DNA of 64,000 nucleotides. It comes from Nitrospira sp. (GTDB lineage: Bacteria > Nitrospirota > Nitrospiria > Nitrospirales > Nitrospiraceae). Each line of letters opens with the position of its first letter. Position 1 is the stretch's first letter. The DNA lies in assembly GCA_005116835.1 (NCBI GenBank), contig SWDM01000016.1, forward strand, positions 248,001 to 312,000. The letters are read 5' to 3'. Both the position numbers and the translations under genes were made by a program. Shown in pieces: positions 1 to 64,000 of this stretch. The notes under the pieces were generated by a model that worked only from the letters and a program-made list of their open reading frames with translations, was not told the DNA's origin and did no database searches.

Positions 1-142
1 TCCGAAATGGCAAAAGAAGCTTGGCGTGATCGAGCACATGCAGCACCGTGACCTTGGCCGGCTCGACGAACGGCAATTTGGCCGCCCAGTTCAGCCCCCA
101 TCGCCCATAGTCCGAGCCATCGGTCGCCACAAGCACGTTCAT
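1..142 (-). CDS. Universal stress protein, N-terminal part (runs off the window)
   Basis: Reading leftward from the ATG at 142, the protein begins MNVLVATDGSDYGRWGLNWA, the first beta strand and Asp-Gly-Ser turn of UspA-fold ATP-binding proteins. Only about 47 residues are inside the window. The ATG overlaps the TGA of the upstream phosphofructokinase gene (ATGA), and a GGAGGAG ribosome-binding sequence lies in the end of that gene, so the two are probably translationally coupled. It is the last visible gene of the formate dehydrogenase operon. The family links nucleotide binding to stress survival; the specific role here is unknown. Confidence 0.85.
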   Translation of the reverse strand, partial: MNVLVATDGSDYGRWGLNWAAKLPFVEPAKVTVLHVLDHAKLLLPFR

Positions 143-1425
143 ATTGCTCCTCCATTGAATTGAGTGCCCATCACATTCGAAACGACAGGCTGAAACCGGC
201 TGTAAAAAGCCTCTGTCGACAGCCCCGCGAGAGTCGCATAGCGGCTTAGCGTCACCGGATCGTTAACGTCTTCGTCGGAGAGGCGGATCATGTACTGGCG
301 CGCAATCTGGTACGACTGCGCCGCGACATCTACCATCCGCACCTTCGCTCTGCCCGTGAGAGGATCCAGCATCTGTGTGAACGGAATCGGCGTACAGCGT
401 CCATCCTGAATCGATACCATCGCCGCCGTCCCTCCATCGAGCAGGAACTGCGCCGCACAATAGCCAAGATCGCGCGTGTATTCCATATCGAACGGAATCG
501 GATCCGCGCAGCGCAATTCATACCCCACATTCTTCGAGACAATCGATGTGGCTAATCCCAAAGCCTTCATGCCCTTCGTCACTTCACGCCGAAGTACATC
601 GCCGATATCGATGTCCGCCAATCGCAGGTGACCATGTTCATCCCGCTCAACATGGTCTAATCCACCCAAATCTCGCGGATCGAGAATCTCGATCAATCCT
701 TCCGCCAATACCACCACTCCGTCGGAACGTCCTGCGCTGAGCCGTTTGATCATCGTCCCGATCACAAGATCCACCAGGCGCTGCAGTCTCACTGGCCGCT
801 GTTCAAATTCTTCGGGAATGACGGTGAGTGTGGCGCCGGAGGCCTTGCCGATTCCAAGGGCCAAATGACCGGCCTTGCGTCCCATGGTGACGGCAAAATA
901 CCAGCGTGCTGTAGTGTGGGCATCCACCATGAGATTCTTGACGATCTCAACCGCCACATGCCGGGCCGTTTGAAAGCCGAACGTTGGAATACCGGCAGGA
1001 AGATCGAGGTCGTTATCGATAGTCTTCGGCACATGGACGATAAGAACGGCCCCAGCCGCCTGCTCTTCCAGTTTGAGCGAGGAGAAGGCCGTATCGTCTC
1101 CACCGATAGTGACCAGGCGTGTGATGCCTAGTTTCCTCAAGGAGGATAAGACGTTGACCATAGACTCGGTCTTCTTCGTCGGGTTCGCCCGCGAGGTACC
1201 CAGAGACGACCCGCCTCGAAAATGAATGCGACTGACTTCATCGATGGCGAGGGGTCGGACCTGGCTCGTATTCCCCTCCATGAGCCATTTGAATCCGTCG
1301 AGGATTCCGATCACGTCACACCCGCCGAGGATACTGCGGATCGTGGCGGCACTGATGACACTGTTGATCCCTGGAGCCGGCCCGCCCCCAACTAAGATGC
1401 CGACAATCGTGCGGGAAGAATTCAT
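139..1425 (-). CDS. pfp: Pyrophosphate-type 6-phosphofructokinase
   Basis: This 428-residue protein is a PFK-A family phosphofructokinase interconverting fructose 6-phosphate and fructose 1,6-bisphosphate. The nucleotide-binding loop LVGGGPAPGINS is at 11-22. GGDD at 108-111 and PKTIDND at 133-139 carry the Asp and Lys that, in this family, mark pyrophosphate rather than ATP as phosphoryl donor (ATP enzymes have GGDGS and GTIDND). MGRKAGHLAL follows further on. A PPi enzyme is reversible and can serve glycolysis or gluconeogenesis. Both ends overlap neighbours by ATGA, tying it to the formate transporter and Usp genes. The donor is inferred from motifs only. Confidence 0.9.
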   Translation of the reverse strand: MNSSRTIVGILVGGGPAPGINSVISAATIRSILGGCDVIGILDGFKWLMEGNTSQVRPLAIDEVSRIHFRGGSSLGTSRANPTKKTESMVNVLSSLRKLGITRLVTIGGDDTAFSSLKLEEQAAGAVLIVHVPKTIDNDLDLPAGIPTFGFQTARHVAVEIVKNLMVDAHTTARWYFAVTMGRKAGHLALGIGKASGATLTVIPEEFEQRPVRLQRLVDLVIGTMIKRLSAGRSDGVVVLAEGLIEILDPRDLGGLDHVERDEHGHLRLADIDIGDVLRREVTKGMKALGLATSIVSKNVGYELRCADPIPFDMEYTRDLGYCAAQFLLDGGTAAMVSIQDGRCTPIPFTQMLDPLTGRAKVRMVDVAAQSYQIARQYMIRLSDEDVNDPVTLSRYATLAGLSTEAFYSRFQPVVSNVMGTQFNGGAI

Positions 1426-2276
1426 CCTGCGATGGTTCCTTTACGTTCATTTGAACTTCTTAAATACACCGACCAATACACCAGGGCCACGAGGATTGTC
1501 CCTCCAAGAACGTTACCGATCGTCACCAGCACAAGATTGTTCACGGCTCCGAACACTGAAAGCGGGGCTGAGCCTCCAGCTGCCAATGCGATGCCGATCG
1601 GAAGAAAATACATATTGGCAACGGAATGCTCAAATCCGCAAGCGACGAACCCAGTGATGGGAAACAGTATAGCCAGAACCTTATCGGTCACGCTCCGCGC
1701 GCCCATGCATAACCAGACGGCCAGACAAACCAGCACGTTGCAGAGAACCCCGCGCGCAACGGTGGAGACCGGATCGAGCGACATCTTGCTACGCGCGATC
1801 TGAACCATCGTCTCCCCAACCGCGCCATCACCCATGTTTTGTATGCCGGCCAGCCATACCAAAGCCGCTGTTCCGACTGCTCCAACAAGGTTGCCGAGAT
1901 AGACCCACCCCCAATTCCGCATAATTTGTTGGGTCGTCACCCGGCCGGAAGCCCAGGCCATGGCGATCAAGTTGTTACCGGTAAAGAGTTCCGCTCCGCC
2001 TACCACCACCAGAATAAGGCCTAGACTGAATGTGGCTCCACCGGCCAGTCGCATGAGCCCGAATGCCTGCGGTTGACCGGTCTTGCCTCCAGTCATCGTG
2101 ACCGTGAAGAACAAGGCACCCAACGCAATAAAGGCCCCCGCCAAGACAGCCAGGGCGAACATGGTGATGGTCGGCATCGCGGCTTTTGCGACGCCAACAT
2201 CACGCACCCGCATGGCAATCTGCGCAGGGGCGTAGGCATCAAGCAGGGAAGTCGGCGTGGCGATTGTTTGATCCAT
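1422..2276 (-). CDS. Formate/nitrite transporter family channel
   Basis: A 284-residue polytopic membrane protein of the FNT family (FocA/NirC). The signature FTGNNLIAMAWASGRV is in the second quarter, and hydrophobic segments consistent with six helices run to near the C-terminus, which ends in a short basic tail. FNT proteins are pentameric channels for formate, nitrite or hydrosulfide. Its position directly after fdsA and overlapping pfp (ATGA) makes formate uptake the likely role, but sequence alone does not exclude nitrite. It is separated from fdsA by a hairpin-forming spacer. ATG start at 2276. Confidence 0.9.
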   Translation of the reverse strand: MDQTIATPTSLLDAYAPAQIAMRVRDVGVAKAAMPTITMFALAVLAGAFIALGALFFTVTMTGGKTGQPQAFGLMRLAGGATFSLGLILVVVGGAELFTGNNLIAMAWASGRVTTQQIMRNWGWVYLGNLVGAVGTAALVWLAGIQNMGDGAVGETMVQIARSKMSLDPVSTVARGVLCNVLVCLAVWLCMGARSVTDKVLAILFPITGFVACGFEHSVANMYFLPIGIALAAGGSAPLSVFGAVNNLVLVTIGNVLGGTILVALVYWSVYLRSSNERKGTIAG

Positions 2277-2288
2277 GGTTAATCGAGC

Positions 2289-2374
2289 GATCAGCTTTCA
2301 GTCATCAGCAGTCAGCTTGAACTATCCCTCAGATCCGTCAACTGATAGCTGACGGCTGATCGCTGACCGCTATC
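2289..2374. repeat. Word-repeat hairpin, TCAGC theme
   Basis: The spacer between fdsA and the transporter gene holds an imperfect inverted repeat. One arm (about 2289-2319) repeats the word TCAGC or close variants, and the other (2341-2374) repeats its complement GCTGA. The fdsA stop codon borders it. It could be a transcript-processing or attenuating stem inside the operon. Confidence 0.65.
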
Positions 2375-2375
2375 A

Positions 2376-5123
2376 TTATGTAATCAGTTGACGCCGCATG
2401 TGCCGCAGTTCCACTTCATCTTCCGGATCGAGCTCGTCCCGTTCAATCGGCTCCACGCGCACGGCAGACACCTTGTACTCCGGGCATTGTGAACTGTCAT
2501 CCGCACTCGACGAGAGCAAATCGTTCACTGTTGAAGCGGGAAAGTGAAAGCTGGTGAACAGATGCCCCAACAGAACTCGTTCACTCCCCACAACTGGGAG
2601 CAGCGCCTCGCCACGAGCACTCACCACACGAACGATCTCATCGTCACGCAACTGCAGTCTCTCCATATCGGCCGGATGCATTTCCAGCACATCCGTATCG
2701 ACCAATTCGAGTATGTCCGTCCGGCGTGTTTGAGCTCCGCAATTGTAATGTTGAAGAATACGGCCCGTGGTCAACACGAAAGGATAGTCCTTGCTCGCAG
2801 CTTCACCAGGCGGCAAGTACTCGACGGCGACAAAGCGCGCCTTCCCCTTTGGAAAGGTCTCCTGGTGCATCAGTGTTGTGCCTTCGTGCATGACAGTCGG
2901 CACCGGCCACTGCAACCCTGTATGCTGGTCGAGCCGGTCGTAGGACACACCGGCGAACATCGGCGTGAGCCTCGCAATCTCGTCCATGATCTCCGAGGGA
3001 TGCCGATAGGACATGGGATAACCCATCCGGTTGGAAACTTCGCAGACCACTCGCCAATCCGGAAGGATTCCCTGAGGCGGGTCCACCGCTTTCCTGATCC
3101 GCTGAATGCGACGCTCAAGATTGGTGAAGGTGCCGTCCCTCTCTAGAAACGAGGCGCCGGGCAATACCAAATGTGCGTGCTTCGCAGTCTCACTGAGAAA
3201 CAGATCCTGCACCACCAGAAACTCTACCTGTTTCAACGCTTCGCGCACTTTCTTCAAGTTCGGGTCGGTCTGCGCAACGTCATAGCCGATGATCCAAAGC
3301 CCCTTGAGCCGGCCAGCAATCGCCGCGTCCCACATGTCAGGCGTTTTCATGCCGCGCTTCGTGGGCAAGGGACGGCCGGTGATGGTTTGATGAAGCGTTG
3401 CCAGCTTCGGGTCGTCCAAACTCTGGTAGCCGGTGAAGAAAGTCGGGAGGCAGCCCATGTCCGAGGCCCCCTGCACATTATTTTGTCCGCGCAAGGGATT
3501 GATGCCGGTGCCGGGCCTTCCAATGTTGCCTGTGGCCAAGGCGAGGTTACAGAGCGCAATGACCCCATGACTGCCCCAGCGGTGCTCTGTCACACCAAGA
3601 CCATGACAACAGTACGAAGCGCCGCTGCTCCCATAGAGTCGCGCCGCTTGGCCGATAAGATGAGCCGGCACACCCGTAATGGCTTCAGCCGCTTTCGGAC
3701 TGCAGTCCGAAACGGTCTTGATCCAATCTTCGATTCCTTCGGTCCTTGCCGCAAGGAAGGCCCGATCGAGGAGCCCTTCCTTGACCAGGACATGGCCCAT
3801 CGCATTGAGCAAGGCGACGTTGCTGCCTGGTCGCAGTTGTAGATGGAGATCGGCCAGCCGCGCCAACTCCGTTCGCCTGGGATCGATCACGATCAAGGGC
3901 ACCCCTCGCCGATGCGCCTGCTTGATCCTGGATCCGACAACCGGATGGGACTCCGTCGGATTCGCTCCAACCACCATGATCAGCTGAGCCACATCAAGAT
4001 CCTGAAGGGAATTGGTCGCAGCGGAGGCGCCGAGCGTGTCCATCATGCCGGTAACTGTCGCGCTGTGGCAGACCCGGGCGCAGTTGTCGATATGGTTGGT
4101 ACCGATCACACAACGCATGAACTTGGCGAAGAGATAATTCTCTTCGTTCGTGCCCCGGCTGGATGAAATAGTTGCGAGGGCATCCGGGCCGAATGCACCC
4201 TTAATGCGCGTAAACTCCTGCGCAACCAGATCCAAGGCCGATTCCCATGAGATCTCTTCCCAGTCGTTGCCCCGCCGCAGCAGCGGGACACTCAGCCGAT
4301 CCGGTGCATTGTTGTAGGTCCAACCGAACCGTCCCTTCATGCAGGCATGCCCCCGGTTCGAAGGCCCATCATCTGCAGGAATCATCTGAACGACCCGTCC
4401 ATCCCGCACCCCGGCATCGAACGCACAGCCGACACCACAATAGGCGCAGGTCGTGCGCACGATGCTGGTAGGCATTCCCTGTTCCAATACTGTTTTCTCC
4501 ATGAGCGCACCAGTCGGACATTCCTTTACACAGGCACCACAGGAGACACAGTTGGATGTGGCAAACGCTGCCGTCTCGCTTATGAGAGATCCCCCCCCTG
4601 CTGTAGGCCTCACTGAAAACCCACGCCCGAACATCGTCAAGGCATGGGTGCCTTGAATTTCATCGCAGGCCCGGACACAGCGAGCGCATGAGATGCAGGC
4701 CGCGTTGTCGAAGATAAAGAACGGATTCGAGTCATCCCGCACGGAAGCGCGTGTACTGTGAGCCCCAGCGGGATATCGTACTCTATCGACGCCGCATGCG
4801 AGTGCCAGTTCGCGCAATGGCCCCGATGTCCCACTCCCCTCAGGCTGTTCAGACAGATAGAGTTCGACGATATTATGACGATGGCGTCTGAGCCGATCGC
4901 CCTCGGTGTGAACGACCATATCTGGTCTGACAGGGGTCGTACAGGAGGCAGGAGTTCCGGACTGCCCATCGATTTCGCAGATACAGAGTCGACAAGAGCC
5001 AAAGGGAGCGAGCTGATGTGACACGCAGAGGCTGGGGATTGAAATCCCAGCTTTCAGCGCGGCCAGAAAAATCGTGTCGCCCGATTCGGCAGTGACAGTC
5101 CGGCCGTTGATTGTGAGATTCAT
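2376..5123 (-). CDS. fdsA: NAD-dependent formate dehydrogenase, alpha (molybdopterin) subunit
   Basis: A 915-residue catalytic subunit oxidising formate to CO2. In order: an N-terminal [2Fe-2S] ferredoxin domain (Cys33, 44, 47, 61), two 4Fe-4S motifs (Cys143/146/149/153 and Cys192/195/198/202), then the molybdopterin oxidoreductase body with its own cluster (Cys226, 229, 233, 261). Cys352-His353 in ARVCHSATV is the metal-ligand position, so this is a cysteine, not a selenocysteine, enzyme. The NuoG-like His/Cys3 cluster region near 80-112 lacks the expected cysteines. The C-terminal third is the molybdopterin dinucleotide-binding domain. Last of three consecutive fds genes; probably cytoplasmic because no Tat signal is seen. 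Confidence 0.95.
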   Translation of the reverse strand: MNLTINGRTVTAESGDTIFLAALKAGISIPSLCVSHQLAPFGSCRLCICEIDGQSGTPASCTTPVRPDMVVHTEGDRLRRHRHNIVELYLSEQPEGSGTSGPLRELALACGVDRVRYPAGAHSTRASVRDDSNPFFIFDNAACISCARCVRACDEIQGTHALTMFGRGFSVRPTAGGGSLISETAAFATSNCVSCGACVKECPTGALMEKTVLEQGMPTSIVRTTCAYCGVGCAFDAGVRDGRVVQMIPADDGPSNRGHACMKGRFGWTYNNAPDRLSVPLLRRGNDWEEISWESALDLVAQEFTRIKGAFGPDALATISSSRGTNEENYLFAKFMRCVIGTNHIDNCARVCHSATVTGMMDTLGASAATNSLQDLDVAQLIMVVGANPTESHPVVGSRIKQAHRRGVPLIVIDPRRTELARLADLHLQLRPGSNVALLNAMGHVLVKEGLLDRAFLAARTEGIEDWIKTVSDCSPKAAEAITGVPAHLIGQAARLYGSSGASYCCHGLGVTEHRWGSHGVIALCNLALATGNIGRPGTGINPLRGQNNVQGASDMGCLPTFFTGYQSLDDPKLATLHQTITGRPLPTKRGMKTPDMWDAAIAGRLKGLWIIGYDVAQTDPNLKKVREALKQVEFLVVQDLFLSETAKHAHLVLPGASFLERDGTFTNLERRIQRIRKAVDPPQGILPDWRVVCEVSNRMGYPMSYRHPSEIMDEIARLTPMFAGVSYDRLDQHTGLQWPVPTVMHEGTTLMHQETFPKGKARFVAVEYLPPGEAASKDYPFVLTTGRILQHYNCGAQTRRTDILELVDTDVLEMHPADMERLQLRDDEIVRVVSARGEALLPVVGSERVLLGHLFTSFHFPASTVNDLLSSSADDSSQCPEYKVSAVRVEPIERDELDPEDEVELRHMRRQLIT

Positions 5124-5130
5124 CTTTCCT

Positions 5131-5191
5131 GGCTTTCAGCGATCAGCTCTCAGCAATCAGCTTATTGCTGACGGCTGAATGCTGACAGCTT
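5131..5191. repeat. Word-repeat hairpin overlapping the fdsB C-terminus
   Basis: Inverted repeat between fdsB and fdsA. The left arm (5131-5160) is CAGC-rich and the right arm (5162-5191) has the complementary words. The right arm lies inside the fdsB reading frame and encodes its last residues, and the fdsB TAA (5164-5162) falls at the loop. Confidence 0.7.
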
Positions 5192-6664
5192 GTTTCTGAA
5201 TTCATCCGGAAAATGTTCCATCGCTGTCAACACCGGATAGGGGGCACGCCCCCCTAACGCGCAGAGGCTGGTCGCTTTCATCGTCTCACCAAGGTCGGCC
5301 AGGAGGATGAGATCCTCCGCAGTTCCCTGGCCTCGTTGGATCCGTTCGAGAATTTCACGACCTCGCACGGACCCAACACGGCAAGGCGTACATTTGCCAC
5401 ATGACTCATCCGCCGTGAAAGCCATGAAATGTCGCGCCAACTCGACCATGTCTGTCTGATCATCGTAGACAACGATGCCCCCATGTCCAAGAATGGCTCC
5501 GGCCTTGGCAAACGCGTCATAACAGATAGGCATATCGAGTTGCGATTCAGGAAAGAGACTCCCCAACGGCCCCCCGACCTGCACGGCTTTGAACCGTGAG
5601 CCCGGTATCATGCCACCGCCGAATCGATCCAAGACATCACGGAGCGTCAGTCCAAATGGAACTTCCACCAAACCAGGCTGCTTCACCCTGCCACCAAGCT
5701 GCAGCGCCATCGTCCCGCACGACCCTTCAGTGCCGAGGGAGGCATGCCAGGCGCCGCCGTTTGCCAGAATGTTGGGAATCGTCGCGAACGTCAGGACATT
5801 GCTGACGACCGTCGGTTTGCCATAGAGCCCTGATTCAGCCGGGTAGGGCGGCTTCGCCAACACGACACCACGGCGACCCTCCAGTGATTCCAGCAAAGCT
5901 GTTTCCTCGCCGCAGACATAGGAGCCGGCGCCGACCACCACCTCAAGATCGAATGGATCGTCGTCACAGTCCAACAGGTCCGCCTCGCGCGCCTTCTGAA
6001 TTGCAAACCGCATAGTCTGCGCCGCCGCTGGGTATTCATATCGGCAATAGATAAAGCCTCGCGTCGCTCCAATCGCCCTGGCACAGATGAGCATCCCTTC
6101 GATCAATCTGAAGGGATCTCCCTCCATGATCATCCGATCGCAATAGGTGCCGGCGTCCCCTTCGTCTGCATTCGCCACGACATACTTCTGCTCTGCCCTA
6201 GCCTGCTGCGCAACCTGCCACTTTTTCCACACAGGAAAGGCAGCGCCACCGCGACCTCGCAGACGGGAGAGGCGCAACTCTTCGACAATCGCCTCCGGCG
6301 ACAGACCTTGTGCTGCTGCCAATCCCTTGAGCCCCCCCCCAGTTTGATATTCATCGATTGCGAGCGGCTCGGTGATACCGAAGTTGGCAAAGGTAAAGCG
6401 AGTCTGTTGTTGTAAGAATGGTATCTCTGCAACCGGCGTCCCACCCACCCCGGCCACGATGCGAGGCAAGTCGTTTGGCGATACGTTGAACCAGGCCTCA
6501 CGCCCGTTGAGCATATCTCGCTCCACCATCGGCTCTAGAAAAAAGGCTCCGCGCGAGGACGTGCGAATCAGTTGAATCTCGGGACGCTCGCTCCAGGCAT
6601 CGGCAAGTCGTCCGGCGCCGGCCGCACGGGAGGAGGTATCATTGGCAAGATAGAGCCGGACCAT
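5162..6664 (-). CDS. fdsB: NAD-dependent formate dehydrogenase, beta (flavin/NADH) subunit
   Basis: A NuoF-like subunit that passes electrons from the iron-sulfur chain through FMN to NAD+. The ATG at 6664 (MVRLYLAND) is chosen over an in-frame start at 6739 because GGAG lies ten bases upstream and the extra residues are encoded by the preceding hairpin; this gives 500 residues. A thioredoxin-like N-terminal domain is followed by the FMN/NADH region (RLRGRGGAAFP, ANADEGDAGTY, CGEETALLESLEGRRG) and the 4Fe-4S motif ESCGKCTPCR near the C-terminus. It lies between fdsG and fdsA as in soluble FDH operons. Its C-terminal tail is encoded by a repeat arm. Confidence 0.94.
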   Translation of the reverse strand: MVRLYLANDTSSRAAGAGRLADAWSERPEIQLIRTSSRGAFFLEPMVERDMLNGREAWFNVSPNDLPRIVAGVGGTPVAEIPFLQQQTRFTFANFGITEPLAIDEYQTGGGLKGLAAAQGLSPEAIVEELRLSRLRGRGGAAFPVWKKWQVAQQARAEQKYVVANADEGDAGTYCDRMIMEGDPFRLIEGMLICARAIGATRGFIYCRYEYPAAAQTMRFAIQKAREADLLDCDDDPFDLEVVVGAGSYVCGEETALLESLEGRRGVVLAKPPYPAESGLYGKPTVVSNVLTFATIPNILANGGAWHASLGTEGSCGTMALQLGGRVKQPGLVEVPFGLTLRDVLDRFGGGMIPGSRFKAVQVGGPLGSLFPESQLDMPICYDAFAKAGAILGHGGIVVYDDQTDMVELARHFMAFTADESCGKCTPCRVGSVRGREILERIQRGQGTAEDLILLADLGETMKATSLCALGGRAPYPVLTAMEHFPDEFRNKLSAFSRQQ

Positions 6665-6678
6665 ATCGCTATCGCTCC

Positions 6679-6751
6679 AGTTCTGAGTTCTGAATGATGA
6701 GTGCTGAGTTATGAACGAGAAAACGTGTTCAACACTCACAACTCAGAACTT
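6679..6751. repeat. Word-repeat hairpin, CTGAGT theme
   Basis: Spacer between fdsG and fdsB. The right part reads AACACTCACAACTCAGAACTT next to the fdsG stop, and the left part is built from GTTCTGAGT-like words, giving an imperfect stem. It belongs to the same class as other spacers here but uses a different word. Confidence 0.65.
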
Positions 6752-7220
6752 ACTCGTATCGTTCCAGCAACGCCGCCACCTGCGAGGGCACGACGCGCCC
6801 GTACATTTCGTCGTCAACGATCACGGTCGGCGACACAGCACAGTTTCCCGCGCAGGACATCTGCTCGACAGTGAACCGCTCTGCCTGCGTGCTGCCTCCG
6901 ACAGCGACGCACACGTGATCTTGGATCGCAAGGAGAACGCGCAGGCCATGGTTCGCCGTGCAGGATTCTCCCCTGCAGACCCGAATGAGATGCCTGCTAG
7001 ACGGCTGAGTCCGGAGGTCGGAATAATAGGACAAGACCCCGGCGACTTGGGCATCCGTCACCCCTAATACCTGTGCAATCTGAGGAAGATCACTCGTCGG
7101 CACATATCCCAGACCAGCCTGGACAGCCAGGAGCGTCTTGAGGATGTTCGGCTTGTCCGGCGGGACAGGGCGACACGATTCAAGCGCCTCGGCGAGCCTC
7201 GTCCCGTACTGAGTCCTCAT
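6750..7220 (-). CDS. fdsG: NAD-dependent formate dehydrogenase, gamma subunit (NuoE-like)
   Basis: A 156-residue thioredoxin-fold [2Fe-2S] protein like NuoE and FdsG, which relays electrons within the soluble formate dehydrogenase. The cluster ligands are in CRGESC and CAGNC, the expected C-x4-C and C-x3-C pairs. An N-terminal helical segment precedes the ferredoxin fold. The ATG at 7220 has GAGGTGA just upstream. It is the first fds gene, so the main operon promoter should lie in the 7221-7376 spacer. Confidence 0.93.
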   Translation of the reverse strand: MRTQYGTRLAEALESCRPVPPDKPNILKTLLAVQAGLGYVPTSDLPQIAQVLGVTDAQVAGVLSYYSDLRTQPSSRHLIRVCRGESCTANHGLRVLLAIQDHVCVAVGGSTQAERFTVEQMSCAGNCAVSPTVIVDDEMYGRVVPSQVAALLERYE

Positions 7221-7252
7221 CGAATCACCTCACGACTGCAACATTATTATTC

Positions 7253-7376
7253 AAGATGCTCAAAAAGTCCGTCCGCGCCTTTCGTGCAAGGTGAGACGTA
7301 ACAGGTAAAAGGTTCGGATTAAAACCCTCGGCATTTCTACGTTTCACCTCTCACGTCTAACGTTTCACGACTCCTG
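7253..7376. repeat. Repeat header plus GTGAAACGT-theme hairpin
   Basis: On the plus strand AAGATGCTCAAAAAGTCCGTC (7253 onward) matches the recurrent repeat header. It is followed by one arm of GTGAGACGT-like words and, after about 40 bases, an arm of complementary words (ACGTTTCAC type). The far end abuts the stop codon of the 7377-8750 gene (TAACAGGA on the minus strand). Confidence 0.7.
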
Positions 7377-8750
7377 TTAGTCGAGCCCTACATGGGCCCG
7401 TAGCCTGTTATAGTCGAACGATGCCTGTCCCACGCGCCTGCTTCCAGGGTCGTGGCGCTCCATGTCGGCAATCACGGCGACAACCTGCTCGCGACCGGCT
7501 GCTGACGTGGCGACATGACGCGGCATCTGATCCCCTAACGACGGGCATGCCCGCTCTGCCCACTCTAGGTATAGGGTTTCTAAGAATCCGTTCAAGAGAG
7601 CCAGGTCTTCCTTGGCCGAGATCCTCAACGTCAGAGGCTCCTCGACAGCCAACTCCGACTCCCTGAGTTGTCGTGGTGGTGGCGTGTAAGTCTCGCCACG
7701 GAAATGAAGAGAGAATCCGAACATTGCCGCCAGCTTGTGTTTGACGGTATCGAGCCGCTCGCGCGAATCACACTCCACCCACAACTGGGTCGCCGTGAGA
7801 ATCAGCCTGGCGACCACCGCGGATTGAAGGACTCCGGACGCCCCGCTCTGTACGAAGTGCTGCGCCTCCTTCGAGGTTGAGGCTTCGCTGGGTGGGGAGA
7901 CTGCCGCTTCACGCTCGAATCCTTCAAGACCTGCAAGCATGTCATTCATGTATCCGTATTCGCAATGGTCGTAGAGAGCCAACGCATACAGATAGGGCTG
8001 TCCTCCCTCTGCCACATAGTGAATACTTTTCACCGCGTCGATGAGCGCGGCAAATCGCATGCGCGCGAAGGTCCATAACAACACATGTCCATAGCGCTTG
8101 GCGAATTCCGGCCATTCGCCGAGTTCGAAAGACCCGACAGAGATTTCTACCTGCCGCCGATAATCGAGCGTGGCATTTAGCAAGCTCTTCGCATCCTCGT
8201 TAGACAATGCGATTGCAGCGCCGGCAATCACCGCCCGCTCCCACTCGACGTCGCCAGGTTCCCGGATCAGCCGCGTCAATAGCACCTGTCCCGGTTGTAG
8301 TTCCTTGCGGAAAGCCCCGTCCGTTACGCGATAAATCCTCGCATTTCCTATCGAACGGAAAACCAGACGTTGGGCCTGCTCGTCGACCGACAGGAATTCA
8401 GCTAGATCGAGATACGAATGTTTCAGCGGATCCAACCATTCCCGCTCTTCTTGCGGTATATGCTCCGTGATGACGTCGCGCAATTGCTCGATCAACGTCA
8501 ATTGCCCGTCCTGCGGGTAGAAGTCGGCGTAGAGTAGGAGGTTAGCTAATTCCGTTTCCTGCGGCAGCGGGGACAGCAACGCCCCTGCGCCACCCTCAAG
8601 ATAGGGCTGGAGGGCAAGACGCATGGCGACCTGCCGCTGGGCAACCATCCTCGGCTCCGACGAAAGGATGTCTAGCCGAGCGATCAACGTGTCGAGCGAC
8701 GGGGCAAGAGGCACCCAGAGGCCGGCTGTGGCTTCACTCGCGAGCTTCAT
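7377..8750 (-). CDS. Uncharacterised 457-residue protein
   Basis: I do not recognise a family. The protein is soluble and mostly helical, without signal peptide or membrane segments. Near residue 290-310 is a low-complexity Ser/Ala/Glu stretch that may be a linker between two domains. The C-terminal 60 residues end in a basic, proline- and glycine-containing tail with HDPGSRRVG. The start at 8750 lies within the end of the DUF2934 gene (17-base overlap), which in turn overlaps a Usp gene by ATGA, so the three probably form one translationally coupled unit. A stress-related role is a guess from context only. Confidence 0.75.
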   Translation of the reverse strand: MKLASEATAGLWVPLAPSLDTLIARLDILSSEPRMVAQRQVAMRLALQPYLEGGAGALLSPLPQETELANLLLYADFYPQDGQLTLIEQLRDVITEHIPQEEREWLDPLKHSYLDLAEFLSVDEQAQRLVFRSIGNARIYRVTDGAFRKELQPGQVLLTRLIREPGDVEWERAVIAGAAIALSNEDAKSLLNATLDYRRQVEISVGSFELGEWPEFAKRYGHVLLWTFARMRFAALIDAVKSIHYVAEGGQPYLYALALYDHCEYGYMNDMLAGLEGFEREAAVSPPSEASTSKEAQHFVQSGASGVLQSAVVARLILTATQLWVECDSRERLDTVKHKLAAMFGFSLHFRGETYTPPPRQLRESELAVEEPLTLRISAKEDLALLNGFLETLYLEWAERACPSLGDQMPRHVATSAAGREQVVAVIADMERHDPGSRRVGQASFDYNRLRAHVGLD

Positions 8751-8958
8751 GAATTTCTTCCATCACGATGGCCTCGGCATCAAGCCAATCCTCGAAGTCG
8801 TGTCCGTCTCGACAGCCTCGCTCTTGCCACAATTCAAAAGCCTTTTTCGCAATCCGATCCCTCATGCCATCCGACAGCTCGATAGATCGTGGCGATGCCG
8901 CTAAAGGGTTTCGCATCGAGGCTGTCGTTTTCTTCGATTGTTTTGTTGCACTCGTCAT
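8734..8958 (-). CDS. DUF2934 domain protein
   Basis: A 74-residue protein. The C-terminal 45 residues match the DUF2934 pattern: a conserved IAKKAFELWQERGC segment, then GHDFEDWLDAEAIV. The N-terminus is basic and Ser/Thr-rich. DUF2934 has no established function; members often sit among stress and small regulatory genes. The ATG at 8958 overlaps the TGA of the preceding Usp, with AAGGAGTGGGTC as ribosome-binding sequence, and its 3' end overlaps the next gene. That arrangement argues for stoichiometric co-translation. Confidence 0.82.
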   Translation of the reverse strand: MTSATKQSKKTTASMRNPLAASPRSIELSDGMRDRIAKKAFELWQERGCRDGHDFEDWLDAEAIVMEEIHEARE

Positions 8959-9929
8959 GACCCACTCCTTGGTGTTGTATTGGTTGCCTCGGACATTTCT
9001 TCGGGAATTCCCTGACGATGGTCTGGCCCCAACTTTGGACTCCGCACCGCAATGACCGGGCAGCGCGACTTTCTCAGAACGGCCTCCGCCACGCTGCCAG
9101 ATATGGCGTGTGAGATCCCTCGGCGCCCGTGGGTGCCCATCACAATAAGATCGCAGGGCAAGGTCTTAGCAGCATCTAAGATCGAATCGGCTGGAAGGCC
9201 GCCCCGCAGTCGAGACTCCACCGTCATGTTGGGATGCTGGTGGGAAGACGCCAGCTCCTCCAGTCGTTTCGTCCAGGTCTCGACTTCCAGACGACGGGCC
9301 TTGCTGGTGCCGAGGGTAAAGTCCAAGCCATAGGACACCGGCTCCAGCACATGCAGTAACATCACGGACGCCTTCGCCTGCTTCGCCACCGCAACTGCAT
9401 ACTTCAAAGCATCGAGGGAACAATCGGAAAAATCGACCGGCACGAGGATGCGCTCCAGCGTGACTGGCTTCGTCAGGACAGACTCTTCTTCAGAGTCTGC
9501 CGGATCCGTTCGCACCGCCAATACTGGGCAGGGGGCGCCCCGAATGACCCGCTCGGCAGTACTGCCTAACAAGATGTGGGCAAGGCCTGTCTTGCCCCTG
9601 GTCCCTACGACGATGAGGTCTGAATCTTCCGCCCGCGCCGCAGTAATCACCTCTTCACTCGGAATGCCGGCAGCCGTCCTCGTCGTGATCGCGATGCCCC
9701 GCCGCTCTGCACGCCCCTTGAGGTGGGCTAACTCCGACGATGTGCGCTTCATCAGATCAGCCAAGTATTGCTGATTGACCGTGTAAATGGGATTGAGCCC
9801 GGGTGGAAATTCCGCGACGCACAGCACCGTTAAGGAGGCCCCCCATGAACAGGCCAGCGTACAGGCATAGTCCTCCGCCCGCCTGGCCCATCGTGAAAAA
9901 TCCGTGGCAAACAAAATTCGCTTAATCAT
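8955..9929 (-). CDS. Tandem universal stress protein
   Basis: A 324-residue protein with two UspA domains (about 1-150 and 155-300). Each carries a G-x2-G-x9-G-S/T nucleotide-binding motif, GTRGKTGLAHILLGST in the first and GTHGRRGISHAISGSV in the second, so both halves may bind ATP. A polar C-terminal tail of about 25 residues follows the second domain. The start MIKRILFATDFS is typical. It is the first gene of the overlapping trio with DUF2934 and the 457-residue protein. The stress signal and binding partner cannot be read from the sequence. Confidence 0.92.
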   Translation of the reverse strand: MIKRILFATDFSRWARRAEDYACTLACSWGASLTVLCVAEFPPGLNPIYTVNQQYLADLMKRTSSELAHLKGRAERRGIAITTRTAAGIPSEEVITAARAEDSDLIVVGTRGKTGLAHILLGSTAERVIRGAPCPVLAVRTDPADSEEESVLTKPVTLERILVPVDFSDCSLDALKYAVAVAKQAKASVMLLHVLEPVSYGLDFTLGTSKARRLEVETWTKRLEELASSHQHPNMTVESRLRGGLPADSILDAAKTLPCDLIVMGTHGRRGISHAISGSVAEAVLRKSRCPVIAVRSPKLGPDHRQGIPEEMSEATNTTPRSGS

Positions 9930-9950
9930 GGTACTCGTTTCCTCATACCC

Positions 9951-10058
9951 GCGAGACGTGCGGGAAATGCGCGAAAAGCGTGACTAGTGTGGATCGAATT
10001 TTCACCTTGTATCACCAGTCTCGCTCGTCCCGCCTGTCACGCAAGTCCCGCCTATCGT
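9951..10058. repeat. Word-repeat spacer, GCGGGAC/GCGAGAC theme
   Basis: Spacer between the cupredoxin stop and the Usp start. The left side (CGCGAGACGTGCGGGAAATGCGCGAAAAGCG region) and the right side (CTCGCTCGTCCCGCC and CGCAAGTCCCGCC) are roughly complementary word arrays. It resembles the other hairpins in plan but not in word. Confidence 0.5.
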
Positions 10059-10484
10059 CTATACCGCCTCCGCGCTCAGCAGGAGCAACTCACCCGTCAT
10101 GTTCGGATGGATTGAGCAACGGAACTCATGCTTGCCAGGTCTGGTCATGTTGAACCGAATCACCGCATCCCGTTTTGGATCGAGGAATACTCCACCCAGC
10201 CCTCGGCCATACACGATCACCCCGTCCTTCTCAATCTGAGTCGGAAGGCCCTCGAACATGGTCGAGCCAAAGTCGTGCCGCTGGGCATCCTCGTTCTTGA
10301 CCTTAATCACTGTAGGGAATCCAAGTCGGAGCACCCCCTGCTTAGCCACAAACTTGAAATCCTTGACCGTCACTTCGACGATTTGCTCAGACTGGGAGAA
10401 TACCGGCCCTGCCGTATCCCACCAGAAGCCGAGCGTGACGGCTAGTACAAGGATCCATCCCCACTGTATCTTTTGACTGCTCAT
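10059..10484 (-). CDS. Exported cupredoxin-like protein
   Basis: A 141-residue protein from the ATG at 10484, chosen because GGAGGG lies directly upstream and the residues before it are repeat-encoded. An N-terminal hydrophobic segment (about 7-30) is a signal peptide or anchor. The mature part is a beta-rich cupredoxin fold. His in QRHDFGS and the Cys-x2-His-x2-Met set in FRCSIHPNMTGEL supply a type-1 copper site. It should act outside the cytoplasmic membrane as an electron carrier or copper-binding protein. The 5' neighbour is a Usp gene. Confidence 0.85.
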   Translation of the reverse strand: MSSQKIQWGWILVLAVTLGFWWDTAGPVFSQSEQIVEVTVKDFKFVAKQGVLRLGFPTVIKVKNEDAQRHDFGSTMFEGLPTQIEKDGVIVYGRGLGGVFLDPKRDAVIRFNMTRPGKHEFRCSIHPNMTGELLLLSAEAV

Positions 10485-10509
10485 GTATCCCTCCTTATCA
10501 GAACCATAA

Positions 10510-10577
10510 AAAGGTAAGACGTGAAAGGTGAAACGTCCGAATCCGGAAACGAACGACGCTTCACGGATTTCACGAAC
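10510..10577. repeat. GTGAAACGT-theme hairpin (short)
   Basis: AAGGTAAGACGTGAAAGGTGAAACGT on the left (10511-10536) faces ACGCTTCACGGATTTCACG on the right, forming an imperfect stem between the cupredoxin gene and the stop region of the next Usp gene. Confidence 0.55.
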
Positions 10578-11055
10578 GGCTCGGCTTGACTGACAACGGA
10601 ACGGTGAGAACCGGACAGCCAGCAGTCCGCACCACCTTTTCTGCCGTACTGCCGAAAAAGATCTTGTCCACGTTACCTGATCGCCCTCCATAACTCCCCA
10701 TCACCACCAGATCCACTTGTTCCTTCCGAGCCGTCTTCGCGATCTCCACAAACGGCCCGCCCTCCAATACAATTCGTGTCACGGTCACACCCTTGGTCGA
10801 CTCTGATTCCAGCAATCGTCGCACATTGAGTCGCGCATGATGGCGCAGCCGCCGCTTCTGGCCCTGTGCGTCAGAGGGCACCGCCAATAACCCCAGTTGA
10901 TTGAACGTCGCCAGAGCACTGGTGTCGATCACATGCAACAACAGCAGCCGGGCTTGGAACGTCTTGGCAAGAGTCAACGCGACACGGAAGGCCTCTTCCG
11001 AACAAGGAGAAAAGTCTACCGGCACAAGGATCTTCGTAAAGAGCGATTCAGCCAT
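10570..11055 (-). CDS. Universal stress protein, single domain
   Basis: A 161-residue UspA-fold protein starting MAESLFTKILVPVDFSPCSE. The ATG at 11055 is preferred over a TTG twelve bases upstream because GGGAGG sits just before it. The C-terminal motif GSYGGRSGNVDKIFFGSTAEKV matches the Usp nucleotide-binding loop with a slightly altered spacing. A 30-residue basic helix follows the second strand. It lies upstream of the cupredoxin gene in the same direction. It is the only single-domain Usp fully inside the window. Confidence 0.9.
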   Translation of the reverse strand: MAESLFTKILVPVDFSPCSEEAFRVALTLAKTFQARLLLLHVIDTSALATFNQLGLLAVPSDAQGQKRRLRHHARLNVRRLLESESTKGVTVTRIVLEGGPFVEIAKTARKEQVDLVVMGSYGGRSGNVDKIFFGSTAEKVVRTAGCPVLTVPLSVKPSRS

Positions 11056-11115
11056 GTGACCTCCCAAAGGTTTGACTCATTCTTTGTTATCAGCAAGGCC
11101 GATGCCACCAGACCA

Positions 11116-11207
11116 AAGCTAATGGCTTATGGCGAATGGCTGAGTGGAAACAAGGACTTTGTCTTTTTCGTCAGGCCATCCACCATCTGCCATCGGCTTT
11201 TTGCTTC
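11116..11207. repeat. Word-repeat hairpin, ATGGC theme
   Basis: AAGCTAATGGCTTATGGCGAATGGC (11116-11140) is followed about 35 bases later by GGCCATCCACCATCTGCCATCGGCTTTTTGCTT, an imperfect complement. It sits upstream of the 10570-11055 Usp gene and may include its promoter region; no clear promoter is seen. Confidence 0.55.
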
Positions 11208-11222
11208 GTGCGCGGGGGTGTC

Positions 11223-11254
11223 CTGCTACAGCTCGATTTCTGTTGCTGTAGCAG
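11223..11254. terminator. Perfect 10-bp hairpin
   Basis: CTGCTACAGC (11223-11232) and GCTGTAGCAG (11245-11254) form a perfect stem with a 12-base loop. There is no T-run on either side, so it could be a protein-binding palindrome rather than a terminator. Confidence 0.4.
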
Positions 11255-11267
11255 AAGGCCACAGAAG

Positions 11268-11360
11268 ACGTGAGGAGTGAGAGGTGAGGCGTGAGGGGGA
11301 CTGATCAGGCAAATGTCTTTGCTCCTCGCCCCTTACCCCCTCACCCTTCACGCTTCACCC
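11268..11360. repeat. Word-repeat hairpin, GTGAGG theme
   Basis: GACGTGAGGAGTGAGAGGTGAGGCGTGAGG on the left faces CTCCTCGCCCCTTACCCCCTCACCCTTCACGCTTCACC on the right with about 25 bases between. Each arm is a degenerate tandem of a 7-9 base word. Confidence 0.6.
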
Positions 11361-11423
11361 GGTTGCGAAAGCAGCGGCATTGGACTTGCTGAGATGTTGC
11401 AATGAGAAAGGTCGCGCCTGCAC

Positions 11424-11519
11424 ATGACAAGGAATCAATGGTTGCTCGTAGGGGCGGTGCTGTTAGGGATCGCGGTGGGACTGTACATCCTGTTCTTCTG
11501 TCCATCCGACTGTCAGTAG
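11424..11519 (+). CDS. Possible 31-residue single-span membrane peptide
   Basis: The ATG at 11424 opens a 31-codon frame with a polar start (MTRNQW), an uninterrupted hydrophobic stretch of about 19 residues (LLVGAVLLGIAVGLYILFF) and a short tail CPSDCQ with two cysteines. The composition is that of a membrane peptide rather than random sequence. The upstream ribosome-binding sequence is weak (GAGAAAGG about 12 bases away), so it is uncertain. An overlapping frame starting at 11402 has no recognisable features. Confidence 0.4.
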   Translation: MTRNQWLLVGAVLLGIAVGLYILFFCPSDCQ

Positions 11520-11601
11520 GCTGCATGATTCATGAGGGTTCGTTTCATACGTCATTGCTCGAAAGCTCGTTCCTCGTGAAGCTGATCTGGTTATAGTGAT
11601 T

Positions 11602-11690
11602 CAGGTTGCAAGTTTCTTGTTTCAAGTTTTCGAAGAATAGTCCTGGACAACATGAAACCTGAAACTAGAAACCAGCAACTCCATTCCCTA
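11602..11690. repeat. Word-repeat hairpin, TTTCAAG/CTTGAAA theme
   Basis: AGGTTGCAAGTTTCTTGTTTCAAG (11602 onward) is roughly complementary to CATGAAACCTGAAACTAGAAACC (about 11651-11673). It lies just upstream of the MgtE-like gene. Confidence 0.55.
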
Positions 11691-11734
11691 ACGGACGACC
11701 CTTCACGAATATTACGGGCTAGGACGCAGTACCC

Positions 11735-12679
11735 ATGGCTACCGCAGCGGATCTGATGACTGCGGCTGTACCGCAGGTTCGCGAGGACAGCACGGTCACC
11801 GACGCCATGAAGTTGTTGCGGAGCCGAACATGGATCGAAGTCGGGCATGTGTACCTGGTAGACAGCAGATCGCGGCTGGCTGGACAAGTTCCGATTGAAC
11901 GGCTCCTCACGGCTCCTCCAGATGTCCGGCTGAATGAGTTGCGCGGGGATCCGCCTTTAATCGTCCGGGCCGGCGACAACGCGGAAACTGTGGCACTGCT
12001 CGCCGTCGAGCGGCACGATGCAGACGTGGCAGTCCTTGACGAGCCTGGTCGATTCATGGGGGCCATCCCTATCGGGCGGTTGTTGGCGATACTGCACGAA
12101 GAACATGTGGACGACATTCTGCGCATGGGAGGTCTGGCTGCCTTCCATCCGGTACCGCCTGAAACGGGGGGAGCCGCCCATATCGTTCGGGCGCGTGTGC
12201 CTTGGCTTTTGATCGGGTTGCTGGGAGGATTCTTGGCCGGTGGAGTCGCTTCGTTGTTCGAAGCCCCGCTGAGAGACAACATCACCCTGGCCTTCTTTCT
12301 GCCGCTGGTTGTCTACATGGCCGACGCAGTCGGAACCCAAACCGAAACGGTCCTCGTCCGCGCACTGGCTTACGGAAAGGTCTCCCTGGGCACTCAACTG
12401 CTACGGGAAGGGACGGTCGGTCTCATCATCGGTGGAATCGTGGGGCTCTCCTCCGGAGCGTGGCTACTGGCCTGGGGCGAGACGAAGTCAATCGCCTTGA
12501 CAATTGCGGTCACACTTGCCCTGACCACCGTAATCGCGACGCTAGTCGCCAGCCTATTACCGATTGGACTGAGCAGAGTCGGCGTCGATCCCGCGCTTGC
12601 GAGCGGCCCTGTGGCCACCGTGGTGCAAGACATTCTCAGCGTGGCGGTCTATCTGGGAATCGCCACACTCATACTGTAA
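11735..12679 (+). CDS. mgtE: MgtE-like divalent cation transporter (short form)
   Basis: A 314-residue protein with two CBS domains (about 5-55 and 65-120) followed by a membrane domain (about 150-314) of five predicted helices. The membrane part contains YMADAVGTQTETVLVRAL, matching the MgtE pore region with its acidic cation-site residue. Full MgtE proteins also have an N-terminal superhelical domain of roughly 120 residues; it is absent here, so gating would depend on the CBS domains alone. The product probably moves Mg2+ or Co2+ into the cell. The alpha/beta hydrolase gene follows after 27 bases. Confidence 0.88.
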   Translation: MATAADLMTAAVPQVREDSTVTDAMKLLRSRTWIEVGHVYLVDSRSRLAGQVPIERLLTAPPDVRLNELRGDPPLIVRAGDNAETVALLAVERHDADVAVLDEPGRFMGAIPIGRLLAILHEEHVDDILRMGGLAAFHPVPPETGGAAHIVRARVPWLLIGLLGGFLAGGVASLFEAPLRDNITLAFFLPLVVYMADAVGTQTETVLVRALAYGKVSLGTQLLREGTVGLIIGGIVGLSSGAWLLAWGETKSIALTIAVTLALTTVIATLVASLLPIGLSRVGVDPALASGPVATVVQDILSVAVYLGIATLIL

Positions 12680-12706
12680 AGGACGGGGATATTCGAGGGA
12701 ACGACA

Positions 12707-13408
12707 ATGGCCTCATCGACAGAACAACATGATCCACAAGAGGTAACGATCCGATCCGGTCGCGTCAGACTGGAGGGCCATCTGGGAATTCCCTTCTCGC
12801 CGCTCGGAGTGGTGGTCTTCGCCCATGGAAGCGGCAGCGGGCGGTTCAGTCCGCGCAACAATTTCGTCGCCCGTTACCTCCAGCAAGGAAGAGTCGCCAC
12901 TCTCCTCCTCGATCTCCTGACGCCGGATGAAGCCGAAGACCGCCGTAAGGTCTTCGACATCGATCTGCTGGCAGATCGCGTCCTAGTGGCCAAAGGCTGG
13001 CTCGGACAGGGCGATCGGACGAAGGGCCTCGGCATCGGTTATTTCGGCGCCAGTACCGGAGCTGGTGCGGCTCTGCAAGCGGCTGCCCGCGATCCCTCGT
13101 CGGTTCATGCCATCGTGTCGCGGGGCGGAAGACCGGACCTGGCCGAAGCCCATTTGCCGTCGGTCACAGCGCCGACGCTGCTGATCGTCGGGGGAGACGA
13201 CGAGCCGGTCATCGAGATGAATCGAGCAGCTTACCGGCTCCTCGCTTGCCCTAAACGGCTAGTGATTGTACCGGGCGCGTCACATCTCTTTGAAGAACCC
13301 GGCACACTTGAGCAGGTCGCGGAACATGCGCTCGACTGGTTTCAGCAACACGTTCATCCTGCCGCGCACGGAAGCACTGGCGCGCAAACAAAGGAGCCAC
13401 TTCGATGA
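12707..13408 (+). CDS. Alpha/beta hydrolase of the dienelactone hydrolase type
   Basis: A 233-residue alpha/beta hydrolase. Visible elements are the oxyanion-side HGSGSGRFSPRN near residue 44, the nucleophile elbow GYFGASTGAGAAL, an acid in GGDDEPVIEMN and the catalytic His in GASHLFEE. The substrate is unknown. These proteins often sit next to Usp or phosphoribosyltransferase genes in environmental bacteria. Its stop codon overlaps the ATG of the tandem Usp (ATGA), so the two are coupled. Confidence 0.88.
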   Translation: MASSTEQHDPQEVTIRSGRVRLEGHLGIPFSPLGVVVFAHGSGSGRFSPRNNFVARYLQQGRVATLLLDLLTPDEAEDRRKVFDIDLLADRVLVAKGWLGQGDRTKGLGIGYFGASTGAGAALQAAARDPSSVHAIVSRGGRPDLAEAHLPSVTAPTLLIVGGDDEPVIEMNRAAYRLLACPKRLVIVPGASHLFEEPGTLEQVAEHALDWFQQHVHPAAHGSTGAQTKEPLR

Positions 13409-14277
13409 AAACCCTACTCGCGGTTGACGGGTCAGATAATTCCTATGAAGCAGTTCACATCATGAAATACATAGCCAGGGCAGAGCAGCTTACCCTGCTT
13501 CACGCGCTGGAGGTTCCCAGGCCTGCGTACCCTGAGATGGCGATGATTCCGGAAGCAGCAGAGGAACTCTACAAGACGCTTGAGCAGAGCATGAAGGAAG
13601 ACGGCGAGCGACTGCTCAATCGGGTTGAGTCCCTCCTTCCCCTGCACGCAGGCCCGACGACGAAACAACTTAAAATCGGGTCTCCGGCAGGAGTGATCCT
13701 GTCGATGGCTGAGGAACAGAAAGCCGATCTCATTGTGATGGGAGCAAGGGGCCTTGGCCCTGTTAAAGAACGGCTGCTCGGCAGCGTGTCGCACCGCATC
13801 CTCACCCTGGCCCCTTGTGCCACCTTGATCGTAAACGGCCCGGTCAAGGCCATGAAACAGATCCTGCTGCCGCTCGAAGGTCCATCCGACGCAGAAGCCG
13901 CCATTCGTTTTCTGCAACTAAAACCGTTTCATGAGGCGGTTGAGTTGACCCTGATGACAGTCTTGCCATGGACAGAGCCGCCATGGCCGAGCGGTGCAGC
14001 AGAAGCTGCTGCAGCCGCCGCCACCGAGATGCTGGACAAACAAACCGAGTTCATCAAGGCGGTGGCAGAACGTATATGCGCCATAGGTTACAAGGCGCAC
14101 GGAGTCGCCCTGCTTGGGACACCACCGACCATGATCCTGCAACAAGCGACCACGCTGCGTTCGGACCTGATTCTAATGGGCACAAGGGGCCGTAAGGGAA
14201 TCACCCGCTTCGTGCTCGGCAGTACGTCTCATGCTGTGTTGCACAAGACGCCATGCCCAGTGCTGGCGTTTCACTAA
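13405..14277 (+). CDS. Tandem universal stress protein
   Basis: A 290-residue protein with two Usp domains. The first nucleotide motif is [16 protein letters not shown] (about residue 114) and the second is GTRGRKGITRFVLGST near the C-terminus. An Ala-rich segment around residue 195 joins them. Start is by ATGA overlap with the hydrolase. The TAA stop is immediately followed by CAGGCTGTTGAC, the start of a repeat element. Codons 117 to about 252 reappear, diverged by a few percent, as a fragment at 63595-64000, so the gene or its segment has been duplicated. Confidence 0.93.
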   Translation: MKTLLAVDGSDNSYEAVHIMKYIARAEQLTLLHALEVPRPAYPEMAMIPEAAEELYKTLEQSMKEDGERLLNRVESLLPLHAGPTTKQLKIGSPAGVILSMAEEQKADLIVMGARGLGPVKERLLGSVSHRILTLAPCATLIVNGPVKAMKQILLPLEGPSDAEAAIRFLQLKPFHEAVELTLMTVLPWTEPPWPSGAAEAAAAAATEMLDKQTEFIKAVAERICAIGYKAHGVALLGTPPTMILQQATTLRSDLILMGTRGRKGITRFVLGSTSHAVLHKTPCPVLAFH

Positions 14278-14482
14278 CAGGCTGTTGACAAAGTCCGCCA
14301 GCGGCGTTCTCGCGGCGCTCAGAGGCTCAACGTACGGCAGAGAGTACGCTTCCGCCTCTTCGCTTGCTGCGGCCTTGCTGGACGGCCTTTCTTAACAGCC
14401 TGCGACCTCTCATGAGGTCATCCGTGACCTGCTCCGTGTTGAGTACCGAAGCGCTGAGGTGAGTTTGTCAACAGACTGCTAG
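14278..14482. repeat. REP/MITE-like inverted-repeat element, full copy
   Basis: CAGGCTGTT (14278-14286) and AACAGCCTG (14394-14402) are perfect 9-base terminal inverted repeats of a 125-bp element with inner segments GTCCGCCAGC and GCTGGACGG. A third copy of the end, TTTGTCAACAGACTGCT, sits at 14464-14480 in inverse orientation. The element starts directly after the Usp TAA. A diverged, reversed relative is at 21660-21874. Confidence 0.75.
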
Positions 14483-14528
14483 TCGCTCCCAAGGTGCTTG
14501 GGGACTGGCGTACAAAGATAAGGGACTG

Positions 14529-15122
14529 ATGCCGCTCTCCGCTCCGACCTATGGGAAGGTTCGCCGTCTCTTCAGCGGTTTGGTGTGCGCGATTTATCGA
14601 ATCAAGGTGGTCGGCGCCGATCGTATGCCTGTGACCGGGCCTGCGGTCGTCGCCCCAAATCATGAGTCGTTCCTCGACGCAATCATCCTCGGTGCGGCAA
14701 TCTCGCGGGAACTGCGTTTCGTCGCGAAGGCGGAACTCTGGCGGTCCAGGCTGCTCGCGTGGATGATCGAGGGGCTCGGCGCGATCCCGATTGAGCGTGG
14801 CCACAGCGACTACCTCGCTGCCGCGCGGGTGCTGCAGGCGCTCGAAGCAGGACAGGCGGTCGTAATCTTCCCGCAGGGTGCCGTCCGCGGCGATCGTGTA
14901 TGGACGCAAGGTGCCGCGCACGCAGAGCTCCTGACGGGCGCGCCGCTTGTGCCAGTCCGCCTCATCGGCACAGCGCGGGCTCTTTCGCGTGGCAGAATCG
15001 GCTTCCCCCGGTTGCGAGTCATCATCGGAGAGCCGATCGAAGTCTCGCAAGCCCCGGAAGACCCTATTACGGCGGCAAAGCTGACCGAGCGGCTACGCGT
15101 CGCCGTCGAATCGCTGGCCTAG
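14529..15122 (+). CDS. plsC: 1-acyl-sn-glycerol-3-phosphate acyltransferase family protein
   Basis: A 197-residue acyltransferase of the PlsC family, which acylates lysophosphatidate or a related lysolipid at the membrane. Motif I is NHESFLD (H and D catalytic), GAIPIERG is motif II-like, and FPQGAVRGD takes the place of the usual FPEGTRS, so the acceptor-binding motif is atypical. No clear membrane anchor is present. The ATG at 14529 has AAGGG upstream. The gene ends at a TAG that opens the repeat header TAGCAGGATG. It stands alone after the repeat element; the acceptor is unknown. Confidence 0.85.
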   Translation: MPLSAPTYGKVRRLFSGLVCAIYRIKVVGADRMPVTGPAVVAPNHESFLDAIILGAAISRELRFVAKAELWRSRLLAWMIEGLGAIPIERGHSDYLAAARVLQALEAGQAVVIFPQGAVRGDRVWTQGAAHAELLTGAPLVPVRLIGTARALSRGRIGFPRLRVIIGEPIEVSQAPEDPITAAKLTERLRVAVESLA

Positions 15123-15225
15123 CAGGATGTTGAACTGGCGTGGCAGACGGACAGACTATCTGAATTCCACACCTTATGCGGACTAGCCTACCTATAGGCA
15201 TCTTGGCTTCCATGACTGCGGGCTG

Positions 15226-15254
15226 ATGACAAAAGGCACCGGCTCGCATATACT
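15226..15254 (+). promoter_or_regulatory. Sigma70-type promoter of the BrnT-like pair
   Basis: ATGACA (15226-15231), a 17-base spacer and TATACT (15249-15254). A start site about seven bases later would coincide with the GTG at 15261, implying leaderless translation. The quasi-palindrome GCCTACCTATAGGC about 30 bases upstream could be an operator. Confidence 0.55.
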
Positions 15255-15260
15255 CATCGG

Positions 15261-15542
15261 GTGAAAACTTTCCGCTGGAATCCCCAGAAGAACGAACAGC
15301 TTAAAGAAAATCGTGGCGTTTCCTTTGAGGAAGTGATTCTGGCAATTGAGTCAGGCGGGTTATTGGACGTGGTGGAACACCCCAATGCCGAACGATATCC
15401 AAACCAAAGTGTGTATGTTGTGGCTATTGCTTCCTATGTGTATCTCGTGCCACATGTAGAGAAACCGGAGTACGTCTTTCTGAAAACGATTATTCCTAGC
15501 CGTAAGGCAACACGTGATTATGAAATGAGGGGAAAACCATGA
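15261..15542 (+). CDS. brnT: BrnT-family ribonuclease toxin
   Basis: A 93-residue protein with the BrnT pattern: an aromatic-Trp N-terminus (FRWNPQKNEQLKENRGVSFEE), a central beta sheet, and the C-terminal SRKATRDYE segment with the basic residues used in RNA cleavage. BrnT is a RelE-fold ribonuclease neutralised by the downstream antitoxin. GTG start at 15261, with the promoter placed so that the mRNA may be leaderless. The stop overlaps the antitoxin ATG (ATGA). Length is normal and the frame intact, unlike the second BrnT locus at 34 kb. Confidence 0.8.
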   Translation: MKTFRWNPQKNEQLKENRGVSFEEVILAIESGGLLDVVEHPNAERYPNQSVYVVAIASYVYLVPHVEKPEYVFLKTIIPSRKATRDYEMRGKP

Positions 15543-15862
15543 AATCACTCTCTCCCTATGAGAAGCAGATTCTGTCGGCTTTCGAGGCCGGCAAGCTTAA
15601 ATCCACGGTAACTTCCCAGGCTTCTCTGCGTCGGTATCGCGAGTATGCTCGTGCAACCCTCAGCAAGAACAAGCGTGTTAATATCCGATTGTCTACGCCA
15701 GACCTCTCTGAAATCCAGGCTCGTGCCGCAGAAGAGGGCGTCCCCTACCAAACGCTTATCGCCAGCGTATTGCACAAGTTCGTCGCAGGCCGATTTTTAG
15801 AAAAATCTTCACGTCTAACTACACGAACGAGCGGACGCGGCAAGAAGCGCCGGGCCGCTTAA
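15539..15862 (+). CDS. CopG-type (ribbon-helix-helix) antitoxin
   Basis: A 107-residue partner of the BrnT toxin. The middle (about 52-95) is a ribbon-helix-helix segment, KRVNIRLSTPDLSEIQARA, then EEGVPYQTLIASVLHKF, typical of CopG-like antitoxins that bind DNA as dimers. The N-terminus would wrap the toxin. The C-terminal tail is basic (RGKKRRAA). It is translationally coupled to brnT and presumably represses the promoter at 15226-15254. Confidence 0.82.
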   Translation: MKSLSPYEKQILSAFEAGKLKSTVTSQASLRRYREYARATLSKNKRVNIRLSTPDLSEIQARAAEEGVPYQTLIASVLHKFVAGRFLEKSSRLTTRTSGRGKKRRAA

Positions 15863-16017
15863 TGCGACGTTGGCTTTTTTTCATGGCAGAGCAGACACCG
15901 TGCCAACGGATCGTCAATGCATATAACGATCTGTCGAAAATTGGCAGGCGCGTGCAGCTCTTGTGAAAAATCCACAATCCGGCTCTCTGCCCAGTAGGGA
16001 TCTTCACCGTTCTGTGC
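15859..16017 (-). pseudogene. Possible 3' remnant of a c-type cytochrome gene
   Basis: A minus-strand frame ends in DDPLARCLLCHEKKPTSH, which contains one CxxCH haem-binding motif, and its stop overlaps the antitoxin stop. Upstream the frame runs into the 16024-16139 hairpin repeat, with no signal peptide or plausible start, so it looks like the tail of a gene cut by the repeat. Chance occurrence of CxxCH is possible. Confidence 0.3.
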
Positions 16018-16023
16018 TAGCCC

Positions 16024-16139
16024 GCAAAGGTAAAACATAAAAGGTGAAAGGTTTCGGAGGGACAGCACTCGGCAATCCTACGTTTCACTTTTAACGTCTA
16101 ACGTTTCACGGTTCCCTGAAGGACTTTCCCAGCATCCAG
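16024..16139. repeat. GTGAAACGT-theme hairpin with repeat header
   Basis: The left arm AAAGGTAAAACATAAAAGGTGAAAGGT and the right arm ACGTTTCACTTTTAACGTCTAACGTTTCACG are complementary word arrays. Read on the minus strand, the element begins at the stop codon of the next gene as TAGCTGGATGCTGGGAAAGTCC, a clear version of the header. Confidence 0.7.
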
Positions 16140-16667
16140 CTACAAGAATTTTGTTTTGGCCAAGGCCAGAATCTGGCCAGCCGCATCGCCTGTGGAAGTG
16201 GTGGTGCTGTCGATTCGGAGATCCGGCTTGATCGGCGGTTCGTAGGGAGATTGAAGCCCCGGAACGGTAAGAGAGTCGCCCAACTGTCCCTTTCGATAAG
16301 TTCCTTTTCGGTCTCGCTCCATGCAGACTTCGAGGGGACAGTCCACGGAAACCTCGATGAACCGAGGAATCACAGACTTCGCAAACTCACGATAGACCCG
16401 ACGGCTGGCCGTCGCATCGAAGACCACGGTCACGCCATGTGCCACGAGCTTCTGACCGGTATACGCCAAGGCGCGATAGAAGAGATCCCGCTCCGCTTCC
16501 GAGTAGGTCGGAATCGGCGTGATGACCCGCCTGACCTCATCGGACTCCAACACTTCCACCGTTAATCCGAGCCCTTCGAGCTGCGGCTTCAAGGCAGAGA
16601 CTATCGAACTCTTTCCCGACGGCGGCAGGCCGGTGATCCAGATGGCGAAGCTTTGAGATTGGCTCAT
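16140..16667 (-). CDS. APS kinase-like P-loop kinase
   Basis: A 175-residue protein of the adenylylsulfate kinase (CysC) family. The Walker A loop is GLPPSGKSS at 13-21. DATASRRVYREFA replaces the usual DGDN/NxR region in the middle, and the C-terminal PGLQSPYEPPIKPDLRID closely matches the APS kinase substrate lid. No sulfate-activation genes are nearby. The adjacent gene in the same direction encodes an APH-fold kinase, so the pair may modify a small molecule other than APS. The stop codon is the TAG of the repeat header. Confidence 0.75.
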   Translation of the reverse strand: MSQSQSFAIWITGLPPSGKSSIVSALKPQLEGLGLTVEVLESDEVRRVITPIPTYSEAERDLFYRALAYTGQKLVAHGVTVVFDATASRRVYREFAKSVIPRFIEVSVDCPLEVCMERDRKGTYRKGQLGDSLTVPGLQSPYEPPIKPDLRIDSTTTSTGDAAGQILALAKTKFL

Positions 16668-16679
16668 GAATACACCAAG

Positions 16680-16780
16680 CTATCAGCCTTCAGCTGTCAG
16701 CTTTCAGCATATGAAGAGAACCATGGATACCTCTGTCTAACTTGTAGCTGAGAGCTGAAGGCTGACTGCTGACAGCTTAT
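16680..16780. repeat. Word-repeat hairpin, CAGCTGTCAGC theme
   Basis: AGCTATCAGCCTTCAGCTGTCAGCTTTCAGC (about 16679-16709) and its approximate complement GTAGCTGAGAGCTGAAGGCTGACTGCTGACAGCTTAT (about 16745-16780). It lies between the two kinase-like genes and uses the same word family as the fds spacers. Confidence 0.7.
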
Positions 16781-17869
16781 TCACGCCCGGCAATATTCGT
16801 TCACACGAGCGGGATCGAAGCGCGGCTCATCCAGGACTCGTTCGATAAATTGGAAGATGGTCCGGCGCACCTCCACCGGCAACTTGGGATACCAGACAGG
16901 ACTCGCCAAGACCAGCCCTCGAAACGCAAAGAAGGGGGCGGCTGACTCTGTGACCCCATCATCGTGGCTCGCCTCCACGTAGCTGTCCCAAAAGAGCCGA
17001 AACAACACTTCCAACGGTCCCTTCAAGCTGCCCCAGCGGCAGAGTGAGAAAAACAGATAGTTGATCGTCATCGAAGTCACGTCGTCTGCCGGTTCCCCCC
17101 ACTCCCCTCGTGACCGATCGAGGACTGAAAAATCCGTTCCTTTTCGGAACAAGACATTCCAGGGATGAAAATCTCCATGGACCTGCGAGAGACGATGACT
17201 CTCTCCGCGCAGACGCCAACGCCAACGATTACAGGCTTCTTCGATTTCGCGTAAGAGATCCGCCGAGATGAATTCGTAGCGATCCGGGTAACTATCGGTC
17301 AGCCCCATAATACATTCGCCGTGACCGATCAATTCCCTGAGCCGACGCCGATAGAGGGCGGGATCGCGCTGTTTCTTGGCATGGATTTCCGCCAGGTAGA
17401 ATGCCAAAGCCCTCGTCCGTTCCCGATCCTGTTTTCGGAGTCTTCCACCCTTAGCCAATCGTTCCAGATCGAGATGATAGCTGGCCCCCTCGGTCCATTG
17501 GGTAAGGACAAAAAATTCATCTGCCGACGCGACCGAGATGAGTTCTTGATCGGAGGTAAAGGCGCCAACGTCCAGCGCCTTTACATGGCGCGGCAACCGC
17601 CCATAGGAGTCATAGTCCCACAGCATCGCCTGGGCCCGGTCCGCCGGATGTTCATGGCCGAACGGACCAGGCTTCATAGTTTCCAGCACGGCAGACTGCA
17701 CCTGGCGGCCCAGGCGGAACGTCAATTTAACCGGCGTGCCATAGCCATACTGTTTCTGCGCCCCCTTCGAACTGGCCTTACCGATGGTCTCGTATGACAC
17801 CAAGATGGCACCAGGACCGAAGCGAGACTGGAGATATTGTTCAAGAGAATATTTCCTCAGCATCGACAT
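16781..17869 (-). CDS. APH-fold phosphotransferase
   Basis: About 362 residues from the ATG at 17869 (a GTG at 17899 is also possible). The protein has the aminoglycoside phosphotransferase/choline kinase fold: VHGDFHPWNVLF holds the Brenner motif with catalytic Asp and metal-binding Asn, and LDRSRGEWGEPADDV is the DFG-like region, where the usual IDWE is changed. Many of these kinases act on unknown small molecules. It is followed after a hairpin spacer by the APS-kinase-like gene, suggesting joint action. Antibiotic resistance should not be assumed. Confidence 0.8.
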   Translation of the reverse strand: MSMLRKYSLEQYLQSRFGPGAILVSYETIGKASSKGAQKQYGYGTPVKLTFRLGRQVQSAVLETMKPGPFGHEHPADRAQAMLWDYDSYGRLPRHVKALDVGAFTSDQELISVASADEFFVLTQWTEGASYHLDLERLAKGGRLRKQDRERTRALAFYLAEIHAKKQRDPALYRRRLRELIGHGECIMGLTDSYPDRYEFISADLLREIEEACNRWRWRLRGESHRLSQVHGDFHPWNVLFRKGTDFSVLDRSRGEWGEPADDVTSMTINYLFFSLCRWGSLKGPLEVLFRLFWDSYVEASHDDGVTESAAPFFAFRGLVLASPVWYPKLPVEVRRTIFQFIERVLDEPRFDPARVNEYCRA

Positions 17870-18126
17870 ACGACCTGAGCTTCGCAAGTCACGTTCCACT
17901 CCGCGAAGAACCTTTCACCCCTTATCCCTCACCCTTTACCTCCCTTCTGCTGTCGCATTGCGCTTCACTGTCAAGAATACACTGAGGAAAAACGCGCCAC
18001 TCGAATCCAAGGCGAGAAGCAACAGGACGTGCCAGAGATAAGAATAATCAGCCCTCTAACCTCGCGCCTCTAGCCTCTTGCCTCCTTTCAAAGGACGGCA
18101 CATCGCTTGCTGGTATCAGCCAACAG

Positions 18127-18226
18127 CTGGTTGATCTGGTTTGTTTTGTTTGTTTGGTTGATTTGGTTCATCTGGTTAGTTTCATTCAACCAAATAAACA
18201 AGACAAACCAAATGAACAAGAGAAGC
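18127..18226. repeat. Word-repeat hairpin, TTTGGTT theme
   Basis: The left arm repeats GGTTTGTTT/GGTTGATTT/GGTTCATCT words and the right arm (AACCAAATAAACAAGACAAACC, then AAATGAACAAG) is the complement. The surrounding 17870-18260 spacer also has CCTTTCACCCC/CCTCACCC and CCTCGCGCC/TAGCCTC word runs and no gene. Confidence 0.7.
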
Positions 18227-18260
18227 AGCAAAACGGCTTCACATTAAGCGGGAGTTATCC

Positions 18261-18425
18261 ATGCCCATGTACGACTATAACTGTCTGGACTGCGGGAAAG
18301 AATCGTTGGTGGTCTTGACCCTGAAGGAACATGAATCCACCAAAGTGACATGCCCGAAATGTGGCAGCATCAAGATGCAGCAACTCTATTCGCCGTTTGT
18401 GGCCCACACAACCAAGAAAAGCTAG
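18261..18425 (+). CDS. FmdB-type zinc ribbon protein
   Basis: A 54-residue protein, MPMYDYNCLDCGK at the start and VTCPKCGSIKMQQLYSPF in the middle: two CxxC knuckles separated by about 25 residues, the pattern of FmdB/CxxC_CxxC_SSSS regulatory-type zinc ribbons. GGGAG lies seven bases before the ATG. Function is unassigned in this family; transcriptional or metal roles have been proposed. The gene stops at a TAG that opens TAGCAGGATG. It precedes a cytochrome c gene. Confidence 0.78.
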   Translation: MPMYDYNCLDCGKESLVVLTLKEHESTKVTCPKCGSIKMQQLYSPFVAHTTKKS

Positions 18426-18532
18426 CAGGATGCGAAAATCGATACGCGTGAGATGTGAAAAGTGAAACGTGGAACTATCGAATGCTCTTCCTCCGAAACC
18501 TTTCACCTTTTACGTCTCACCTTTCACGAACA
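18423..18532. repeat. Repeat header plus GTGAAACGT-theme hairpin
   Basis: TAGCAGGATGCGAAAA begins at the zinc-ribbon stop codon. It is followed by CGTGAGATGTGAAAAGTGAAACGT and, 22 bases on, ACCTTTCACCTTTTACGTCTCACC. Over the best 24 positions about 19 can pair. Confidence 0.7.
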
Positions 18533-18565
18533 ACATGAGTTTTCAGAGTTTGCAAGGAGGCTCTT

Positions 18566-18952
18566 ATGCGCCGGATCCGTCATAATCTGACACTGACCAT
18601 CGTGCCAGTTATCGTTGTTGCCGGATTAATGAGTCTGGCATTCCATTCATTTGTCCAGGCAGGAGACTACCCGGCCGATACTACACGCGGGAAAACGGTG
18701 TATCAGCGCCATTGCCAGGCCTGCCATGGTGTCGGAGGCTGGGGGGACGGACCGGACGGACAGGCTCTGAAGGTAGCACCGGCCAATTTTCACCGTTTCT
18801 CATCGTTCCTGAAATCCGACGAAGAATTGCTACGGACCATCGAGCACGGGGTCGTCTTCAGCCCCATGCATTCATGGCGAGGCCAGCTGACGGATGGAGA
18901 GATGCAGGATGTGGTGTCCCACATACGTCTGTTAGCCCAGCAAGGGCGTTAG
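18566..18952 (+). CDS. Membrane-anchored or secreted monohaem cytochrome c
   Basis: A 128-residue class I cytochrome c. Residues about 8-30 form a hydrophobic signal/anchor. The haem motif is CQACHG near residue 50, followed by GWGDGPDGQALKVAPANF, and the distal ligand is probably the Met in FSPMHSWRGQL. It should carry electrons on the outer face of the cytoplasmic membrane or in the periplasm. GGAGG lies before the ATG at 18566. It ends at a TAG opening the repeat header TAGCAGGATGCC. Redox partners are not evident nearby. Confidence 0.9.
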   Translation: MRRIRHNLTLTIVPVIVVAGLMSLAFHSFVQAGDYPADTTRGKTVYQRHCQACHGVGGWGDGPDGQALKVAPANFHRFSSFLKSDEELLRTIEHGVVFSPMHSWRGQLTDGEMQDVVSHIRLLAQQGR

Positions 18953-19080
18953 CAGGATGCCGAATAAGTCCGCCAGCATATGATGATTGGTACGCGTGAG
19001 ACGTGAAAAGTTAAAGGTGAAACGTAGGATTGCCGAAAGCTCTTCCTCTAAAACCTTTTACCTTATACGTTTCACGAACG
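18950..19080. repeat. Repeat header plus GTGAAACGT-theme hairpin
   Basis: TAGCAGGATGCCGAATAAGTCCGCCAGC starts in the cytochrome stop codon. CGTGAGACGTGAAAAGTTAAAGGTGAAACGT follows, then ACCTTTTACCTTATACGTTTCACG. It has the same two-part architecture as 18423-18532. Confidence 0.75.
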
Positions 19081-19139
19081 ACAAAGACGGCCCTTTTAAA
19101 AGCGTCCTGCGAAGTGGTTTTTTTTCAAGGAGACACGCA

Positions 19140-20564
19140 ATGAACAGAACCTCTACCGGAATCTGTGCCGTCTACAGCATGTTGATCGTAATGCTGGCCA
19201 GCAGCCTGCCGGTCATCGCCCAGGCAGCAGAACCGAGTCAGGCAAGTAATCACCCCACCCGTTGTGAGAGCCCGTACAAAAATAAACCCGTTCCGCCCAA
19301 GCAGCTACAAGCGATTGTGGCATCGCATGGACAGTGGCTTGAAGAGCGTGAGAAACCGGAATACCAGCGAGCGGATCTGTGCCAGGCAGACTTGCGCCAC
19401 GCGAAACTTACCGGAGCCAATCTGGAACGAGCACAGCTGGAAGGAGCGATCCTCCGCCAGGCAAATCTATACAAAAGCAATTTGTCACAAGCGAGTCTCT
19501 CGGGAGCCGACCTCACAAGAACCGACTTGAAAGACAGTTACCTGACGGGAGCCGATCTCCGGCATGCACGATTGTCCAACGCCAATCTGTTCCGTGCGAT
19601 CGGCGATGAAGCGGCGCTCTACAACGCCGTCCTGACCGGTGCACAACTGCGGGAGTCCACCTTTGAACGGGCCCATTTTGAAGGAGCGGACCTCGCCTCA
19701 GCTGACCTAACCGACGCCAACTTTGTGGATGCCTATTTCTACGGCGCCAACCTCTACCGAGCGACGTTGTCGGGAGCGGATCTGATGGGAGCCGATCTTC
19801 GCCGCACAGTCTTGACCAAAGTCAATGCGCACCACGCAAACTTTCAAGGCGCCCTGCTCGACGGGGCTCAACTGGACAGCGCTCATCTGGTCGAAGCGGA
19901 TCTGGAAGGCGCCTATCTGGACGAAGCCAACCTGACGAAAGCCAGTCTACGAGGCGCGCTACTGCGCGGAGCCGATCTCCGCTTTACGAATCTGCAATCG
20001 GCGGGCTTTCAGCAGGCCGACCTGGAGGGGGTCAACTTCGAGGGCGCGCGTCTCGTGAAGACGAGTCTGCAATCTGCCAATCTCAGAATGGCAATCCTCT
20101 TCCATGCCAATCTCGACCAGGCGGATTTTCGGGATGCGCGGATGCCTCACGCGGTGCTGATCGGGGCACGAGGAACAGACACGATCTTCAACAAAGCCGA
20201 CCTGAGCGGGATCTATGCGCCGAAGGTCTCGCTCCAACGCGCGCAATTCAATGACGCAAATCTGGAATCGGCCAATCTGGTTGCAGCCGATCTGAGAGGC
20301 TCCAGTTTCAGCCATGCCACGCTTACACAGGCCAATCTCCAGGAAGCAAACTTACAGGGTGCCAACTTATCCGGAGCCGATCTTACCGGTGCGCAACTTG
20401 ACTCAGCAGATCTCCACCGTGCAACGTTACATGGAGCGAACTTGACTTCAGCCTCAGGCTTAACACAGGCCCAGCTCAATACAGCCTGCATGGACGAGCA
20501 GACGAAATTACCAGCTGAACTCAAGCGCCCAGCACCCTGCGCGACGGCAAAAACCAAACGGTAG
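19140..20564 (+). CDS. Exported pentapeptide-repeat protein
   Basis: A 474-residue protein from the ATG at 19140, with AAGGAGAC upstream. Residues 1-30 are a signal peptide ending ...IAQAAE. From about residue 85 to 455 nearly every fifth residue fits A(D/N)LxX, about 70 pentapeptides, which would form a long right-handed quadrilateral beta helix. A short Cys-containing cap precedes the repeats (RCESPYKNK), and a Cys appears again in the C-terminal cap. Known roles of such proteins range from gyrase mimicry to structural scaffolding; an exported copy suggests an envelope role. The binding partner is unknown. Confidence 0.9.
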   Translation: MNRTSTGICAVYSMLIVMLASSLPVIAQAAEPSQASNHPTRCESPYKNKPVPPKQLQAIVASHGQWLEEREKPEYQRADLCQADLRHAKLTGANLERAQLEGAILRQANLYKSNLSQASLSGADLTRTDLKDSYLTGADLRHARLSNANLFRAIGDEAALYNAVLTGAQLRESTFERAHFEGADLASADLTDANFVDAYFYGANLYRATLSGADLMGADLRRTVLTKVNAHHANFQGALLDGAQLDSAHLVEADLEGAYLDEANLTKASLRGALLRGADLRFTNLQSAGFQQADLEGVNFEGARLVKTSLQSANLRMAILFHANLDQADFRDARMPHAVLIGARGTDTIFNKADLSGIYAPKVSLQRAQFNDANLESANLVAADLRGSSFSHATLTQANLQEANLQGANLSGADLTGAQLDSADLHRATLHGANLTSASGLTQAQLNTACMDEQTKLPAELKRPAPCATAKTKR

Positions 20565-20783
20565 TGAGTAACCAACAGGTAGTTGAGATTCAGGGGCCCT
20601 CCGACGCGATGAAAGAGCAGAGCACCAAACTCGTGTAAGGCTGTTGGACTCGCCCTATTCAGGTGGACGCCAAAGACAAAGATGCACCTCGCCGGCACAG
20701 GGTTTCTCTTTGAGCTTCCTCCTCCTAGCCAGTCAACGCAGATTCACTAACACCGCACATCCCTCTTTCGGCACCACAGTTAT

Positions 20784-21608
20784 TTACGGTTGTCCATGTC
20801 CTGGCGCCTGGCCAATGATGTGAACCCTTGGACCATAAGGGAGTGGAATCACACGGTTGTCGTCCGGCTCACTTCCTAAGACCCACTCGAAGAGTTTCTT
20901 CGCGTCGAACAGTTCAGGATCTTTCGGCCCCCCATACTGTTCCTGCTGCATCGACTCATCGTAGAGGCCGATGCAGCCGTGCGAGGCAGGATAACCAGGC
21001 AAGTCACGCCCGTGAATCCAGTACGAGACGCCTGTCCGATTCACATGGAACCGGAGCGCGTAATTCATCGGATAGGGCCGGTCCGTCCCTTCGATTGTAT
21101 AGAGGCTGGATTGATGTTGCAGACGGGCCGCCGTCAGACGGAACTCCCCCGTCGGTGTTTCATTGAGTCCATTCCCGGAGGCGATGGGAGACTTGAAGCG
21201 AAGGGCTCCAAATTCATAGGCTCCGAGAAACTGTTCCGCCAGATCGATGAGAATAAACTGCTCGTCTTCTTCTGCAGCTTGATAGAACAAGGGCAGCGGG
21301 TTAAACGATGCCAGATCCTCAAGCCGCCTCGGAACTTTAATCGAGAGACGAGGGCGCGCATGACGCCGATCAATCCGATTGAATCGCGCCACGTCCACCC
21401 AGTCCTCACCAAATAGCGCCTCCAACGATCTGCCGCGTGGGATAATTCGACAATCCCATTCCAACGTGGCATCGCTGGGGTAATGAATCTCGCAGGGGCT
21501 GCGATGTTTCTTGAGGGAGTCAGCTCTCGCGGAAACGGAAAAGACCGTGACCATCATAACGGTCACGGCGATGAGTAAGTGCCTGAACGACGAATACATA
21601 GTGGACAT
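20784..21608 (-). CDS. L,D-transpeptidase (YkuD fold)
   Basis: About 274 residues from the ATG at 21608 (MSTMYSSF). A signal peptide ends near SARADS. The N-terminal part (RIIPRGRSLEALFGEDW...ARFNRID) resembles a LysM-like wall-binding module. The YkuD domain has the catalytic set in IHGRDLPGYPASHGCIGL: an upstream His and the SHGC nucleophile. It would form 3-3 cross-links in peptidoglycan or attach proteins to it. An in-frame start at 21764 exists but precedes no signal peptide. Transcribed away from the CBS genes through a repeat element. Confidence 0.9.
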   Translation of the reverse strand: MSTMYSSFRHLLIAVTVMMVTVFSVSARADSLKKHRSPCEIHYPSDATLEWDCRIIPRGRSLEALFGEDWVDVARFNRIDRRHARPRLSIKVPRRLEDLASFNPLPLFYQAAEEDEQFILIDLAEQFLGAYEFGALRFKSPIASGNGLNETPTGEFRLTAARLQHQSSLYTIEGTDRPYPMNYALRFHVNRTGVSYWIHGRDLPGYPASHGCIGLYDESMQQEQYGGPKDPELFDAKKLFEWVLGSEPDDNRVIPLPYGPRVHIIGQAPGHGQP

Positions 21609-21659
21609 GTTCGATGATTTCTGTGCAAGGCGACGACGAATAAAAATGGTAGCATCGCC

Positions 21660-21874
21660 CAGGATGCTCAAAATGAAATCCCAGCAAGGCCGCAGGGAGC
21701 TCGGCGACTGAAGCGTACTCCTTTTCCACCCACCCACCCCGAGCTGCCAAGACAGCTCTATCACCGGGGGGTACGTTGCAGGGAGGCGGGCGACTGAGAA
21801 CGACGCTCGCGGAACAGCGCGTCTCGGCGCGCTGGGGTCGGGCGGGTGAGAAGGGTGTCATTTTCAGCATCCTG
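21660..21874. repeat. REP/MITE-like inverted-repeat element, diverged copy
   Basis: CAGGATGCTCAAAATGA (21660-21676) and TCATTTTCAGCATCCTG (21858-21874) are inverted repeats with one mismatch in 17, bounding 215 bp. The interior CAGCAAGGCCGCAG and GAAGCGTACTC match the reverse complement of the 14278-14402 element. The CBS gene stop (21875-21877) directly abuts its right end. Confidence 0.7.
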
Positions 21875-22309
21875 TTAAGACCAGTACTGAGAGGCTTTCG
21901 TATACCCAAACACCAGATCCCGACGCGCCAGCACACCGACCAGCTTGCCGTTCCGAACTACCGGTACCCGCGTGATGTAGCGATCCTGGAACAGATTCGC
22001 GATCTCCTCCAGTTTCATATCCTCGGTGGCAGTCACCGGTTGAGTGCTCATCAATTCAACAGCCATCACCTTCCGCAGATCTCGCCCCTCGATCATCGCC
22101 TGCAGCAGATCGTATTCGCTAATAAGACCGACCAGGGTCCGATCCTCTTCCACCACCGGCAGGCTGCCGAAGTTCCGCTGAGTCATCAGCCTGCTGATGG
22201 TCAAGGCATCGGTCCTAGTCCCACAAGTAAAGACCGCATCCTGCATCAATTGCCCCACCGTCAAAGTCTTCGGATCACAGGCCGTCGTAAGGAATTCTGT
22301 TTTTCGCAT
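21875..22309 (-). CDS. CBS-domain pair protein
   Basis: A 144-residue protein from the ATG at 22309, with AAGGAGTAGC upstream, made of two CBS domains. The first runs about 20-75 (TVGQLMQDAV...GLISEYDLLQA), the second about 85-140 (VMAVELMSTQPVTATEDMKLEEIA...VGVLARRDLV). CBS pairs bind adenine nucleotides and act as energy sensors; free-standing ones regulate partner proteins. No catalytic domain is attached. It lies downstream of a second CBS protein in the same direction. The stop codon merges with the repeat element end (TAACAGGATGCTG). Confidence 0.9.
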   Translation of the reverse strand: MRKTEFLTTACDPKTLTVGQLMQDAVFTCGTRTDALTISRLMTQRNFGSLPVVEEDRTLVGLISEYDLLQAMIEGRDLRKVMAVELMSTQPVTATEDMKLEEIANLFQDRYITRVPVVRNGKLVGVLARRDLVFGYTKASQYWS

Positions 22310-22337
22310 AGCTACTCCTTTTCTTCCTCTATCCAAG

Positions 22338-22457
22338 CAGAATGCTCAAGAAGGCCGTTCTTGTCGTTCGTGAAAGGTGACACGTAAAAGGTGAAAGGTT
22401 TCAGAGAAAGAGCCTTCGTCGGTCCTACGTTTCACGCTTCACGTTTCACGCTTCACG
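22338..22457. repeat. Repeat header plus GTGAAACGT-theme hairpin
   Basis: AGCAGAATGCTCAAGAAGGCC (22338 onward), then CGTGAAAGGTGACACGTAAAAGG and, after about 35 bases, ACGTTTCACGCTTCACG repeats. The two CBS genes flank it, so it would lie inside their common transcript. Confidence 0.7.
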
Positions 22458-22459
22458 GC

Positions 22460-22894
22460 CTACGCACGTCCGGCTGCCAGGTATGCGCGTAGCACATCCC
22501 TTCTGGCGATGATGCCCACGAGCTTGTCTTTGACGTCCACCACCGGCACACGAATTAAATCGCTGGCTCTGAACACATGCACCAGCGTCGTGAGCATGGC
22601 TTCCGGGTGGATCGAATAGGGGTTAAACGTCATGATCTCACTGGCGGCGACGGCGCCAAGCTTGTGTCCATCGTCCAATGCACCAAGCAGATCGTGTTCG
22701 CTGACGATGCCCAGCAGTTTATCCTTGGCGTCTACCACCGGCACAGCCCCGAACCCCTCGATCATGAGCGACACAATGACATCGCCTTTGGTCTTGAGAT
22801 GAGCTGACTGCACCTGTTTCTGCATGACTTGTTTGACCGTCATCTCACTAAACCTTTTCTTTGTTTTTGTCCTGGTCTTCTTCTTTGTCGGCAT
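22460..22894 (-). CDS. CBS-domain pair protein
   Basis: A 144-residue protein with a lysine- and threonine-rich N-terminus (MPTKKKTRTKTKKRF) and two CBS domains (about 20-75 and 85-140), each with the LLGIVSEHDLLGA or LVGIIARRDVLRA type end. The ATG at 22894 has GAGGAGGGG upstream. It is a paralogue of the next CBS gene, of the same length. The basic N-terminus may bind nucleic acid or a partner; nothing more can be said of its function. Confidence 0.9.
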   Translation of the reverse strand: MPTKKKTRTKTKKRFSEMTVKQVMQKQVQSAHLKTKGDVIVSLMIEGFGAVPVVDAKDKLLGIVSEHDLLGALDDGHKLGAVAASEIMTFNPYSIHPEAMLTTLVHVFRASDLIRVPVVDVKDKLVGIIARRDVLRAYLAAGRA

Positions 22895-22922
22895 GTATCC
22901 CCTCCTCTAATAGATAACCACT

Positions 22923-23060
22923 CGAGACGGGCGCGAAAAGCGAGACGGGCGCGAAAAGCGAGACGGGCGCGACTCGAAACTCGGGATTTGAAGTTCCGAA
23001 AACCTCGAACTTCTGACCTGAACCCTCGTCCCGCGTTTCTCGCTCGTCGCGCATTGCTCG
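22923..23060. repeat. 18-bp tandem repeat x3 with complementary arm
   Basis: CGAGACGGGCGCGAAAAG occurs at 22923-22940 and 22941-22958 and, with its last four bases changed, at 22959-22976. About 45 bases later CGTCCCGCGTTTCTCGCTCGTCGCGC provides an imperfect complement. It lies upstream of the CBS gene at 22894. Confidence 0.75.
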
Positions 23061-23267
23061 CATATATTGACCCTAATCACCACAGTGGTGCGTTCCCCGC
23101 TGCGGCAAAACGCCGCATGCCATGGATGCAAGACCCCGTCTCTCTCCCAAAATCATGTGGATTCTCGTGCGTTTCACATACTCGCCATCACTTATCACAG
23201 GCACATCCAATGCAGAACTGATACCCAGGTTGTCAGCTGTCATTGTCATTGAAGAAGGGAGTCTGTC

Positions 23268-24173
23268 ATGCGAATTCTTTGTGCTGTAGATGGGTCTGAA
23301 TGCTCGCGGTGGGGAGTACAGGCACTCGAAGCGCTTGCTGATCGAGAGCCGGAGACTGTGACACTGCTCCATGTGGTCGATCCCGCGGCCCTCCGAGCGG
23401 GCAGAGGGAGAAATCCCATAGCAGAGAAGCGCGCCCTAGCCGCTATGGAGAAGGCCGGCAACATCCTCCTCCGCGAGGCTGAGCGCTCAGCCCTGGTTGC
23501 CCTCGGACAGGCCGCGACCGGCCCCCGCACCACCCTCCACCGCACCTTAGCCCATGGCCCCCTCGCCAAGACGATCGTCAGACAGGCAGGGCGGATGAAG
23601 GCCGATCTCATCCTCATCGGATCTCGCGGATTGAGCGACGTACGAGGATTCCTGTTGGGAAGCATCTCCCGGCAAGTTGCATCGATTGCACCCTGCTCTG
23701 TCCTCGTTGTGAAACAGCCGCTCCCACGGTTGACGCGTGTGGTCCTTGCGGTCGATGACTCGAAGCACTCCCGAGCTGCCGCTCGATTTCTTCGTTCCTT
23801 CATTCTTCAGAAATCTGCCTCGACCACCATCTTCTCCTCGGCCGAAAGACCGGTGACCGACTTGGCCGCTCGATACTTGGCCAAGGCTCAGGTCGCAGTG
23901 TTGGAACAGCCGGTCATTGAACGAGCGACACGATTAGTCATGGCATTGCGGGAGGACTTCCTGAAAGATGGCTACGCCGCAGTCACAGATGTGCAGATGG
24001 ACCACGTCATCGACTCCATCGTCAAACGAGTGGAGACAGATCATGCCGATCTCCTGGCGATCGGATCCCGCTGGTTAACCAAGAGCGAGCGACTCTACCT
24101 CGGCAGCGTCTCGGAGAGTCTCCTGAGACATGCCCCCTGCTCCATCCTGATCGTTCGAGGCAAGCGTGCTTGA
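23268..24173 (+). CDS. Tandem universal stress protein
   Basis: A 301-residue protein with two UspA-type halves. The first starts MRILCAVDGSECSRWG and carries GSRGLSDVRGFLLGSI. The second carries GSRWLTKSERLYLGSV, in which the second Gly of the ATP loop is replaced, so only the first half is likely to bind nucleotide well. GGGAG precedes the ATG. The upstream 200 bases hold a small hairpin (TGCGGCAAAACGCCGCA) and no obvious promoter. The last eight bases overlap the start of a truncated P-type ATPase gene, a Usp-ATPase pairing. Confidence 0.92.
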   Translation: MRILCAVDGSECSRWGVQALEALADREPETVTLLHVVDPAALRAGRGRNPIAEKRALAAMEKAGNILLREAERSALVALGQAATGPRTTLHRTLAHGPLAKTIVRQAGRMKADLILIGSRGLSDVRGFLLGSISRQVASIAPCSVLVVKQPLPRLTRVVLAVDDSKHSRAAARFLRSFILQKSASTTIFSSAERPVTDLAARYLAKAQVAVLEQPVIERATRLVMALREDFLKDGYAAVTDVQMDHVIDSIVKRVETDHADLLAIGSRWLTKSERLYLGSVSESLLRHAPCSILIVRGKRA

Positions 24174-25049
24174 ACTCGACGAACCACAACTCCATCAACT
24201 CACGGTTGCTGAAACCTTCAAGCGTCTGAAAGCCGGGGAAGGAGGCTTGTCGCCTGAAGAGGCACAGCATCGACTCAGTCGGTATGGCCCCAATGTTTTG
24301 GAGGAATCAGGGCACTATTCATTGATTCGAGGGTTCCTCAGCCAGTTCACCCACTTCCTGGCCATTTTGCTTTGGATCGCTGTCGCCCTGGCGTTTACGG
24401 CAGAATTCATGAAGCCAGGCGAAGGGATGGCTACGCTCGGGTGGGCGATCCTCGGGGTGATCGTCATCAACGCCGTCTTTGCCTTCTTTCAGGAATATAA
24501 AGCGGAGCGCGCAGTACATGCCCTCCATCGCCTCCTCCCTGCCAGAGCATGGGTGCTGCGCAACAACCAGCCGCATGATGTGCCGCGAAGCGACATCGTG
24601 CCGGGTGACGTGCTCTTGATCGAGGAGGGAGAGCAGATCCCTGCCGACGCCCGGCTCATCGAAACAGCCGACATGCTGGTCGACCTCTCCTCTCTCACAG
24701 GCGAATCCCAACCGAAGCGACGAACAGCGGATCCGGTGGCCGACGGACATCTCCTGGACATTCCCAATCTCGTATTTGCCGGCACCCCCGTGCTCTCCGG
24801 CAGAGGCAGGGCGGTCGTGTTCGCCACCGGCATGCAGACGGAATTCGGCAAGATCGCACGCCTCTCTACGAGCGTAGAGACAGATCTCAGCCCGCTGCAG
24901 AAGGAGATCGCGAAGGTCACCCATGTGGTCGCCATGCTCTCAGTCGCCATGGGAGGGGTCTTCTTCATCATCGGCATCTCTATCGGCTTGGGCTTCTGGA
25001 TCAGCGCGATCTTCGGAATCGGCATGGCATCAAAAATTGAATACCCGGT

Positions 25050-25059
<10 letters not shown>
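24166..25059 (+). pseudogene. Cation P-type ATPase, N-terminal third only
   Basis: The 297-codon frame encodes the cytoplasmic N-terminus (LTVAETFKRLKAGEGGLSPEE), membrane helices M1-M2, the actuator domain with LTGES, and M3. It then changes to an unrelated MASKIEYPVGR and stops inside the tRNA-Lys gene. The M4 PEG motif, the phosphorylated DKTGT loop and the rest (about 600 residues in the family) are missing, so it cannot transport. Type II (calcium or proton) ATPases are the best match. GTG start at 24166 with GAGG upstream. The break near 25024 suggests recombination at the tRNA. Confidence 0.85.
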
Positions 25060-25125
<66 letters not shown>

Positions 25126-25173
25126 AAATCAAGTACTAGCCACTTCACCTCTCCGCTCGCAGAGCTGACGGAT

Positions 25174-25530
25174 CTAGGCTGAGAGTTTTGACAATCTCCT
25201 GTTGATCCTTGTGCGTACAGTTCCGCGCCGCTTCCCACGAGAAGCTTTGCGAACGGTTACTTCTACGTCTTGGCCAAGCAACGAGAGAAGGTGGACAAGG
25301 CGTTCAATGGAAAACCCCGCCATCTGTCCCGCTAACAGTTTCGACACCTTGGCTTGGTCGATGCCTAACTGAGCTGCTGCTTCGACCTGCTTCCATCCGT
25401 GCCCTTTGATGGTTTCTTGAAGCGCCTGAAGCAGGCTGCTTTTTAGAATCAATTCTGCAGACCTTTCCTCGGAGAACCCCAAATCCCGAAACACATTCCC
25501 GCTGCCTTTAGTCACTGTCGCGCGTGTCAT
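25174..25530 (-). CDS. HigA-like XRE antitoxin
   Basis: A 118-residue protein from the ATG at 25530 (MTRATVTKGS), with GGAG ten bases upstream. The helix-turn-helix is around residues 45-80: HGWKQVEAAAQLGIDQAKVSKLL. It belongs to the HTH antitoxins that neutralise the RelE-like protein encoded just upstream. The C-terminus is basic (RKASRGKRRGTVRTRINRR). Its ATG overlaps the toxin stop (ATGA), toxin first, the higBA order. It should repress the palindrome-containing promoter at 25901-25932. Confidence 0.85.
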   Translation of the reverse strand: MTRATVTKGSGNVFRDLGFSEERSAELILKSSLLQALQETIKGHGWKQVEAAAQLGIDQAKVSKLLAGQMAGFSIERLVHLLSLLGQDVEVTVRKASRGKRRGTVRTRINRRLSKLSA

Positions 25531-25865
25531 AGATCTTGCTCCTTTCTCCACTTCAACAAGTCGGTATATCGGCCTTTGGCAAGCTGAATGTCGCCTTTGG
25601 GGATCTTCTGAGACCGTTTCTCGAAGACGTGCAGCACATAGACGGCCTCTTCAAACTTGGCGAGATAGAGTACGCGATAGGCCCCACTCTCATCTCGCAC
25701 TCGAATTTCGTTGACCCCTGGCCCGACTGTGGGTATCGGCTTCCAATCGTCCGGCTCCTTCCCCTGTTGCACCTTAAAGAGCTGATGCCCCGCCGTTTCC
25801 TTGGCATCTTCGGGAAGCTCCCGCATGTCCTCCCGCGAAGATCCCATAAAATGAACCGGCTTCAT
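25527..25865 (-). CDS. HigB-like (RelE-superfamily) toxin
   Basis: A 112-residue protein from the ATG at 25865 (MKPVHFMGSSRED); an in-frame ATG at 25886 is an alternative. It has the phage-derived Gp49/HigB pattern: ELPEDAKETAGHQLFKVQQG, then EIRVRDESGAYRVLYLAKFEEAVYVLHVFEKRSQKIPKGDI. The Arg/Tyr/Lys in these segments are the usual mRNA-cleavage residues. Translationally coupled to the antitoxin. Together the pair is the whole protein-coding content of the tRNA-bounded element. Confidence 0.87.
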   Translation of the reverse strand: MKPVHFMGSSREDMRELPEDAKETAGHQLFKVQQGKEPDDWKPIPTVGPGVNEIRVRDESGAYRVLYLAKFEEAVYVLHVFEKRSQKIPKGDIQLAKGRYTDLLKWRKEQDL

Positions 25866-25900
25866 GGACCTACCTTGATCTCCCATCGGTCGGATACGGT

Positions 25901-25932
25901 AGCATACTATGCTAGAAGTGGCATATTGGCAA
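25901..25932 (-). promoter_or_regulatory. Promoter and palindromic operator of the HigBA-like pair
   Basis: On the minus strand: TTGCCA (25932-25927), a 17-base spacer, TAGTAT (25909-25904). The perfect palindrome AGCATACTATGCT (25901-25913) covers the -10 box, well placed for autorepression by the antitoxin. Confidence 0.65.
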
Positions 25933-26340
25933 GGGCCTGCTGACTATTGGCGATTCGGAGTGAAGCTCAGCGGGCCTTTGACGTGGAGGTATCACGGTCC
26001 TGGCCTGAGCACACATCACAATGACGGGAGCCAGAAAGCCGGAGTATTCAGGCACTTGCAGGCCATTGCCAAGAAGGTCATCACACTGTGATATCCCGCA
26101 AGCAAACGACCAACTGGCCTGGTGGCAGTCACGGACTGTGATAAGGCAGGTCAAACTACGTAGATGCGAGGCTGCTGACTGAAGCGCAGGCGTTGGCTGT
26201 GATAATTTGTGATGGCGGGGGTCAAAATGATCGACTCTATGGACTCCTTCGAATCCATAGAGCCGGTGCAAGTCGCTGAAAAACATAAAAACGGGGAAAC
26301 CGTTGACGGATCAAACCCTTGTAAAAATGGCCCTGACGGC
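25933..26340. other. Gene-free right part of the tRNA-bounded element
   Basis: No convincing gene. One clear hairpin: CTCTATGGA and TCCATAGAG (26232-26259 region) with a ten-base loop. No integrase or excisionase is present. Confidence 0.4.
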
Positions 26341-26385
26341 CTCTTAATCAGCGGACCGTAGGTTCGACCCCTACCAGGCCCACCA
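26341..26385. repeat. Right direct repeat (partial tRNA-Lys copy)
   Basis: CTCTTAATCAGCGGACCGTAGGTTCGACCCCTACCAGGCCCACCA-type sequence, 42 of 45 identical to 25081-25125. The 5' half of the tRNA is missing here, so this copy cannot be functional. Confidence 0.8.
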
Positions 26386-26605
26386 ACCCACACTTCGTTC
26401 GTGCCGTTCGCCTAGCCTGCACTATTCATGAATGCTTCTGCTGCAATCGCTGGCTCGCCGCTCATGCACGTAACGCGTGAAGTGCGGGACGGAATGTGTG
26501 GGTCTGGCAGCCGCATGCGAGATACGCTTCATGATGAACATGGGCGAGGGATTGCTTCCCTCCTCTTCCATCTGCGACATTTAATGGTCTCGCAGGGAGG
26601 CTACG

Positions 26606-28102
26606 ATGGCTCGTGCCGACAAGACCTCCTCGAAACCGCCAAGTCCCGCTGTGATCGACCCGACTGTACAATCAACGATCGAGCGTGAGATCAAGCTGGC
26701 TGTCGGTGACCGTTTCCACCTGCCCAAGCTTCCTGGCACCCCGCTTCCACGACGTCTGCTGACTTCGACTTACTACGACACCTCACAATATGACTTGGCC
26801 CATGCAGGAATCACCCTGCGCCGTCGAATTGAGCGCGGGAAACAGGCCTGGCAACTGAAACTTCCTCTGATGAAGAACCGACAGGAAATAGAGATCGTCG
26901 ATCGCCAATCTACTCCACCAATCACCTTTCGCGATCTGCTCTTTCTCCATCTCGGAGAACGGGAGCTCATTCCTGTGGCGACCTTGCGGGTCTGGCGAGC
27001 AGGCATCCGCGTGCGCATGGACCATGCCCCTGTCGCAGACGTGACGCTCGACCAGGTGTCCGTCATGAAAGACGGAGCGGTTCTTCAGCGCTTTCGAGAA
27101 GTCGAAATCGAACAGGTGAATGGGCAGGACAACGCCGTGCCCAACCTCGAACGGCTGCTTCGTCGTGCGGGAGCCGAAGATCATGACGGACGCCCCAAGC
27201 TCTTTCGCGCACTATCTTTGATAACTTCTGATCCTGAGCCACCGCCGGCATCGGATGCGCCAGCCTTGGCTCATGTGAGGTGGGCGCTCGGACGTCATGC
27301 CCGATGGCTGCTTGTGCATGACCCCGGCGCCAGGCTTGGAAGGGAACCAGAAAGTCTGCACCAAATGCGTGTGGCCACGAGACAATTGCGCGCGGTCCTG
27401 CGCACCGCCAAACCTCTGCTGGTTCCTGAATGGGCGGACTCGTTGCGGGACGAGTTGCGCTGGCTCGGCCGACTGTTGGGACCGGCCCGCGATCTCGACG
27501 TCCAACTTGCCTATTTCCGTGAGCAATCTGCCACACTCGATGCACGGGATCGCCGACCTCTAACACCATTCGTCGCCCATCTGGAAGCCGAGCGGGCCAA
27601 TGGCCAGAAAGCCCTGTTGAACGAGCTGAAGAGCGCACGGTATCTCGACCTCGTCGGACGGCTCAAACAAGCGGCGCAGGATCCGCCCGCCGTCGAATCC
27701 ACCGTCACGTTATATGACCTCGCCAAGCGGGAGTTCGAAAAGTTGCGACAGGCGATTGGCCAGACTGGCCCCACACCCAGCAATGCCAGAATCCACAAGA
27801 CCAGGATCAAAACCAAACGGGCCCGCTATGCCGCCGAACTCGCAGAGCCGACGGTCGGCAAGCCGGCCACACGCTTCATCAACAAAGCCCGTGCCGTGCA
27901 GAATGTCTTGGGCATGCATCAAGATGCCCTTCAAGCCGAAGCGCAGATCCGAACGTTCCTCAAGCAATCGACCAGTGTGAGGGAAGCCTTCGTCGCCGGA
28001 CTCATGGTCGAACGTCAACGCCAACGTCGTGAGAGGGCCAGAGAAAAGATGCCGCGGCTCTTGCGTGGACTCGTCAAGCGGGGAGAGAAAGCTTGGGAGT
28101 AA
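26606..28102 (+). CDS. CYTH-CHAD domain protein
   Basis: A 498-residue protein. The CYTH (triphosphate tunnel) domain covers about 20-200, with the acidic/basic tunnel residues in TIEREIKLAV, TYYDTSQYDL, LRRRIERGKQAWQLKLP and EVEIEQVNG. The CHAD domain covers about 220-498, with the conserved ESLHQMRVATRQLRA and HKTRIKTKRARYAAEL helices. CYTH hydrolyses inorganic triphosphate or related substrates, and CHAD binds polyphosphate granules. GGGAGG precedes the ATG. The protein probably acts in polyphosphate handling; no ppk or ppx gene is nearby. Confidence 0.92.
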   Translation: MARADKTSSKPPSPAVIDPTVQSTIEREIKLAVGDRFHLPKLPGTPLPRRLLTSTYYDTSQYDLAHAGITLRRRIERGKQAWQLKLPLMKNRQEIEIVDRQSTPPITFRDLLFLHLGERELIPVATLRVWRAGIRVRMDHAPVADVTLDQVSVMKDGAVLQRFREVEIEQVNGQDNAVPNLERLLRRAGAEDHDGRPKLFRALSLITSDPEPPPASDAPALAHVRWALGRHARWLLVHDPGARLGREPESLHQMRVATRQLRAVLRTAKPLLVPEWADSLRDELRWLGRLLGPARDLDVQLAYFREQSATLDARDRRPLTPFVAHLEAERANGQKALLNELKSARYLDLVGRLKQAAQDPPAVESTVTLYDLAKREFEKLRQAIGQTGPTPSNARIHKTRIKTKRARYAAELAEPTVGKPATRFINKARAVQNVLGMHQDALQAEAQIRTFLKQSTSVREAFVAGLMVERQRQRRERAREKMPRLLRGLVKRGEKAWE

Positions 28103-28247
28103 AACCGGAAAAGATTCAGGGAAAAGATTCAGGTAGAGTAGAGAACAGGATTCAGCATCCCGTAGGCCAGGCCTATCTGTTGCCGCCTCTTTCGTCTGGC
28201 GGTGCCTTAATAGCCTTGCCATAGTCCGCTTCTCCTGTCCTCCCTCA

Positions 28248-28283
28248 TCAAACCGTGCATGCAGTTTTCCCGCACACGGCTTT
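28248..28283 (-). ncRNA. Group II intron domain V
   Basis: The catalytic hairpin reads AGCCGTGTGCGGGAAAACTG then CATGCACGGTTT on the minus strand. It has the AGC triad at its base and a GNRA-like tip, the strongest signature of a group II intron. Confidence 0.8.
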
Positions 28284-28293
28284 CCGATGTTCT

Positions 28294-29631
28294 TCATGCC
28301 AAGACATGCGCCGACCGCCAGCCCGCTCTAGTGGAAACCTTATACAACCCGTAGCGCTCGTAGAGGTCGCGGTGCGGGAACCGGTGCAGGCCGGTTCCTC
28401 TGTCCTTGATCTTGTGGCGCTTCATCAAGTGGGTTCGCAACCGGTCTTCCGCATGGGTTCTGACCTTGCTCATCGCCAGACTTGAGTTCCGATAGTGGAA
28501 GTAGTTCGCCCAGCCTCTCAGGCTGCGGTTCACATTTCCCACAATGTCCCCCAGTGGGATGGCGGTCAGTTCCCTTCCCGTCAGCTCCGTCAGTCTCGCC
28601 TTGATCTTCTTCAGCGATGTGTCTGCCGGTCGAACATTCGGGTACGGCTTTCCGGTCTTCGCCCCTCGACGCATCTGAATCGTAAAACCCAGGAAGTTGA
28701 AGCTCGCTTGCGTGGCGTCCACGATATGGGTCTTCGCCTCGTTGAGGCTGAGGCCTAATCGTTCCACCACGTGGCGCACCGCTTGTAGCGGTTCCTCTAC
28801 ATCGTTTCGGCACAGCACGACAAAGTCGTCCGCGTAGCGCACGAGGTGCGCGTGCCGCTTGCCTTGTGCGTGCCGCCGTTGCCATGTCCGGTCAAGAATA
28901 TGTAGGTAGCAGTTGGCCAGTAGCGGAGAGATCACGCCGCCTTGCGGCGTACCTGTGCGATTGGCTTTGCCGCCGCCCACGGTCTTCTTCACTCCGCGCT
29001 CGTCTTCGCCGATGACCGGGGCTTTGAGCCATTGCTTGATGAGGTGCAGGATGCCCCCATCAACGATGCGCTCGGCCACCACGGCCATCAGTTTGGCGTG
29101 CGGAATGCTGTCAAAGTATTTCGACAGGTCGGCGTCGATGACTTGGGTGTAGCCGGCCCAAAGCGTGTTGGCGATGTCGTCCACAGCATCGTGGGCCGAT
29201 TTCTTCGGCCGGAATCCGTACGAATGCGGACAGAAGTCGGCTTCAAAGATCGGTTCGATGATGAGTTTCACCGCCATTTGCACGACCCGGTCTCGGATCG
29301 TCGGGATACCCAGCGGCCGCAGGCTGCCGTCCGCTTTGGGGATCATAACGCGCCGCACCGGTTGAGCTCGGTAGGTCTTGTCTTTCAGATCACGGGCCAG
29401 TTCCCGCAGAAACGTGTCTACCCTGATTCCGCGCTCTATGGCCTCGACGCTGATCCCGTCTACTCCGGGACTGCCTCGGTTGGCGCGAACACGTCGCCAT
29501 GCGTGATTGAGGACATCCTCACGGCTGATCTTGTCGTAGAGCGCGTAAAAGCGATAGGCCGGTTCTTGCTTGGCCTTGGCATACAGCTTCCTCTGTAGCG
29601 TCCTGATCGCATCCGGGGTGGTTAGCGACAT
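28294..29631 (-). CDS. ltrA: Group II intron reverse transcriptase-maturase
   Basis: A 445-residue protein with all RT blocks: [70 protein letters not shown] and the active-site YADD in [10 protein letters not shown]. The maturase X domain follows ([13 protein letters not shown]). No HNH endonuclease domain is present; the protein ends [17 protein letters not shown]. It would splice the intron RNA and copy it into DNA. The frame is intact, so the intron may still be mobile. Confidence 0.95.
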
Positions 29632-30119
29632 GGCAATCCCCTGATCCTCCGCTCTTCGGTTGCCTGAACAAAGCAGGGTCCCTTCCCTCGTCCGGGGTTA
29701 TGTCGTCCCTCGAACTCAAACGGTACTATGCACCCCTCCGACTCCCGTCTCGGGCCACGGCGCTTTCGTTGCCTTATACGCAGCGGTCGGTGGTCTCCCC
29801 ACCCTCGCAGACGGGTCTCCAGCACTGGGCAATATGTCTTCGAGAATATGCCGACCCTGCTACCCCGGGAGTCGATGAACGCCACTTCCGTTGTTTCAGC
29901 ATCCACCCACCGGCCTTCCCCTTCTGACCACAGGGTCGGCTTCTCCAGTTCATTGACGAGGCTACTCATAGGTTCACTTGCGTTTCGGCCTGCTCTCTTG
30001 CTGTGTGGAAACTCACGACCCCGGATTGCTCCAGCGCCGCTTCCTCACGCTACCAAGGCGTACGGACAACTCCTTGGACGGGACTCGAACCCGCTAGACA
30101 CACTGCTGTTACTGCGAAC

Positions 30120-30144
30120 GGTCAGGCATGATTATTGACTTATT
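30120..30144. repeat. REP-end remnant
   Basis: GGTCAGGCATGATTATTGACTTAT recurs with few changes at 33413-33437. The GTCAGGCACGA...TTGACT motif is reminiscent of the flanks of REP-associated tyrosine transposase genes. No transposase is present. The group II intron starts only 16 bases away. Confidence 0.5.
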
Positions 30145-30237
30145 TTGACCAGTCGCATCCAATCCGTTCGCTACCGATGTGCCGAGGCTGTATAACCAGC
30201 AGGGGAACTACTGGGTCAAGCTGAGCGCGAATCTCGC

Positions 30238-30357
30238 TGGTCTGTCTGGTTCATTTCGGTTCTTTGGTTTGTTTGGTTCATTTCGTTTTCCAATCAGACA
30301 ACCCAATGAACGAGACAAACGAAATAAACCAAACAAACGAAATGAACCAGTTTGGTC
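30238..30357. repeat. Long word-repeat hairpin, TTTGGTTCATTT theme
   Basis: The left arm (30238-30290) consists of TGGTTCATTT/CGGTTCTTT/GGTTTGTTT words. The right arm (30296-30357) is AATGAACGAGACAAACGAAATAAACC-type, nearly its complement over about 45 bases. The same word family is seen at 18127-18226 and 33546-33640. Confidence 0.75.
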
Positions 30358-30492
30358 TCACCCTACGGCGCCGGAAGTCCCTACAGCCCCAGCAGTCCCA
30401 CGAATCCCTACGGCCGCGGCCTCAGAATTGAAGGACGCTGACCAGTCGCTGCACCGCTCCACTTGAACTCTGGCCTCAACTATCCGTGCGTT

Positions 30493-30510
30493 ATCCTACT
30501 TAAGCAGGAT
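30493..30510. repeat. Near-perfect palindrome
   Basis: ATCCTACTTAAGCAGGAT is palindromic with one mismatch. AAGCAGGAT echoes the repeat header. It lies about 70 bases upstream of the phosphatase-like gene and may be an operator or a repeat remnant. Confidence 0.4.
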
Positions 30511-30575
30511 CGAAGCGTCTCCATCCATGTGCTAGTCTTCTGGACTGGTTCTATGGAAAAAAGAGGTGTTCGCTC

Positions 30576-31046
30576 TTGTCGTTCACGCTATACCCTCTCA
30601 ATCTCTCCGGCCAGATATATGGCAGCCCGATGCCCTTTGGGCTGTTTGATCCCGATGGCAAACTCCTTCACGATTTGAAAGCAGTCAACATTTCCGCAAT
30701 CGTTCTCCTGGCAGAAATAGAGGAGTGCAGGGAGAAGACGGGAAGAGATTTGCTGTCGCTCTATCGAGGGCAAGGCCTCACGGTCTTTCCCCTTCCCACT
30801 CCAAACTACGGGGTCCCTTCCAATGGCCAGCTCGTTGATGTGCTGAAGCAAACGCGTACGTTCGCATCGGAGGGTCACAACATCCTGATTCATTGCTCTG
30901 CAGGACTCGGGCGAACGGCCCTGTTTGCCGCCTTGCTGGCCAAGCATGTCTTGGGCCTATCAGGAGCAGCAGCAATCGAATGGCTCGCCCGACACAAGCC
31001 TGACGCGCTTCTTACGCCAGCTCAAATCATATTGATTCTGACATGA
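30576..31046 (+). CDS. Dual-specificity/tyrosine phosphatase-fold protein
   Basis: A 156-residue protein with the Cys-dependent phosphatase loop HCSAGLGRTALF (Cys107, Arg113). A general-acid region may lie in LPTPNYGVP (about 73-81). The start is taken as TTG at 30576 (LSFTLYPLNLSGQIYGSPMPFG), because the beta strands before the first ATG look part of the fold. It could act on phosphotyrosine, phosphoserine, RNA or a nucleotide. It lies 37 bases before the next gene and heads a co-directional trio ending in a DUF262-HNH protein. Confidence 0.8.
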   Translation: MSFTLYPLNLSGQIYGSPMPFGLFDPDGKLLHDLKAVNISAIVLLAEIEECREKTGRDLLSLYRGQGLTVFPLPTPNYGVPSNGQLVDVLKQTRTFASEGHNILIHCSAGLGRTALFAALLAKHVLGLSGAAAIEWLARHKPDALLTPAQIILILT

Positions 31047-31083
31047 ACAGCGATAACGACAGCGTGCCAACCGAGGAGGGGAC

Positions 31084-31863
31084 ATGGCCAATCGATTAGA
31101 GAGTCTTCCGGTCAAAGAACAACGTGGTAGCCGGACTCGCTGCGTGTTGTTCACGGAAGGTACACGCGAAGAAGTTGCCAAGCGGCTGACTGCCTTAGTC
31201 GCACCACATGCCGTCGTCGATCCGACGCGCCATGTCTGGGCTCCGAAAGGTTTTTCCGATCCAGCCGAAGGGAAGTTAGGCGACACCGCGCCATTCTTAT
31301 CAGGCACGCAGCGAGAAGAGATTTCGAACTGGTGGCTGGCCGTTAGACACGCTGCCGCTAATACCCCAAACTGGGACATTATCAGTCAGGCGACGATTGG
31401 TGGCCGGGAAGGACTGATCCTCGTTGAGGCAAAGGCCCACGATAAGGAGCTGACAAAAGAGGCGGGCGGTAAACTGTTCGACGCAAACGCTTCTCAGGAC
31501 AGTACCTCTAACCATAAGGGAATTGGTGCCTGCATTGACGAAGCCAGCCGGTCTTTATCCTCGGTCAGTGGTCTTGCCTGGCATCTCTCCAGAGACTCCC
31601 ATTACCAAATGTCTAATCGTTTTGCCTGGTCATGGAAAGTCACCACGATGGGCATTCCCGTGATTCTTGTCTATCTTGGTTTCGTCAAAGCAGATGAAAT
31701 GAAAGACCGCGGCATACCTTTTGACAATCACGAACAATGGAAACAACTGGTTGAGTCTCAAAGCCAGACTTTGTTTCCGAATGCAGTCTGGGGAAGCGCT
31801 TGGGGTGTGAATGGAGTTCAGTTGATCCCTCTTATTCGCAGCGAGACTCGGGCCATCGGTTAA
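31084..31863 (+). CDS. Uncharacterised protein with a possible PD-(D/E)xK nuclease site
   Basis: A 259-residue soluble protein. I do not recognise the family as a whole. Asp98 in NTPNWDIISQ followed by Glu115-x-Lys117 in GLILVEAKAH matches the D...ExK active site of restriction-like nucleases, with hydrophobic beta strands in the right places. A Trp-rich segment (HEQWKQLVESQSQTLFPNAVWGSAW) precedes the C-terminus. Its position between a phosphatase-fold gene and a DUF262-HNH gene on one strand, with short gaps, supports a defence-related nuclease or sensor role. Confidence 0.6.
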   Translation: MANRLESLPVKEQRGSRTRCVLFTEGTREEVAKRLTALVAPHAVVDPTRHVWAPKGFSDPAEGKLGDTAPFLSGTQREEISNWWLAVRHAAANTPNWDIISQATIGGREGLILVEAKAHDKELTKEAGGKLFDANASQDSTSNHKGIGACIDEASRSLSSVSGLAWHLSRDSHYQMSNRFAWSWKVTTMGIPVILVYLGFVKADEMKDRGIPFDNHEQWKQLVESQSQTLFPNAVWGSAWGVNGVQLIPLIRSETRAIG

Positions 31864-31921
31864 GCCACTGTGTTCTTTAAGCCCATTTTAGAGCAAGGGG
31901 CAAATTCAATGGGGGTAGCGT

Positions 31922-33151
31922 ATGGAAATTAGCAAGAAACCTTGGCCGATTCTCTCGGTATGCGGAATCAAGAAGCGTATTGACACCAATCCAGATTTTC
32001 AGCGACCGGCCGTATGGAGTCGATCTCAGAAGCAACTTTTGATCGATACAATTATCCGAGGGTACGATATTCCGAAACTCTATTGGCGAAAGATTGGGTC
32101 CAATCCAGATAAGTATGATGTGGTGGACGGCCAACAGAGACTACGATCCATTTTTGAATATCAGAATGGGGAGTTCCCCCTCAGCAAAGACTGTGACCCT
32201 ATCGATGATATAGACCCGAGCAAGATGAAATATGCCGATTTGCCTGATGACCTACGATTAAAATTCGACACCTATAGTTTGGATGTCATTGTCCTAAGTG
32301 CCACTGGGGAGGATGAAGTCCGCGAGATGTTTCTCAGACTCCAGAACGGGACAACGCTTAAGGCTCAAGAGCGGCGCAATGCGATGCCAGGGAACATGCG
32401 AACCTTTGTAAAGCAGCTCGCTCTTCATCCGTTCTTTGGACATTGTGGCTTCTCGAATTCTCGGTTTACTTTTGATCATGTTGCGGCACAATTGACCGCT
32501 GTTGAATTGAACGGTGGACCTTGCAATGTAAAGAATTCAAACTTAAACACGGTGTACGAAAAAGAGGTTAGCTTTGACCCTACTTCCGCCAAGGCCAAGA
32601 AAATTAAGAGGGTTTTGGATTTCCTCTTGGAGGCGTTTCCTGAAAAAACTCCTGAATTGGAACGATACAGTGTCATGTCGTTATATTCCCTCGTGTCGCA
32701 CTGCATGGAAAAATATGTCCTGCAAGGTCGGCCAAAGGATTTAGCCAATTGGTTTCTTGCTTTCGAGGCCAAGCGTGCAACTGAGGAGGAGCTTCCGGAG
32801 GATCAACGAGACCCAGAATTCCTGTCTTACAAGGAGAGAACGAGCCACAGCACTGATGCGCAGGACTCACTTGAATGGCGTCAAGATTTCCTCTTGCGAA
32901 AGTTTTTTGAACAGGTGCCGGATATCCAACCAAAAGATAACCAGCGTTTATTCTCACACGAGCAACGGCTGGCAATCTTCCGTAGAGACCAGGGCCTGTG
33001 CAGAGTCAAAACCAAGTGTGAAGGCATTAAATGCGAATGGGACGCATGGGAAGCTGATCACATCACAGCATGGTCAAAGGGTGGGAAGACAACTGTGTCT
33101 AATGGGCAAGTGGCCTGCTTGCCCTGCAATTCATCCAAAGGGGATCGGTAG
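31922..33151 (+). CDS. DUF262-HNH (GmrSD-like) endonuclease
   Basis: A 409-residue protein. The N-terminal DUF262 domain (about 10-220) is ParB/Srx-like with PDFQRPAVWS at 24-33 and the nucleotide-binding DGQQR at 69-73. The C-terminal HNH nuclease (about 345-409) reads CRVKTKCEG, DHITAWSKGG and CLPCNSSKG, with paired zinc cysteines. GmrSD-type enzymes cut modified phage DNA using NTP energy; specificity here is unknown. The ATG at 31922 follows GGGGG. The TAG stop opens TAGCAGGATAAAGG. Base composition is more AT-rich than the metabolic regions, suggesting acquisition. Confidence 0.85.
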   Translation: MEISKKPWPILSVCGIKKRIDTNPDFQRPAVWSRSQKQLLIDTIIRGYDIPKLYWRKIGSNPDKYDVVDGQQRLRSIFEYQNGEFPLSKDCDPIDDIDPSKMKYADLPDDLRLKFDTYSLDVIVLSATGEDEVREMFLRLQNGTTLKAQERRNAMPGNMRTFVKQLALHPFFGHCGFSNSRFTFDHVAAQLTAVELNGGPCNVKNSNLNTVYEKEVSFDPTSAKAKKIKRVLDFLLEAFPEKTPELERYSVMSLYSLVSHCMEKYVLQGRPKDLANWFLAFEAKRATEEELPEDQRDPEFLSYKERTSHSTDAQDSLEWRQDFLLRKFFEQVPDIQPKDNQRLFSHEQRLAIFRRDQGLCRVKTKCEGIKCEWDAWEADHITAWSKGGKTTVSNGQVACLPCNSSKGDR

Positions 33152-33171
33152 CAGGATAAAGGAGCAACTAA

Positions 33172-33308
33172 TGCAAATTCTTGATGTGGTCGATTCCGGG
33201 AGAAACTATTCTTACAGAAAAGGAAAAGGGATCGGGAATCTTTTCTTCAGATCTGAAACGCACCATCCAAACTTGCTTAGTCTGTCTTTAGGGACGAGGG
33301 CTGGCTAG
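33172..33308 (+). CDS. Small uncharacterised frame after the DUF262-HNH gene
   Basis: The ATG at 33172 follows AAAGGAGCAACTA, a strong ribosome-binding site, and opens a 45-codon frame beginning MQILDVVDSGRNYSYRKGKG. No family is recognised. It could be a fourth small gene of the defence trio or the stump of a longer gene whose 3' part was lost at the repeat remnants that start near 33309. Confidence 0.4.
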
Positions 33309-33412
33309 AGGGTCTCCCACTGCGCGCGTCCACCGCTTACTTTCTCCCAGTTCACCCGCAAACCAAGTAGAGGTGTGAGGAGCTTTCGACTGCGGCCCCC
33401 GGGGGATTGGGG

Positions 33413-33437
33413 GTCAGGCACGACTATTGACTTATTG
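33413..33437. repeat. REP-end remnant
   Basis: GGTCAGGCACGACTATTGACTTAT, the second copy of the motif at 30120-30144. No transposase frame is attached. Confidence 0.5.
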
Positions 33438-33455
33438 GAGCCGGAACAAAGAAAA

Positions 33456-33527
33456 ATGGTTGTGAGTCGTTTCTCGCCGCACGCCATCAACGACGACCTC
33501 GCCGCCGCGTTGGACCAGGTTCGATGA
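33456..33527 (+). repeat. Recurrent 23-codon mini-frame, copy 1
   Basis: ATG to TGA encodes MVVSRFSPHAINDDLAAALD and three more residues, QVR. The DNA from 33470 to 33540 is about 90 percent identical to 34394-34464. It may be coding or simply a structured repeat. Confidence 0.55.
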
Positions 33528-33545
33528 TGTGCGAGGGGGCGTGAG

Positions 33546-33640
33546 CGTATCTGGTCTATCTGGTTCATCTGGTCTATCTAGTTCTTCTGGTTGATCTGGT
33601 TTCTTTTGTTCAGGGAACGAAACCAACCAGAGAGACCATC
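33546..33640. repeat. Word-repeat spacer, TCTGGTTCATC theme
   Basis: About six copies of TCTGGTCTATC/TCTGGTTCATC-like words (33548-33610), followed by AACGAAACCAACCAGAGAGACC as a partial complement. Same family as 18127 and 30238. Confidence 0.65.
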
Positions 33641-33804
33641 CCATTTCGCTTCGCTTGCGCCGCTGCCCTTGAAGTTTTGAGCGGCGACGTGTACGTCTGT
33701 CGGTGTCGTGCAGTCGGCGGGGAACGGTTAGGTCTTTGGCTAGCGAGGATCGGCCTCGATCATGAGGTCGGTTCGGGAGGCAGTGACGGCGGCGTTGAGG
33801 GTGG

Positions 33805-34068
33805 CTATGCTGCCACGCGTTTCTTCGGTCCTCGCTTGGTGTGGGTCGTCAGGCGTCGAGTCGCCTCGGACATTTCGAGGAGTGAACGCAACGCAGCATT
33901 GACCGATGCGGAGTCACGAAAGGCATTGGCAACATCGGGCTCAAGTACGGCGACGTTTGCCCCTTCCTTGATCAGTCGACGGTAGTATTTTCCTCGAACC
34001 GCGTGTGTGTAGTCGAAGGTATACTCTGCCCGCATGTTGTCTGACGGTGGTGGTCCTTTACGTTTCAT
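33805..34068 (-). CDS. BrnA/CopG-like antitoxin of the second BrnT locus
   Basis: An 87-residue protein from the ATG at 34068 (MKRKGPPPSDNMRAEYTFDY). It contains AVRGKYYRRLIKEGANVAVLEPDVANAFRDSASVNAALRSLL, a pattern common in antitoxins encoded after BrnT-type toxins, and a basic C-terminus (TKRGPKKRVAA). The upstream toxin frame is interrupted by an in-frame TGA, and the intact toxin stop would overlap this start region, so the pair was once coupled. The frame of the antitoxin is intact. Confidence 0.75.
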   Translation of the reverse strand: MKRKGPPPSDNMRAEYTFDYTHAVRGKYYRRLIKEGANVAVLEPDVANAFRDSASVNAALRSLLEMSEATRRLTTHTKRGPKKRVAA

Positions 34069-34093
34069 GGCGTTTCCTCTCTCCCGCTGTCGC

Positions 34094-34375
34094 TCAGCGG
34101 GCACTGATGATTCCTACCGCAGTTCCTCGATCCGTATGGGCAACGATCAGTAACCGTCCACGGGCGGAGTATCCGATTGTGAGATACCTGCGTTCCCCGG
34201 TGGAATGGTCCGGATCAGTAATTGTGGCCGCGAGTGGATCATAGAACACGGTTACGGCTTCGTCGAATGAGGCTCGGTGCTTCTGTAGGTTGCGCCGTGC
34301 CTTGTCACGATCCCATTCGAACTGAATTTGTATATTGTAAAGAACTGACTTTGAACTGTCTATGAAGTCAGACAA
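34094..34375 (-). pseudogene. brnT: BrnT-like toxin, C-terminally truncated
   Basis: The frame has the BrnT pattern FEWDRDKARRNLQKHRASFDEA, then RYLTIGYSARGRLLIVAHTDRG and GIISAR, but TGA follows at 34096-34094. Past it the frame continues ATAGERKRHET to a TAA at 34060-34058, exactly the tail expected (SARxATxxERxxYE). One stop codon therefore seems to have removed the last 12 residues, which include catalytic-side basic residues. No ATG is available; TTG at 34375 is the likeliest start. An inactive toxin beside an intact antitoxin is a common decay state. Confidence 0.7.
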
Positions 34376-34379
34376 GACA

Positions 34380-34451
34380 ATGGCTCGGGAGTCTTTCTCG
34401 CCGCACGCCATCACCGACGACCTCGAAGCCGCGTTAGACCAGGTTCGATGA
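34380..34451 (+). repeat. Recurrent 23-codon mini-frame, copy 2
   Basis: ATG to TGA encodes MARESFSPHAITDDLEAALD and QVR, nearly the same as 33456-33527. It lies antisense to the region just upstream of the truncated BrnT gene. Degenerate CTGAGTGC-type words follow at 34486-34530. Confidence 0.55.
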
Positions 34452-34640
34452 TGTGCGAGGGGGCGGGAAGGGGCCGACCTTCGAGAGTGCTGAGGGTTGA
34501 GTGCTGGGTTCTGAGTGCTGAGTGAAGAAGGTGGGTAAGACAACGTCTCGTCGCGCTCCTGCGTTAAGCTGTTGCAGGCTGGACATTGGCTGTGTGCGGG
34601 ACTACCATGTGCAAAAGAAACCTCTTGATGAGAGATGACC

Positions 34641-34847
34641 ATGAGCGAATTGATCTTTGTGGTAGAAGAGGCTCCTGAGGGCGGGTACATTGCACGCGCG
34701 CTCGGGCAGTCTATCTTTACGGAAGCGGATACGCTGGCTGAATTGCCGGGGAAAGTCCGTGAAGCGGTTCGCTGTCACTTTGAGGAGGGGCAAGCACCAA
34801 AGGTCGTCCGCCTGCACCACGTCCGCGAGGAAGTTATTGCCGTATGA
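34641..34847 (+). CDS. HicB-like antitoxin, orphan
   Basis: A 68-residue protein (MSELIFVVEEAPEGGYIARA) with the compact beta-alpha HicB fold: GGYIARALGQSIFTEADTLAELPGKVREAVRCHFEEGQ. This family is often misannotated as a 2-oxoisovalerate dehydrogenase fragment. Its partner should be a HicA-type ribonuclease starting by overlap. The ATG at 34844 overlaps the stop (ATGA) as expected, but that frame ends after nine codons, so the toxin is gone. An ATG six bases upstream is an alternative start. Confidence 0.75.
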   Translation: MSELIFVVEEAPEGGYIARALGQSIFTEADTLAELPGKVREAVRCHFEEGQAPKVVRLHHVREEVIAV

Positions 34848-34873
34848 AGAAGAAAAGCGGCCAGGCGACTTAA
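34844..34873 (+). pseudogene. Truncated start of a HicA-like toxin gene
   Basis: ATG overlaps the antitoxin TGA, and the frame reads MKKKSGQAT then TAA. The following 370 bases hold no continuation, only CTGAGTGC-type words (34958-35020). The assignment to hicA rests on gene order alone. Confidence 0.4.
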
Positions 34874-34957
34874 TCCGAGGCCGTCCCGCCAGTCCCGCCG
34901 CCTCAGGTATCGCCCACATCTGAGTGTCCATCCCCACCGCGCCGCCGATGGCGAAGC

Positions 34958-35020
34958 ACAGTGCTGAGCGTTGCGTGCTGAGTCCTGAGTGTTTCTCTAA
35001 ACTGCTGAGTGTGGGGTGTG
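34958..35020. repeat. Degenerate GCTGAGTG word repeats
   Basis: AGTGCTGAGCGTTGCGTGCTGAGTCCTGAGTG and CTGCTGAGTGTGGGGTG are tandem variants of one word without a strong complementary arm. A similar run is at 34486-34530, on the other side of the HicB-like gene. Confidence 0.45.
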
Positions 35021-35246
35021 GGGCACATACATACTTGGGCGCAATGTGAGCTGAAGGAACGACAAAGAGGCCAGGATTCGCTTCTCGCCGCCGCAACGGC
35101 CTGCCTGACGTGTCTTTTCTGGAGCATGTCACGGTGATGAGGGCTGGTAGGTTTGTAGAGATCCTGCGATGCGCGCTCGCCTTACCTCGAACGTCCCTGT
35201 TAACATACACACTCCTCACCTAGATATAGTTAAGGAAACGCCAGCC

Positions 35247-36635
35247 ATGTCGACACCCGCACAATCGAATGCCGTACTTGTCGCGATCCGCACCCCTCGC
35301 GTGACCGTGGAGGAGCTGGAGAGCTCGCTGCAAGAGCTCACCCGTCTTGTGAAGACCCTCGGGCACCATGTCGTGGGCCAGGTGACGCAAAAACGGAGTT
35401 CCGATAAATATGCATCGGTCCTGGGTCAGGGGAAACTCGCCGAATTGGCACAGTGGACCGGTGGCACGGGGAAAGTCGCGGTGGCGTTTGAACGGCCGAT
35501 GCATAAAGCGGCGTCGAAGCGCGAGGCTGAAGCCTCGGACGTCACGGAGGAATCAGACGACGACGATTCGGATGACACGATCGAGGCCGCCCCGGCCCCT
35601 CGCGAACAGGCGCTGATCGTCATCGTGGATTGTGATCTGTCGCCGTCTCAGTTGAAAAATCTTGAAAGTGCCGCCGGCGTGCCGGTGCTCGACCGTACCG
35701 GCGTCATCATTGAGATTTTTAGTCAACATGCTCGCACCAGAGCGGCCCGACTTCAAGTCGAGATCGCGCGGCTCAATTATCTTGCGCCACGTTTGCGTGA
35801 TACCCGTGGTGGCAGCGAGCGGCAAGGCGGGGGAGTCGGAGCCAAAGGGTCAGGAGAGACGAGTCTTGAGCTCGATAAGCGCAGAATCCGCGATCGCCTG
35901 AAAGAACTCAGGGCAGAATTAGTGTCGATCGGGGACGAGCATCAGACGCGCCGCGCGAGACGGGAACAGGAATTGACGGTCGCCCTCGTCGGGTATACCA
36001 ATGCCGGCAAATCCTCGCTGATGCGCGCGATGACGGGCATCGATGTGCTCGTGGCCGACAAGTTGTTCGCCACACTCGATACCACGATCCGGCCCCTGTA
36101 TCCTGAGACACGTCCCAAAGTGCTCATGAGCGATACGGTAGGATTCATCAAAAAACTCCCGCATGATCTGGTGGCGTCGTTCAAGTCGACGCTGGATGAA
36201 GCGGCCAGTGCCTCGCTGTTGCTGTTTGTCGTCGATGCCTCAGATCCCTCCTTTCGGTCCCAACTCGACGTCACGCGGACGGTGTTAGCCGAAGTCGGCG
36301 CTACGGATATTCCCAGCCTCGTGGTGTTGAATAAACGGGATCGTCTCGGACCGGACGAGCTTGCGGCCCTGAAGGCGGAATATCCGGACGCCTTTTTTCT
36401 GTCCACGAGAAGCCAGGACGATCTGCAGGCGCTCCGTGAGCGCATTTTGGGGTTCTTTGAGCGCGAGATGGTCGACGAGGAATTACATATTCCGTTTACG
36501 GCTCAAGGGGTCGTGGCAGAGATCCGCGCCAAGATGCGGATCTTGTCCGAAGCCTATGATGCCGAGGGACTCACGATACGGGTGCGCTCGACCCCAGAGA
36601 ACCTAGCAGGTATCAAAAAGAAGCTCGCGCGATGA
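35247..36635 (+). CDS. hflX: GTPase HflX
   Basis: A 462-residue GTPase from the ATG at 35247 (MSTPAQSNAVLVAI), with AAGGA upstream. The HflX N-terminal domain contains VDCDLSPSQLKNLESA, DRTGVIIEIFSQHARTRAARLQVEIARL and a glycine-rich linker (RGGSERQGGGVGAKGSG). G1 is GYTNAGKSSL, G3 DTVGFIKKLPHDL and G4 NKRD. HflX splits stalled or hibernating ribosomes. An acidic insertion EESDDDDSDDTIEAA near residue 100 is unusual for the family. No hfq or hflKC is adjacent. Confidence 0.95.
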   Translation: MSTPAQSNAVLVAIRTPRVTVEELESSLQELTRLVKTLGHHVVGQVTQKRSSDKYASVLGQGKLAELAQWTGGTGKVAVAFERPMHKAASKREAEASDVTEESDDDDSDDTIEAAPAPREQALIVIVDCDLSPSQLKNLESAAGVPVLDRTGVIIEIFSQHARTRAARLQVEIARLNYLAPRLRDTRGGSERQGGGVGAKGSGETSLELDKRRIRDRLKELRAELVSIGDEHQTRRARREQELTVALVGYTNAGKSSLMRAMTGIDVLVADKLFATLDTTIRPLYPETRPKVLMSDTVGFIKKLPHDLVASFKSTLDEAASASLLLFVVDASDPSFRSQLDVTRTVLAEVGATDIPSLVVLNKRDRLGPDELAALKAEYPDAFFLSTRSQDDLQALRERILGFFEREMVDEELHIPFTAQGVVAEIRAKMRILSEAYDAEGLTIRVRSTPENLAGIKKKLAR

Positions 36636-36638
36636 GGC

Positions 36639-37117
36639 GAGGATTGCGCCATCACCCAACCCTCCTCTGACTATCCGTCCCCACTACGCCGCTGGCGAAG
36701 CACCGCGCTGAGTGCCGAGACTTGCCGTGTGAGTCTATTCCTGAATGCTTGCGTGCCTGTCAGTTCATTCATCTTTCCCACGCGCTTCACCAGCCTGATT
36801 TTGTCCACAGTCCTGATCTAATCGAGCACGTACAAACAAAGGGGTCGCCCATCTCGAAGGCTCCGGTCAAGCGGCACAGCACACTCAATCTGTGAATAGC
36901 TATTCATGTGAGGGCATGGTAGAGTGTCGGTGTTTCATAGCGGCGGGCCTCGCGTGAAACATCAAATCAAACGGCCCATTTCGGATGTTGTTGTTACCGA
37001 GAATCTGATCGGAAGTCTGACCTAGGTCGCTTTGTATTTGCGTCTTCGGCCCTCTCCTTCCCCTCTTGAAGCTGTTCTCGAGTTCCCCACAATATCAATT
37101 TCAGAAGGAGGACCCCC
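36639..37117. other. Long upstream region of the RRM gene
   Basis: No gene is supported. It contains the palindrome GAATAGCTATTC (about 36896-36907) and a pyrimidine-rich stretch before AGAAGGAGGACCCCC, a strong ribosome-binding site at 37103-37117. A long structured leader, as in cold-inducible RNA-binding protein genes, is possible but not shown. Confidence 0.4.
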
Positions 37118-37444
37118 ATGGGTTCAAAACTTTATGTTGGCGGGTTGCCCTATACGGCAACTGAGTCGGAGTTAACCACCTTGTTCGCCGCACACGGGAC
37201 TGTCGAGTCCGCGCGTGTGATCACGGACAAGTTTACGGGACAATCGCGAGGCTTCGGCTTCGTCGAAATGGCCACGCAGGATGAAGGTAAGGCGGCGATT
37301 ACTGCCTTGAACGGCACAGAGATGGGCGGACGCCCGTTGACTGTGAACGAAGCCAAGCCACAAGAACCCCGCACCGGCGGTGGTGGCGGCGGCGGCGGAC
37401 GCTTTGGCGGCGGCAACGATTCCGGCGGTCGCAACCGGTTCTAA
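37118..37444 (+). CDS. RRM RNA-binding protein with glycine-rich tail
   Basis: A 108-residue protein. One RNA-recognition motif fills residues 3-80: RNP2 is KLYVGGLPY and RNP1 is RGFGFVEM, both with the RNA-stacking aromatics. The tail is GGGGGGGGRFGGGNDSGGRNRF, like bacterial/cyanobacterial Rbp proteins and eukaryotic glycine-rich RNA-binding proteins. It probably binds single-stranded RNA, perhaps as a cold or stress chaperone. A G/C-rich hairpin follows the stop. Confidence 0.93.
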   Translation: MGSKLYVGGLPYTATESELTTLFAAHGTVESARVITDKFTGQSRGFGFVEMATQDEGKAAITALNGTEMGGRPLTVNEAKPQEPRTGGGGGGGGRFGGGNDSGGRNRF

Positions 37445-37460
37445 GCACCACGCAACGAGC

Positions 37461-37484
37461 GGGGCGTCTCATCTGAGGCGCCCC
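37461..37484 (+). terminator. Hairpin after the RRM gene
   Basis: GGGGCGTCTCA and TGAGGCGCCCC form an 11-base stem with one G-T pair and a two-base loop. There is no T-run, so rho-independent termination would be weak. Confidence 0.55.
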
Positions 37485-37517
37485 GCCTTCACCCAGAGAA
37501 TCGCACCCATCCCGGCC

Positions 37518-37605
37518 TGCTGATTGAAGGACGCGATCCATCCGCTGAGCCGTTTCATCTGTTCACATGGCTGCTTGACACCTCCCGACGGTCGGCATAG
37601 CCTTC
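37518..37605. repeat. CTGCTGATTGAAGGAC repeat, copy near SRAP gene
   Basis: CTGCTGATTGAAGGACGCGATCC through TGGCTGCTTGACA resembles 42236-42330 (CTGCTGATTGAAGGACTC ... TGACTGCTTGATA) and more weakly 30425-30470. In both strong copies the right end supplies a TTGA -35-like sequence before a gene. Confidence 0.55.
37575..37603 (+). promoter_or_regulatory. Possible promoter of the SRAP gene
   Basis: TTGACA (37575-37580) is perfect, but the -10 candidate TAGCCT, 17 bases on, is poor. The start codon at 37619 would be only about ten bases from the transcript start, and no ribosome-binding site is seen. Confidence 0.35.
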
Positions 37606-37618
37606 GTTGTACAACAGC

Positions 37619-38293
37619 ATGTGTGGACGTTTTACCCAAACCGCCTCGCCTGAGGTGATTGCCCAACAGTTTGCACTCACCGATCCGCCCCTGTTCACAC
37701 CCCGTTACAACATCGCGCCGTCTCAACCCATTGCGGCGATACGGATCGATCCCGACAGCACCACACGCACACTCGTCATGCTCCGTTGGGGGCTGATCCC
37801 GTCCTGGGCCAAAGACCCCAAGATAGGGAATCACTGCATCAATGCGAAAGCCGAGACCGTGGCAGAGAAACCGTCGTTTCGATCCGCTTTCAAGAAACGC
37901 CGCTGCCTCATCGTGGCGACGGGGTTCTATGAATGGCACGTGCAAGGCCGCGCCAAACAACCGATGTGGATTGGCTTACGGAACCAGCAACCCTTCGCCT
38001 TTGCCGGGCTATGGGAACAGTGGACGCCCTCTGACGGACAACCCCTTGAGACCTGTACGATCATCACGACAGAACCAAACAACCTCATGGCTCCAATTCA
38101 CAATCGGATGCCGGTGATTCTCGCCCCCACGGCCTACGACCAATGGCTGGACCCCACCTTTCAACAGACCGAACCCCTCAAGGCTCTCCTGCGTCCCTAT
38201 CCAAGCGAGGCACTCATGGCCTACGCGGTGAGCACCCTGGTCAATAACCCTCGCCACGATGCCCCGCAGTGCCTTGAGCCGGTCCCGGTGTAG
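37619..38293 (+). CDS. SRAP-domain (HMCES/YedK) abasic-site protein
   Basis: A 224-residue SRAP protein starting MCGRFTQ. Start choice is fixed by biology: after Met removal, Cys2 is the residue that forms a thiazolidine cross-link with abasic DNA, so the in-frame start at 37607 is rejected. The active-site Asn and Glu are in NAKAETVAEKPSF, and the conserved His in MAPIHNRMP. It shields abasic sites in single-stranded DNA from error-prone bypass. It sits directly upstream of umuD and umuC on the same strand, a coherent DNA-damage cluster. Confidence 0.93.
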   Translation: MCGRFTQTASPEVIAQQFALTDPPLFTPRYNIAPSQPIAAIRIDPDSTTRTLVMLRWGLIPSWAKDPKIGNHCINAKAETVAEKPSFRSAFKKRRCLIVATGFYEWHVQGRAKQPMWIGLRNQQPFAFAGLWEQWTPSDGQPLETCTIITTEPNNLMAPIHNRMPVILAPTAYDQWLDPTFQQTEPLKALLRPYPSEALMAYAVSTLVNNPRHDAPQCLEPVPV

Positions 38294-38303
38294 GGAGTAC
38301 ACT
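38274..38303 (+). promoter_or_regulatory. Promoter before umuD
   Basis: TTGAGC (38274-38279), an 18-base spacer, TACACT (38298-38303). It overlaps the end of the SRAP gene. No E. coli-type or Gram-positive-type LexA box is visible around it. Confidence 0.45.
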
Positions 38304-38332
38304 ACCAGCCTTACTCGCTGTGAGGTCTATCC

Positions 38333-38758
38333 ATGATGGTCGATGCGATCTACGCGCCGGATCTCTCGACGCGCTATGCGCTGCCGGTGTTTCTGGGACG
38401 ACTGCCTGCCGGGTTTCCTTCACCCGCTGACGACTATATCGAGGGCAAGCTCGACCTCAACCGGCATCTCATCAAACACCCTGCTGCGACGTTTTTTGTG
38501 CGCGTGACAGGCGACTCGATGACCGGCGCGGGGATTCATTCCGGCGACTTGCTCATCGTGGACCGCTCGCTCGAAGCCGTGGATGGGAACGTGGTGGTGG
38601 CGGCGCTTGATGGCGAACTCACGGTCAAGCGACTCTCCAAACGAGAGGAGACCGTACGCCTGCTTCCTGCCAATACCAACTATCAGCCGATTGAGGTTCA
38701 GGCGCACCAATCATGCGAAATTTGGGGTGTCGTCACCAACGTCATCCACGCGCTCTGA
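38333..38758 (+). CDS. umuD: UmuD-like protein, S24 self-cleaving
   Basis: A 141-residue S24 peptidase-fold protein. The self-cleavage bond is Ala26-Gly27 in RLPAGFPSP, the serine is Ser62 in GDSM and the lysine Lys99 in LTVKRL. RecA-stimulated cleavage would yield UmuD', the partner of UmuC in DNA polymerase V. The N-terminal arm is short and lacks a DNA-binding domain, so it is not LexA. TGTGAGG precedes the ATG. The gene ends a few bases before umuC. Confidence 0.93.
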   Translation: MMVDAIYAPDLSTRYALPVFLGRLPAGFPSPADDYIEGKLDLNRHLIKHPAATFFVRVTGDSMTGAGIHSGDLLIVDRSLEAVDGNVVVAALDGELTVKRLSKREETVRLLPANTNYQPIEVQAHQSCEIWGVVTNVIHAL

Positions 38759-38764
38759 GTGCCC

Positions 38765-40033
38765 ATGCCGCCCATTTTTGCCCTCGTCGATTGCAATAAT
38801 TTCTACGCCTCCTGTGAACGGGTCTTTAACCCCATTCTCAGAGGAAAGCCCCTTGTCGTGCTGTCCAACAATGACGGCTGTGTGGTGGCTCGGTCCAACG
38901 AAGCGAAGGCATTGGGCATCGGGATGGGCGTCCCGGAGTTCCAGATTCGTCCTCTGCTCCGCGCCCATCATGTCCAGGTGTTTTCCAGCAACTATGCGCT
39001 CTACGGCGATATGTCACAGCGGGTGATGGAGACGCTGGAACAGTTCTGTCCTGATCTCGAAGTGTATTCGATTGACGAAGCCTTTTTGAGTCTAGTGGGG
39101 TTTGAACGGCGAAATCTGACGGACTATGGGGGACAGCTACGCCGGACCGTGAAGCAATGGACGGGCATTCCTGTCTCCGTCGGCATTGCTGAGACGAAGA
39201 CTCTCGCCAAGCTCGCCAACCGTGTAGCAAAACGGACACCTGACACGAATGGTGTGTTCGACCTACTGGCCTGTCCTGAGCGAGACGCGTTGCTCGGTCG
39301 GATTGCTGTTGAAGACGTGTGGGGAATCGGACAGAACCATGCCCACATGCTCATGCAGCACGGCATCACGACGGCCTTCCAGTTGCGCCAGACCGATGAC
39401 CAGTGGATACGGAAACGCATGGGGATTGTGGGTCTTCGGCTGGTGATGGAGTTGCGCGGAGTCTCCTGTCTGGACTTGGAACAATGCCCCGCCCCCAAGC
39501 AAAGCCTCACCTGCTCACGGGCTTTCGGGAGGCACATCAGCACCCTGTCGGCAATGGAGGAAGCCGTTTCGACCTACACCTCGCGGGTCGCGGAGAAACT
39601 GAGGCGTGAACGACTGGCCGCCACAGCGATGACGGTCTGTCTCACCACCAACGAGTTCAAAGAGGGGCCACAGTACAGCAACGCGCTCACGCTGACGTTG
39701 CCGATTGTCACGGACAGCACCGCCGACCTCATCCGGTGCGCGCTTCAGGGAATCCGCGCCATCTACCGAGACGGGTATCGCTACAAGAAGGCGGGGGTGC
39801 TACTGACGGGCTTGGTCCCTGCCGGGCAGACACAGGCCGATCTATTCGATGACCAAGACCGCGGGAAGTCCAAGCGGCTCATGGCGGCCCTGGATGCCGT
39901 CAATGATCGATGGGGGGCCGGCGCTCTCCGCTATGCGTCGAGCGGGATTAATAAAACATGGCAGACCCAGTTTCACCGCCGGTCACCGGCCTACACGACT
40001 GACTGGAATGCCCTTCCCGTCGTGACCGCCTAA
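38765..40033 (+). CDS. umuC: UmuC, DNA polymerase V catalytic subunit
   Basis: A 422-residue Y-family polymerase from the ATG at 38765 (a GTG at 38759 is also possible). [17 protein letters not shown] holds the first catalytic Asp and the steric-gate tyrosine region, and [10 protein letters not shown] the second acidic pair. A helix-hairpin-helix thumb follows ([17 protein letters not shown]). The C-terminal UmuC extension is present, ending after [16 protein letters not shown]. It carries out translesion synthesis with UmuD'. Overlap with umuD is nearly complete, giving tight co-expression. Confidence 0.95.
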
Positions 40034-40065
40034 CGCAGCACACAACCATTTCCCCACCTCGACGC

Positions 40066-40094
40066 TTGCGCCATTTTCAGTACCAGCCTACAAT
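40066..40094 (+). promoter_or_regulatory. TTGC-N17-TACAAT promoter before the PilZ gene
   Basis: TTGCGC (40066-40071), a 17-base spacer, TACAAT (40089-40094). The leader GTGCCGTCCTACGAGGCTCTC runs to the ATG and resembles leaders at 41050 and 42351. Confidence 0.6.
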
Positions 40095-40115
40095 GTGCCG
40101 TCCTACGAGGCTCTC

Positions 40116-40448
40116 ATGCCCTTCATGCTTCGTCTCTACCAACGCTTTCCCGTGTACTGCCCCGCCACGTACCACGCTGGCCCAATTCAAGGGCAAGGCA
40201 CTGTCTGGAACTTTTCGCTGAGCGGGTGGAAACTCTCGGGCGATATTCCCCTGCAAGTTGGGCAAACCTGTTCCTTGACCGTCAATTTGCCGATCGAAGA
40301 GAGCATCGTTGTCACTGCTGCGGTCGTGCGCTGGGTCCGGGGTCGGGAGTTCGGTCTGGAAACCGTGTCGATTGAGAGGCAGACGCATAGCCGGATGGAG
40401 CACGTCATCAAACGGCTCATAGAGGTATCCGCTGAGAGTATCGAATGA
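40116..40448 (+). CDS. PilZ-domain protein
   Basis: About 110 residues from the ATG at 40116, with CGAGG eight bases before it. The c-di-GMP motifs are RLYQR (RxxxR) at 5-9 and NFSLSGWKL (D/NxSxxG) around 33. The rest is a PilZ beta barrel with a C-terminal helix (RMEHVIKRLIEV). As a single-domain PilZ it would be a c-di-GMP receptor acting on another protein. In-frame codons from 40095 are part of the promoter and leader. Confidence 0.85.
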   Translation: MPFMLRLYQRFPVYCPATYHAGPIQGQGTVWNFSLSGWKLSGDIPLQVGQTCSLTVNLPIEESIVVTAAVVRWVRGREFGLETVSIERQTHSRMEHVIKRLIEVSAESIE

Positions 40449-40651
40449 GCAACAACCGCTCCAACCGTGACAACAGACCTCTCGCGGAAGCCATCGTCTC
40501 CAATCGATGCATGATAGGGTGTATACTCACGGGGAACTCATTCCCTTGACTCGATTACGGGATGGCGTGGAGAAGCAGTTTCCTACGGTACTGAAGGCGG
40601 TGGCCTTTCCCCGCTATCGATAGACTTCGACCCAAACGGAGGATGACTCTT

Positions 40652-40948
40652 ATGAGCACAGAATCAGAAGACGCTTTCGTCAAAGAGAATCAACAAGTCA
40701 TTCGAGACTATCTGATCGGAAAGTTCAAAGGGTTTGAGGTCACCGACACGCCTAATCCTCCACTCTCACACATGTTTGTCGTGACGAGATCCGCAGAGGA
40801 ACGATACAGCGTAAAGGTTACATGGCCACAGATTTCAGACAGTTGCAACACCCCTGCCAGGATTGAACAGCTCCTTGTGGCTCACGATGTAGCGGGCAGG
40901 ATGAGAGGTAAATCTCAGGGAGAGTATTTCTCGTGGGGAAACTATTAG
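40652..40948 (+). CDS. Small uncharacterised protein
   Basis: A 98-residue soluble protein (MSTESEDAFVKENQQVIRDY) with ACGGAGGATG as ribosome-binding region. No family is recognised. The secondary structure looks alpha-beta, and no cysteine pair or catalytic motif stands out. An extended -10-like GTGTATACT lies about 130 bases upstream at 40520-40527. It stands alone between the PilZ gene and a secreted-protein gene. Confidence 0.7.
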   Translation: MSTESEDAFVKENQQVIRDYLIGKFKGFEVTDTPNPPLSHMFVVTRSAEERYSVKVTWPQISDSCNTPARIEQLLVAHDVAGRMRGKSQGEYFSWGNY

Positions 40949-41019
40949 GCCTGGGGCTGCTACACCCAAGTTCACCGTCAACAGCTTTGGAGTGAGCCCT
41001 GTTTTGTCGCCAGTGCCCC

Positions 41020-41049
41020 TTGCACCGTCCTTTGCATCCTTCCTACAAT
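41020..41049 (+). promoter_or_regulatory. TTGC-N18-TACAAT promoter
   Basis: TTGCAC (41020-41025), 18 bases, TACAAT (41044-41049), followed by ATGCCTCCCTGCGAGGTTCCGAGGCCC, a leader related to those at 40095 and 42351. The next gene starts 170 bases later. Confidence 0.55.
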
Positions 41050-41220
41050 ATGCCTCCCTGCGAGGTTCCGAGGCCCTCCTTGATTCGCGCCAGAGACCCG
41101 CATGTTATACGGCATCCGAGTAAGCGCGGCACTCAACGTCTGCTTTCGACCCAACAGGTGTCAGGAGGACACGGTAGTGATCGAGTTCTTGCTTACCCGT
41201 CCTGAAAGGAACGTCGAGAG

Positions 41221-41943
41221 ATGATTTCAGCACTCAGAACGATCGGGGTGCGAACCTATGTACAGCGAGGTGTGGTGTTGACGCTCACGAGGAAAACGCC
41301 GCGCCTCATTCTTCTCGCATGCCTTGCGATGGCTTTGCTGGCGACGATAGCCTCCGTGGCTCAGCCGGTTCACGCCGCAGGCGGAGGGCAGACGAAGGTC
41401 CGGCGCATATCGACGCAGTTCATCGCGGCGTTGGGCGATCCTGGTGCGACCTCCGGGAGCGGCGCGCAATCGTGGGGTCTGTGGCCTCTGGATCCGGGGC
41501 CTCGGGGCGTCGAGCTGAACCGCTATCAACGGTTGAAGGATGCAGGTGGCGTCGCCCCGGCGCGCTGGAAATTCGACGGCACGGACTGGTGGCTGGAGGA
41601 ACACGGCTTGATCATGGAGCAGCCGACCTTTCCGCTCCCTCCCGGCAAATACATGGTCACGGGCGCCCGCGACGTGACGGCTATGCTGACCATTCATCCC
41701 GCGGACAGGAATGGCGACAGCCGCTGGGAGCTCGATAAAGGCGCGACGCTCTACGATGTGACGCACCTGGCCTGCCGCTCCGCGCGCTATACACCGGCGA
41801 CGGGTGGTAATTCGTGCTCGCCGGTAAACGCGCAGAAAACGGCGTTTCCAGTTGCGCCAGGGGGAACGATGCCTCCGGTCGAGGGCTGCACGAAGCAGGA
41901 CTATGCGGTGCTCATCGTGATCGGCCTAGGCGTGGAAAATTGA
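41221..41943 (+). CDS. Secreted protein of unknown function
   Basis: A 240-residue protein. Residues about 29-52 (RLILLACLAMALLATIASVA...VHAAG) form a signal peptide with a 28-residue basic lead, so the true start may be a later codon than the ATG at 41221. The mature part is Gly/Pro/Trp-rich, with KFDGTDWWLEEHGLIMEQP and PLPPGKYMVTGARDVTAMLTI, a beta-sandwich-like composition, and has three cysteines late in the chain. I do not recognise the family. It is likely periplasmic or extracellular. Confidence 0.7.
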   Translation: MISALRTIGVRTYVQRGVVLTLTRKTPRLILLACLAMALLATIASVAQPVHAAGGGQTKVRRISTQFIAALGDPGATSGSGAQSWGLWPLDPGPRGVELNRYQRLKDAGGVAPARWKFDGTDWWLEEHGLIMEQPTFPLPPGKYMVTGARDVTAMLTIHPADRNGDSRWELDKGATLYDVTHLACRSARYTPATGGNSCSPVNAQKTAFPVAPGGTMPPVEGCTKQDYAVLIVIGLGVEN

Positions 41944-41949
41944 ACGCCG

Positions 41950-42040
41950 GTGACGACGGATGACAAGGAACGCAACAACGCCTTCACGGGCAAGATCCTC
42001 AAGGTCACTGTGGGTGTGAAGCCGATCGAAGCCCCAGGTC
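41950..42040 (+). pseudogene. Possible fragment of an arylsulfatase C-terminus
   Basis: In frame after the secreted-protein stop the DNA encodes TDDKERNNAFTGKILKVTVGVKPI. FTGKIxKVTV is the usual end of arylsulfatase-family proteins. No sulfatase body precedes it. Weak evidence, short segment. Confidence 0.25.
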
Positions 42041-42235
42041 TTCCTGAGAGGCTACCAACACGCTGTGTTCAGGTAAATTTACGATATCCTGATGTCCTAT
42101 GGTTTTTATCGCCAGTGAATTTTAACCATGCAAGAGAGACAACGCTGACCAGCAAATTCTACCGTGGCGCCCTTACAACCCATCCCACATATTGAACTAG
42201 AAATTGAGGGATGCACAAATCCATACTGCCGAAAC

Positions 42236-42330
42236 CTGCTGATTGAAGGACTCTGTTCCTGCCATTGAACCGTTCCGCGCGATCTCATGACTGCTTGATA
42301 GTCCACATAGCCGGCCTGTCTTGCGGATTG
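42236..42330. repeat. CTGCTGATTGAAGGAC repeat, copy near Sel1 gene
   Basis: Second strong copy of the 37518-37605 repeat. Its right part leads into the promoter at 42321-42350. Confidence 0.55.
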
Positions 42331-42350
42331 ATCGCTCTCTCTCCTACAAT
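42321..42350 (+). promoter_or_regulatory. TTGC-N18-TACAAT promoter before the Sel1 gene
   Basis: TTGCGG (42321-42326), 18 bases, TACAAT (42345-42350), then leader GCGACTTCTTGTGAGGCCCCT to the ATG at 42372. Transcription would start about 15 bases before the start codon. Confidence 0.6.
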
Positions 42351-42371
42351 GCGACTTCTTGTGAGGCCCCT

Positions 42372-42983
42372 ATGCTTTTCTCGATTCGTTTCTTTCCGTC
42401 AATCGCACTTCGACTCCCTGTCGTCCTTGTGCTGTCGATCGTCTGTATCGCCATCCCGGCAAGGGCCGACTTTCAGGCTGGTATGGATGCCAATAACCGT
42501 GATGACTACGCCACAGCCTTGCATGAGTGGCGCCCCCTCGCCGACCAGGGAGATGCCCTCGCGCAGTATAACCTCGGCCTGCTGTATCGCAAAGGCCGTG
42601 GCGTACCGCAGGACGATGTGCAGGCACGGCAGTGGTTCGCAAAAGCAGCGGCACAGGGACAGGCCAAGGCGCAGTTCAACCTGGGGACGTTGTACTATAA
42701 CGGAGAAGGCGTCCCAAAAGACTATCAGCAGGCTCTACGATGGCTCCGTTTGGCCGCAGACCAAGGCGAAGCACTCGCCCAAACGAAAATTGGCGTCATG
42801 TACGATGATGGCCGGGGTGTGCGGCAGGATATTGTCCAGGCGTATAAGTGGTACAGTCTGGCAGCAACCAACGGGGATAAACCAGCGTCCCTACTTCGTG
42901 ATTCGCTCGCCCATCAAATGAGCAAGCCCCAGATTGCCGAGGCACAAAAGCTGGCGCAGGAGTGGAAGCCGGTAAAGAAATGA
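42372..42983 (+). CDS. Exported Sel1-repeat protein
   Basis: A 203-residue protein from the ATG at 42372. A signal peptide ends near IPARADF. Four Sel1-like repeats follow, each with the GDALAQYNLGLLYRKGRGVPQD type consensus, then a helical C-terminus (QMSKPQIAEAQKLAQEW). Sel1 repeats form alpha-solenoid scaffolds for protein-protein contacts, often in envelope or signalling complexes. It is the only gene between two look-alike repeat sequences. Its partner is unknown. Confidence 0.9.
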   Translation: MLFSIRFFPSIALRLPVVLVLSIVCIAIPARADFQAGMDANNRDDYATALHEWRPLADQGDALAQYNLGLLYRKGRGVPQDDVQARQWFAKAAAQGQAKAQFNLGTLYYNGEGVPKDYQQALRWLRLAADQGEALAQTKIGVMYDDGRGVRQDIVQAYKWYSLAATNGDKPASLLRDSLAHQMSKPQIAEAQKLAQEWKPVKK

Positions 42984-43009
42984 GCAACGACATGCCCCAC
43001 AAGCGAGCG

Positions 43010-43029
43010 CATGTCTCTCGAAGATGCCA
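43010..43029. repeat. ATGTCTCTCGAAGAYGCC repeat, copy 1
   Basis: CATGTCTCTCGAAGATGCCA lies 27 bases after the Sel1 stop. The same 20 bases, with one change, lie 22 bases after the stop of the 44614-45003 gene. Both copies could be start regions of lost small frames (MSLEDA). Confidence 0.5.
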
Positions 43030-43302
43030 CCCTTCCAACATGTGAGAGCTCGCGGCCATTGTGGAACTACTTGCACTGCTGTGGCTCGGCGCAACGCACG
43101 ACCTCTACGACATCGTCACCGAGTCCGGCGCCTGTTCACCGTAAAAGCTCGCTCGATCCCCACCATCCCCTCCCTGGGTTAGGGAAATGGTTCACAGCTG
43201 TACCTGCCGAGGTCTTGCTGGGATGACTGTTGAATTTCGACCGTTGTATAAACCCTGTGGAAAGAGTATTTTCCCAACCTTGGCAATTCGAATGGGGGCT
43301 CT

Positions 43303-44490
43303 ATGAAACAGTTCCGACTCTTCTCCGTGACTGTGCTGCTGTTTCTTTCGTGCACATCGCTGGCTTCGGCAGAAATCCTCGCCCTTCTCAACTATGAAAG
43401 TAAGCCAGACCAGCCGGTGAGACGCGAAGGGATCGCGATCATGGACATTGACCCCGAGTCGTCGGACTTTGGGAACATATTGATGGAGATTCCTCTTCCA
43501 TCCGACCTTGTCGCTCACCACATTTTCTTCAACCGCGATCGGACCAAAGCCTACGTCACGGCTTTAGGGAAAAGCCTCTTGCATGTCATCGACCTTACAC
43601 AATTCCCCTATCGGCTGCGCGCCATCGCCGTACCGGATTGCCTGGTCTCGGAAGACCTGGCGGTATCGGAAGATAACCGGACATGGTACCTCACCTGTAT
43701 GGGCTCGAGCGCGGTGATTATGGGCGATGCCGTGAACGATATGCCGATCAAAACGATCAGTGCGGCTGGACCGGCAGGGGCCTTTATCCTGAATCCCCAC
43801 GGCATTGCGATTCACAATGGTATCGATCGGGTCCTCGTCACCAGCACCGTCAAGCCGGATGATATGGCGCAAGCGGGTGAGACGGTCACGGTGTTGGAGG
43901 CTAGTACCGGGAAGGTGTTGTCCACACACAAGGTCTCATTAAAACCGTCTCCTGCCAAAGCTGCCCCTGTCGAAATCATGTTTGCCCCGAAAACGAATCC
44001 GCCGGTGGTGCACATTACTAATATGTTGGAAGCGACGCTGTGGGCCGGGGTCTGGGATCCGAAAACCCAGTCGTTTTCCTTCTACCAGGTCGATGACTTT
44101 GGCCCGAGGGAGCAAGGGGTGCCGCTGGAAATGCTCTATAACTCAACGGGAGACCGCTTGTACGTCACCACGGCCAAGCCTGGGTTTGTCAATGTGTACG
44201 ACAATACCGACCCACGACAGCCGAAGTTTCTTCAAGCGATTCCGGCCGCTCCAGGCGCCCATCATACGGTCCTCTCGCCCGATGAACGTTATCTGTTCGT
44301 CCAAAACAGCCTGCTCAATTTGGAAGGTATGAGCGACGGGTCCATCACGGTGATCGACCTGGCGAAGGGTGGGAAGGTGCTGAGGAGCATTGAGACGTTG
44401 AAAAGTCAGGGGTTCAACCCCAACTGCATCATGCTGCTTCCGAATCATTTCCAGCAGGCCGGCGTCCGTACAAGCCGGATTCTCGAGTGA
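43303..44490 (+). CDS. Exported beta-propeller protein
   Basis: A 395-residue protein with a signal peptide (MKQFRLFSVTVLLFLSCTSLASA). The mature chain has about seven blades of YVTALGKSLLHVIDL, VNVYDNTDPRQPKFLQ and GSITVIDLAKGGKVL type, a YncE/lactonase-like propeller. No lactonase active-site residues can be assigned with certainty. It may bind a ligand or carry an enzyme activity in the periplasm. It sits with other exported proteins but has its own upstream region. Confidence 0.82.
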   Translation: MKQFRLFSVTVLLFLSCTSLASAEILALLNYESKPDQPVRREGIAIMDIDPESSDFGNILMEIPLPSDLVAHHIFFNRDRTKAYVTALGKSLLHVIDLTQFPYRLRAIAVPDCLVSEDLAVSEDNRTWYLTCMGSSAVIMGDAVNDMPIKTISAAGPAGAFILNPHGIAIHNGIDRVLVTSTVKPDDMAQAGETVTVLEASTGKVLSTHKVSLKPSPAKAAPVEIMFAPKTNPPVVHITNMLEATLWAGVWDPKTQSFSFYQVDDFGPREQGVPLEMLYNSTGDRLYVTTAKPGFVNVYDNTDPRQPKFLQAIPAAPGAHHTVLSPDERYLFVQNSLLNLEGMSDGSITVIDLAKGGKVLRSIETLKSQGFNPNCIMLLPNHFQQAGVRTSRILE

Positions 44491-44613
44491 ACCGGCGGTA
44501 AGAGGTTGCTTCACGTGCGGTCCCACGAAGCCCCCATGCCATTGACGCTTCGTCCCTCCCGTCGAATCTCCGTTCAATCTTCCGTAATCCATGCCTCGCC
44601 CGGAGCCATGCAC

Positions 44614-45003
44614 ATGAAACGATTGCTCCTGATCGCACTCCTGGTGCTGAGTAGTGGGCCTGCGCATGCTGAGTGGATGTCGTTTGGTGCAAGCGATGGG
44701 GGAACGACTGTGTACGCGGATCCAGCCACCATGCGTCGCGAAGGAGATCGGGTGAAGATGTCGGTACTGTTTGACTTCAAGACAGTACAAACGAAGGCGG
44801 AGGTCTCCTATTTGTCGGCAAAAGCACAGATGGAATATGACTGCGCCAAACCGCGCTTTGAAGGGCTTGTGGTCACGTATTTTTCTGACAATAAGGGGAA
44901 TGGCCAGTTGCTGGATCGCAGCACAGGAAAAGGCACTTGGCTACGCATTTCACCGGGCAGCCTCGACCAAGCGCTCTGGAAACTTGCCTGCGGCGAAAAG
45001 TGA
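44614..45003 (+). CDS. Exported surface-adhesin-E-like protein
   Basis: A 129-residue protein. MKRLLLIALLVLSSGPAHAEW is a clean signal peptide, which fixes the ATG at 44614 (44608 is nearly equivalent). The mature part, WMSFGASDGGTTVYADPATMRREGDRVKM followed by the KSAKAQMEYDC-type and ACGEK end, matches the short surface-adhesin protein E family, with two cysteines that could pair. The function is unproven in most bacteria. The frame can be extended to 44506, but that part looks like a leader. Confidence 0.78.
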   Translation: MKRLLLIALLVLSSGPAHAEWMSFGASDGGTTVYADPATMRREGDRVKMSVLFDFKTVQTKAEVSYLSAKAQMEYDCAKPRFEGLVVTYFSDNKGNGQLLDRSTGKGTWLRISPGSLDQALWKLACGEK

Positions 45004-45024
45004 TCGCGCAGGCGCAGGCGGCAA

Positions 45025-45044
45025 CATGTCTCTCGAAGACGCCA
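45025..45044. repeat. ATGTCTCTCGAAGAYGCC repeat, copy 2
   Basis: CATGTCTCTCGAAGACGCCA, 22 bases after the adhesin-E-like stop. See copy 1 at 43010-43029. Confidence 0.5.
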
Positions 45045-45141
45045 TGATCTCAAACATCTTGGCTGATCGCAGCCCTTGTCGACGTGGGGAAGTTGACGGC
45101 AACAGGACATTGGGCAAGAAGGTCACACGACGTGGGCCTGC

Positions 45142-45825
45142 CTATCGCCGTAAGAACGCGAGCCATCGCCACAGATTCAGCAGGCTCGCGAGGGAGGCTG
45201 CCACATAGGTTAGCGCGGCCGCAGTGAGGATACGGCGAGCTCCCTGCTCGTCTTCAGGCGATAGATAATTTTTTTGCTGGAGTATCGGCAGTGCGCGCCT
45301 GAAGCTGGCGTCCCACTCGACCGGAAGCGTGACGAGATGCACCAGCGTAGCGATCCCCATCGTCGCGATCCCGGCGACCAGAACGACGACAGCAGCCACA
45401 GGGGTCTGAGCCAACGCCGCCGCGATGGGAATGCCCATCATCACGATCCCGCCAAGCTTTTGCGCTCCCTGCGCGACCCGCACCAGTCGCGTGCGCTCCG
45501 TGAACGGTTGGTAGCCCGCCCGGTCTTGGATGGCATGTCCGACCTCGTGAGCGGCAACGGTGATCGCGGTGAGGGATTTCCCATTGAATTTATCGGGCGT
45601 CAGGCGGACCGCTTTGGCCTCAGGATCGTAATGGTCACCCAGCTCGGTGGCTTCCACCTTGATGTGCGTCAGATCTAACTGATCGAGCAGGTGGCGCGCT
45701 AACTCCGCTCCCGTTCCCGGATAGTCAGGACGGGGGGTACTGTGCTTGGCAAAGACCCGCCTGGTCCAGAGTTGCGGACCGAATACCACGACCGCGACAA
45801 TGATCAACAGCAGGACGAGTCGCAC
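45142..45825 (-). CDS. YugP-type membrane zinc metallopeptidase
   Basis: A 227-residue protein from a GTG at 45825. Residues 1-20 are a membrane anchor, and further helices lie at about 115-160 and 195-220. The zinc-binding HExxH is AAHEVGHAIQDR near residue 92, and the substrate-side region precedes it (LGDHYDPEAKAVRLTPDKF). It belongs to the YugP/Zn-dependent protease family, possibly involved in membrane-protein quality control. The gene is alone on this strand, between the adhesin-E-like gene and prpC. Confidence 0.88.
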   Translation of the reverse strand: MRLVLLLIIVAVVVFGPQLWTRRVFAKHSTPRPDYPGTGAELARHLLDQLDLTHIKVEATELGDHYDPEAKAVRLTPDKFNGKSLTAITVAAHEVGHAIQDRAGYQPFTERTRLVRVAQGAQKLGGIVMMGIPIAAALAQTPVAAVVVLVAGIATMGIATLVHLVTLPVEWDASFRRALPILQQKNYLSPEDEQGARRILTAAALTYVAASLASLLNLWRWLAFLRR

Positions 45826-46063
45826 CCTCTACACCCTCCCCTATCAAACGAAGCATTCGACAGGGCCATCGGCACACACTTCTGTGGAGTCGATCCCTTG
45901 TTCACTCACGATAGCACAGTGGATAGGCGGAAGAGACAGGTAACCCAAGAGACCTCTTACGGTCTGGATGCGCTTGAGGCGTATGGTGTGGATCGCTCAA
46001 TCTGAGGACCGCAATCGGTCGTGACGATGCAGCATGGCCAACTATGAGGCTTGAGCAAGACTT

Positions 46064-47227
46064 TCAACTGCGGAGATCAAACGGTAAGTATTCTCTTGCC
46101 GCAGGCCCGGTGTAAAGAGCCCGTGGCCTAATCAGCCGGTTATGGTCCTGCTGTTCGATGACATGCGCGCACCAGCCGGTGATCCGTGAACAGACAAAGA
46201 CAGGGGTGTAGAGTTCTCGCGGAATCCCCATCAGGAGATAGGCTACCGCCGTGTAGAAATCGAGGTTGGGGTAAAGCCCCTTCTCCTGCTGTACGACCCG
46301 ATCGATCGTCGCTGCAATCTCGTACCATCGGTGGTCGTAGCAGATCCGGCCGAGGGATTCGGCATGCTGCTGAATGATCGCGGAACGAGAATCCCCTTTC
46401 TTGAGCACCCGATGGCCAAAACCCATAATCCGCTGTTTCTTGGCGAGCGACTCCCGCACCCATTGCTCCGCTCGTTCGGCAGTCTCAATCTCGCAAAACA
46501 TCTCGGCGACTGCCTCGTTCGCTCCTCCGTGGAGCGGTCCTTTTAGCGTGCCGATAGCCGAGGTGATGGCCGAGTGCATATCCGTCATCGTCGAGGCGGT
46601 CACGCGAGCCGAGAAGGTGGAGGCATTGAATTCATGCTCCGCATAGAGCGTGAGCGACACGTCGAGTACCTGGGCCATGGCTTTGGTCGTTTCACCGTCT
46701 CTCCGGTCGGTGAGCAGGTACAAGATGTTTTCGGCGAAGCTCAAATCCGCTTGCGGCCTGACAGGAGCCTTCCCGTTGATGAGCCGATAGGCTGTCGCAA
46801 TGACGAGCGGGATTTGCCCCATCAATCGGATCGCTTTACGCAGGTTGGCATCGTGAGAACAATCTGAGGCATCCGGATCGGCCATACCCAGCAACGAGAC
46901 ACTGGTCCTGAGTATGTCCATCGGATGCGCACCGGGAGGCACCACGCCAAGGAACGCTTCGACAGGACCAGGGAGCATGCAACCGGCCGCGAACTGCGTT
47001 GTAAAATCCTGCAACTCGCTTCGGGTCGGCAGCTTGCCGAAGAACAGCAGGTAGGCCACCTCCTCAAAGCGGGCTCTGCCGGCCAGGTCACTGACTGCAT
47101 ACCCCCGATATCGTAATCCCCCTTCGCCCTCATCCACATGGCATAGAGCCGTCTCACCGGCCAGAACTCCATCGAGCCCTGGGCTGTACGTTGCCGTGCG
47201 AGCGTCATTATCCGTTGGCATGGTCAT
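46064..47227 (-). CDS. prpC: 2-methylcitrate synthase / citrate synthase family
   Basis: About 387 residues from the ATG at 47227 (a second ATG follows six bases later). Citrate synthase fold: GVLAGETALCHVDEGEGGLRYRGY at the start, the catalytic His in GPLHGGANEAV, His in GFGHRVLKKGD, and the Asp region in LDFYTAVAYLL. Context with prpB and prpD indicates propionyl-CoA + oxaloacetate to 2-methylcitrate rather than citrate. The start lies within the end of prpB (20-base overlap), so translation is coupled. It is the last gene of the prpD-prpB-prpC operon. Confidence 0.93.
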   Translation of the reverse strand: MTMPTDNDARTATYSPGLDGVLAGETALCHVDEGEGGLRYRGYAVSDLAGRARFEEVAYLLFFGKLPTRSELQDFTTQFAAGCMLPGPVEAFLGVVPPGAHPMDILRTSVSLLGMADPDASDCSHDANLRKAIRLMGQIPLVIATAYRLINGKAPVRPQADLSFAENILYLLTDRRDGETTKAMAQVLDVSLTLYAEHEFNASTFSARVTASTMTDMHSAITSAIGTLKGPLHGGANEAVAEMFCEIETAERAEQWVRESLAKKQRIMGFGHRVLKKGDSRSAIIQQHAESLGRICYDHRWYEIAATIDRVVQQEKGLYPNLDFYTAVAYLLMGIPRELYTPVFVCSRITGWCAHVIEQQDHNRLIRPRALYTGPAAREYLPFDLRS

Positions 47228-48122
47228 CACCCATTGAATAAAATTGGCGATCCCGTTGCTCATACTCTTCATACCGGAGCAGATCGTAGAGTTGCTGCCG
47301 AGTCTGCATCTGCTCCAGCAGCCTTCGCTGTGAACCGTGATTTTTCAGTTCAACCAGCACCCGCTCGATCGCCTTCGTTGCCATCCGGAGAGCCGTCACC
47401 GGAAAGAGCACCAGCCGATAACCGAGATCTTCGAATTCAGTGACGCTCAGGTAGGGAGTCTTCCCGAACTCCGTCATGTTCGCGACCAGCGGTACTTTGC
47501 CGCCTTCCTTGGCGAGTAGCCGGGCAAACGTGCGGAATTCATCGGCAGACTCGAGGGCTTCGGGAAAGATCGCATCGGCCCCGGCATCAATGTAGATTCT
47601 TGCCCGTCCCACCGCTGCGTCCATTCCCTCAACGGCACGAGCATCCGTACGGGCGACGATAAAGAAATCCGGGTCGCGCCGTGCATCGCTGCCCGCGCGG
47701 ATCTTGGCCACCATTTCACTCACCTGGACCAGTCGCTTTCCCGGCAGATGCCCGCACTTCTTGGGCAGCTCTTGATCTTCGATCTGCATTCCTGCCAAAC
47801 CGGCCTGTTCGAATCCCTGTACGGTGCGCACGACCGAGAGAGGAGGGCCAAAGCCCGTATCCGCATCCACGATTGCCGGAATCGTCACAGCCTTGGCAAT
47901 GGAAGCGGCATCGGACACCACCTCTGTGAGAGATAATAGCCCGATATCCGGCAGTCCCCGAGCTGCCGAAATCGCAGCGCCAGAGACATAGAGGGCCTCG
48001 AACCCGGCGCGCTCGATTTGCATGGCCGTCAAGCCATTGAATGCTCCCGGCAGGACAATGGTCTGCTTATCGAGCAGTTCGCGGAGACGCCGGGCTTTGG
48101 ATTGAACGGGTTGATCCATCAT
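47208..48122 (-). CDS. prpB: Methylisocitrate lyase
   Basis: A 304-residue member of the isocitrate lyase/PEP mutase superfamily from the ATG at 48122 (MMDQPVQSKARRL). The catalytic loop KKCGHLPGK carries the active Cys, and DADTGFGPPLSVVRTV and EDQELPKKCGH hold the Mg2+ ligands. It splits 2-methylisocitrate into pyruvate and succinate. A longer frame to 48197 overlaps prpD and is not needed. Five bases separate it from prpD. Confidence 0.95.
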   Translation of the reverse strand: MMDQPVQSKARRLRELLDKQTIVLPGAFNGLTAMQIERAGFEALYVSGAAISAARGLPDIGLLSLTEVVSDAASIAKAVTIPAIVDADTGFGPPLSVVRTVQGFEQAGLAGMQIEDQELPKKCGHLPGKRLVQVSEMVAKIRAGSDARRDPDFFIVARTDARAVEGMDAAVGRARIYIDAGADAIFPEALESADEFRTFARLLAKEGGKVPLVANMTEFGKTPYLSVTEFEDLGYRLVLFPVTALRMATKAIERVLVELKNHGSQRRLLEQMQTRQQLYDLLRYEEYEQRDRQFYSMGDDHANG

Positions 48123-48127
48123 GATAT

Positions 48128-49525
48128 TCAACGTCGACTGTTCACCTTTAATAAGGGCATCAACGCGCCGACATCTTTTAACTGGTCGAGTTTCCAAACT
48201 ACATCGATCACCTTGGTCATGCGCGCTCGGTCTAATTTCCCTGCCGCCAATCGGCGAAACTTGTCCTCGACTTCCTGGTCGGACATTCGGTGCTTGGGAT
48301 GGCCCAGGGGATAGTCCACTTGTTTGACATAGTGGTTCCCCGCCTTCGTCCGCACAGTAATGCGTGTCGCCATCGTCTCCGGATACCGTCCAACGAACTC
48401 GGGCTGTGGCACGACGCGCACCTTCTGCATCAGCTCATGCAGCGCCGGGTCGGTCAGCCGTTTGTCATCGAACGAGCGCAACGTGACCTTGCCGTCCAGC
48501 AGCGCAACGGCCACGCAGTAGGGGAAGCTGTGATCGGCCGTCTCTCTCGTGCGAGGGTGCCACTTCTCCGGGTCGCGGCCGATGATTTCAATCGCCACAT
48601 CGTAACTGCCGATTTCAATGTCGGTGATGCCGGCAAGCGCATCGGCCCCTTCGCCTTTGAGCAGACTCTCCCTAAGCGCAAGGGCTGCTTCCACTGCCGT
48701 CTGCGCGTGGTATTCCACCGGGTAATGTTTGATATAGGTATCCAGGATCTTGAACGCGACCGGCCCAGACTGCCCCTTCTCGCCGCCAAAGAGCGGAAGA
48801 TCGAACGGCCCCGACACGAGTTTCATGAAGCCCTTCTCCCCTTCAAAAATAGGAGAGGGGCCTGTCATCCCCCGTTGAGCCAACATGGCTGCGAACACGC
48901 CGTTTCGCGCGGCATTCGAGAAGGCACAGGCTTTCCACATGGACATATCCCCGACGCGCGTCTGCCTCAACGCGACATTCGACACCCCTGCGAGGTTGAT
49001 AGCCTGCAATGTCTGCGCTGCTGAGAGCTTCAGCACCTTGGCTGCAGCAAGAGCGGAGGAAAAGGGGCCGTAGGTCACATGGTCCCAGCCGCGCGGACGC
49101 AGCGCTGCCGCGTCGCAGAGGCGGCACTGGACTTCATAGGAGAGCGCGATGGCTTGAATCACTCGCTTGCCGGAAGCATGGCAGGCCTCTCCGACCGCAA
49201 GGACTGCCGAAATGTTATCCGAAGGATGCGCTGGTTCCTTCGCAAGATAGGTATCGTTGAAATCGAGATAGCGGACGAGCGCGCCGTTGGCAAATGTGGC
49301 AAGATCGGGAAGGGTTTTGTGGCTGGTTCCCCACAGGGTTGCCCCACCTGGCACTTTGACGGCTTGAGCGAGCTGACGGGCGATCCGGCATGGCGACGCA
49401 GTGAAGGCCCCAAACGCACAACCCAGGCTGTCCAAGATCCGCCGTTTCACTTCATGTACCACGTCACTGGGCACATCGTCGTCACGAAGGGATTGGCAAT
49501 ACCGACTCAAGCGATCAGCATGCAT
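48128..49525 (-). CDS. prpD: 2-methylcitrate dehydratase
   Basis: A 465-residue PrpD/MmgE-family protein, MHADRLSRYCQSLRDDDVP at the start, with ILDSLGCAFGA and the conserved HPSDNISAVLAVGEA and RGWDHVTYGPFSSALAAAKVL segments. PrpD dehydrates 2-methylcitrate to 2-methyl-cis-aconitate. The rehydrating aconitase (AcnB or AcnD/PrpF) is not in the window and would be encoded elsewhere. It is the first gene of the operon; its upstream region shows no clear promoter. Confidence 0.94.
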   Translation of the reverse strand: MHADRLSRYCQSLRDDDVPSDVVHEVKRRILDSLGCAFGAFTASPCRIARQLAQAVKVPGGATLWGTSHKTLPDLATFANGALVRYLDFNDTYLAKEPAHPSDNISAVLAVGEACHASGKRVIQAIALSYEVQCRLCDAAALRPRGWDHVTYGPFSSALAAAKVLKLSAAQTLQAINLAGVSNVALRQTRVGDMSMWKACAFSNAARNGVFAAMLAQRGMTGPSPIFEGEKGFMKLVSGPFDLPLFGGEKGQSGPVAFKILDTYIKHYPVEYHAQTAVEAALALRESLLKGEGADALAGITDIEIGSYDVAIEIIGRDPEKWHPRTRETADHSFPYCVAVALLDGKVTLRSFDDKRLTDPALHELMQKVRVVPQPEFVGRYPETMATRITVRTKAGNHYVKQVDYPLGHPKHRMSDQEVEDKFRRLAAGKLDRARMTKVIDVVWKLDQLKDVGALMPLLKVNSRR

Positions 49526-49591
49526 GGGCTATTTCCTCCCGATCTCTGTCCTCCCTGTACCACTCACGTTACACACAACGTGAATGACTGG

Positions 49592-50776
49592 TTACCGTTC
49601 CACCACAATCGCTAACGCTTCGCCGCCTCCGATACAGAGACTGGCCAAGCCTCGCCTGGCGCCTCGCGCTTCCATGGCATAGAGCAGCGTCGTAATGATC
49701 CTCGCACCGGTGGCGCCGATCGGATGGCCCAGCGCGACCGCTCCACCGTTGATGTTCACTTTCTTATGGTCCAGCCCTAGTTCACGATTGATCGCGAGAG
49801 AAACGGCTGAGAAGGCCTCATTGATCTCAAATAGGTCGATGTCGCCGAGCGAGAGGCCGGTCTTCTTGAGCACCAGCTTGATCGCCTCGACCGGCGCCAT
49901 CGTAAACCACTCCGGAGCCAGTGCTGCTCCGGCATAGCCGAGGATGCGCGCCATCGGTGTAAGTCCGAGATGCATGGCTTCCTCTTCCGCCATGACGACC
50001 ACCGCCGCTGCCCCGTCGTTACAGGAAGGGGAATTGCCCACGGTCAGGACACCGTCTTCCTTAAAGGCCGGCTTGAGTTCACGCATCTTGCTCAGACTGA
50101 CTCGATTCGGCTCTTCATCATTCGTAACAGCCAAGAGCTCGCCTTTTCGTTGCGGCACCTCAACTGGCACGATTTCCCTCTTGAAAGTCCCGGTTGCAAC
50201 GGCAGCCTGCGCCCGGCGGTAACTTTCCAAAGCGAAGTCGTCCACCTCTCTTCTGGTGAGCTGATACTTTGCCGCGCAGAGTTCGCCGCCATCGCCCATA
50301 TGAAAGTTGTTATAGACGTCCCAGAGTCCGTCCTTGACCAGGCTATCCACTAGCTCTGCATGCCCCAGCCGATACCCCTGCCGGGCTTTATCCAATAGAT
50401 AAGGCGCGCGGGTCATGTTTTCCATGCCGCCCGCTACAACAATCTTTGCATCTCCGAGCGCAATAGCCTGGGCAGCCATAATCAGGGTCTTGAGGCTGGA
50501 CCCGCAAACCTTGTTGACAGTGGTGGCGCCGACCGAATGGGGAATTCCGGCTCCAATCGAAGCTTGCCTAGCCGGCGCCTGGCCGAGCCCGGCGCTGAGG
50601 ACGCAACCCATAAACACGTCATCGACACGATCTGGCGGGAGCTGAATGCGTTTCAATGCTTCCGCAATGACAATGCTACCCAACTTGGTAGCAGGTACGG
50701 AGCTGAACACCCCACTAAAACTTCCCATCGGTGTTCGCACGGCACTGACGATGACCGCTTGTTGTTTCTTACTCAC
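49592..50776 (-). CDS. atoB: Acetyl-CoA acetyltransferase (thiolase)
   Basis: A 394-residue type II thiolase from a GTG at 50776. The acyl-accepting Cys is in NKVCGSSLKTLIM, the base His in GGAVALGHPIGATGAR, and the second Cys in CIGGGEALAI. NPAGLGQAP-type loops are present near residue 60. It condenses or splits acetyl-CoA units; size and motifs fit AtoB/PhaA. Between prpD and an acyl-CoA dehydrogenase on the same strand, it probably ends a beta-oxidation cycle or supplies ketone-body or PHB reactions. Confidence 0.92.
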   Translation of the reverse strand: MSKKQQAVIVSAVRTPMGSFSGVFSSVPATKLGSIVIAEALKRIQLPPDRVDDVFMGCVLSAGLGQAPARQASIGAGIPHSVGATTVNKVCGSSLKTLIMAAQAIALGDAKIVVAGGMENMTRAPYLLDKARQGYRLGHAELVDSLVKDGLWDVYNNFHMGDGGELCAAKYQLTRREVDDFALESYRRAQAAVATGTFKREIVPVEVPQRKGELLAVTNDEEPNRVSLSKMRELKPAFKEDGVLTVGNSPSCNDGAAAVVVMAEEEAMHLGLTPMARILGYAGAALAPEWFTMAPVEAIKLVLKKTGLSLGDIDLFEINEAFSAVSLAINRELGLDHKKVNINGGAVALGHPIGATGARIITTLLYAMEARGARRGLASLCIGGGEALAIVVER

Positions 50777-50951
50777 AGGAATTCATCCCGATGATTCCGT
50801 TAAAGATAACCCTTGGCTTTCATGGCTTCGCCCAGCACCCCATTCACAATATCGCTCCTGAATCCATGTGATTCGGTTGTCAGAGGCTGCAAGCGGCATG
50901 GGGGAACATCGCTCCGAGGACTTGAGGAAAATCATGCTACGCGCCGGTTCA

Positions 50952-52841
50952 TCATTTCTCAAGTATCGGAACAATCCCTTCCTCAAGCCAGGCATACTCG
51001 CCGCCCATAATTGCCTTCGATAGGCGATACACGGTGGAGTCCTTCTTGTGTCCTCGTATTCTTTTCTCCGGAGAAGATGGAGGATGCAAACGATCCTCCA
51101 TTTCCTGACAGAAATAGGTGGTGAGCTCACGGATCCCTGGCTTGCCCCGCATTTCGGGCTGAGACGCATACCAGATGATCGCAGCCATCGGAAAGATCGC
51201 GAGGCTGCCATTGATTAAATCCTGAAGCAGGATCTGCTTATTGTGCAGGCCCTGCCTGTGACGGAGCGTTGCGCTCAGCGTCGATCGTGTCAGACTCCGA
51301 GTGGACGATTCGATGAAACGAACCCATCTGGCATAGTCCTCTCCAAACATCCCGGCACTGCTCGATGGAGTAGAAAACGGGAGGCGAGAACGAAACGCCA
51401 TGCCTGCGTAGTACGATAGCGCCGCAAACTTGTCTGAAGATGACCCTTGAAGGGCAGCGAGACCCTTTTCTATATAGGGAGCGAGGGCCTCGCGCGCCAT
51501 CCAGATACGCAGAATCTCGCTTGTCCCTTCCCACACCAGGTTAATGCGGGCATCTCGCATCATGCGCATAACTGGGATGCCGAGCTCGCCGTTCTTCCGT
51601 TGCGAATCAAACGTCATGAATCCCCGTCCCCCGCGCACCTGGAATAGGTCGTTGACCACATCCCAGTACCACTCGCTTCCGAGGATCTTGGCTGCAGCCG
51701 ACTCCATACGGAGATCGCCCTTCTTGTTGGCCCAAGCACCGCAGAAGGCCATCACCGCGTCGAGCGCCAGCGTATAGGCTGCAGCACGGCAGATTTTTTC
51801 CCCGATAAGGGTGTGTTCACCGATCGGTTTGTTCCACTGGACTCGTGTACGTCCCCACCAGCGCATTACGGATAGACATTGTTTGAGGCCTCCCGCACTT
51901 GCTGCGGGGAGCGTCAACCGTCCGACGGTGAGTGTGGCAAGCGCGATCCTCAGGCCGTCGTCTTCGTTGCCCAGGCGGTTTTCAACCGGGACACGCACAT
52001 CGTTGAACGTCGGTATCCCGTTGTAGATTCCCCTCACCCCCTCGAATCGTAAGCGGGTGACGGAGCAGCCCTGCCAGTGGGTTTCGACGATGAAGGCCCC
52101 ATATCGTTTCTGCGCCTTAGGATCTTGGAGTTCCTCCGGGCGATCGACGATTCGCGCAATGACGACCAGCATGGAACAGAGGAACTGGCCGTTCTGTTTG
52201 GCAGAATTCGTAATGAAGAACTTTTCTCCTGTAATGCGGTATGCCACGGTTTTCCCGTTTTCGATGCAGCGGACCGCATAGGTTTCTACCTTGGAAATAT
52301 CGCAACCCACATTTCGTTCCGTGAGCGCGAACCCTGAGATTTCTCCCCGCGCAAGGCGAGGAAGATACTTGGCCTTCTGCTCTTCTGTCCCGAAGAGTCG
52401 CAACGGTTCAGGAACGCCGATCGATTGAGCGGCCGATAACAGCACCGTAAGCGATGCATCGTAACTCGCGCAGAGCGTGGCGATTTGCTGATACTCAGAT
52501 TGAGTTAACTCCATCCCGCCGAAGCGTTTCGGAATCTTGATGCCAAAGGCTCCGATCTCAGCCAGTGTTTTCAAAACCGGCTCCGGCAACTCCCCCTCAC
52601 TATCAACTTGCTCTGGATCCAGAGAGATCAGGGCGAGCTTGAATCGTTCCAGGAAGTCCAAGGCAGTCTGACTCGTCTCGGGAATGCCGATTGAGGTAAA
52701 GAGATCCCACCGGACGTTGGTTTCAAACAGCCCGGCAAGAAACCCGGAATAGGACGCCTTATCACGGGCCGTCTCTGCCACAACCTCAGACCCTTGAAAC
52801 ACCTCGGGTTTTTTCATGTTCGGCATATCCATACCAGGCAT
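50952..52841 (-). CDS. Acyl-CoA dehydrogenase, long (VLCAD/ACAD9-like)
   Basis: A 629-residue flavoprotein. The acyl-CoA dehydrogenase core spans about 40-450: FAD-binding ALTERNVGCDISKVET, QVRGGRGFMT-type segment, and the catalytic Glu in NLVWEGTSEILRIW. A C-terminal extension of about 170 residues matches the VLCAD/ACAD9-type membrane-associated form, suggesting long-chain substrates. It catalyses the first step of beta-oxidation and needs ETF, which is not in the window. Transcribed divergently from the thiolase-fadB-fadD operon, so the shared spacer likely holds control sites. Confidence 0.92.
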   Translation of the reverse strand: MPGMDMPNMKKPEVFQGSEVVAETARDKASYSGFLAGLFETNVRWDLFTSIGIPETSQTALDFLERFKLALISLDPEQVDSEGELPEPVLKTLAEIGAFGIKIPKRFGGMELTQSEYQQIATLCASYDASLTVLLSAAQSIGVPEPLRLFGTEEQKAKYLPRLARGEISGFALTERNVGCDISKVETYAVRCIENGKTVAYRITGEKFFITNSAKQNGQFLCSMLVVIARIVDRPEELQDPKAQKRYGAFIVETHWQGCSVTRLRFEGVRGIYNGIPTFNDVRVPVENRLGNEDDGLRIALATLTVGRLTLPAASAGGLKQCLSVMRWWGRTRVQWNKPIGEHTLIGEKICRAAAYTLALDAVMAFCGAWANKKGDLRMESAAAKILGSEWYWDVVNDLFQVRGGRGFMTFDSQRKNGELGIPVMRMMRDARINLVWEGTSEILRIWMAREALAPYIEKGLAALQGSSSDKFAALSYYAGMAFRSRLPFSTPSSSAGMFGEDYARWVRFIESSTRSLTRSTLSATLRHRQGLHNKQILLQDLINGSLAIFPMAAIIWYASQPEMRGKPGIRELTTYFCQEMEDRLHPPSSPEKRIRGHKKDSTVYRLSKAIMGGEYAWLEEGIVPILEK

Positions 52842-53091
52842 TCTTTATACAGTTACGGCGCTTATTACATCACTCTAACCTTACCACCATTTGACAACAT
52901 AACAACGACAGACCATCCTCACCCTATAAAGACAGTATAGACACCCAAGCCATCATAAGCCTGCTAAGGAACAGATGAAACAGCTACGCTGTGGTAGGCT
53001 ATATAGGCCAAAGTAGAATGGGTTGAAACCTGATCAGTTAGTGGCTTCGTTATGTAACGGTATTGCTCCATGGACAGAGGGGGAATGCATC
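52842..53091. promoter_or_regulatory. Divergent control region of the beta-oxidation genes
   Basis: AT-rich spacer between the acyl-CoA dehydrogenase and thiolase genes. TTGTCA and several TATAAA/TATATA-type sequences occur on both strands, but no pair has convincing spacing and no symmetrical operator stands out. Confidence 0.3.
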
Positions 53092-54417
53092 ATGCGCAAC
53101 GTCGTCGTCGTGGACGGATTTCGTACTCCCCTCTGCAAGGAGGGAACAGATTTTCGCGAGACGGATGCGGATGTGCTCGGCGCCTGGGTTGTCCGGGAAA
53201 TGATTACAAGGTGTCACCGCTGGAATCTCCCTCTGGAAACAATCGATTGCGTTATTGGAAGCAATGTGGCAACGCCCACCCATGCGGTTAATCCGACTCG
53301 GGTTGCAGCCGTCACCGGTGGCCTCCCAATGACAATCCCAGCCGATACGGTAGCAGGAAAAAATTGCGGCTCAGGAGTGACGGCGCTCTACTATGCGAGC
53401 CTGCGCATCAGAAGCGGTGATGTCGATACCGCGCTCGTCATCGGCATGGAGGCCATGAGCCGTATTCCGATCGCCTACCATTATAAGGCTGCCGACCTCC
53501 TCATGCGATATGGTAAAGCTAGAAGCTTTGGGGAACGTATCGCCGCCGCTCGGTCTCTCATTCCCGCACTCCTTAACCTTAAAAAATATCCCCCGCGCAT
53601 CGGCTTGGTGCTGGGTCTCACGGATCCGATGTGCGACCTCATTATGGGACTTACCGCCGAGAACATCGCAAAAGACCCGGCCCTTGGAATTACTCGCGAA
53701 GACCAGGATGCGTTTTCCGTTCGATCGCACAAAAACGCAGCCCAGGCATGGAAAGATGGAATCTTCGCGGATGAAGTCGTCCCCATGTACGTTCCTGAGA
53801 GAAGCAACTATGTCGGGAAAGACAATGGAATCCGGGACGATGCCGGTCCGGAAACCTTTAGTCATGTGAAACCTGTGTTCGACCGGCGCCATGGTTCCGT
53901 GACACCAGCTAATTCCTCTCAGATTACCGACGCCGCCGCCGCCATGCTCCTCATGGAGGAAAGCAAAGCTCAAGCGCTCGGCTTGCCGATCCTCGGGTAT
54001 GTGAAGGACTACGCTGATTTCGGGTTCGACCCCTCCTGCATGGGCTTGGCCCCGGTCGGAGCCATCGCCAAAGTGTTGGCCAAGACTCGAATGACCCTCA
54101 AAGACTTCGCACTGTGGGAAATCAACGAGGCCTTTGCGTCGGTCGTATTGGGGATCAGCCGCATTCTTGACTCATCCTCGCTCATGAAACACAAGTTCGG
54201 CGGGTACGGATTGACTGAACGTCTCGGCGAGATCCCACCCAACGATTTGAACCCGCACGGGGGCGCCATTGCGCTCGGGCATCCGGTCGGCGTCTCCGGT
54301 CTGCGCCTAGCCATGACCTCTTTGTTCGAACTCAAACGACGGAATGCCGAGCGGGCAATGATCAGCGCCTGTGTCGGAGGCGGACAGGGCGTGGCCATGA
54401 TCTTGGAGAGGAGATAG
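53092..54417 (+). CDS. Acetyl-CoA acyltransferase (3-ketoacyl-CoA thiolase)
   Basis: A 441-residue thiolase from the ATG at 53092 (MRNVVVVDGFRTP), after AGAGGGGG. The nucleophile is in AGKNCGSGVTALYYA, the His in NPHGGAIALGHPVGVSGLR and the second Cys in ACVGGGQGV. It is longer than the type II thiolase at 49592, with the extra loop of trifunctional-complex beta subunits (FadI type). It releases acetyl-CoA from 3-ketoacyl-CoA. First gene of an operon; the fadB-type gene starts two bases after its stop. Confidence 0.92.
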   Translation: MRNVVVVDGFRTPLCKEGTDFRETDADVLGAWVVREMITRCHRWNLPLETIDCVIGSNVATPTHAVNPTRVAAVTGGLPMTIPADTVAGKNCGSGVTALYYASLRIRSGDVDTALVIGMEAMSRIPIAYHYKAADLLMRYGKARSFGERIAAARSLIPALLNLKKYPPRIGLVLGLTDPMCDLIMGLTAENIAKDPALGITREDQDAFSVRSHKNAAQAWKDGIFADEVVPMYVPERSNYVGKDNGIRDDAGPETFSHVKPVFDRRHGSVTPANSSQITDAAAAMLLMEESKAQALGLPILGYVKDYADFGFDPSCMGLAPVGAIAKVLAKTRMTLKDFALWEINEAFASVVLGISRILDSSSLMKHKFGGYGLTERLGEIPPNDLNPHGGAIALGHPVGVSGLRLAMTSLFELKRRNAERAMISACVGGGQGVAMILERR

Positions 54418-54419
54418 CC

Positions 54420-56597
54420 ATGTCCAACAGCCAAACCGGCACTCCAGTTGAATGCAAACACTTCAAGACCTTGCTCCTTGACGGGGGAATTCTCCTGGCA
54501 GGCTTCGACTACTCCGGCAAGCCGGTCAATGTGCTCAATGCAGAAAGCATGGCGGAATGGCAGAAGATCGTGGGGTATGCCGAACAAGCTCCCGACGTCA
54601 ACGGCGTGGTGCTGGTGAGCGTGAAGGAAGGAAACTTCTGTGCTGGGGCCGACCTGGAACAGATGCACGAGGCCCAAAAGCAATGTTCATTTCAAGAGAT
54701 GGAACAACTCGTGATCACCGCTCATACCCTCCTCGACAAGATGGAACGCTCGCCGAAACCATTCGTCGCAGCAGTGGAAGGCGCCTGTCTGGGCGGAGGA
54801 CTTGAACTTGCGCTGGCCTGCCACGCGCGTATCGCTAGCACCCACCCAAAAACCTGTTTTGGCCTTCCGGAAGTCAAGCTGGGCATTCTGCCAGGGTTCG
54901 GAGGTACGCAACGCCTCCCGCGGCTGATCGGCTTACCGGCTGCGTTGGACATGATCACGACGGGAAAAACCTTATTCCCAAGGCAAGCTCTCCGGATAGG
55001 TCTTCTGGAAGGGATGGTGACCTCTATCCCTTCCTCGGTTAGGGTTCTGGATACAATCCAGAAAGAAACGTTCGTTCAAACTGCCATTGCGCAGGCCCGT
55101 GCTCTTTGTTCGGCTCCCGTTCGACGACCGCCCCTTTCGGCAAGCGTGAGATTCCTAGGCAGTCCGGTCATTCGTTCGCTCGTCTGCCGCTATGCGCGAC
55201 AGCAAGTGATCAAGCGGGTCCGCCATTTCTACCCTGCCCCACTCTGTGCCATCGATGCAGTAAGAAGAGGGATGGGGCGGAGTGTATTGGAGGGATCGCT
55301 CACGGTCGAAAAGCCGCACCTAATGGATCTCATGGCCAGCCCGGTTTCCTCACACCTTGTGGGTTTGTTCCTGGCCGGCGAGAAGGTGAAACGGAGCGTG
55401 GCCTCTGTTCCAGCGGCGGCTACGCGCATTGGTGTGCTTGGAGCAGGATTGATGGGCTCACAGATTGCCGGACAGCTTACCGAAAAGGGCTACGAGGTAG
55501 TCTTGAGAGACGTGTCATCGGACATTCTTGCAAAAGCGATCGGGCGTATTCATAAGGCCCAAACGACTCAAGTGCGTAAGAAAATCATCCTGCCCTCCGA
55601 CCTGCTCTATCGCATGATGCGGGTGACCCCAACAACCCGGATCAAGGATGTGAATCTCGCATCCCTGGTTATCGAAGCTGTATCGGAAAAACTCGATGTG
55701 AAACGAGCGGTCTTGGCGGAGTTTGAGTCAGAAGCGCATCCCGATGCGATTTTTGCCACGAATACGTCGTCGTACACGTTGGCCGATATTGCCGTGAAGG
55801 CCGTCCACCCCGAACGTTGTGTGGGACTCCATTTCTTCAATCCTGTGGCAAAAATGCAACTAGTGGAAGTAGTGCGGGCCCCTTTTACTTCCGACAAAGC
55901 CCTCGCACAAGCCTGTGGCCTTGCCAAACGACTGGGTAAGTTTCCCCTCGTGGTAAACGACGGGCCGGGATTCCTCGTGAACAGGATTCTCTCGCGGTAT
56001 CTGGTAGAGGCCGTGATCATGGTGAGCGAGGGGATCTCCTTCCAGCGCATCGACACCGTCGCTAAAAACTTCGGGATGGCAGTAGATAGCGGACACCCGA
56101 TGGGCCCTCTGGAACTCCTCGATCTGATCGGGCTTCCTGTCGCTCTGCACGTGCTGACGTCGCTTGCCGTGCTGGGATCTCGAATCGAGTCGCGCGATGC
56201 ATTGCTGCGGAATTTCCTTCCGGAGAAGGAGCCCCCGATCACATTTTGGAAGTTGGAAAAAGAAAATCCACAGGCACTCGATGCAGTCGCGAACTATCGC
56301 CGCGCCAATCCCTCTGACGCAACCCCAATCTCCGACGAGATCCTTCACCAACGACTGTTTTTCCCCATGGTCGACGAAGCGGTGCGTTGTCTGCATGACA
56401 AAATCGTAGAGTATCCCTGGCAGGTTGATTTCGCGCTGACGTATGGGACCGGGTTCCCCGCGTTCCGCGGCGGCCTTCTCACCTGGGCTCGGCAAACTAT
56501 GGCGCAAGGACAGATCGCCCAGGAACTGGAATCCCTGGCAGGGAAGTATGGCAAACGCTTTGAGCCCTGTCAGGGCCTTTCACAGGGGGGGTGGTAG
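54420..56597 (+). CDS. fadJ: FadB/FadJ-type enoyl-CoA hydratase / 3-hydroxyacyl-CoA dehydrogenase
   Basis: A 725-residue bifunctional enzyme. The crotonase part (about 1-250) has the oxyanion Gly-rich ACLGGGLELALA and the catalytic Glu in LPEVKLGILPGFGGTQR. The dehydrogenase part (about 325-720) begins with the NAD-binding GVLGAGLMGSQIA and contains the catalytic His in CVGLHFFNPVAKM. It hydrates enoyl-CoA and oxidises the product to 3-ketoacyl-CoA for the upstream thiolase. AGGAGATAG overlaps the thiolase stop. The pairing with a FadI-like thiolase favours FadJ rather than FadB, tentatively. Confidence 0.93.
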   Translation: MSNSQTGTPVECKHFKTLLLDGGILLAGFDYSGKPVNVLNAESMAEWQKIVGYAEQAPDVNGVVLVSVKEGNFCAGADLEQMHEAQKQCSFQEMEQLVITAHTLLDKMERSPKPFVAAVEGACLGGGLELALACHARIASTHPKTCFGLPEVKLGILPGFGGTQRLPRLIGLPAALDMITTGKTLFPRQALRIGLLEGMVTSIPSSVRVLDTIQKETFVQTAIAQARALCSAPVRRPPLSASVRFLGSPVIRSLVCRYARQQVIKRVRHFYPAPLCAIDAVRRGMGRSVLEGSLTVEKPHLMDLMASPVSSHLVGLFLAGEKVKRSVASVPAAATRIGVLGAGLMGSQIAGQLTEKGYEVVLRDVSSDILAKAIGRIHKAQTTQVRKKIILPSDLLYRMMRVTPTTRIKDVNLASLVIEAVSEKLDVKRAVLAEFESEAHPDAIFATNTSSYTLADIAVKAVHPERCVGLHFFNPVAKMQLVEVVRAPFTSDKALAQACGLAKRLGKFPLVVNDGPGFLVNRILSRYLVEAVIMVSEGISFQRIDTVAKNFGMAVDSGHPMGPLELLDLIGLPVALHVLTSLAVLGSRIESRDALLRNFLPEKEPPITFWKLEKENPQALDAVANYRRANPSDATPISDEILHQRLFFPMVDEAVRCLHDKIVEYPWQVDFALTYGTGFPAFRGGLLTWARQTMAQGQIAQELESLAGKYGKRFEPCQGLSQGGW

Positions 56598-56634
56598 CAG
56601 AGAAATATTGTGAGTCAACCGAGTGGAGCGTCTG

Positions 56635-58317
56635 ATGTCTGATCAACCGTGGTTCGTACATTATCCCGAGGGTGTTCCCCACAAACTCTCGATTCCTCCC
56701 GAAACGCTCGTGGCGATGCTCTCCCGAAGTGCGCAACGGTTTTCACGGCGCCCGGCTCTCTATTTCTTCGGCAAAACCATTTCGTATCGGGAATGCTCCT
56801 CCCTTGTGGAGCGATTCGCCTGCGGTCTCGCTGCGTCGGGAATCCGCAAAGGCGATCGCGTGGCCCTTTGTCTCCCCAATTCACCACAGGCGGTGATCGC
56901 GTACTTCGGCATTTTGAGAGCCGGGGGTATCGTCGTCTCCTGCAATCCGACTTACACGGAATACGAGTTGGCCCACCAGCTCCGAGACGCGGGGGCGCGA
57001 GGGATTGTCGTGCTCGACATGATGCACCAGAAGATCCAGCCTCTCAACCTGGAGCTGGTCATCGTGACACGGATCACCGACTTCATGACGACGATCGTGA
57101 AGTATATCTATCAGCGCCGAAACGCCAGACCGCCGATCGAGATTCCATCCAGCAAGACCACGATGTTTTTTCACGACTTCATGGACCGTGAGTCCTCTGT
57201 TGCTCCTGAACAGCTTCCGACCGTGGCCCCTGACGATATCGCGGTCTTGCAGTACACAGGGGGCACCACCGGGGTATCGAAAGGCGCGGAACTTCGTCAT
57301 CGCAATCTGGTGGCCAATATCCGACAACTCGTTAGCTGGTTTTCTCCTACCGAACGGACAGAGAGTTTCCTGGCAGCACTTCCGCTTTTTCATGTATTCG
57401 GCATGACGGTCACGCAAAATATTTGCCTGGCTGTCGGGGGATGCATGGTGCTCGTGCCCGATCCACGAAATATTCAAATGCTCCTCTCAGTCGTTCGCAA
57501 AAAACAACCGACCGTGGTGTCATTGGTTCCGGTACTCGTGAAGAAGCTGTTAGAACATTGTACCGAAAAAGAGTTCGAGGCTACGAAGTTCTGCCTGTGC
57601 GGCGGGGCTTCGTTGTCGTACGAACTCCTCAAGAAATTCAAGGAACGAACCGGCCAGCTTATAGTTGAGGGATATGGTCTTTCTGAGTGTTCTCCGGTAA
57701 CGCACTGCAACATCGCCCGTGGCCTTTCGGTAAAACATTCTATTGGATTGCCGATTGCAAACACCGAGGCACAAATCGTCGATGAGGAAGGCCAGGAGGT
57801 TCCGCTTGGCGGAGTCGGTGAATTGTGGGTGCGGGGGCCGCAAGTGATGGAGGGATATTGGAACAATCCTGAAGAAACATCGAAAGTGATGAGGCCGGAG
57901 GGATGGTTCGCAACCGGCGACATGGCGCGAATGGATGAGGATGGCTTTTTCTACATCGTGGATCGGAAGAAGGACATGATCCTCTCCAATTCAGGCTTCA
58001 ATGTCTATCCCTCTGAAATCGAGAAAGTGTTGCTGCTCCACCCTGAGGTTCGAGAAGCTGCGGTCATCGGCGTGGTGTCGGAGGACGGGAGCGAGTCGAT
58101 CAAGGCGATTGTCGTACCATCCGCACATGATGTTCCTGCGCAGGATCTCATCAAGCACTGCCGGCGATATTTGGCTCCCTATAAAGTTCCTCGGCATATT
58201 GAGTTTCGCGGCGAGTTGCCACGAACGATCCTCGGTAAGACGCTCTATCGAGTCTTACGCAAGGAAGAAGCGGATCGGCTTCGCCCCTCAACCGATCCTG
58301 CTGCCGTGAGAGGGTGA
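56635..58317 (+). CDS. fadD: Long-chain acyl-CoA synthetase
   Basis: A 560-residue ANL-family ligase from the ATG at 56635, with GGAG seven bases before (a GTG at 56623 is less likely). P-loop YTGGTTGVSKGAEL, the A5 motif EGYGLSECSP, A8 GWFATGDMARMDEDGF, and the C-terminal lysine in PRTILGKTLYR. It activates fatty acids to acyl-CoA with ATP. Third gene of the beta-oxidation operon. Its 3' end overlaps the convergent hydroxyglutarate oxidase by 30 bases. Confidence 0.94.
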   Translation: MSDQPWFVHYPEGVPHKLSIPPETLVAMLSRSAQRFSRRPALYFFGKTISYRECSSLVERFACGLAASGIRKGDRVALCLPNSPQAVIAYFGILRAGGIVVSCNPTYTEYELAHQLRDAGARGIVVLDMMHQKIQPLNLELVIVTRITDFMTTIVKYIYQRRNARPPIEIPSSKTTMFFHDFMDRESSVAPEQLPTVAPDDIAVLQYTGGTTGVSKGAELRHRNLVANIRQLVSWFSPTERTESFLAALPLFHVFGMTVTQNICLAVGGCMVLVPDPRNIQMLLSVVRKKQPTVVSLVPVLVKKLLEHCTEKEFEATKFCLCGGASLSYELLKKFKERTGQLIVEGYGLSECSPVTHCNIARGLSVKHSIGLPIANTEAQIVDEEGQEVPLGGVGELWVRGPQVMEGYWNNPEETSKVMRPEGWFATGDMARMDEDGFFYIVDRKKDMILSNSGFNVYPSEIEKVLLLHPEVREAAVIGVVSEDGSESIKAIVVPSAHDVPAQDLIKHCRRYLAPYKVPRHIEFRGELPRTILGKTLYRVLRKEEADRLRPSTDPAAVRG

Positions 58318-59472
58318 GCTCCCCCTAGACTGGTTGAACCGCGCTTGAACAGAAGGCATTTCGACTACGTGTCTGGCGAGTGCCAAGGCCGCGGATAGTC
58401 CCGGCGATTCAATTCCTATCAGATTGATGAGGAGAGGACTCTCACTGTCTATGGCAACGATGAAGTCGCTCTTGCGCCCGTTGCCGGCCATAATACAGGG
58501 GCGGATTCCTGAGTAGGCCCACTCCAGATCGCTTTCCTTGAGGGTCGGGACGAATTTCTGCAGCGCCTCGACGAACATGCCTGGGGGCGTCTTGCGCGAT
58601 GTGTAGTCCGCCTTGTCCTGAACGACCACCTCGTTCGGCCCCACAAACAACCGCCCGTTCGGCCTGGGGCTAAAATGGATCCCCTTACCCGTCGCATGGG
58701 CAGGCAGAGCAGGATACACCAGACGTCCGATGAGCCCTTTCTTCTCCGAGTCAACCAGTTCGTAATACTCACCCCGGACCGGGCGGATGGTATACTTTTT
58801 ATGGCGTAAGGCAAGGGCAGCGATATCGTCGGAATAGAGGCCCGCGGCATTAATCAAGCATGCTGCGTGGACCTTCTGGCGATCGGTGGTGACAATGTAG
58901 TCGGCGGCATCTTCGTCGATGCCCACCACCCGGTTGTTGAAGACAAATTCGACACCGGACGCCTCTGAGTCGGTTCTTAAAGACTCTACAAAGGCCAGCG
59001 AATCTATGACTGAGACATCTGGGAGAACAATACCACAACAGGAGCGGAGGTTCGGCTCCAACGCACGCAATCCGGACGGCGTCACGAAGGAGATTCGGAT
59101 CCTCGTCTTCCTGGCATTGATCAATAGCCGGCGCAGTACGGATGCCTCACGCCAGAGACCTCGACGAATATCCTCCCACGAAATCGCGATAACCATCCCT
59201 GTTCTGAGAAGCGGGATACCCTGTTCCACCGCATATGCCACAGCCAGCTCGCTCCCTTCCCTGGCCAACCGTCCTTTCAGGGAACCGGGTTGTTCGTGGA
59301 TCCCGCTATGGAGAACCCCGCTGTTACGCCCGCTGGTCTCCGCTGCCACACGATCATGTTGCTCGACCACAATGATACGAAGGGGCTTGTCCCAGTGCCG
59401 ACCCATCAACTCTCTGGCGATAGCGCACCCGACAACCCCTGCTCCTATGATACAGACATCATATGTGTTCAT
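58288..59472 (-). CDS. lhgO: L-2-hydroxyglutarate oxidase / dehydrogenase
   Basis: A 394-residue FAD protein of the DAO/LhgO family. The dinucleotide-binding loop is CIIGAGVVGCAIARELM at the N-terminus, with ETSGRNSGVLHSGIHEQPGS soon after, the conserved pattern of LhgO proteins, and GIRPCIMAGNGRKSDF near the C-terminus. It oxidises L-2-hydroxyglutarate to 2-oxoglutarate and feeds the quinone pool. It clears a metabolite made by promiscuous dehydrogenases. Convergent and overlapping with fadD. Confidence 0.9.
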   Translation of the reverse strand: MNTYDVCIIGAGVVGCAIARELMGRHWDKPLRIIVVEQHDRVAAETSGRNSGVLHSGIHEQPGSLKGRLAREGSELAVAYAVEQGIPLLRTGMVIAISWEDIRRGLWREASVLRRLLINARKTRIRISFVTPSGLRALEPNLRSCCGIVLPDVSVIDSLAFVESLRTDSEASGVEFVFNNRVVGIDEDAADYIVTTDRQKVHAACLINAAGLYSDDIAALALRHKKYTIRPVRGEYYELVDSEKKGLIGRLVYPALPAHATGKGIHFSPRPNGRLFVGPNEVVVQDKADYTSRKTPPGMFVEALQKFVPTLKESDLEWAYSGIRPCIMAGNGRKSDFIVAIDSESPLLINLIGIESPGLSAALALARHVVEMPSVQARFNQSRGSSPSHGSRIG

Positions 59473-59612
59473 CGAACCGGATCCCTTTTATGCCTGCATA
59501 GGTCGAACGCGCCATTTTCCTGATTCCATATTCCATCAGCCGCTCTGGCCACAGAGCAGCGCAGTGACCGCACCACACAGGTGGTTAGGATGCGCGAGTC
59601 AGGAGAATCTGT

Positions 59613-60830
59613 ATGTCTGACCATCAGTTGAATAAGTACGGGAAGATCATGTTTGTCTTTTGCGGGGGTGGATGTAAGGCCGTTATCCAGGCAGTTGCAG
59701 CCGCGGAGTTAGTGAACGCCGGCTTGAATCCGACCCATATCATCAGTTCCTCCGCCGGAACCTGCAACGCCCTCGCCTTCGTCGAGAATCCCGGTGTCGT
59801 CGGGGCCGCCAAAGCTCTCAGGATCTGGGAAGACTATATCACCTCCCCGGAAGCAATCTATGAAGTCCATCCTTTCGTCCAGGAAAAACTGTCTCGCCTC
59901 CTAGGGGTTGTTCCACAGGCCATTCACGGTTTGGGCCCGAGCGGGTCTGTTCTCCATGATCTCAAGAAGGCCGTCAAATTCCTCCCTCTGGTCATCTCCT
60001 TTGGTCTGCGCATGCCCTTTCGCGTGGCAGGCCGCACCGTAAGCTTCATCTTCCGCCTCATGGATACCTTTGCGTCCCAACACAAGTCGTTCCGGCGGCT
60101 CGTGCAGGCACCTGAAATCCAGGAAGCGTTCGACGAGATGGACAAGTATTTTGAATTTAAAAGAATGAAAGCCTTCCTCGATCCATTCCCGCTATTGAGT
60201 AAACTGGGCGAACTGATCGACCTGCAGAAGGTCCTCGCAAGCCCCATCACCTGGCACATCCTCACCGAACGGTACGAAGATGGGTCCACCGTGGTCTTTT
60301 CCAATAAGGATTCAGATATCACGATGGAGGGAGGCGAGGACGCGCGAAGCAGGAAAGCCAAACATAGCCTCTTCTTTTCACGCATCCGCGCCTCCATGGC
60401 CCTATATCCCTTGTTTGAGATGGTCGAACTCGACGGCTACCGGTACCTTGACGCCGATCTCGCTAACCCCCTTCCGGTCGAGGAAGCCTTCAGCTTTGGA
60501 TGCGATTCGGTATTCGTGTTCCTCAACGTTCCCAATAAGAGCGTTCGTGTCGAGCCTCACCCCCTGCGGGACCTTGTGGAGCTAAACTTCCGCCTGCGCT
60601 TGAACGAGCGGTATATCCACCACCGTATCAAGAACGCACAGGCCAAAGCCAAGGAACGGGGTGTGAACCTCTTCGTCATCCGGCCAGAAGAGATCCCTCC
60701 CGGACTCGGGTTACTGGAGATTGACAGCAAGGCGATCCAACTCGTGAAGCAACAGGTGCCCCAGCGCATGAAGGAATATCTCGCAAATCTGGATGCTCAC
60801 AATCTTCGATATGCACCGCCGATCCCTTAA
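59613..60830 (+). CDS. Patatin-like phospholipase
   Basis: A 405-residue patatin-family lipase. The oxyanion loop is FCGGGCKAV, the nucleophile Ser is in ISSSAGTCNA (GxSxG with Ser replacing the first Gly), and the catalytic Asp in LDADLANPLP. Both catalytic residues are in place. It would release fatty acids from phospholipids. Next to it is a glycerophosphodiester phosphodiesterase, and upstream lies fadD, so lipid breakdown into beta-oxidation is the likely context. No signal peptide is evident. Confidence 0.85.
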   Translation: MSDHQLNKYGKIMFVFCGGGCKAVIQAVAAAELVNAGLNPTHIISSSAGTCNALAFVENPGVVGAAKALRIWEDYITSPEAIYEVHPFVQEKLSRLLGVVPQAIHGLGPSGSVLHDLKKAVKFLPLVISFGLRMPFRVAGRTVSFIFRLMDTFASQHKSFRRLVQAPEIQEAFDEMDKYFEFKRMKAFLDPFPLLSKLGELIDLQKVLASPITWHILTERYEDGSTVVFSNKDSDITMEGGEDARSRKAKHSLFFSRIRASMALYPLFEMVELDGYRYLDADLANPLPVEEAFSFGCDSVFVFLNVPNKSVRVEPHPLRDLVELNFRLRLNERYIHHRIKNAQAKAKERGVNLFVIRPEEIPPGLGLLEIDSKAIQLVKQQVPQRMKEYLANLDAHNLRYAPPIP

Positions 60831-60874
60831 CCACGGCTGCTGAGTCCTCTTCTATCAAGGGTCAAGGAGATTTC

Positions 60875-61555
60875 ATGCATCAGGTGCTGAAAATCGGCCA
60901 TCGAGGGGCGGCGGGCCATGCCCCGGAAAATACACTGGCCGCGATTCGGAAAGGAATCGCCCTCGGAGTCGATTTTGCAGAAATCGATATCCGCCGTACG
61001 GCGGATGGCCGACTTGTGGTCCTCCATGATGCGACAGTGAATCGGACTACCGATGGGAAGGGACGGATCGAGAGCTTGTACTTCAAGGATCTGGAGCGAC
61101 TCGATGCAGGGAACGGTGAGCACATTCCGACGCTTGCGGAAGTACTCACGGCGGCGACAGGGAAAACAGGGCTGATGGTGGAACTCAAGGTAAGGGGCAC
61201 GGCTCAGCAGACCGTTGAAACGGTGCGCGAGACTAGGTTCAAAGGCCCTGTCATCTATGCTTCATTTTTTCACGACGAGTTAACACATATTCGGAAAGCC
61301 GATCCGGATGCCTCCCTCATGGTACTCTTCGGGAGTCTGTCCCGCGCCTCCGTATCCCGCGCAATCAAATATGGATCTTCTTTCGTCGGACTTCCCCACA
61401 ACAAGGCTACAGGCCCTCGCGTAAACTCATTTCACCGTGCGGGCTTGCGTATATTCGTCTACACAGCGAACGACCCCGACGATATCCAACGCGTAGTCTC
61501 CCTTGGCGTTGACGGAGTGATCTCGAACTTTCCCGATCGTATTACGAGTCAGTAG
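60875..61555 (+). CDS. Glycerophosphodiester phosphodiesterase
   Basis: A 226-residue TIM-barrel phosphodiesterase. The metal- and phosphate-binding residues are in IGHRGAAGHAPENTLAA (HR, E, N), EIDIRRTADGRLVVLHD (E, D, H) and the GLRIFVYTANDPDDIQ end. It hydrolyses deacylated phospholipids to glycerol-3-phosphate and an alcohol. CAAGGAG lies before the ATG. No signal peptide, so probably cytoplasmic (UgpQ-like). It follows the patatin gene after 44 bases and acts on the product of such lipases. Confidence 0.93.
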   Translation: MHQVLKIGHRGAAGHAPENTLAAIRKGIALGVDFAEIDIRRTADGRLVVLHDATVNRTTDGKGRIESLYFKDLERLDAGNGEHIPTLAEVLTAATGKTGLMVELKVRGTAQQTVETVRETRFKGPVIYASFFHDELTHIRKADPDASLMVLFGSLSRASVSRAIKYGSSFVGLPHNKATGPRVNSFHRAGLRIFVYTANDPDDIQRVVSLGVDGVISNFPDRITSQ

Positions 61556-61734
61556 TTCTTCTTTTCGCTCTCCATACCCAGGTGCTTCTCGATGTACTCG
61601 TCAGACGCAATCTTGTCCGATAGCCTATCAAGCGTAAACGGCTCTCGAAAAAGCAGGATTGTTCGTACCGATATGGTATTCCAGCGTACAATGGCAATTG
61701 AAATAACAGCCCACCGCTCAATAAGAGCCACACC
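61549..61734 (-). pseudogene. Possible gene fragment between the diesterase and aidB genes
   Basis: A minus-strand frame ends with LFREPFTLDRLSDKIASDEYIEKHLG and a lysine-rich tail, which has the composition of a real protein C-terminus but no recognised family. It starts without a convincing site and overlaps the aidB leader. Low certainty. Confidence 0.25.
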
Positions 61735-63474
61735 ATGAACGACGGCAGCAGCCGACCACGAGAACTTACTTTCCCCCAACAGGTGCGGGGGCTGAACTTT
61801 TTCGATACAGACGCCAACCTGCGCCTGTTTCTTGAGCGGGCTGCGCCGGGGCTATTGCACAGACGGAATGACGTTCTATGCCGGATCGGCGCCTTCGCCG
61901 GGGACAGGCTGGATCGCCAAGCAGAACAGAGCGACCAAGATTTCCCACCTGCGCTAAAAGATTTGCCCGACCATAGAACCACTCCCACCGGCCGTCGCAA
62001 TGAAATCCGATTGAACTGGGAATATGAGGAATGCCAGCAAGAACTCTATGGAAGCGGCATCGTGGCTGTTTGTTTTGACAAGTCTGCTCCCGAGTCTCAT
62101 ATCCTGCCTTTCATCTCGATGTATATGGTAGCGCAATCCGACATCGCCACAGGCTGTCCCTTCGCCATGACGCATCCGACCGCCTTTGTCCTCGACCGGT
62201 TAGCGCCGCAGGCGGTGAAAGATAAATACCTGCCGGAAATCTTGCGCACCGACGGCAAAACCGCCGTATGCGGCACATGGGCTACGGAACGCCACAGCGG
62301 CAGCGATATCGGCAACACGGTAACCACAGCCTCCAAACAAGACGACGGAAGCTATCGCCTGCAGGGTCATAACTGGTTCACCAGCGCATTCGGCTTTAAA
62401 AAATTCATGGCCATCAAAACAGCCCGCCCTATCGGAGCACCGGCAGGAGGCAAAGGCCTAGGTCTGTACCTTGTCCCCAGCCATATCGACGACGATTGGA
62501 CCGTCGGCAACAACCTTGAGATCACACACCTGAAACGAAAGCTGGGAACCAGGGGTCTGCCCACTGTGGAAGTAGATTTGCAGGGCGCGCTGGCTTACGA
62601 AATCGTTCCCGCTGGGCAAGGCTTGAAAGCGATGATGACGGCACTCGGCTGCTCGCGGGCCCATAACGCCATGGGAGCTGCAGGCGTGATGCGCCGCGCG
62701 TATCTGGAGTCCCTCTGCTGGACAGCCAACCGGGAAACGTTCGGCAAAAGGCTGATCGAGCGCCCGATGGTGCAAAAACGCATACTGGAGATCGCCCTGC
62801 AGTGGATGGCAGGATCGGCCCTGGCGTTCGAAGCGGCGCGCAGCTTCGATGAGGCTGCGAAGGATTCCGGTAAAGAGCCATGGATAAGAATCGTCACGGC
62901 GCTGGCGAAGTTCCGCACGGCGGAACAGGCCGTGTGGTGCGCGCAAAAGGCGCTGGAGCTTGTCGGCGGCAACGGCTATACGGAAGATTACCCCACCGCC
63001 CGCCAGTTTCGCGACGCCATGGTCCTCCCGGTCTGGGAAGGGCCGGAACAGATCCAGGCGCTTGAACTGATGCGCCTGATTACAGGAACCGAACCAGGGG
63101 ACAGGCTGTTCCTCGAAAAGATTGTGTCCGTCCGCGATTCATTACCTGACGCGATGAACGGCGAGAAAACCACATTGTCGACCCTGGCTGGCACCATGGA
63201 ACATTCATTTGCCACACTACGGGCAGAACCGCAGAAAGCCGAACTTGTCGCGGACGAATTCCTGCACATCATGGCGGACATTCTCACCTATACTCTGCTG
63301 TGCGAAGAAGCGGCCTGGACATTGGCACACAAAAACGACGTCACGAAGCTGCTGGTCTGTCGTGCCTACCAAGCCCGCGTCTGGCCAGGCAAATCTGCCG
63401 CTCCGTCTTTCTCTCCCAGTGAATTGCTGCGTCATTTCAACCAGATTGTGCAGGCAGAACCAATCCCCCTTTGA
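61735..63474 (+). CDS. aidB: AidB-like acyl-CoA dehydrogenase
   Basis: A 579-residue flavoprotein with the acyl-CoA dehydrogenase core and the AidB features: a long N-terminal domain (to about 130), YGSGIVAVCFD, WATERHSGSDIGNT with FAD contacts, and the active-site Glu in LPVWEGPEQIQALELM. In E. coli AidB is induced by alkylation and binds DNA; other members are simple dehydrogenases. Next to lipid-degradation genes a metabolic role is equally plausible. No SOS or Ada box is seen upstream. Confidence 0.9.
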   Translation: MNDGSSRPRELTFPQQVRGLNFFDTDANLRLFLERAAPGLLHRRNDVLCRIGAFAGDRLDRQAEQSDQDFPPALKDLPDHRTTPTGRRNEIRLNWEYEECQQELYGSGIVAVCFDKSAPESHILPFISMYMVAQSDIATGCPFAMTHPTAFVLDRLAPQAVKDKYLPEILRTDGKTAVCGTWATERHSGSDIGNTVTTASKQDDGSYRLQGHNWFTSAFGFKKFMAIKTARPIGAPAGGKGLGLYLVPSHIDDDWTVGNNLEITHLKRKLGTRGLPTVEVDLQGALAYEIVPAGQGLKAMMTALGCSRAHNAMGAAGVMRRAYLESLCWTANRETFGKRLIERPMVQKRILEIALQWMAGSALAFEAARSFDEAAKDSGKEPWIRIVTALAKFRTAEQAVWCAQKALELVGGNGYTEDYPTARQFRDAMVLPVWEGPEQIQALELMRLITGTEPGDRLFLEKIVSVRDSLPDAMNGEKTTLSTLAGTMEHSFATLRAEPQKAELVADEFLHIMADILTYTLLCEEAAWTLAHKNDVTKLLVCRAYQARVWPGKSAAPSFSPSELLRHFNQIVQAEPIPL

Positions 63475-63504
63475 AACTGACCGCAACCGGTGAGCCGCTC
63501 TCGA

Positions 63505-63590
63505 TCATCGAACGACGAGCACGGAACAGTTCGCGTGCTGCACCACGCGCGTCGACACGCTTCCGATGAGGAATCTGGTGATCGCACCAA
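63505..63590 (-). pseudogene. Universal stress protein, C-terminal fragment
   Basis: On the minus strand [20 protein letters not shown] then CSVLVVR and a TGA at 63507-63505: the C-terminal motif of a Usp second domain. Nothing of the same gene lies upstream. It ends at the CCAAG.CTTGG junction with the next fragment. Confidence 0.75.
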
Positions 63591-63594
63591 GCCC

Positions 63595-64000
63595 CTTGGC
63601 CCTGTAAAAGAACGGCTGCTCGGCAGCGTGTCGCACCGCATCCTCACCCTGGCCCCTTGCGCCACCTTGATCGTGAACGGCCCAGTCAAGGCCATGAAAC
63701 AGATCCCCCTGCCGCTCGAAGGTCCATCCGACTCAGAGGCCGCGATTCGTTTTCTGCAACTAAAGCCATTTCACGAGGCGGTTGAGTTGACCCTGATGAC
63801 GGTCTTACCATGGACAGAGCCGCCATGGCCGAGCGGTGCTGCAGCAGCGGCGGCGGCTGCAGCAACCGAGATGCTGGAGAAGCAAACCGAGTTCATCGAA
63901 GGGGCGGCAGAACGCCTATGCGCCATCGGTTATAAAGCGCACGGAGTCGCCCTGCTTGGAACCGCGCCGACCATGATCCTGCAAGAAGCGACCACGCTCA
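63595..64000 (+). pseudogene. Universal stress protein fragment, copy of the 13405-14277 gene
   Basis: In frame from [16 protein letters not shown] the DNA follows codons 117 to about 252 of the tandem Usp at 13405-14277, at roughly 93 percent identity by eye, including the Ala-rich linker. The first 116 codons are absent and the gene continues past the window edge. Without its N-terminal strand and Asp it cannot be a normal first domain. Confidence 0.8.

Follow-up and report, generated by a model that had tools for sequence, protein, structure and literature searches.

Do three adjacent genes in a 64,000-nucleotide stretch of Nitrospira DNA (the window) form one defence module, or does only part of the set travel together? 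The original prediction joined a Cys-phosphatase, a middle protein with a nuclease-like site and a GmrSD-like DUF262-HNH enzyme (genes 1, 2 and 3; 30576-33151, Table 1) in a single unit. The open reading frames lie where it placed them, co-directional on the forward strand with gaps of 37 and 58 bases, and they are more AT-rich than the other window genes measured, with GC contents of 0.54, 0.53 and 0.47 versus 0.55-0.60. The accessory surroundings are likewise as described, with a group II intron on the left, a BrnT toxin gene on the right and dispersed repeats on either side. The genome is Nitrospira-like; the closest named homologue was 83% identical and came from a Nitrospiraceae record.

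Table 1. Features of the locus, in window coordinates
Feature	Position	Strand	Remarks
Group II intron	28133-30087	-	Directly left of the proposed cassette; Rfam matches at both ends
Reverse transcriptase/maturase of the intron	28294-29631		
25-base repeat, left copy	30120-30144		
Phosphatase gene (gene 1)	30576-31046	+	156 aa, TTG start; DSP/PTP-type Cys-phosphatase; constant gene of the proposed cassette
Asn77 in the general-acid Asp position	30804-30806	+	By alignment with SsoPTP
P-loop H106-C107-S-A-G-L-G-R113	30891-30914	+	HC..G.GRT invariant across 16 relatives
Nuclease-like gene (gene 2)	31084-31863	+	259 aa; PD-(D/E)xK-like, unnamed family; exchangeable gene of the proposed cassette
Asp98, predicted active site	31375-31377	+	Invariant in 25 sequences
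Glu115-Ala-Lys117 (ExK), predicted active site	31426-31434	+	E115 and K117 invariant in 25 sequences
DUF262-HNH gene (gene 3)	31922-33151	+	409 aa; GmrSD-like; neighbour outside the recurrent unit
25-base repeat, right copy	33412-33436		
BrnT toxin gene and small partner gene downstream	33805-34690	-	Between the proposed cassette and hflX
Stretch kept upstream of hflX in several relatives	34372-34847		
hflX	35169-36635	+	Marks the restriction hotspot; close to the phosphatase in most loci

Comparison with other genomes divides the three genes. The phosphatase and gene 2 recur together in two other Nitrospiraceae genomes, G279 and G070 (L001 comes from the species record of G070). With the loci aligned on the phosphatase start, homology to the window runs from offset 0 to ~1270 in both; this spans genes 1 and 2 exactly, and the block ends at the gene 2 stop codon, with nothing beyond. 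The G070 homologue of gene 2 is interrupted early by an in-frame TGA, and its actual start may be a GTG further along. A DUF262-HNH gene stands beside the phosphatase or gene 2 in no other locus read, and the expected conservation of the trio thus held for the first two genes and in no other genome for all three together. On the homology boundaries and the absence of gene 3 beside the pair in the other loci read, we reject a three-gene unit. Adjacency, shared direction, the 58-base gap and the two dispersed-repeat copies that bracket all three genes would favour such a module, but gene 3 also differs in GC content and the bracketing repeat has 15 copies in the genome, and we regard it as the least probable of all the readings considered here.

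The assignment of gene 3 itself stands. It carries the DUF262 N-terminal domain (GmrSD_N; PF03235, 1e-18) and an HNH domain (PF01844, 1e-10) and in this resembles the DUF262-DUF1524 enzymes of GmrSD type IV restriction; it differs from them in that the DUF1524 C-terminal domain (GmrSD_C, PF07510) is absent, with HNH in its place, and in lying outside the recurrent unit. Over part of its length it matches NsnA, REase_II and other DUF262 models of PADLOC-DB 2.0.0. Among plasmid proteins, its best homologue (52% across the full length; Rhizobium sp. NLR16a) sits between a DNA methyltransferase and a DEAD/DEAH helicase, which indicates that gene 3 is itself of restriction type; it was probably acquired separately. 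Full GmrSD proteins adjoin the phosphatase–gene 2 pair in G279 and a gene 2 homologue in locus L042.

What, then, is the middle protein? Profile searches of its 259 residues returned no match in Pfam, PADLOC or NCBIfam. Neither gene 1 nor gene 2 matched any model of PADLOC-DB 2.0.0, and neither the gene 2 nor the gene 3 protein matched the PDB by sequence. In an alignment of 25 sequences, E62, W97, D98, E115, K117, E122, Y174, Q175, N178, R179 and A181 are invariant. The catalytic D and (D/E)xK of PD-(D/E)xK enzymes are among these residues, so the nuclease-like D98...E115-x-K117 site noticed in the single sequence is more than chance, and the invariant positions fit a PD-(D/E)xK active site. 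A shortened homologue in G177 (L010 9623-10126, minus strand), which has no D...ExK part and was left out of the motif comparison, is probably a decayed copy.

With the 25-sequence alignment, AlphaFold gave a model of the gene 2 protein with pLDDT 94 and pTM 0.92; with only 6 sequences, the pLDDT was 43. Foldseek returned no match to the model below an E value of 0.3. On realignment the leading matches were all PD-(D/E)xK enzymes, with BstEII as the best (Z 6.0 over 136 residues) and McrC, Can2, PaqCI, SfsA, MunI and HamA among the others. Because these Z values are middling, the assignment leans jointly on motif, topology and matches, which together support a PD-(D/E)xK-like protein with predicted nuclease activity. 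Like restriction endonucleases such as BstEII, McrC, PaqCI and Can2, it has the invariant D...ExK, and its leading structural matches all come from their superfamily; but its sequence matches none of the named or solved families, and Z is at most 6.0.

Genome searches found about 17 close and 8 remote homologues of gene 2; besides Nitrospiraceae, they come from the class of one Acidobacteria record and that of one Chloroflexi record. Viral contigs and phages held no relative of the nuclease, and plasmids a single distant one. The close homologues outside Nitrospiraceae have no phosphatase, and a few lie in restriction operons. One stands behind HsdM-, GmrSD- and HsdS-type genes with 4-base overlaps (L042), another behind an N6/N4 methyltransferase (L044), and in L054 a third precedes genes for a DUF7226 protein and a D12 methyltransferase. 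The type I-like operon of L042 (642-7143, minus strand) has a DUF262-DUF1524 gene (GmrSD, plus DUF5655) and the gene 2 homologue on either side of HsdS. A remote, unnamed sister family of ~230-255 aa (L046-L051, L056, L057) has the motif WDA...EAK(A/S)H...YQ.ANR.A and occurs in the same genome groups; it adjoins ordinary genes (aminotransferases, RNase J-like proteins), and the four members scanned had no Pfam match.

Behind the phosphatase, the nuclease-like partner changes. Three situations of the phosphatase were seen: a nuclease-like gene next to it (7 loci), a convergent REase-ARP gene, and a DUF2252 neighbour. The seven loci of the first kind, the window included, lie in accessory islands, and their two genes either overlap or lie a short distance apart. 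In the window, G279 and G070 the second gene is of the gene 2 family; in four further genomes, with phosphatases 68-80% identical, it is of three other nuclease-like kinds: DUF6946 (PF22187) with a VEAKA motif in G357, REase-ARP (PF22558) in G311 and, shortened, in G055, and a 279-residue LEAKM-motif protein in G281 that has no Pfam match and is nuclease-like by motif only. REase-ARP and DUF6946, which take the place of gene 2 behind the same phosphatase, have no sequence similarity to it, and no BLAST similarity was found in the four pairs of partner kinds tested. Between loci with different partners, homology is usually confined to the phosphatase gene (offsets ~0 to 453-475); the exceptions, G055 with G281 and G055 with G311, extend further because neighbours are shared, an HsdR gene upstream in the former and REase-ARP downstream in the latter.

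The pair lies in restriction-rich accessory islands, which bears out the accessory setting of the original prediction. Upstream of the phosphatase are an EcoAI-type HsdR (G055, G281), Mrr (G311), HsdR at a distance (G357) or a DUF262-DUF1524-like protein (G279); in the window and G070, no restriction gene lies directly upstream of the pair. An eighth, more distant locus (G376, phosphatase 49% identical) has the convergent REase-ARP gene, and a second phosphatase clade (L080-L088) sits beside DUF2252, often next to hflX, with no nuclease behind. In a family-wide search the phosphatase was present in 33 of 172 Nitrospiraceae genomes (23 strong matches), and its tree has too few well-supported branches to order the island loci. 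The link between phosphatase and nuclease was not found outside Nitrospiraceae: plasmid relatives of REase-ARP lie in unrelated surroundings, as do those of the phosphatase, which sit in transport or arsenic operons. PF22558 had no match in the window's own genome, but control genomes were equally silent.

Could position explain the pairing? Six of the seven island loci have hflX close to the phosphatase; in the remaining one, G281, the examined stretch ends before hflX would be expected. Seven other hflX loci read in the window's genus (L121-L127) all lack the phosphatase. Six of them have accessory genes upstream of hflX, mostly type I/III restriction or helicase-nuclease genes, in sets that differ among the six genomes; L127 has only ordinary genes there. 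Defence genes, named here by eye rather than by profile, make this upstream region a hotspot in the genus. We also considered the phosphatase as a fixed flank of hflX and rejected this for the genus, given seven loci without it, one of which has no restriction genes either. The identities of the two genes disagree across genomes (0.90 for hflX and 0.73 for the phosphatase between G055 and G311; 0.80 and 0.87, respectively, between G070 and G055), and the phosphatase therefore moved independently of hflX. With restriction genes so common in the hotspot, location could account for part of the tendency to find a nuclease next to the phosphatase.

The chemistry of the phosphatase bears on what it might do. 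That gene 1 encodes a Cys-phosphatase was borne out by Pfam (PF22785 at 39.6 bits, cut-off 27; PF05706 and PF22784 likewise above their cut-offs) and by an intact HCX5R P-loop, H106-C107-(X)5-R113. It shares this loop and the fold family with the Cys-dependent DSP/PTP phosphatases (Tc-R-P of PF22785, CDKN3-like, SsoPTP) but differs from canonical PTPs in that the general-acid Asp of the WPD-type loop is absent and replaced by Asn77, which makes it an acid-less, non-canonical variant. Asn occupies this position in all 15 Nitrospira clade members checked, and Asp in seven outgroup members (L091-L093 and four plasmid relatives). The DUF2252-linked clade has Asn77 too, so the change is not specific to nuclease-linked phosphatases. 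PTPs that work without a general acid include the RNA 5'-phosphatases MCE1, baculovirus phosphatase and DUSP11 and the inositol pyrophosphate phosphatases Siw14 and AtPFA-DSP1 (PMC9038691). Because the general acid is missing, we infer that the gene 1 product is more likely to act on a phosphoanhydride, or to work by binding, than to hydrolyse a protein phosphoester or a DNA 5'-phosphate.

Tentatively, and with slightly more doubt than belief, we read the phosphatase and the nuclease behind it as an accessory restriction cassette of two genes, located in the Nitrospiraceae hflX hotspot, with the phosphatase fixed and the nuclease families exchanged. The PD-(D/E)xK protein would be the effector that attacks DNA, and the phosphatase a partner kept in place as nuclease families are swapped behind it. 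The partner nucleases have no sequence in common, and the phosphatase would therefore more likely act on a shared target (a nucleotide, an RNA 5'-polyphosphate or a single host factor) than on a phospho-site in each of them. Pointing to such a cassette are the pair in three genomes with homology confined to it, and the same phosphatase ahead of DUF6946, REase-ARP (one intact, one shortened) or the LEAKM protein in four more; the close spacing, the HsdR, Mrr and GmrSD genes upstream and the mobility relative to hflX; and, for gene 2, active-site conservation, fold and the presence of its family in type I and type II modification operons. The homology boundaries support an exchangeable nuclease in what is a small sample, seven island loci from one bacterial family, in a hotspot rich in restriction genes anyway. 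Also against the cassette are the lack of a phosphatase beside most nuclease homologues outside Nitrospiraceae, the related DUF2252-linked clade with the same Asn77 and no nuclease, the plasmid phosphatases in transport or arsenic operons and the early in-frame TGA in the G070 nuclease gene. A new kind of two-component immunity, in which the constant acid-less Cys-phosphatase would control or arm the swappable PD-(D/E)xK nucleases through a nucleotide or RNA 5'-polyphosphate signal, is a speculative and rather unlikely proposal.

The main rival makes the phosphatase an unrelated accessory gene of the hflX hotspot, flanked on either side by restriction genes that are exchanged in part through recombination inside it; the nuclease would then be an orphan restriction enzyme working alone. 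We hold this to be a serious contender, though on the improbable side. Relatives that lack the phosphatase also carry restriction genes in the hotspot, homologues of the nuclease stand alone or next to methyltransferases, the sister phosphatase clade has no nuclease, and a recombination anchor would also give homology blocks that end with the phosphatase; but each of the seven island loci keeps the order phosphatase-then-nuclease, with the two genes overlapping or closely spaced, and in two of them, the window and G070, no restriction gene directly precedes the pair. A very improbable alternative is that the phosphatase strips 5'-phosphates from nuclease-cut DNA ends and so blocks religation of phage DNA: such a partner-independent substrate would suit any nuclease and explain the exchange, but the general acid, which is Asn here, should be required to hydrolyse an alkyl phosphate. 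A toxin-antitoxin-like pair, in which the phosphatase restrains a toxic nuclease, would fit two genes that are small, closely packed and exchanged, the second of them variable. We think this very improbable, as a single phosphatase that changes little would have to neutralise nucleases unrelated to one another, and many homologues of the nuclease occur without it.

Accessory restriction nucleases are well known. If the phosphatase works with whichever nuclease follows it, as the cassette reading would have it, it would join the regulators known in restriction islands and offer a one-gene handle for finding uncharacterised restriction nucleases, including the unnamed family of gene 2; failing that, a compact natural collection of restriction genes is still to be found in the Nitrospiraceae hflX hotspot. 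The gene 2 nuclease would itself represent a new family of PD-(D/E)xK-like proteins, whose homologues span three phyla or more. The papers searched, which perhaps do not cover the source papers of the relevant Pfam families, hold nothing on REase-ARP or on such phosphatases with restriction genes, which suggests that a constant phosphatase ahead of restriction nucleases is new as far as this literature goes.

A minor observation concerns the 25-base repeat on either side of the three genes, GGTCAGGCAYGAYTATTGACTTATT, whose 15 genome copies were counted within 2 mismatches. In L151 a copy lies just upstream of a frame reading MARKPRIDFPGAFFHVIAR, which by eye looks like a REP-associated (RAYT) transposase.
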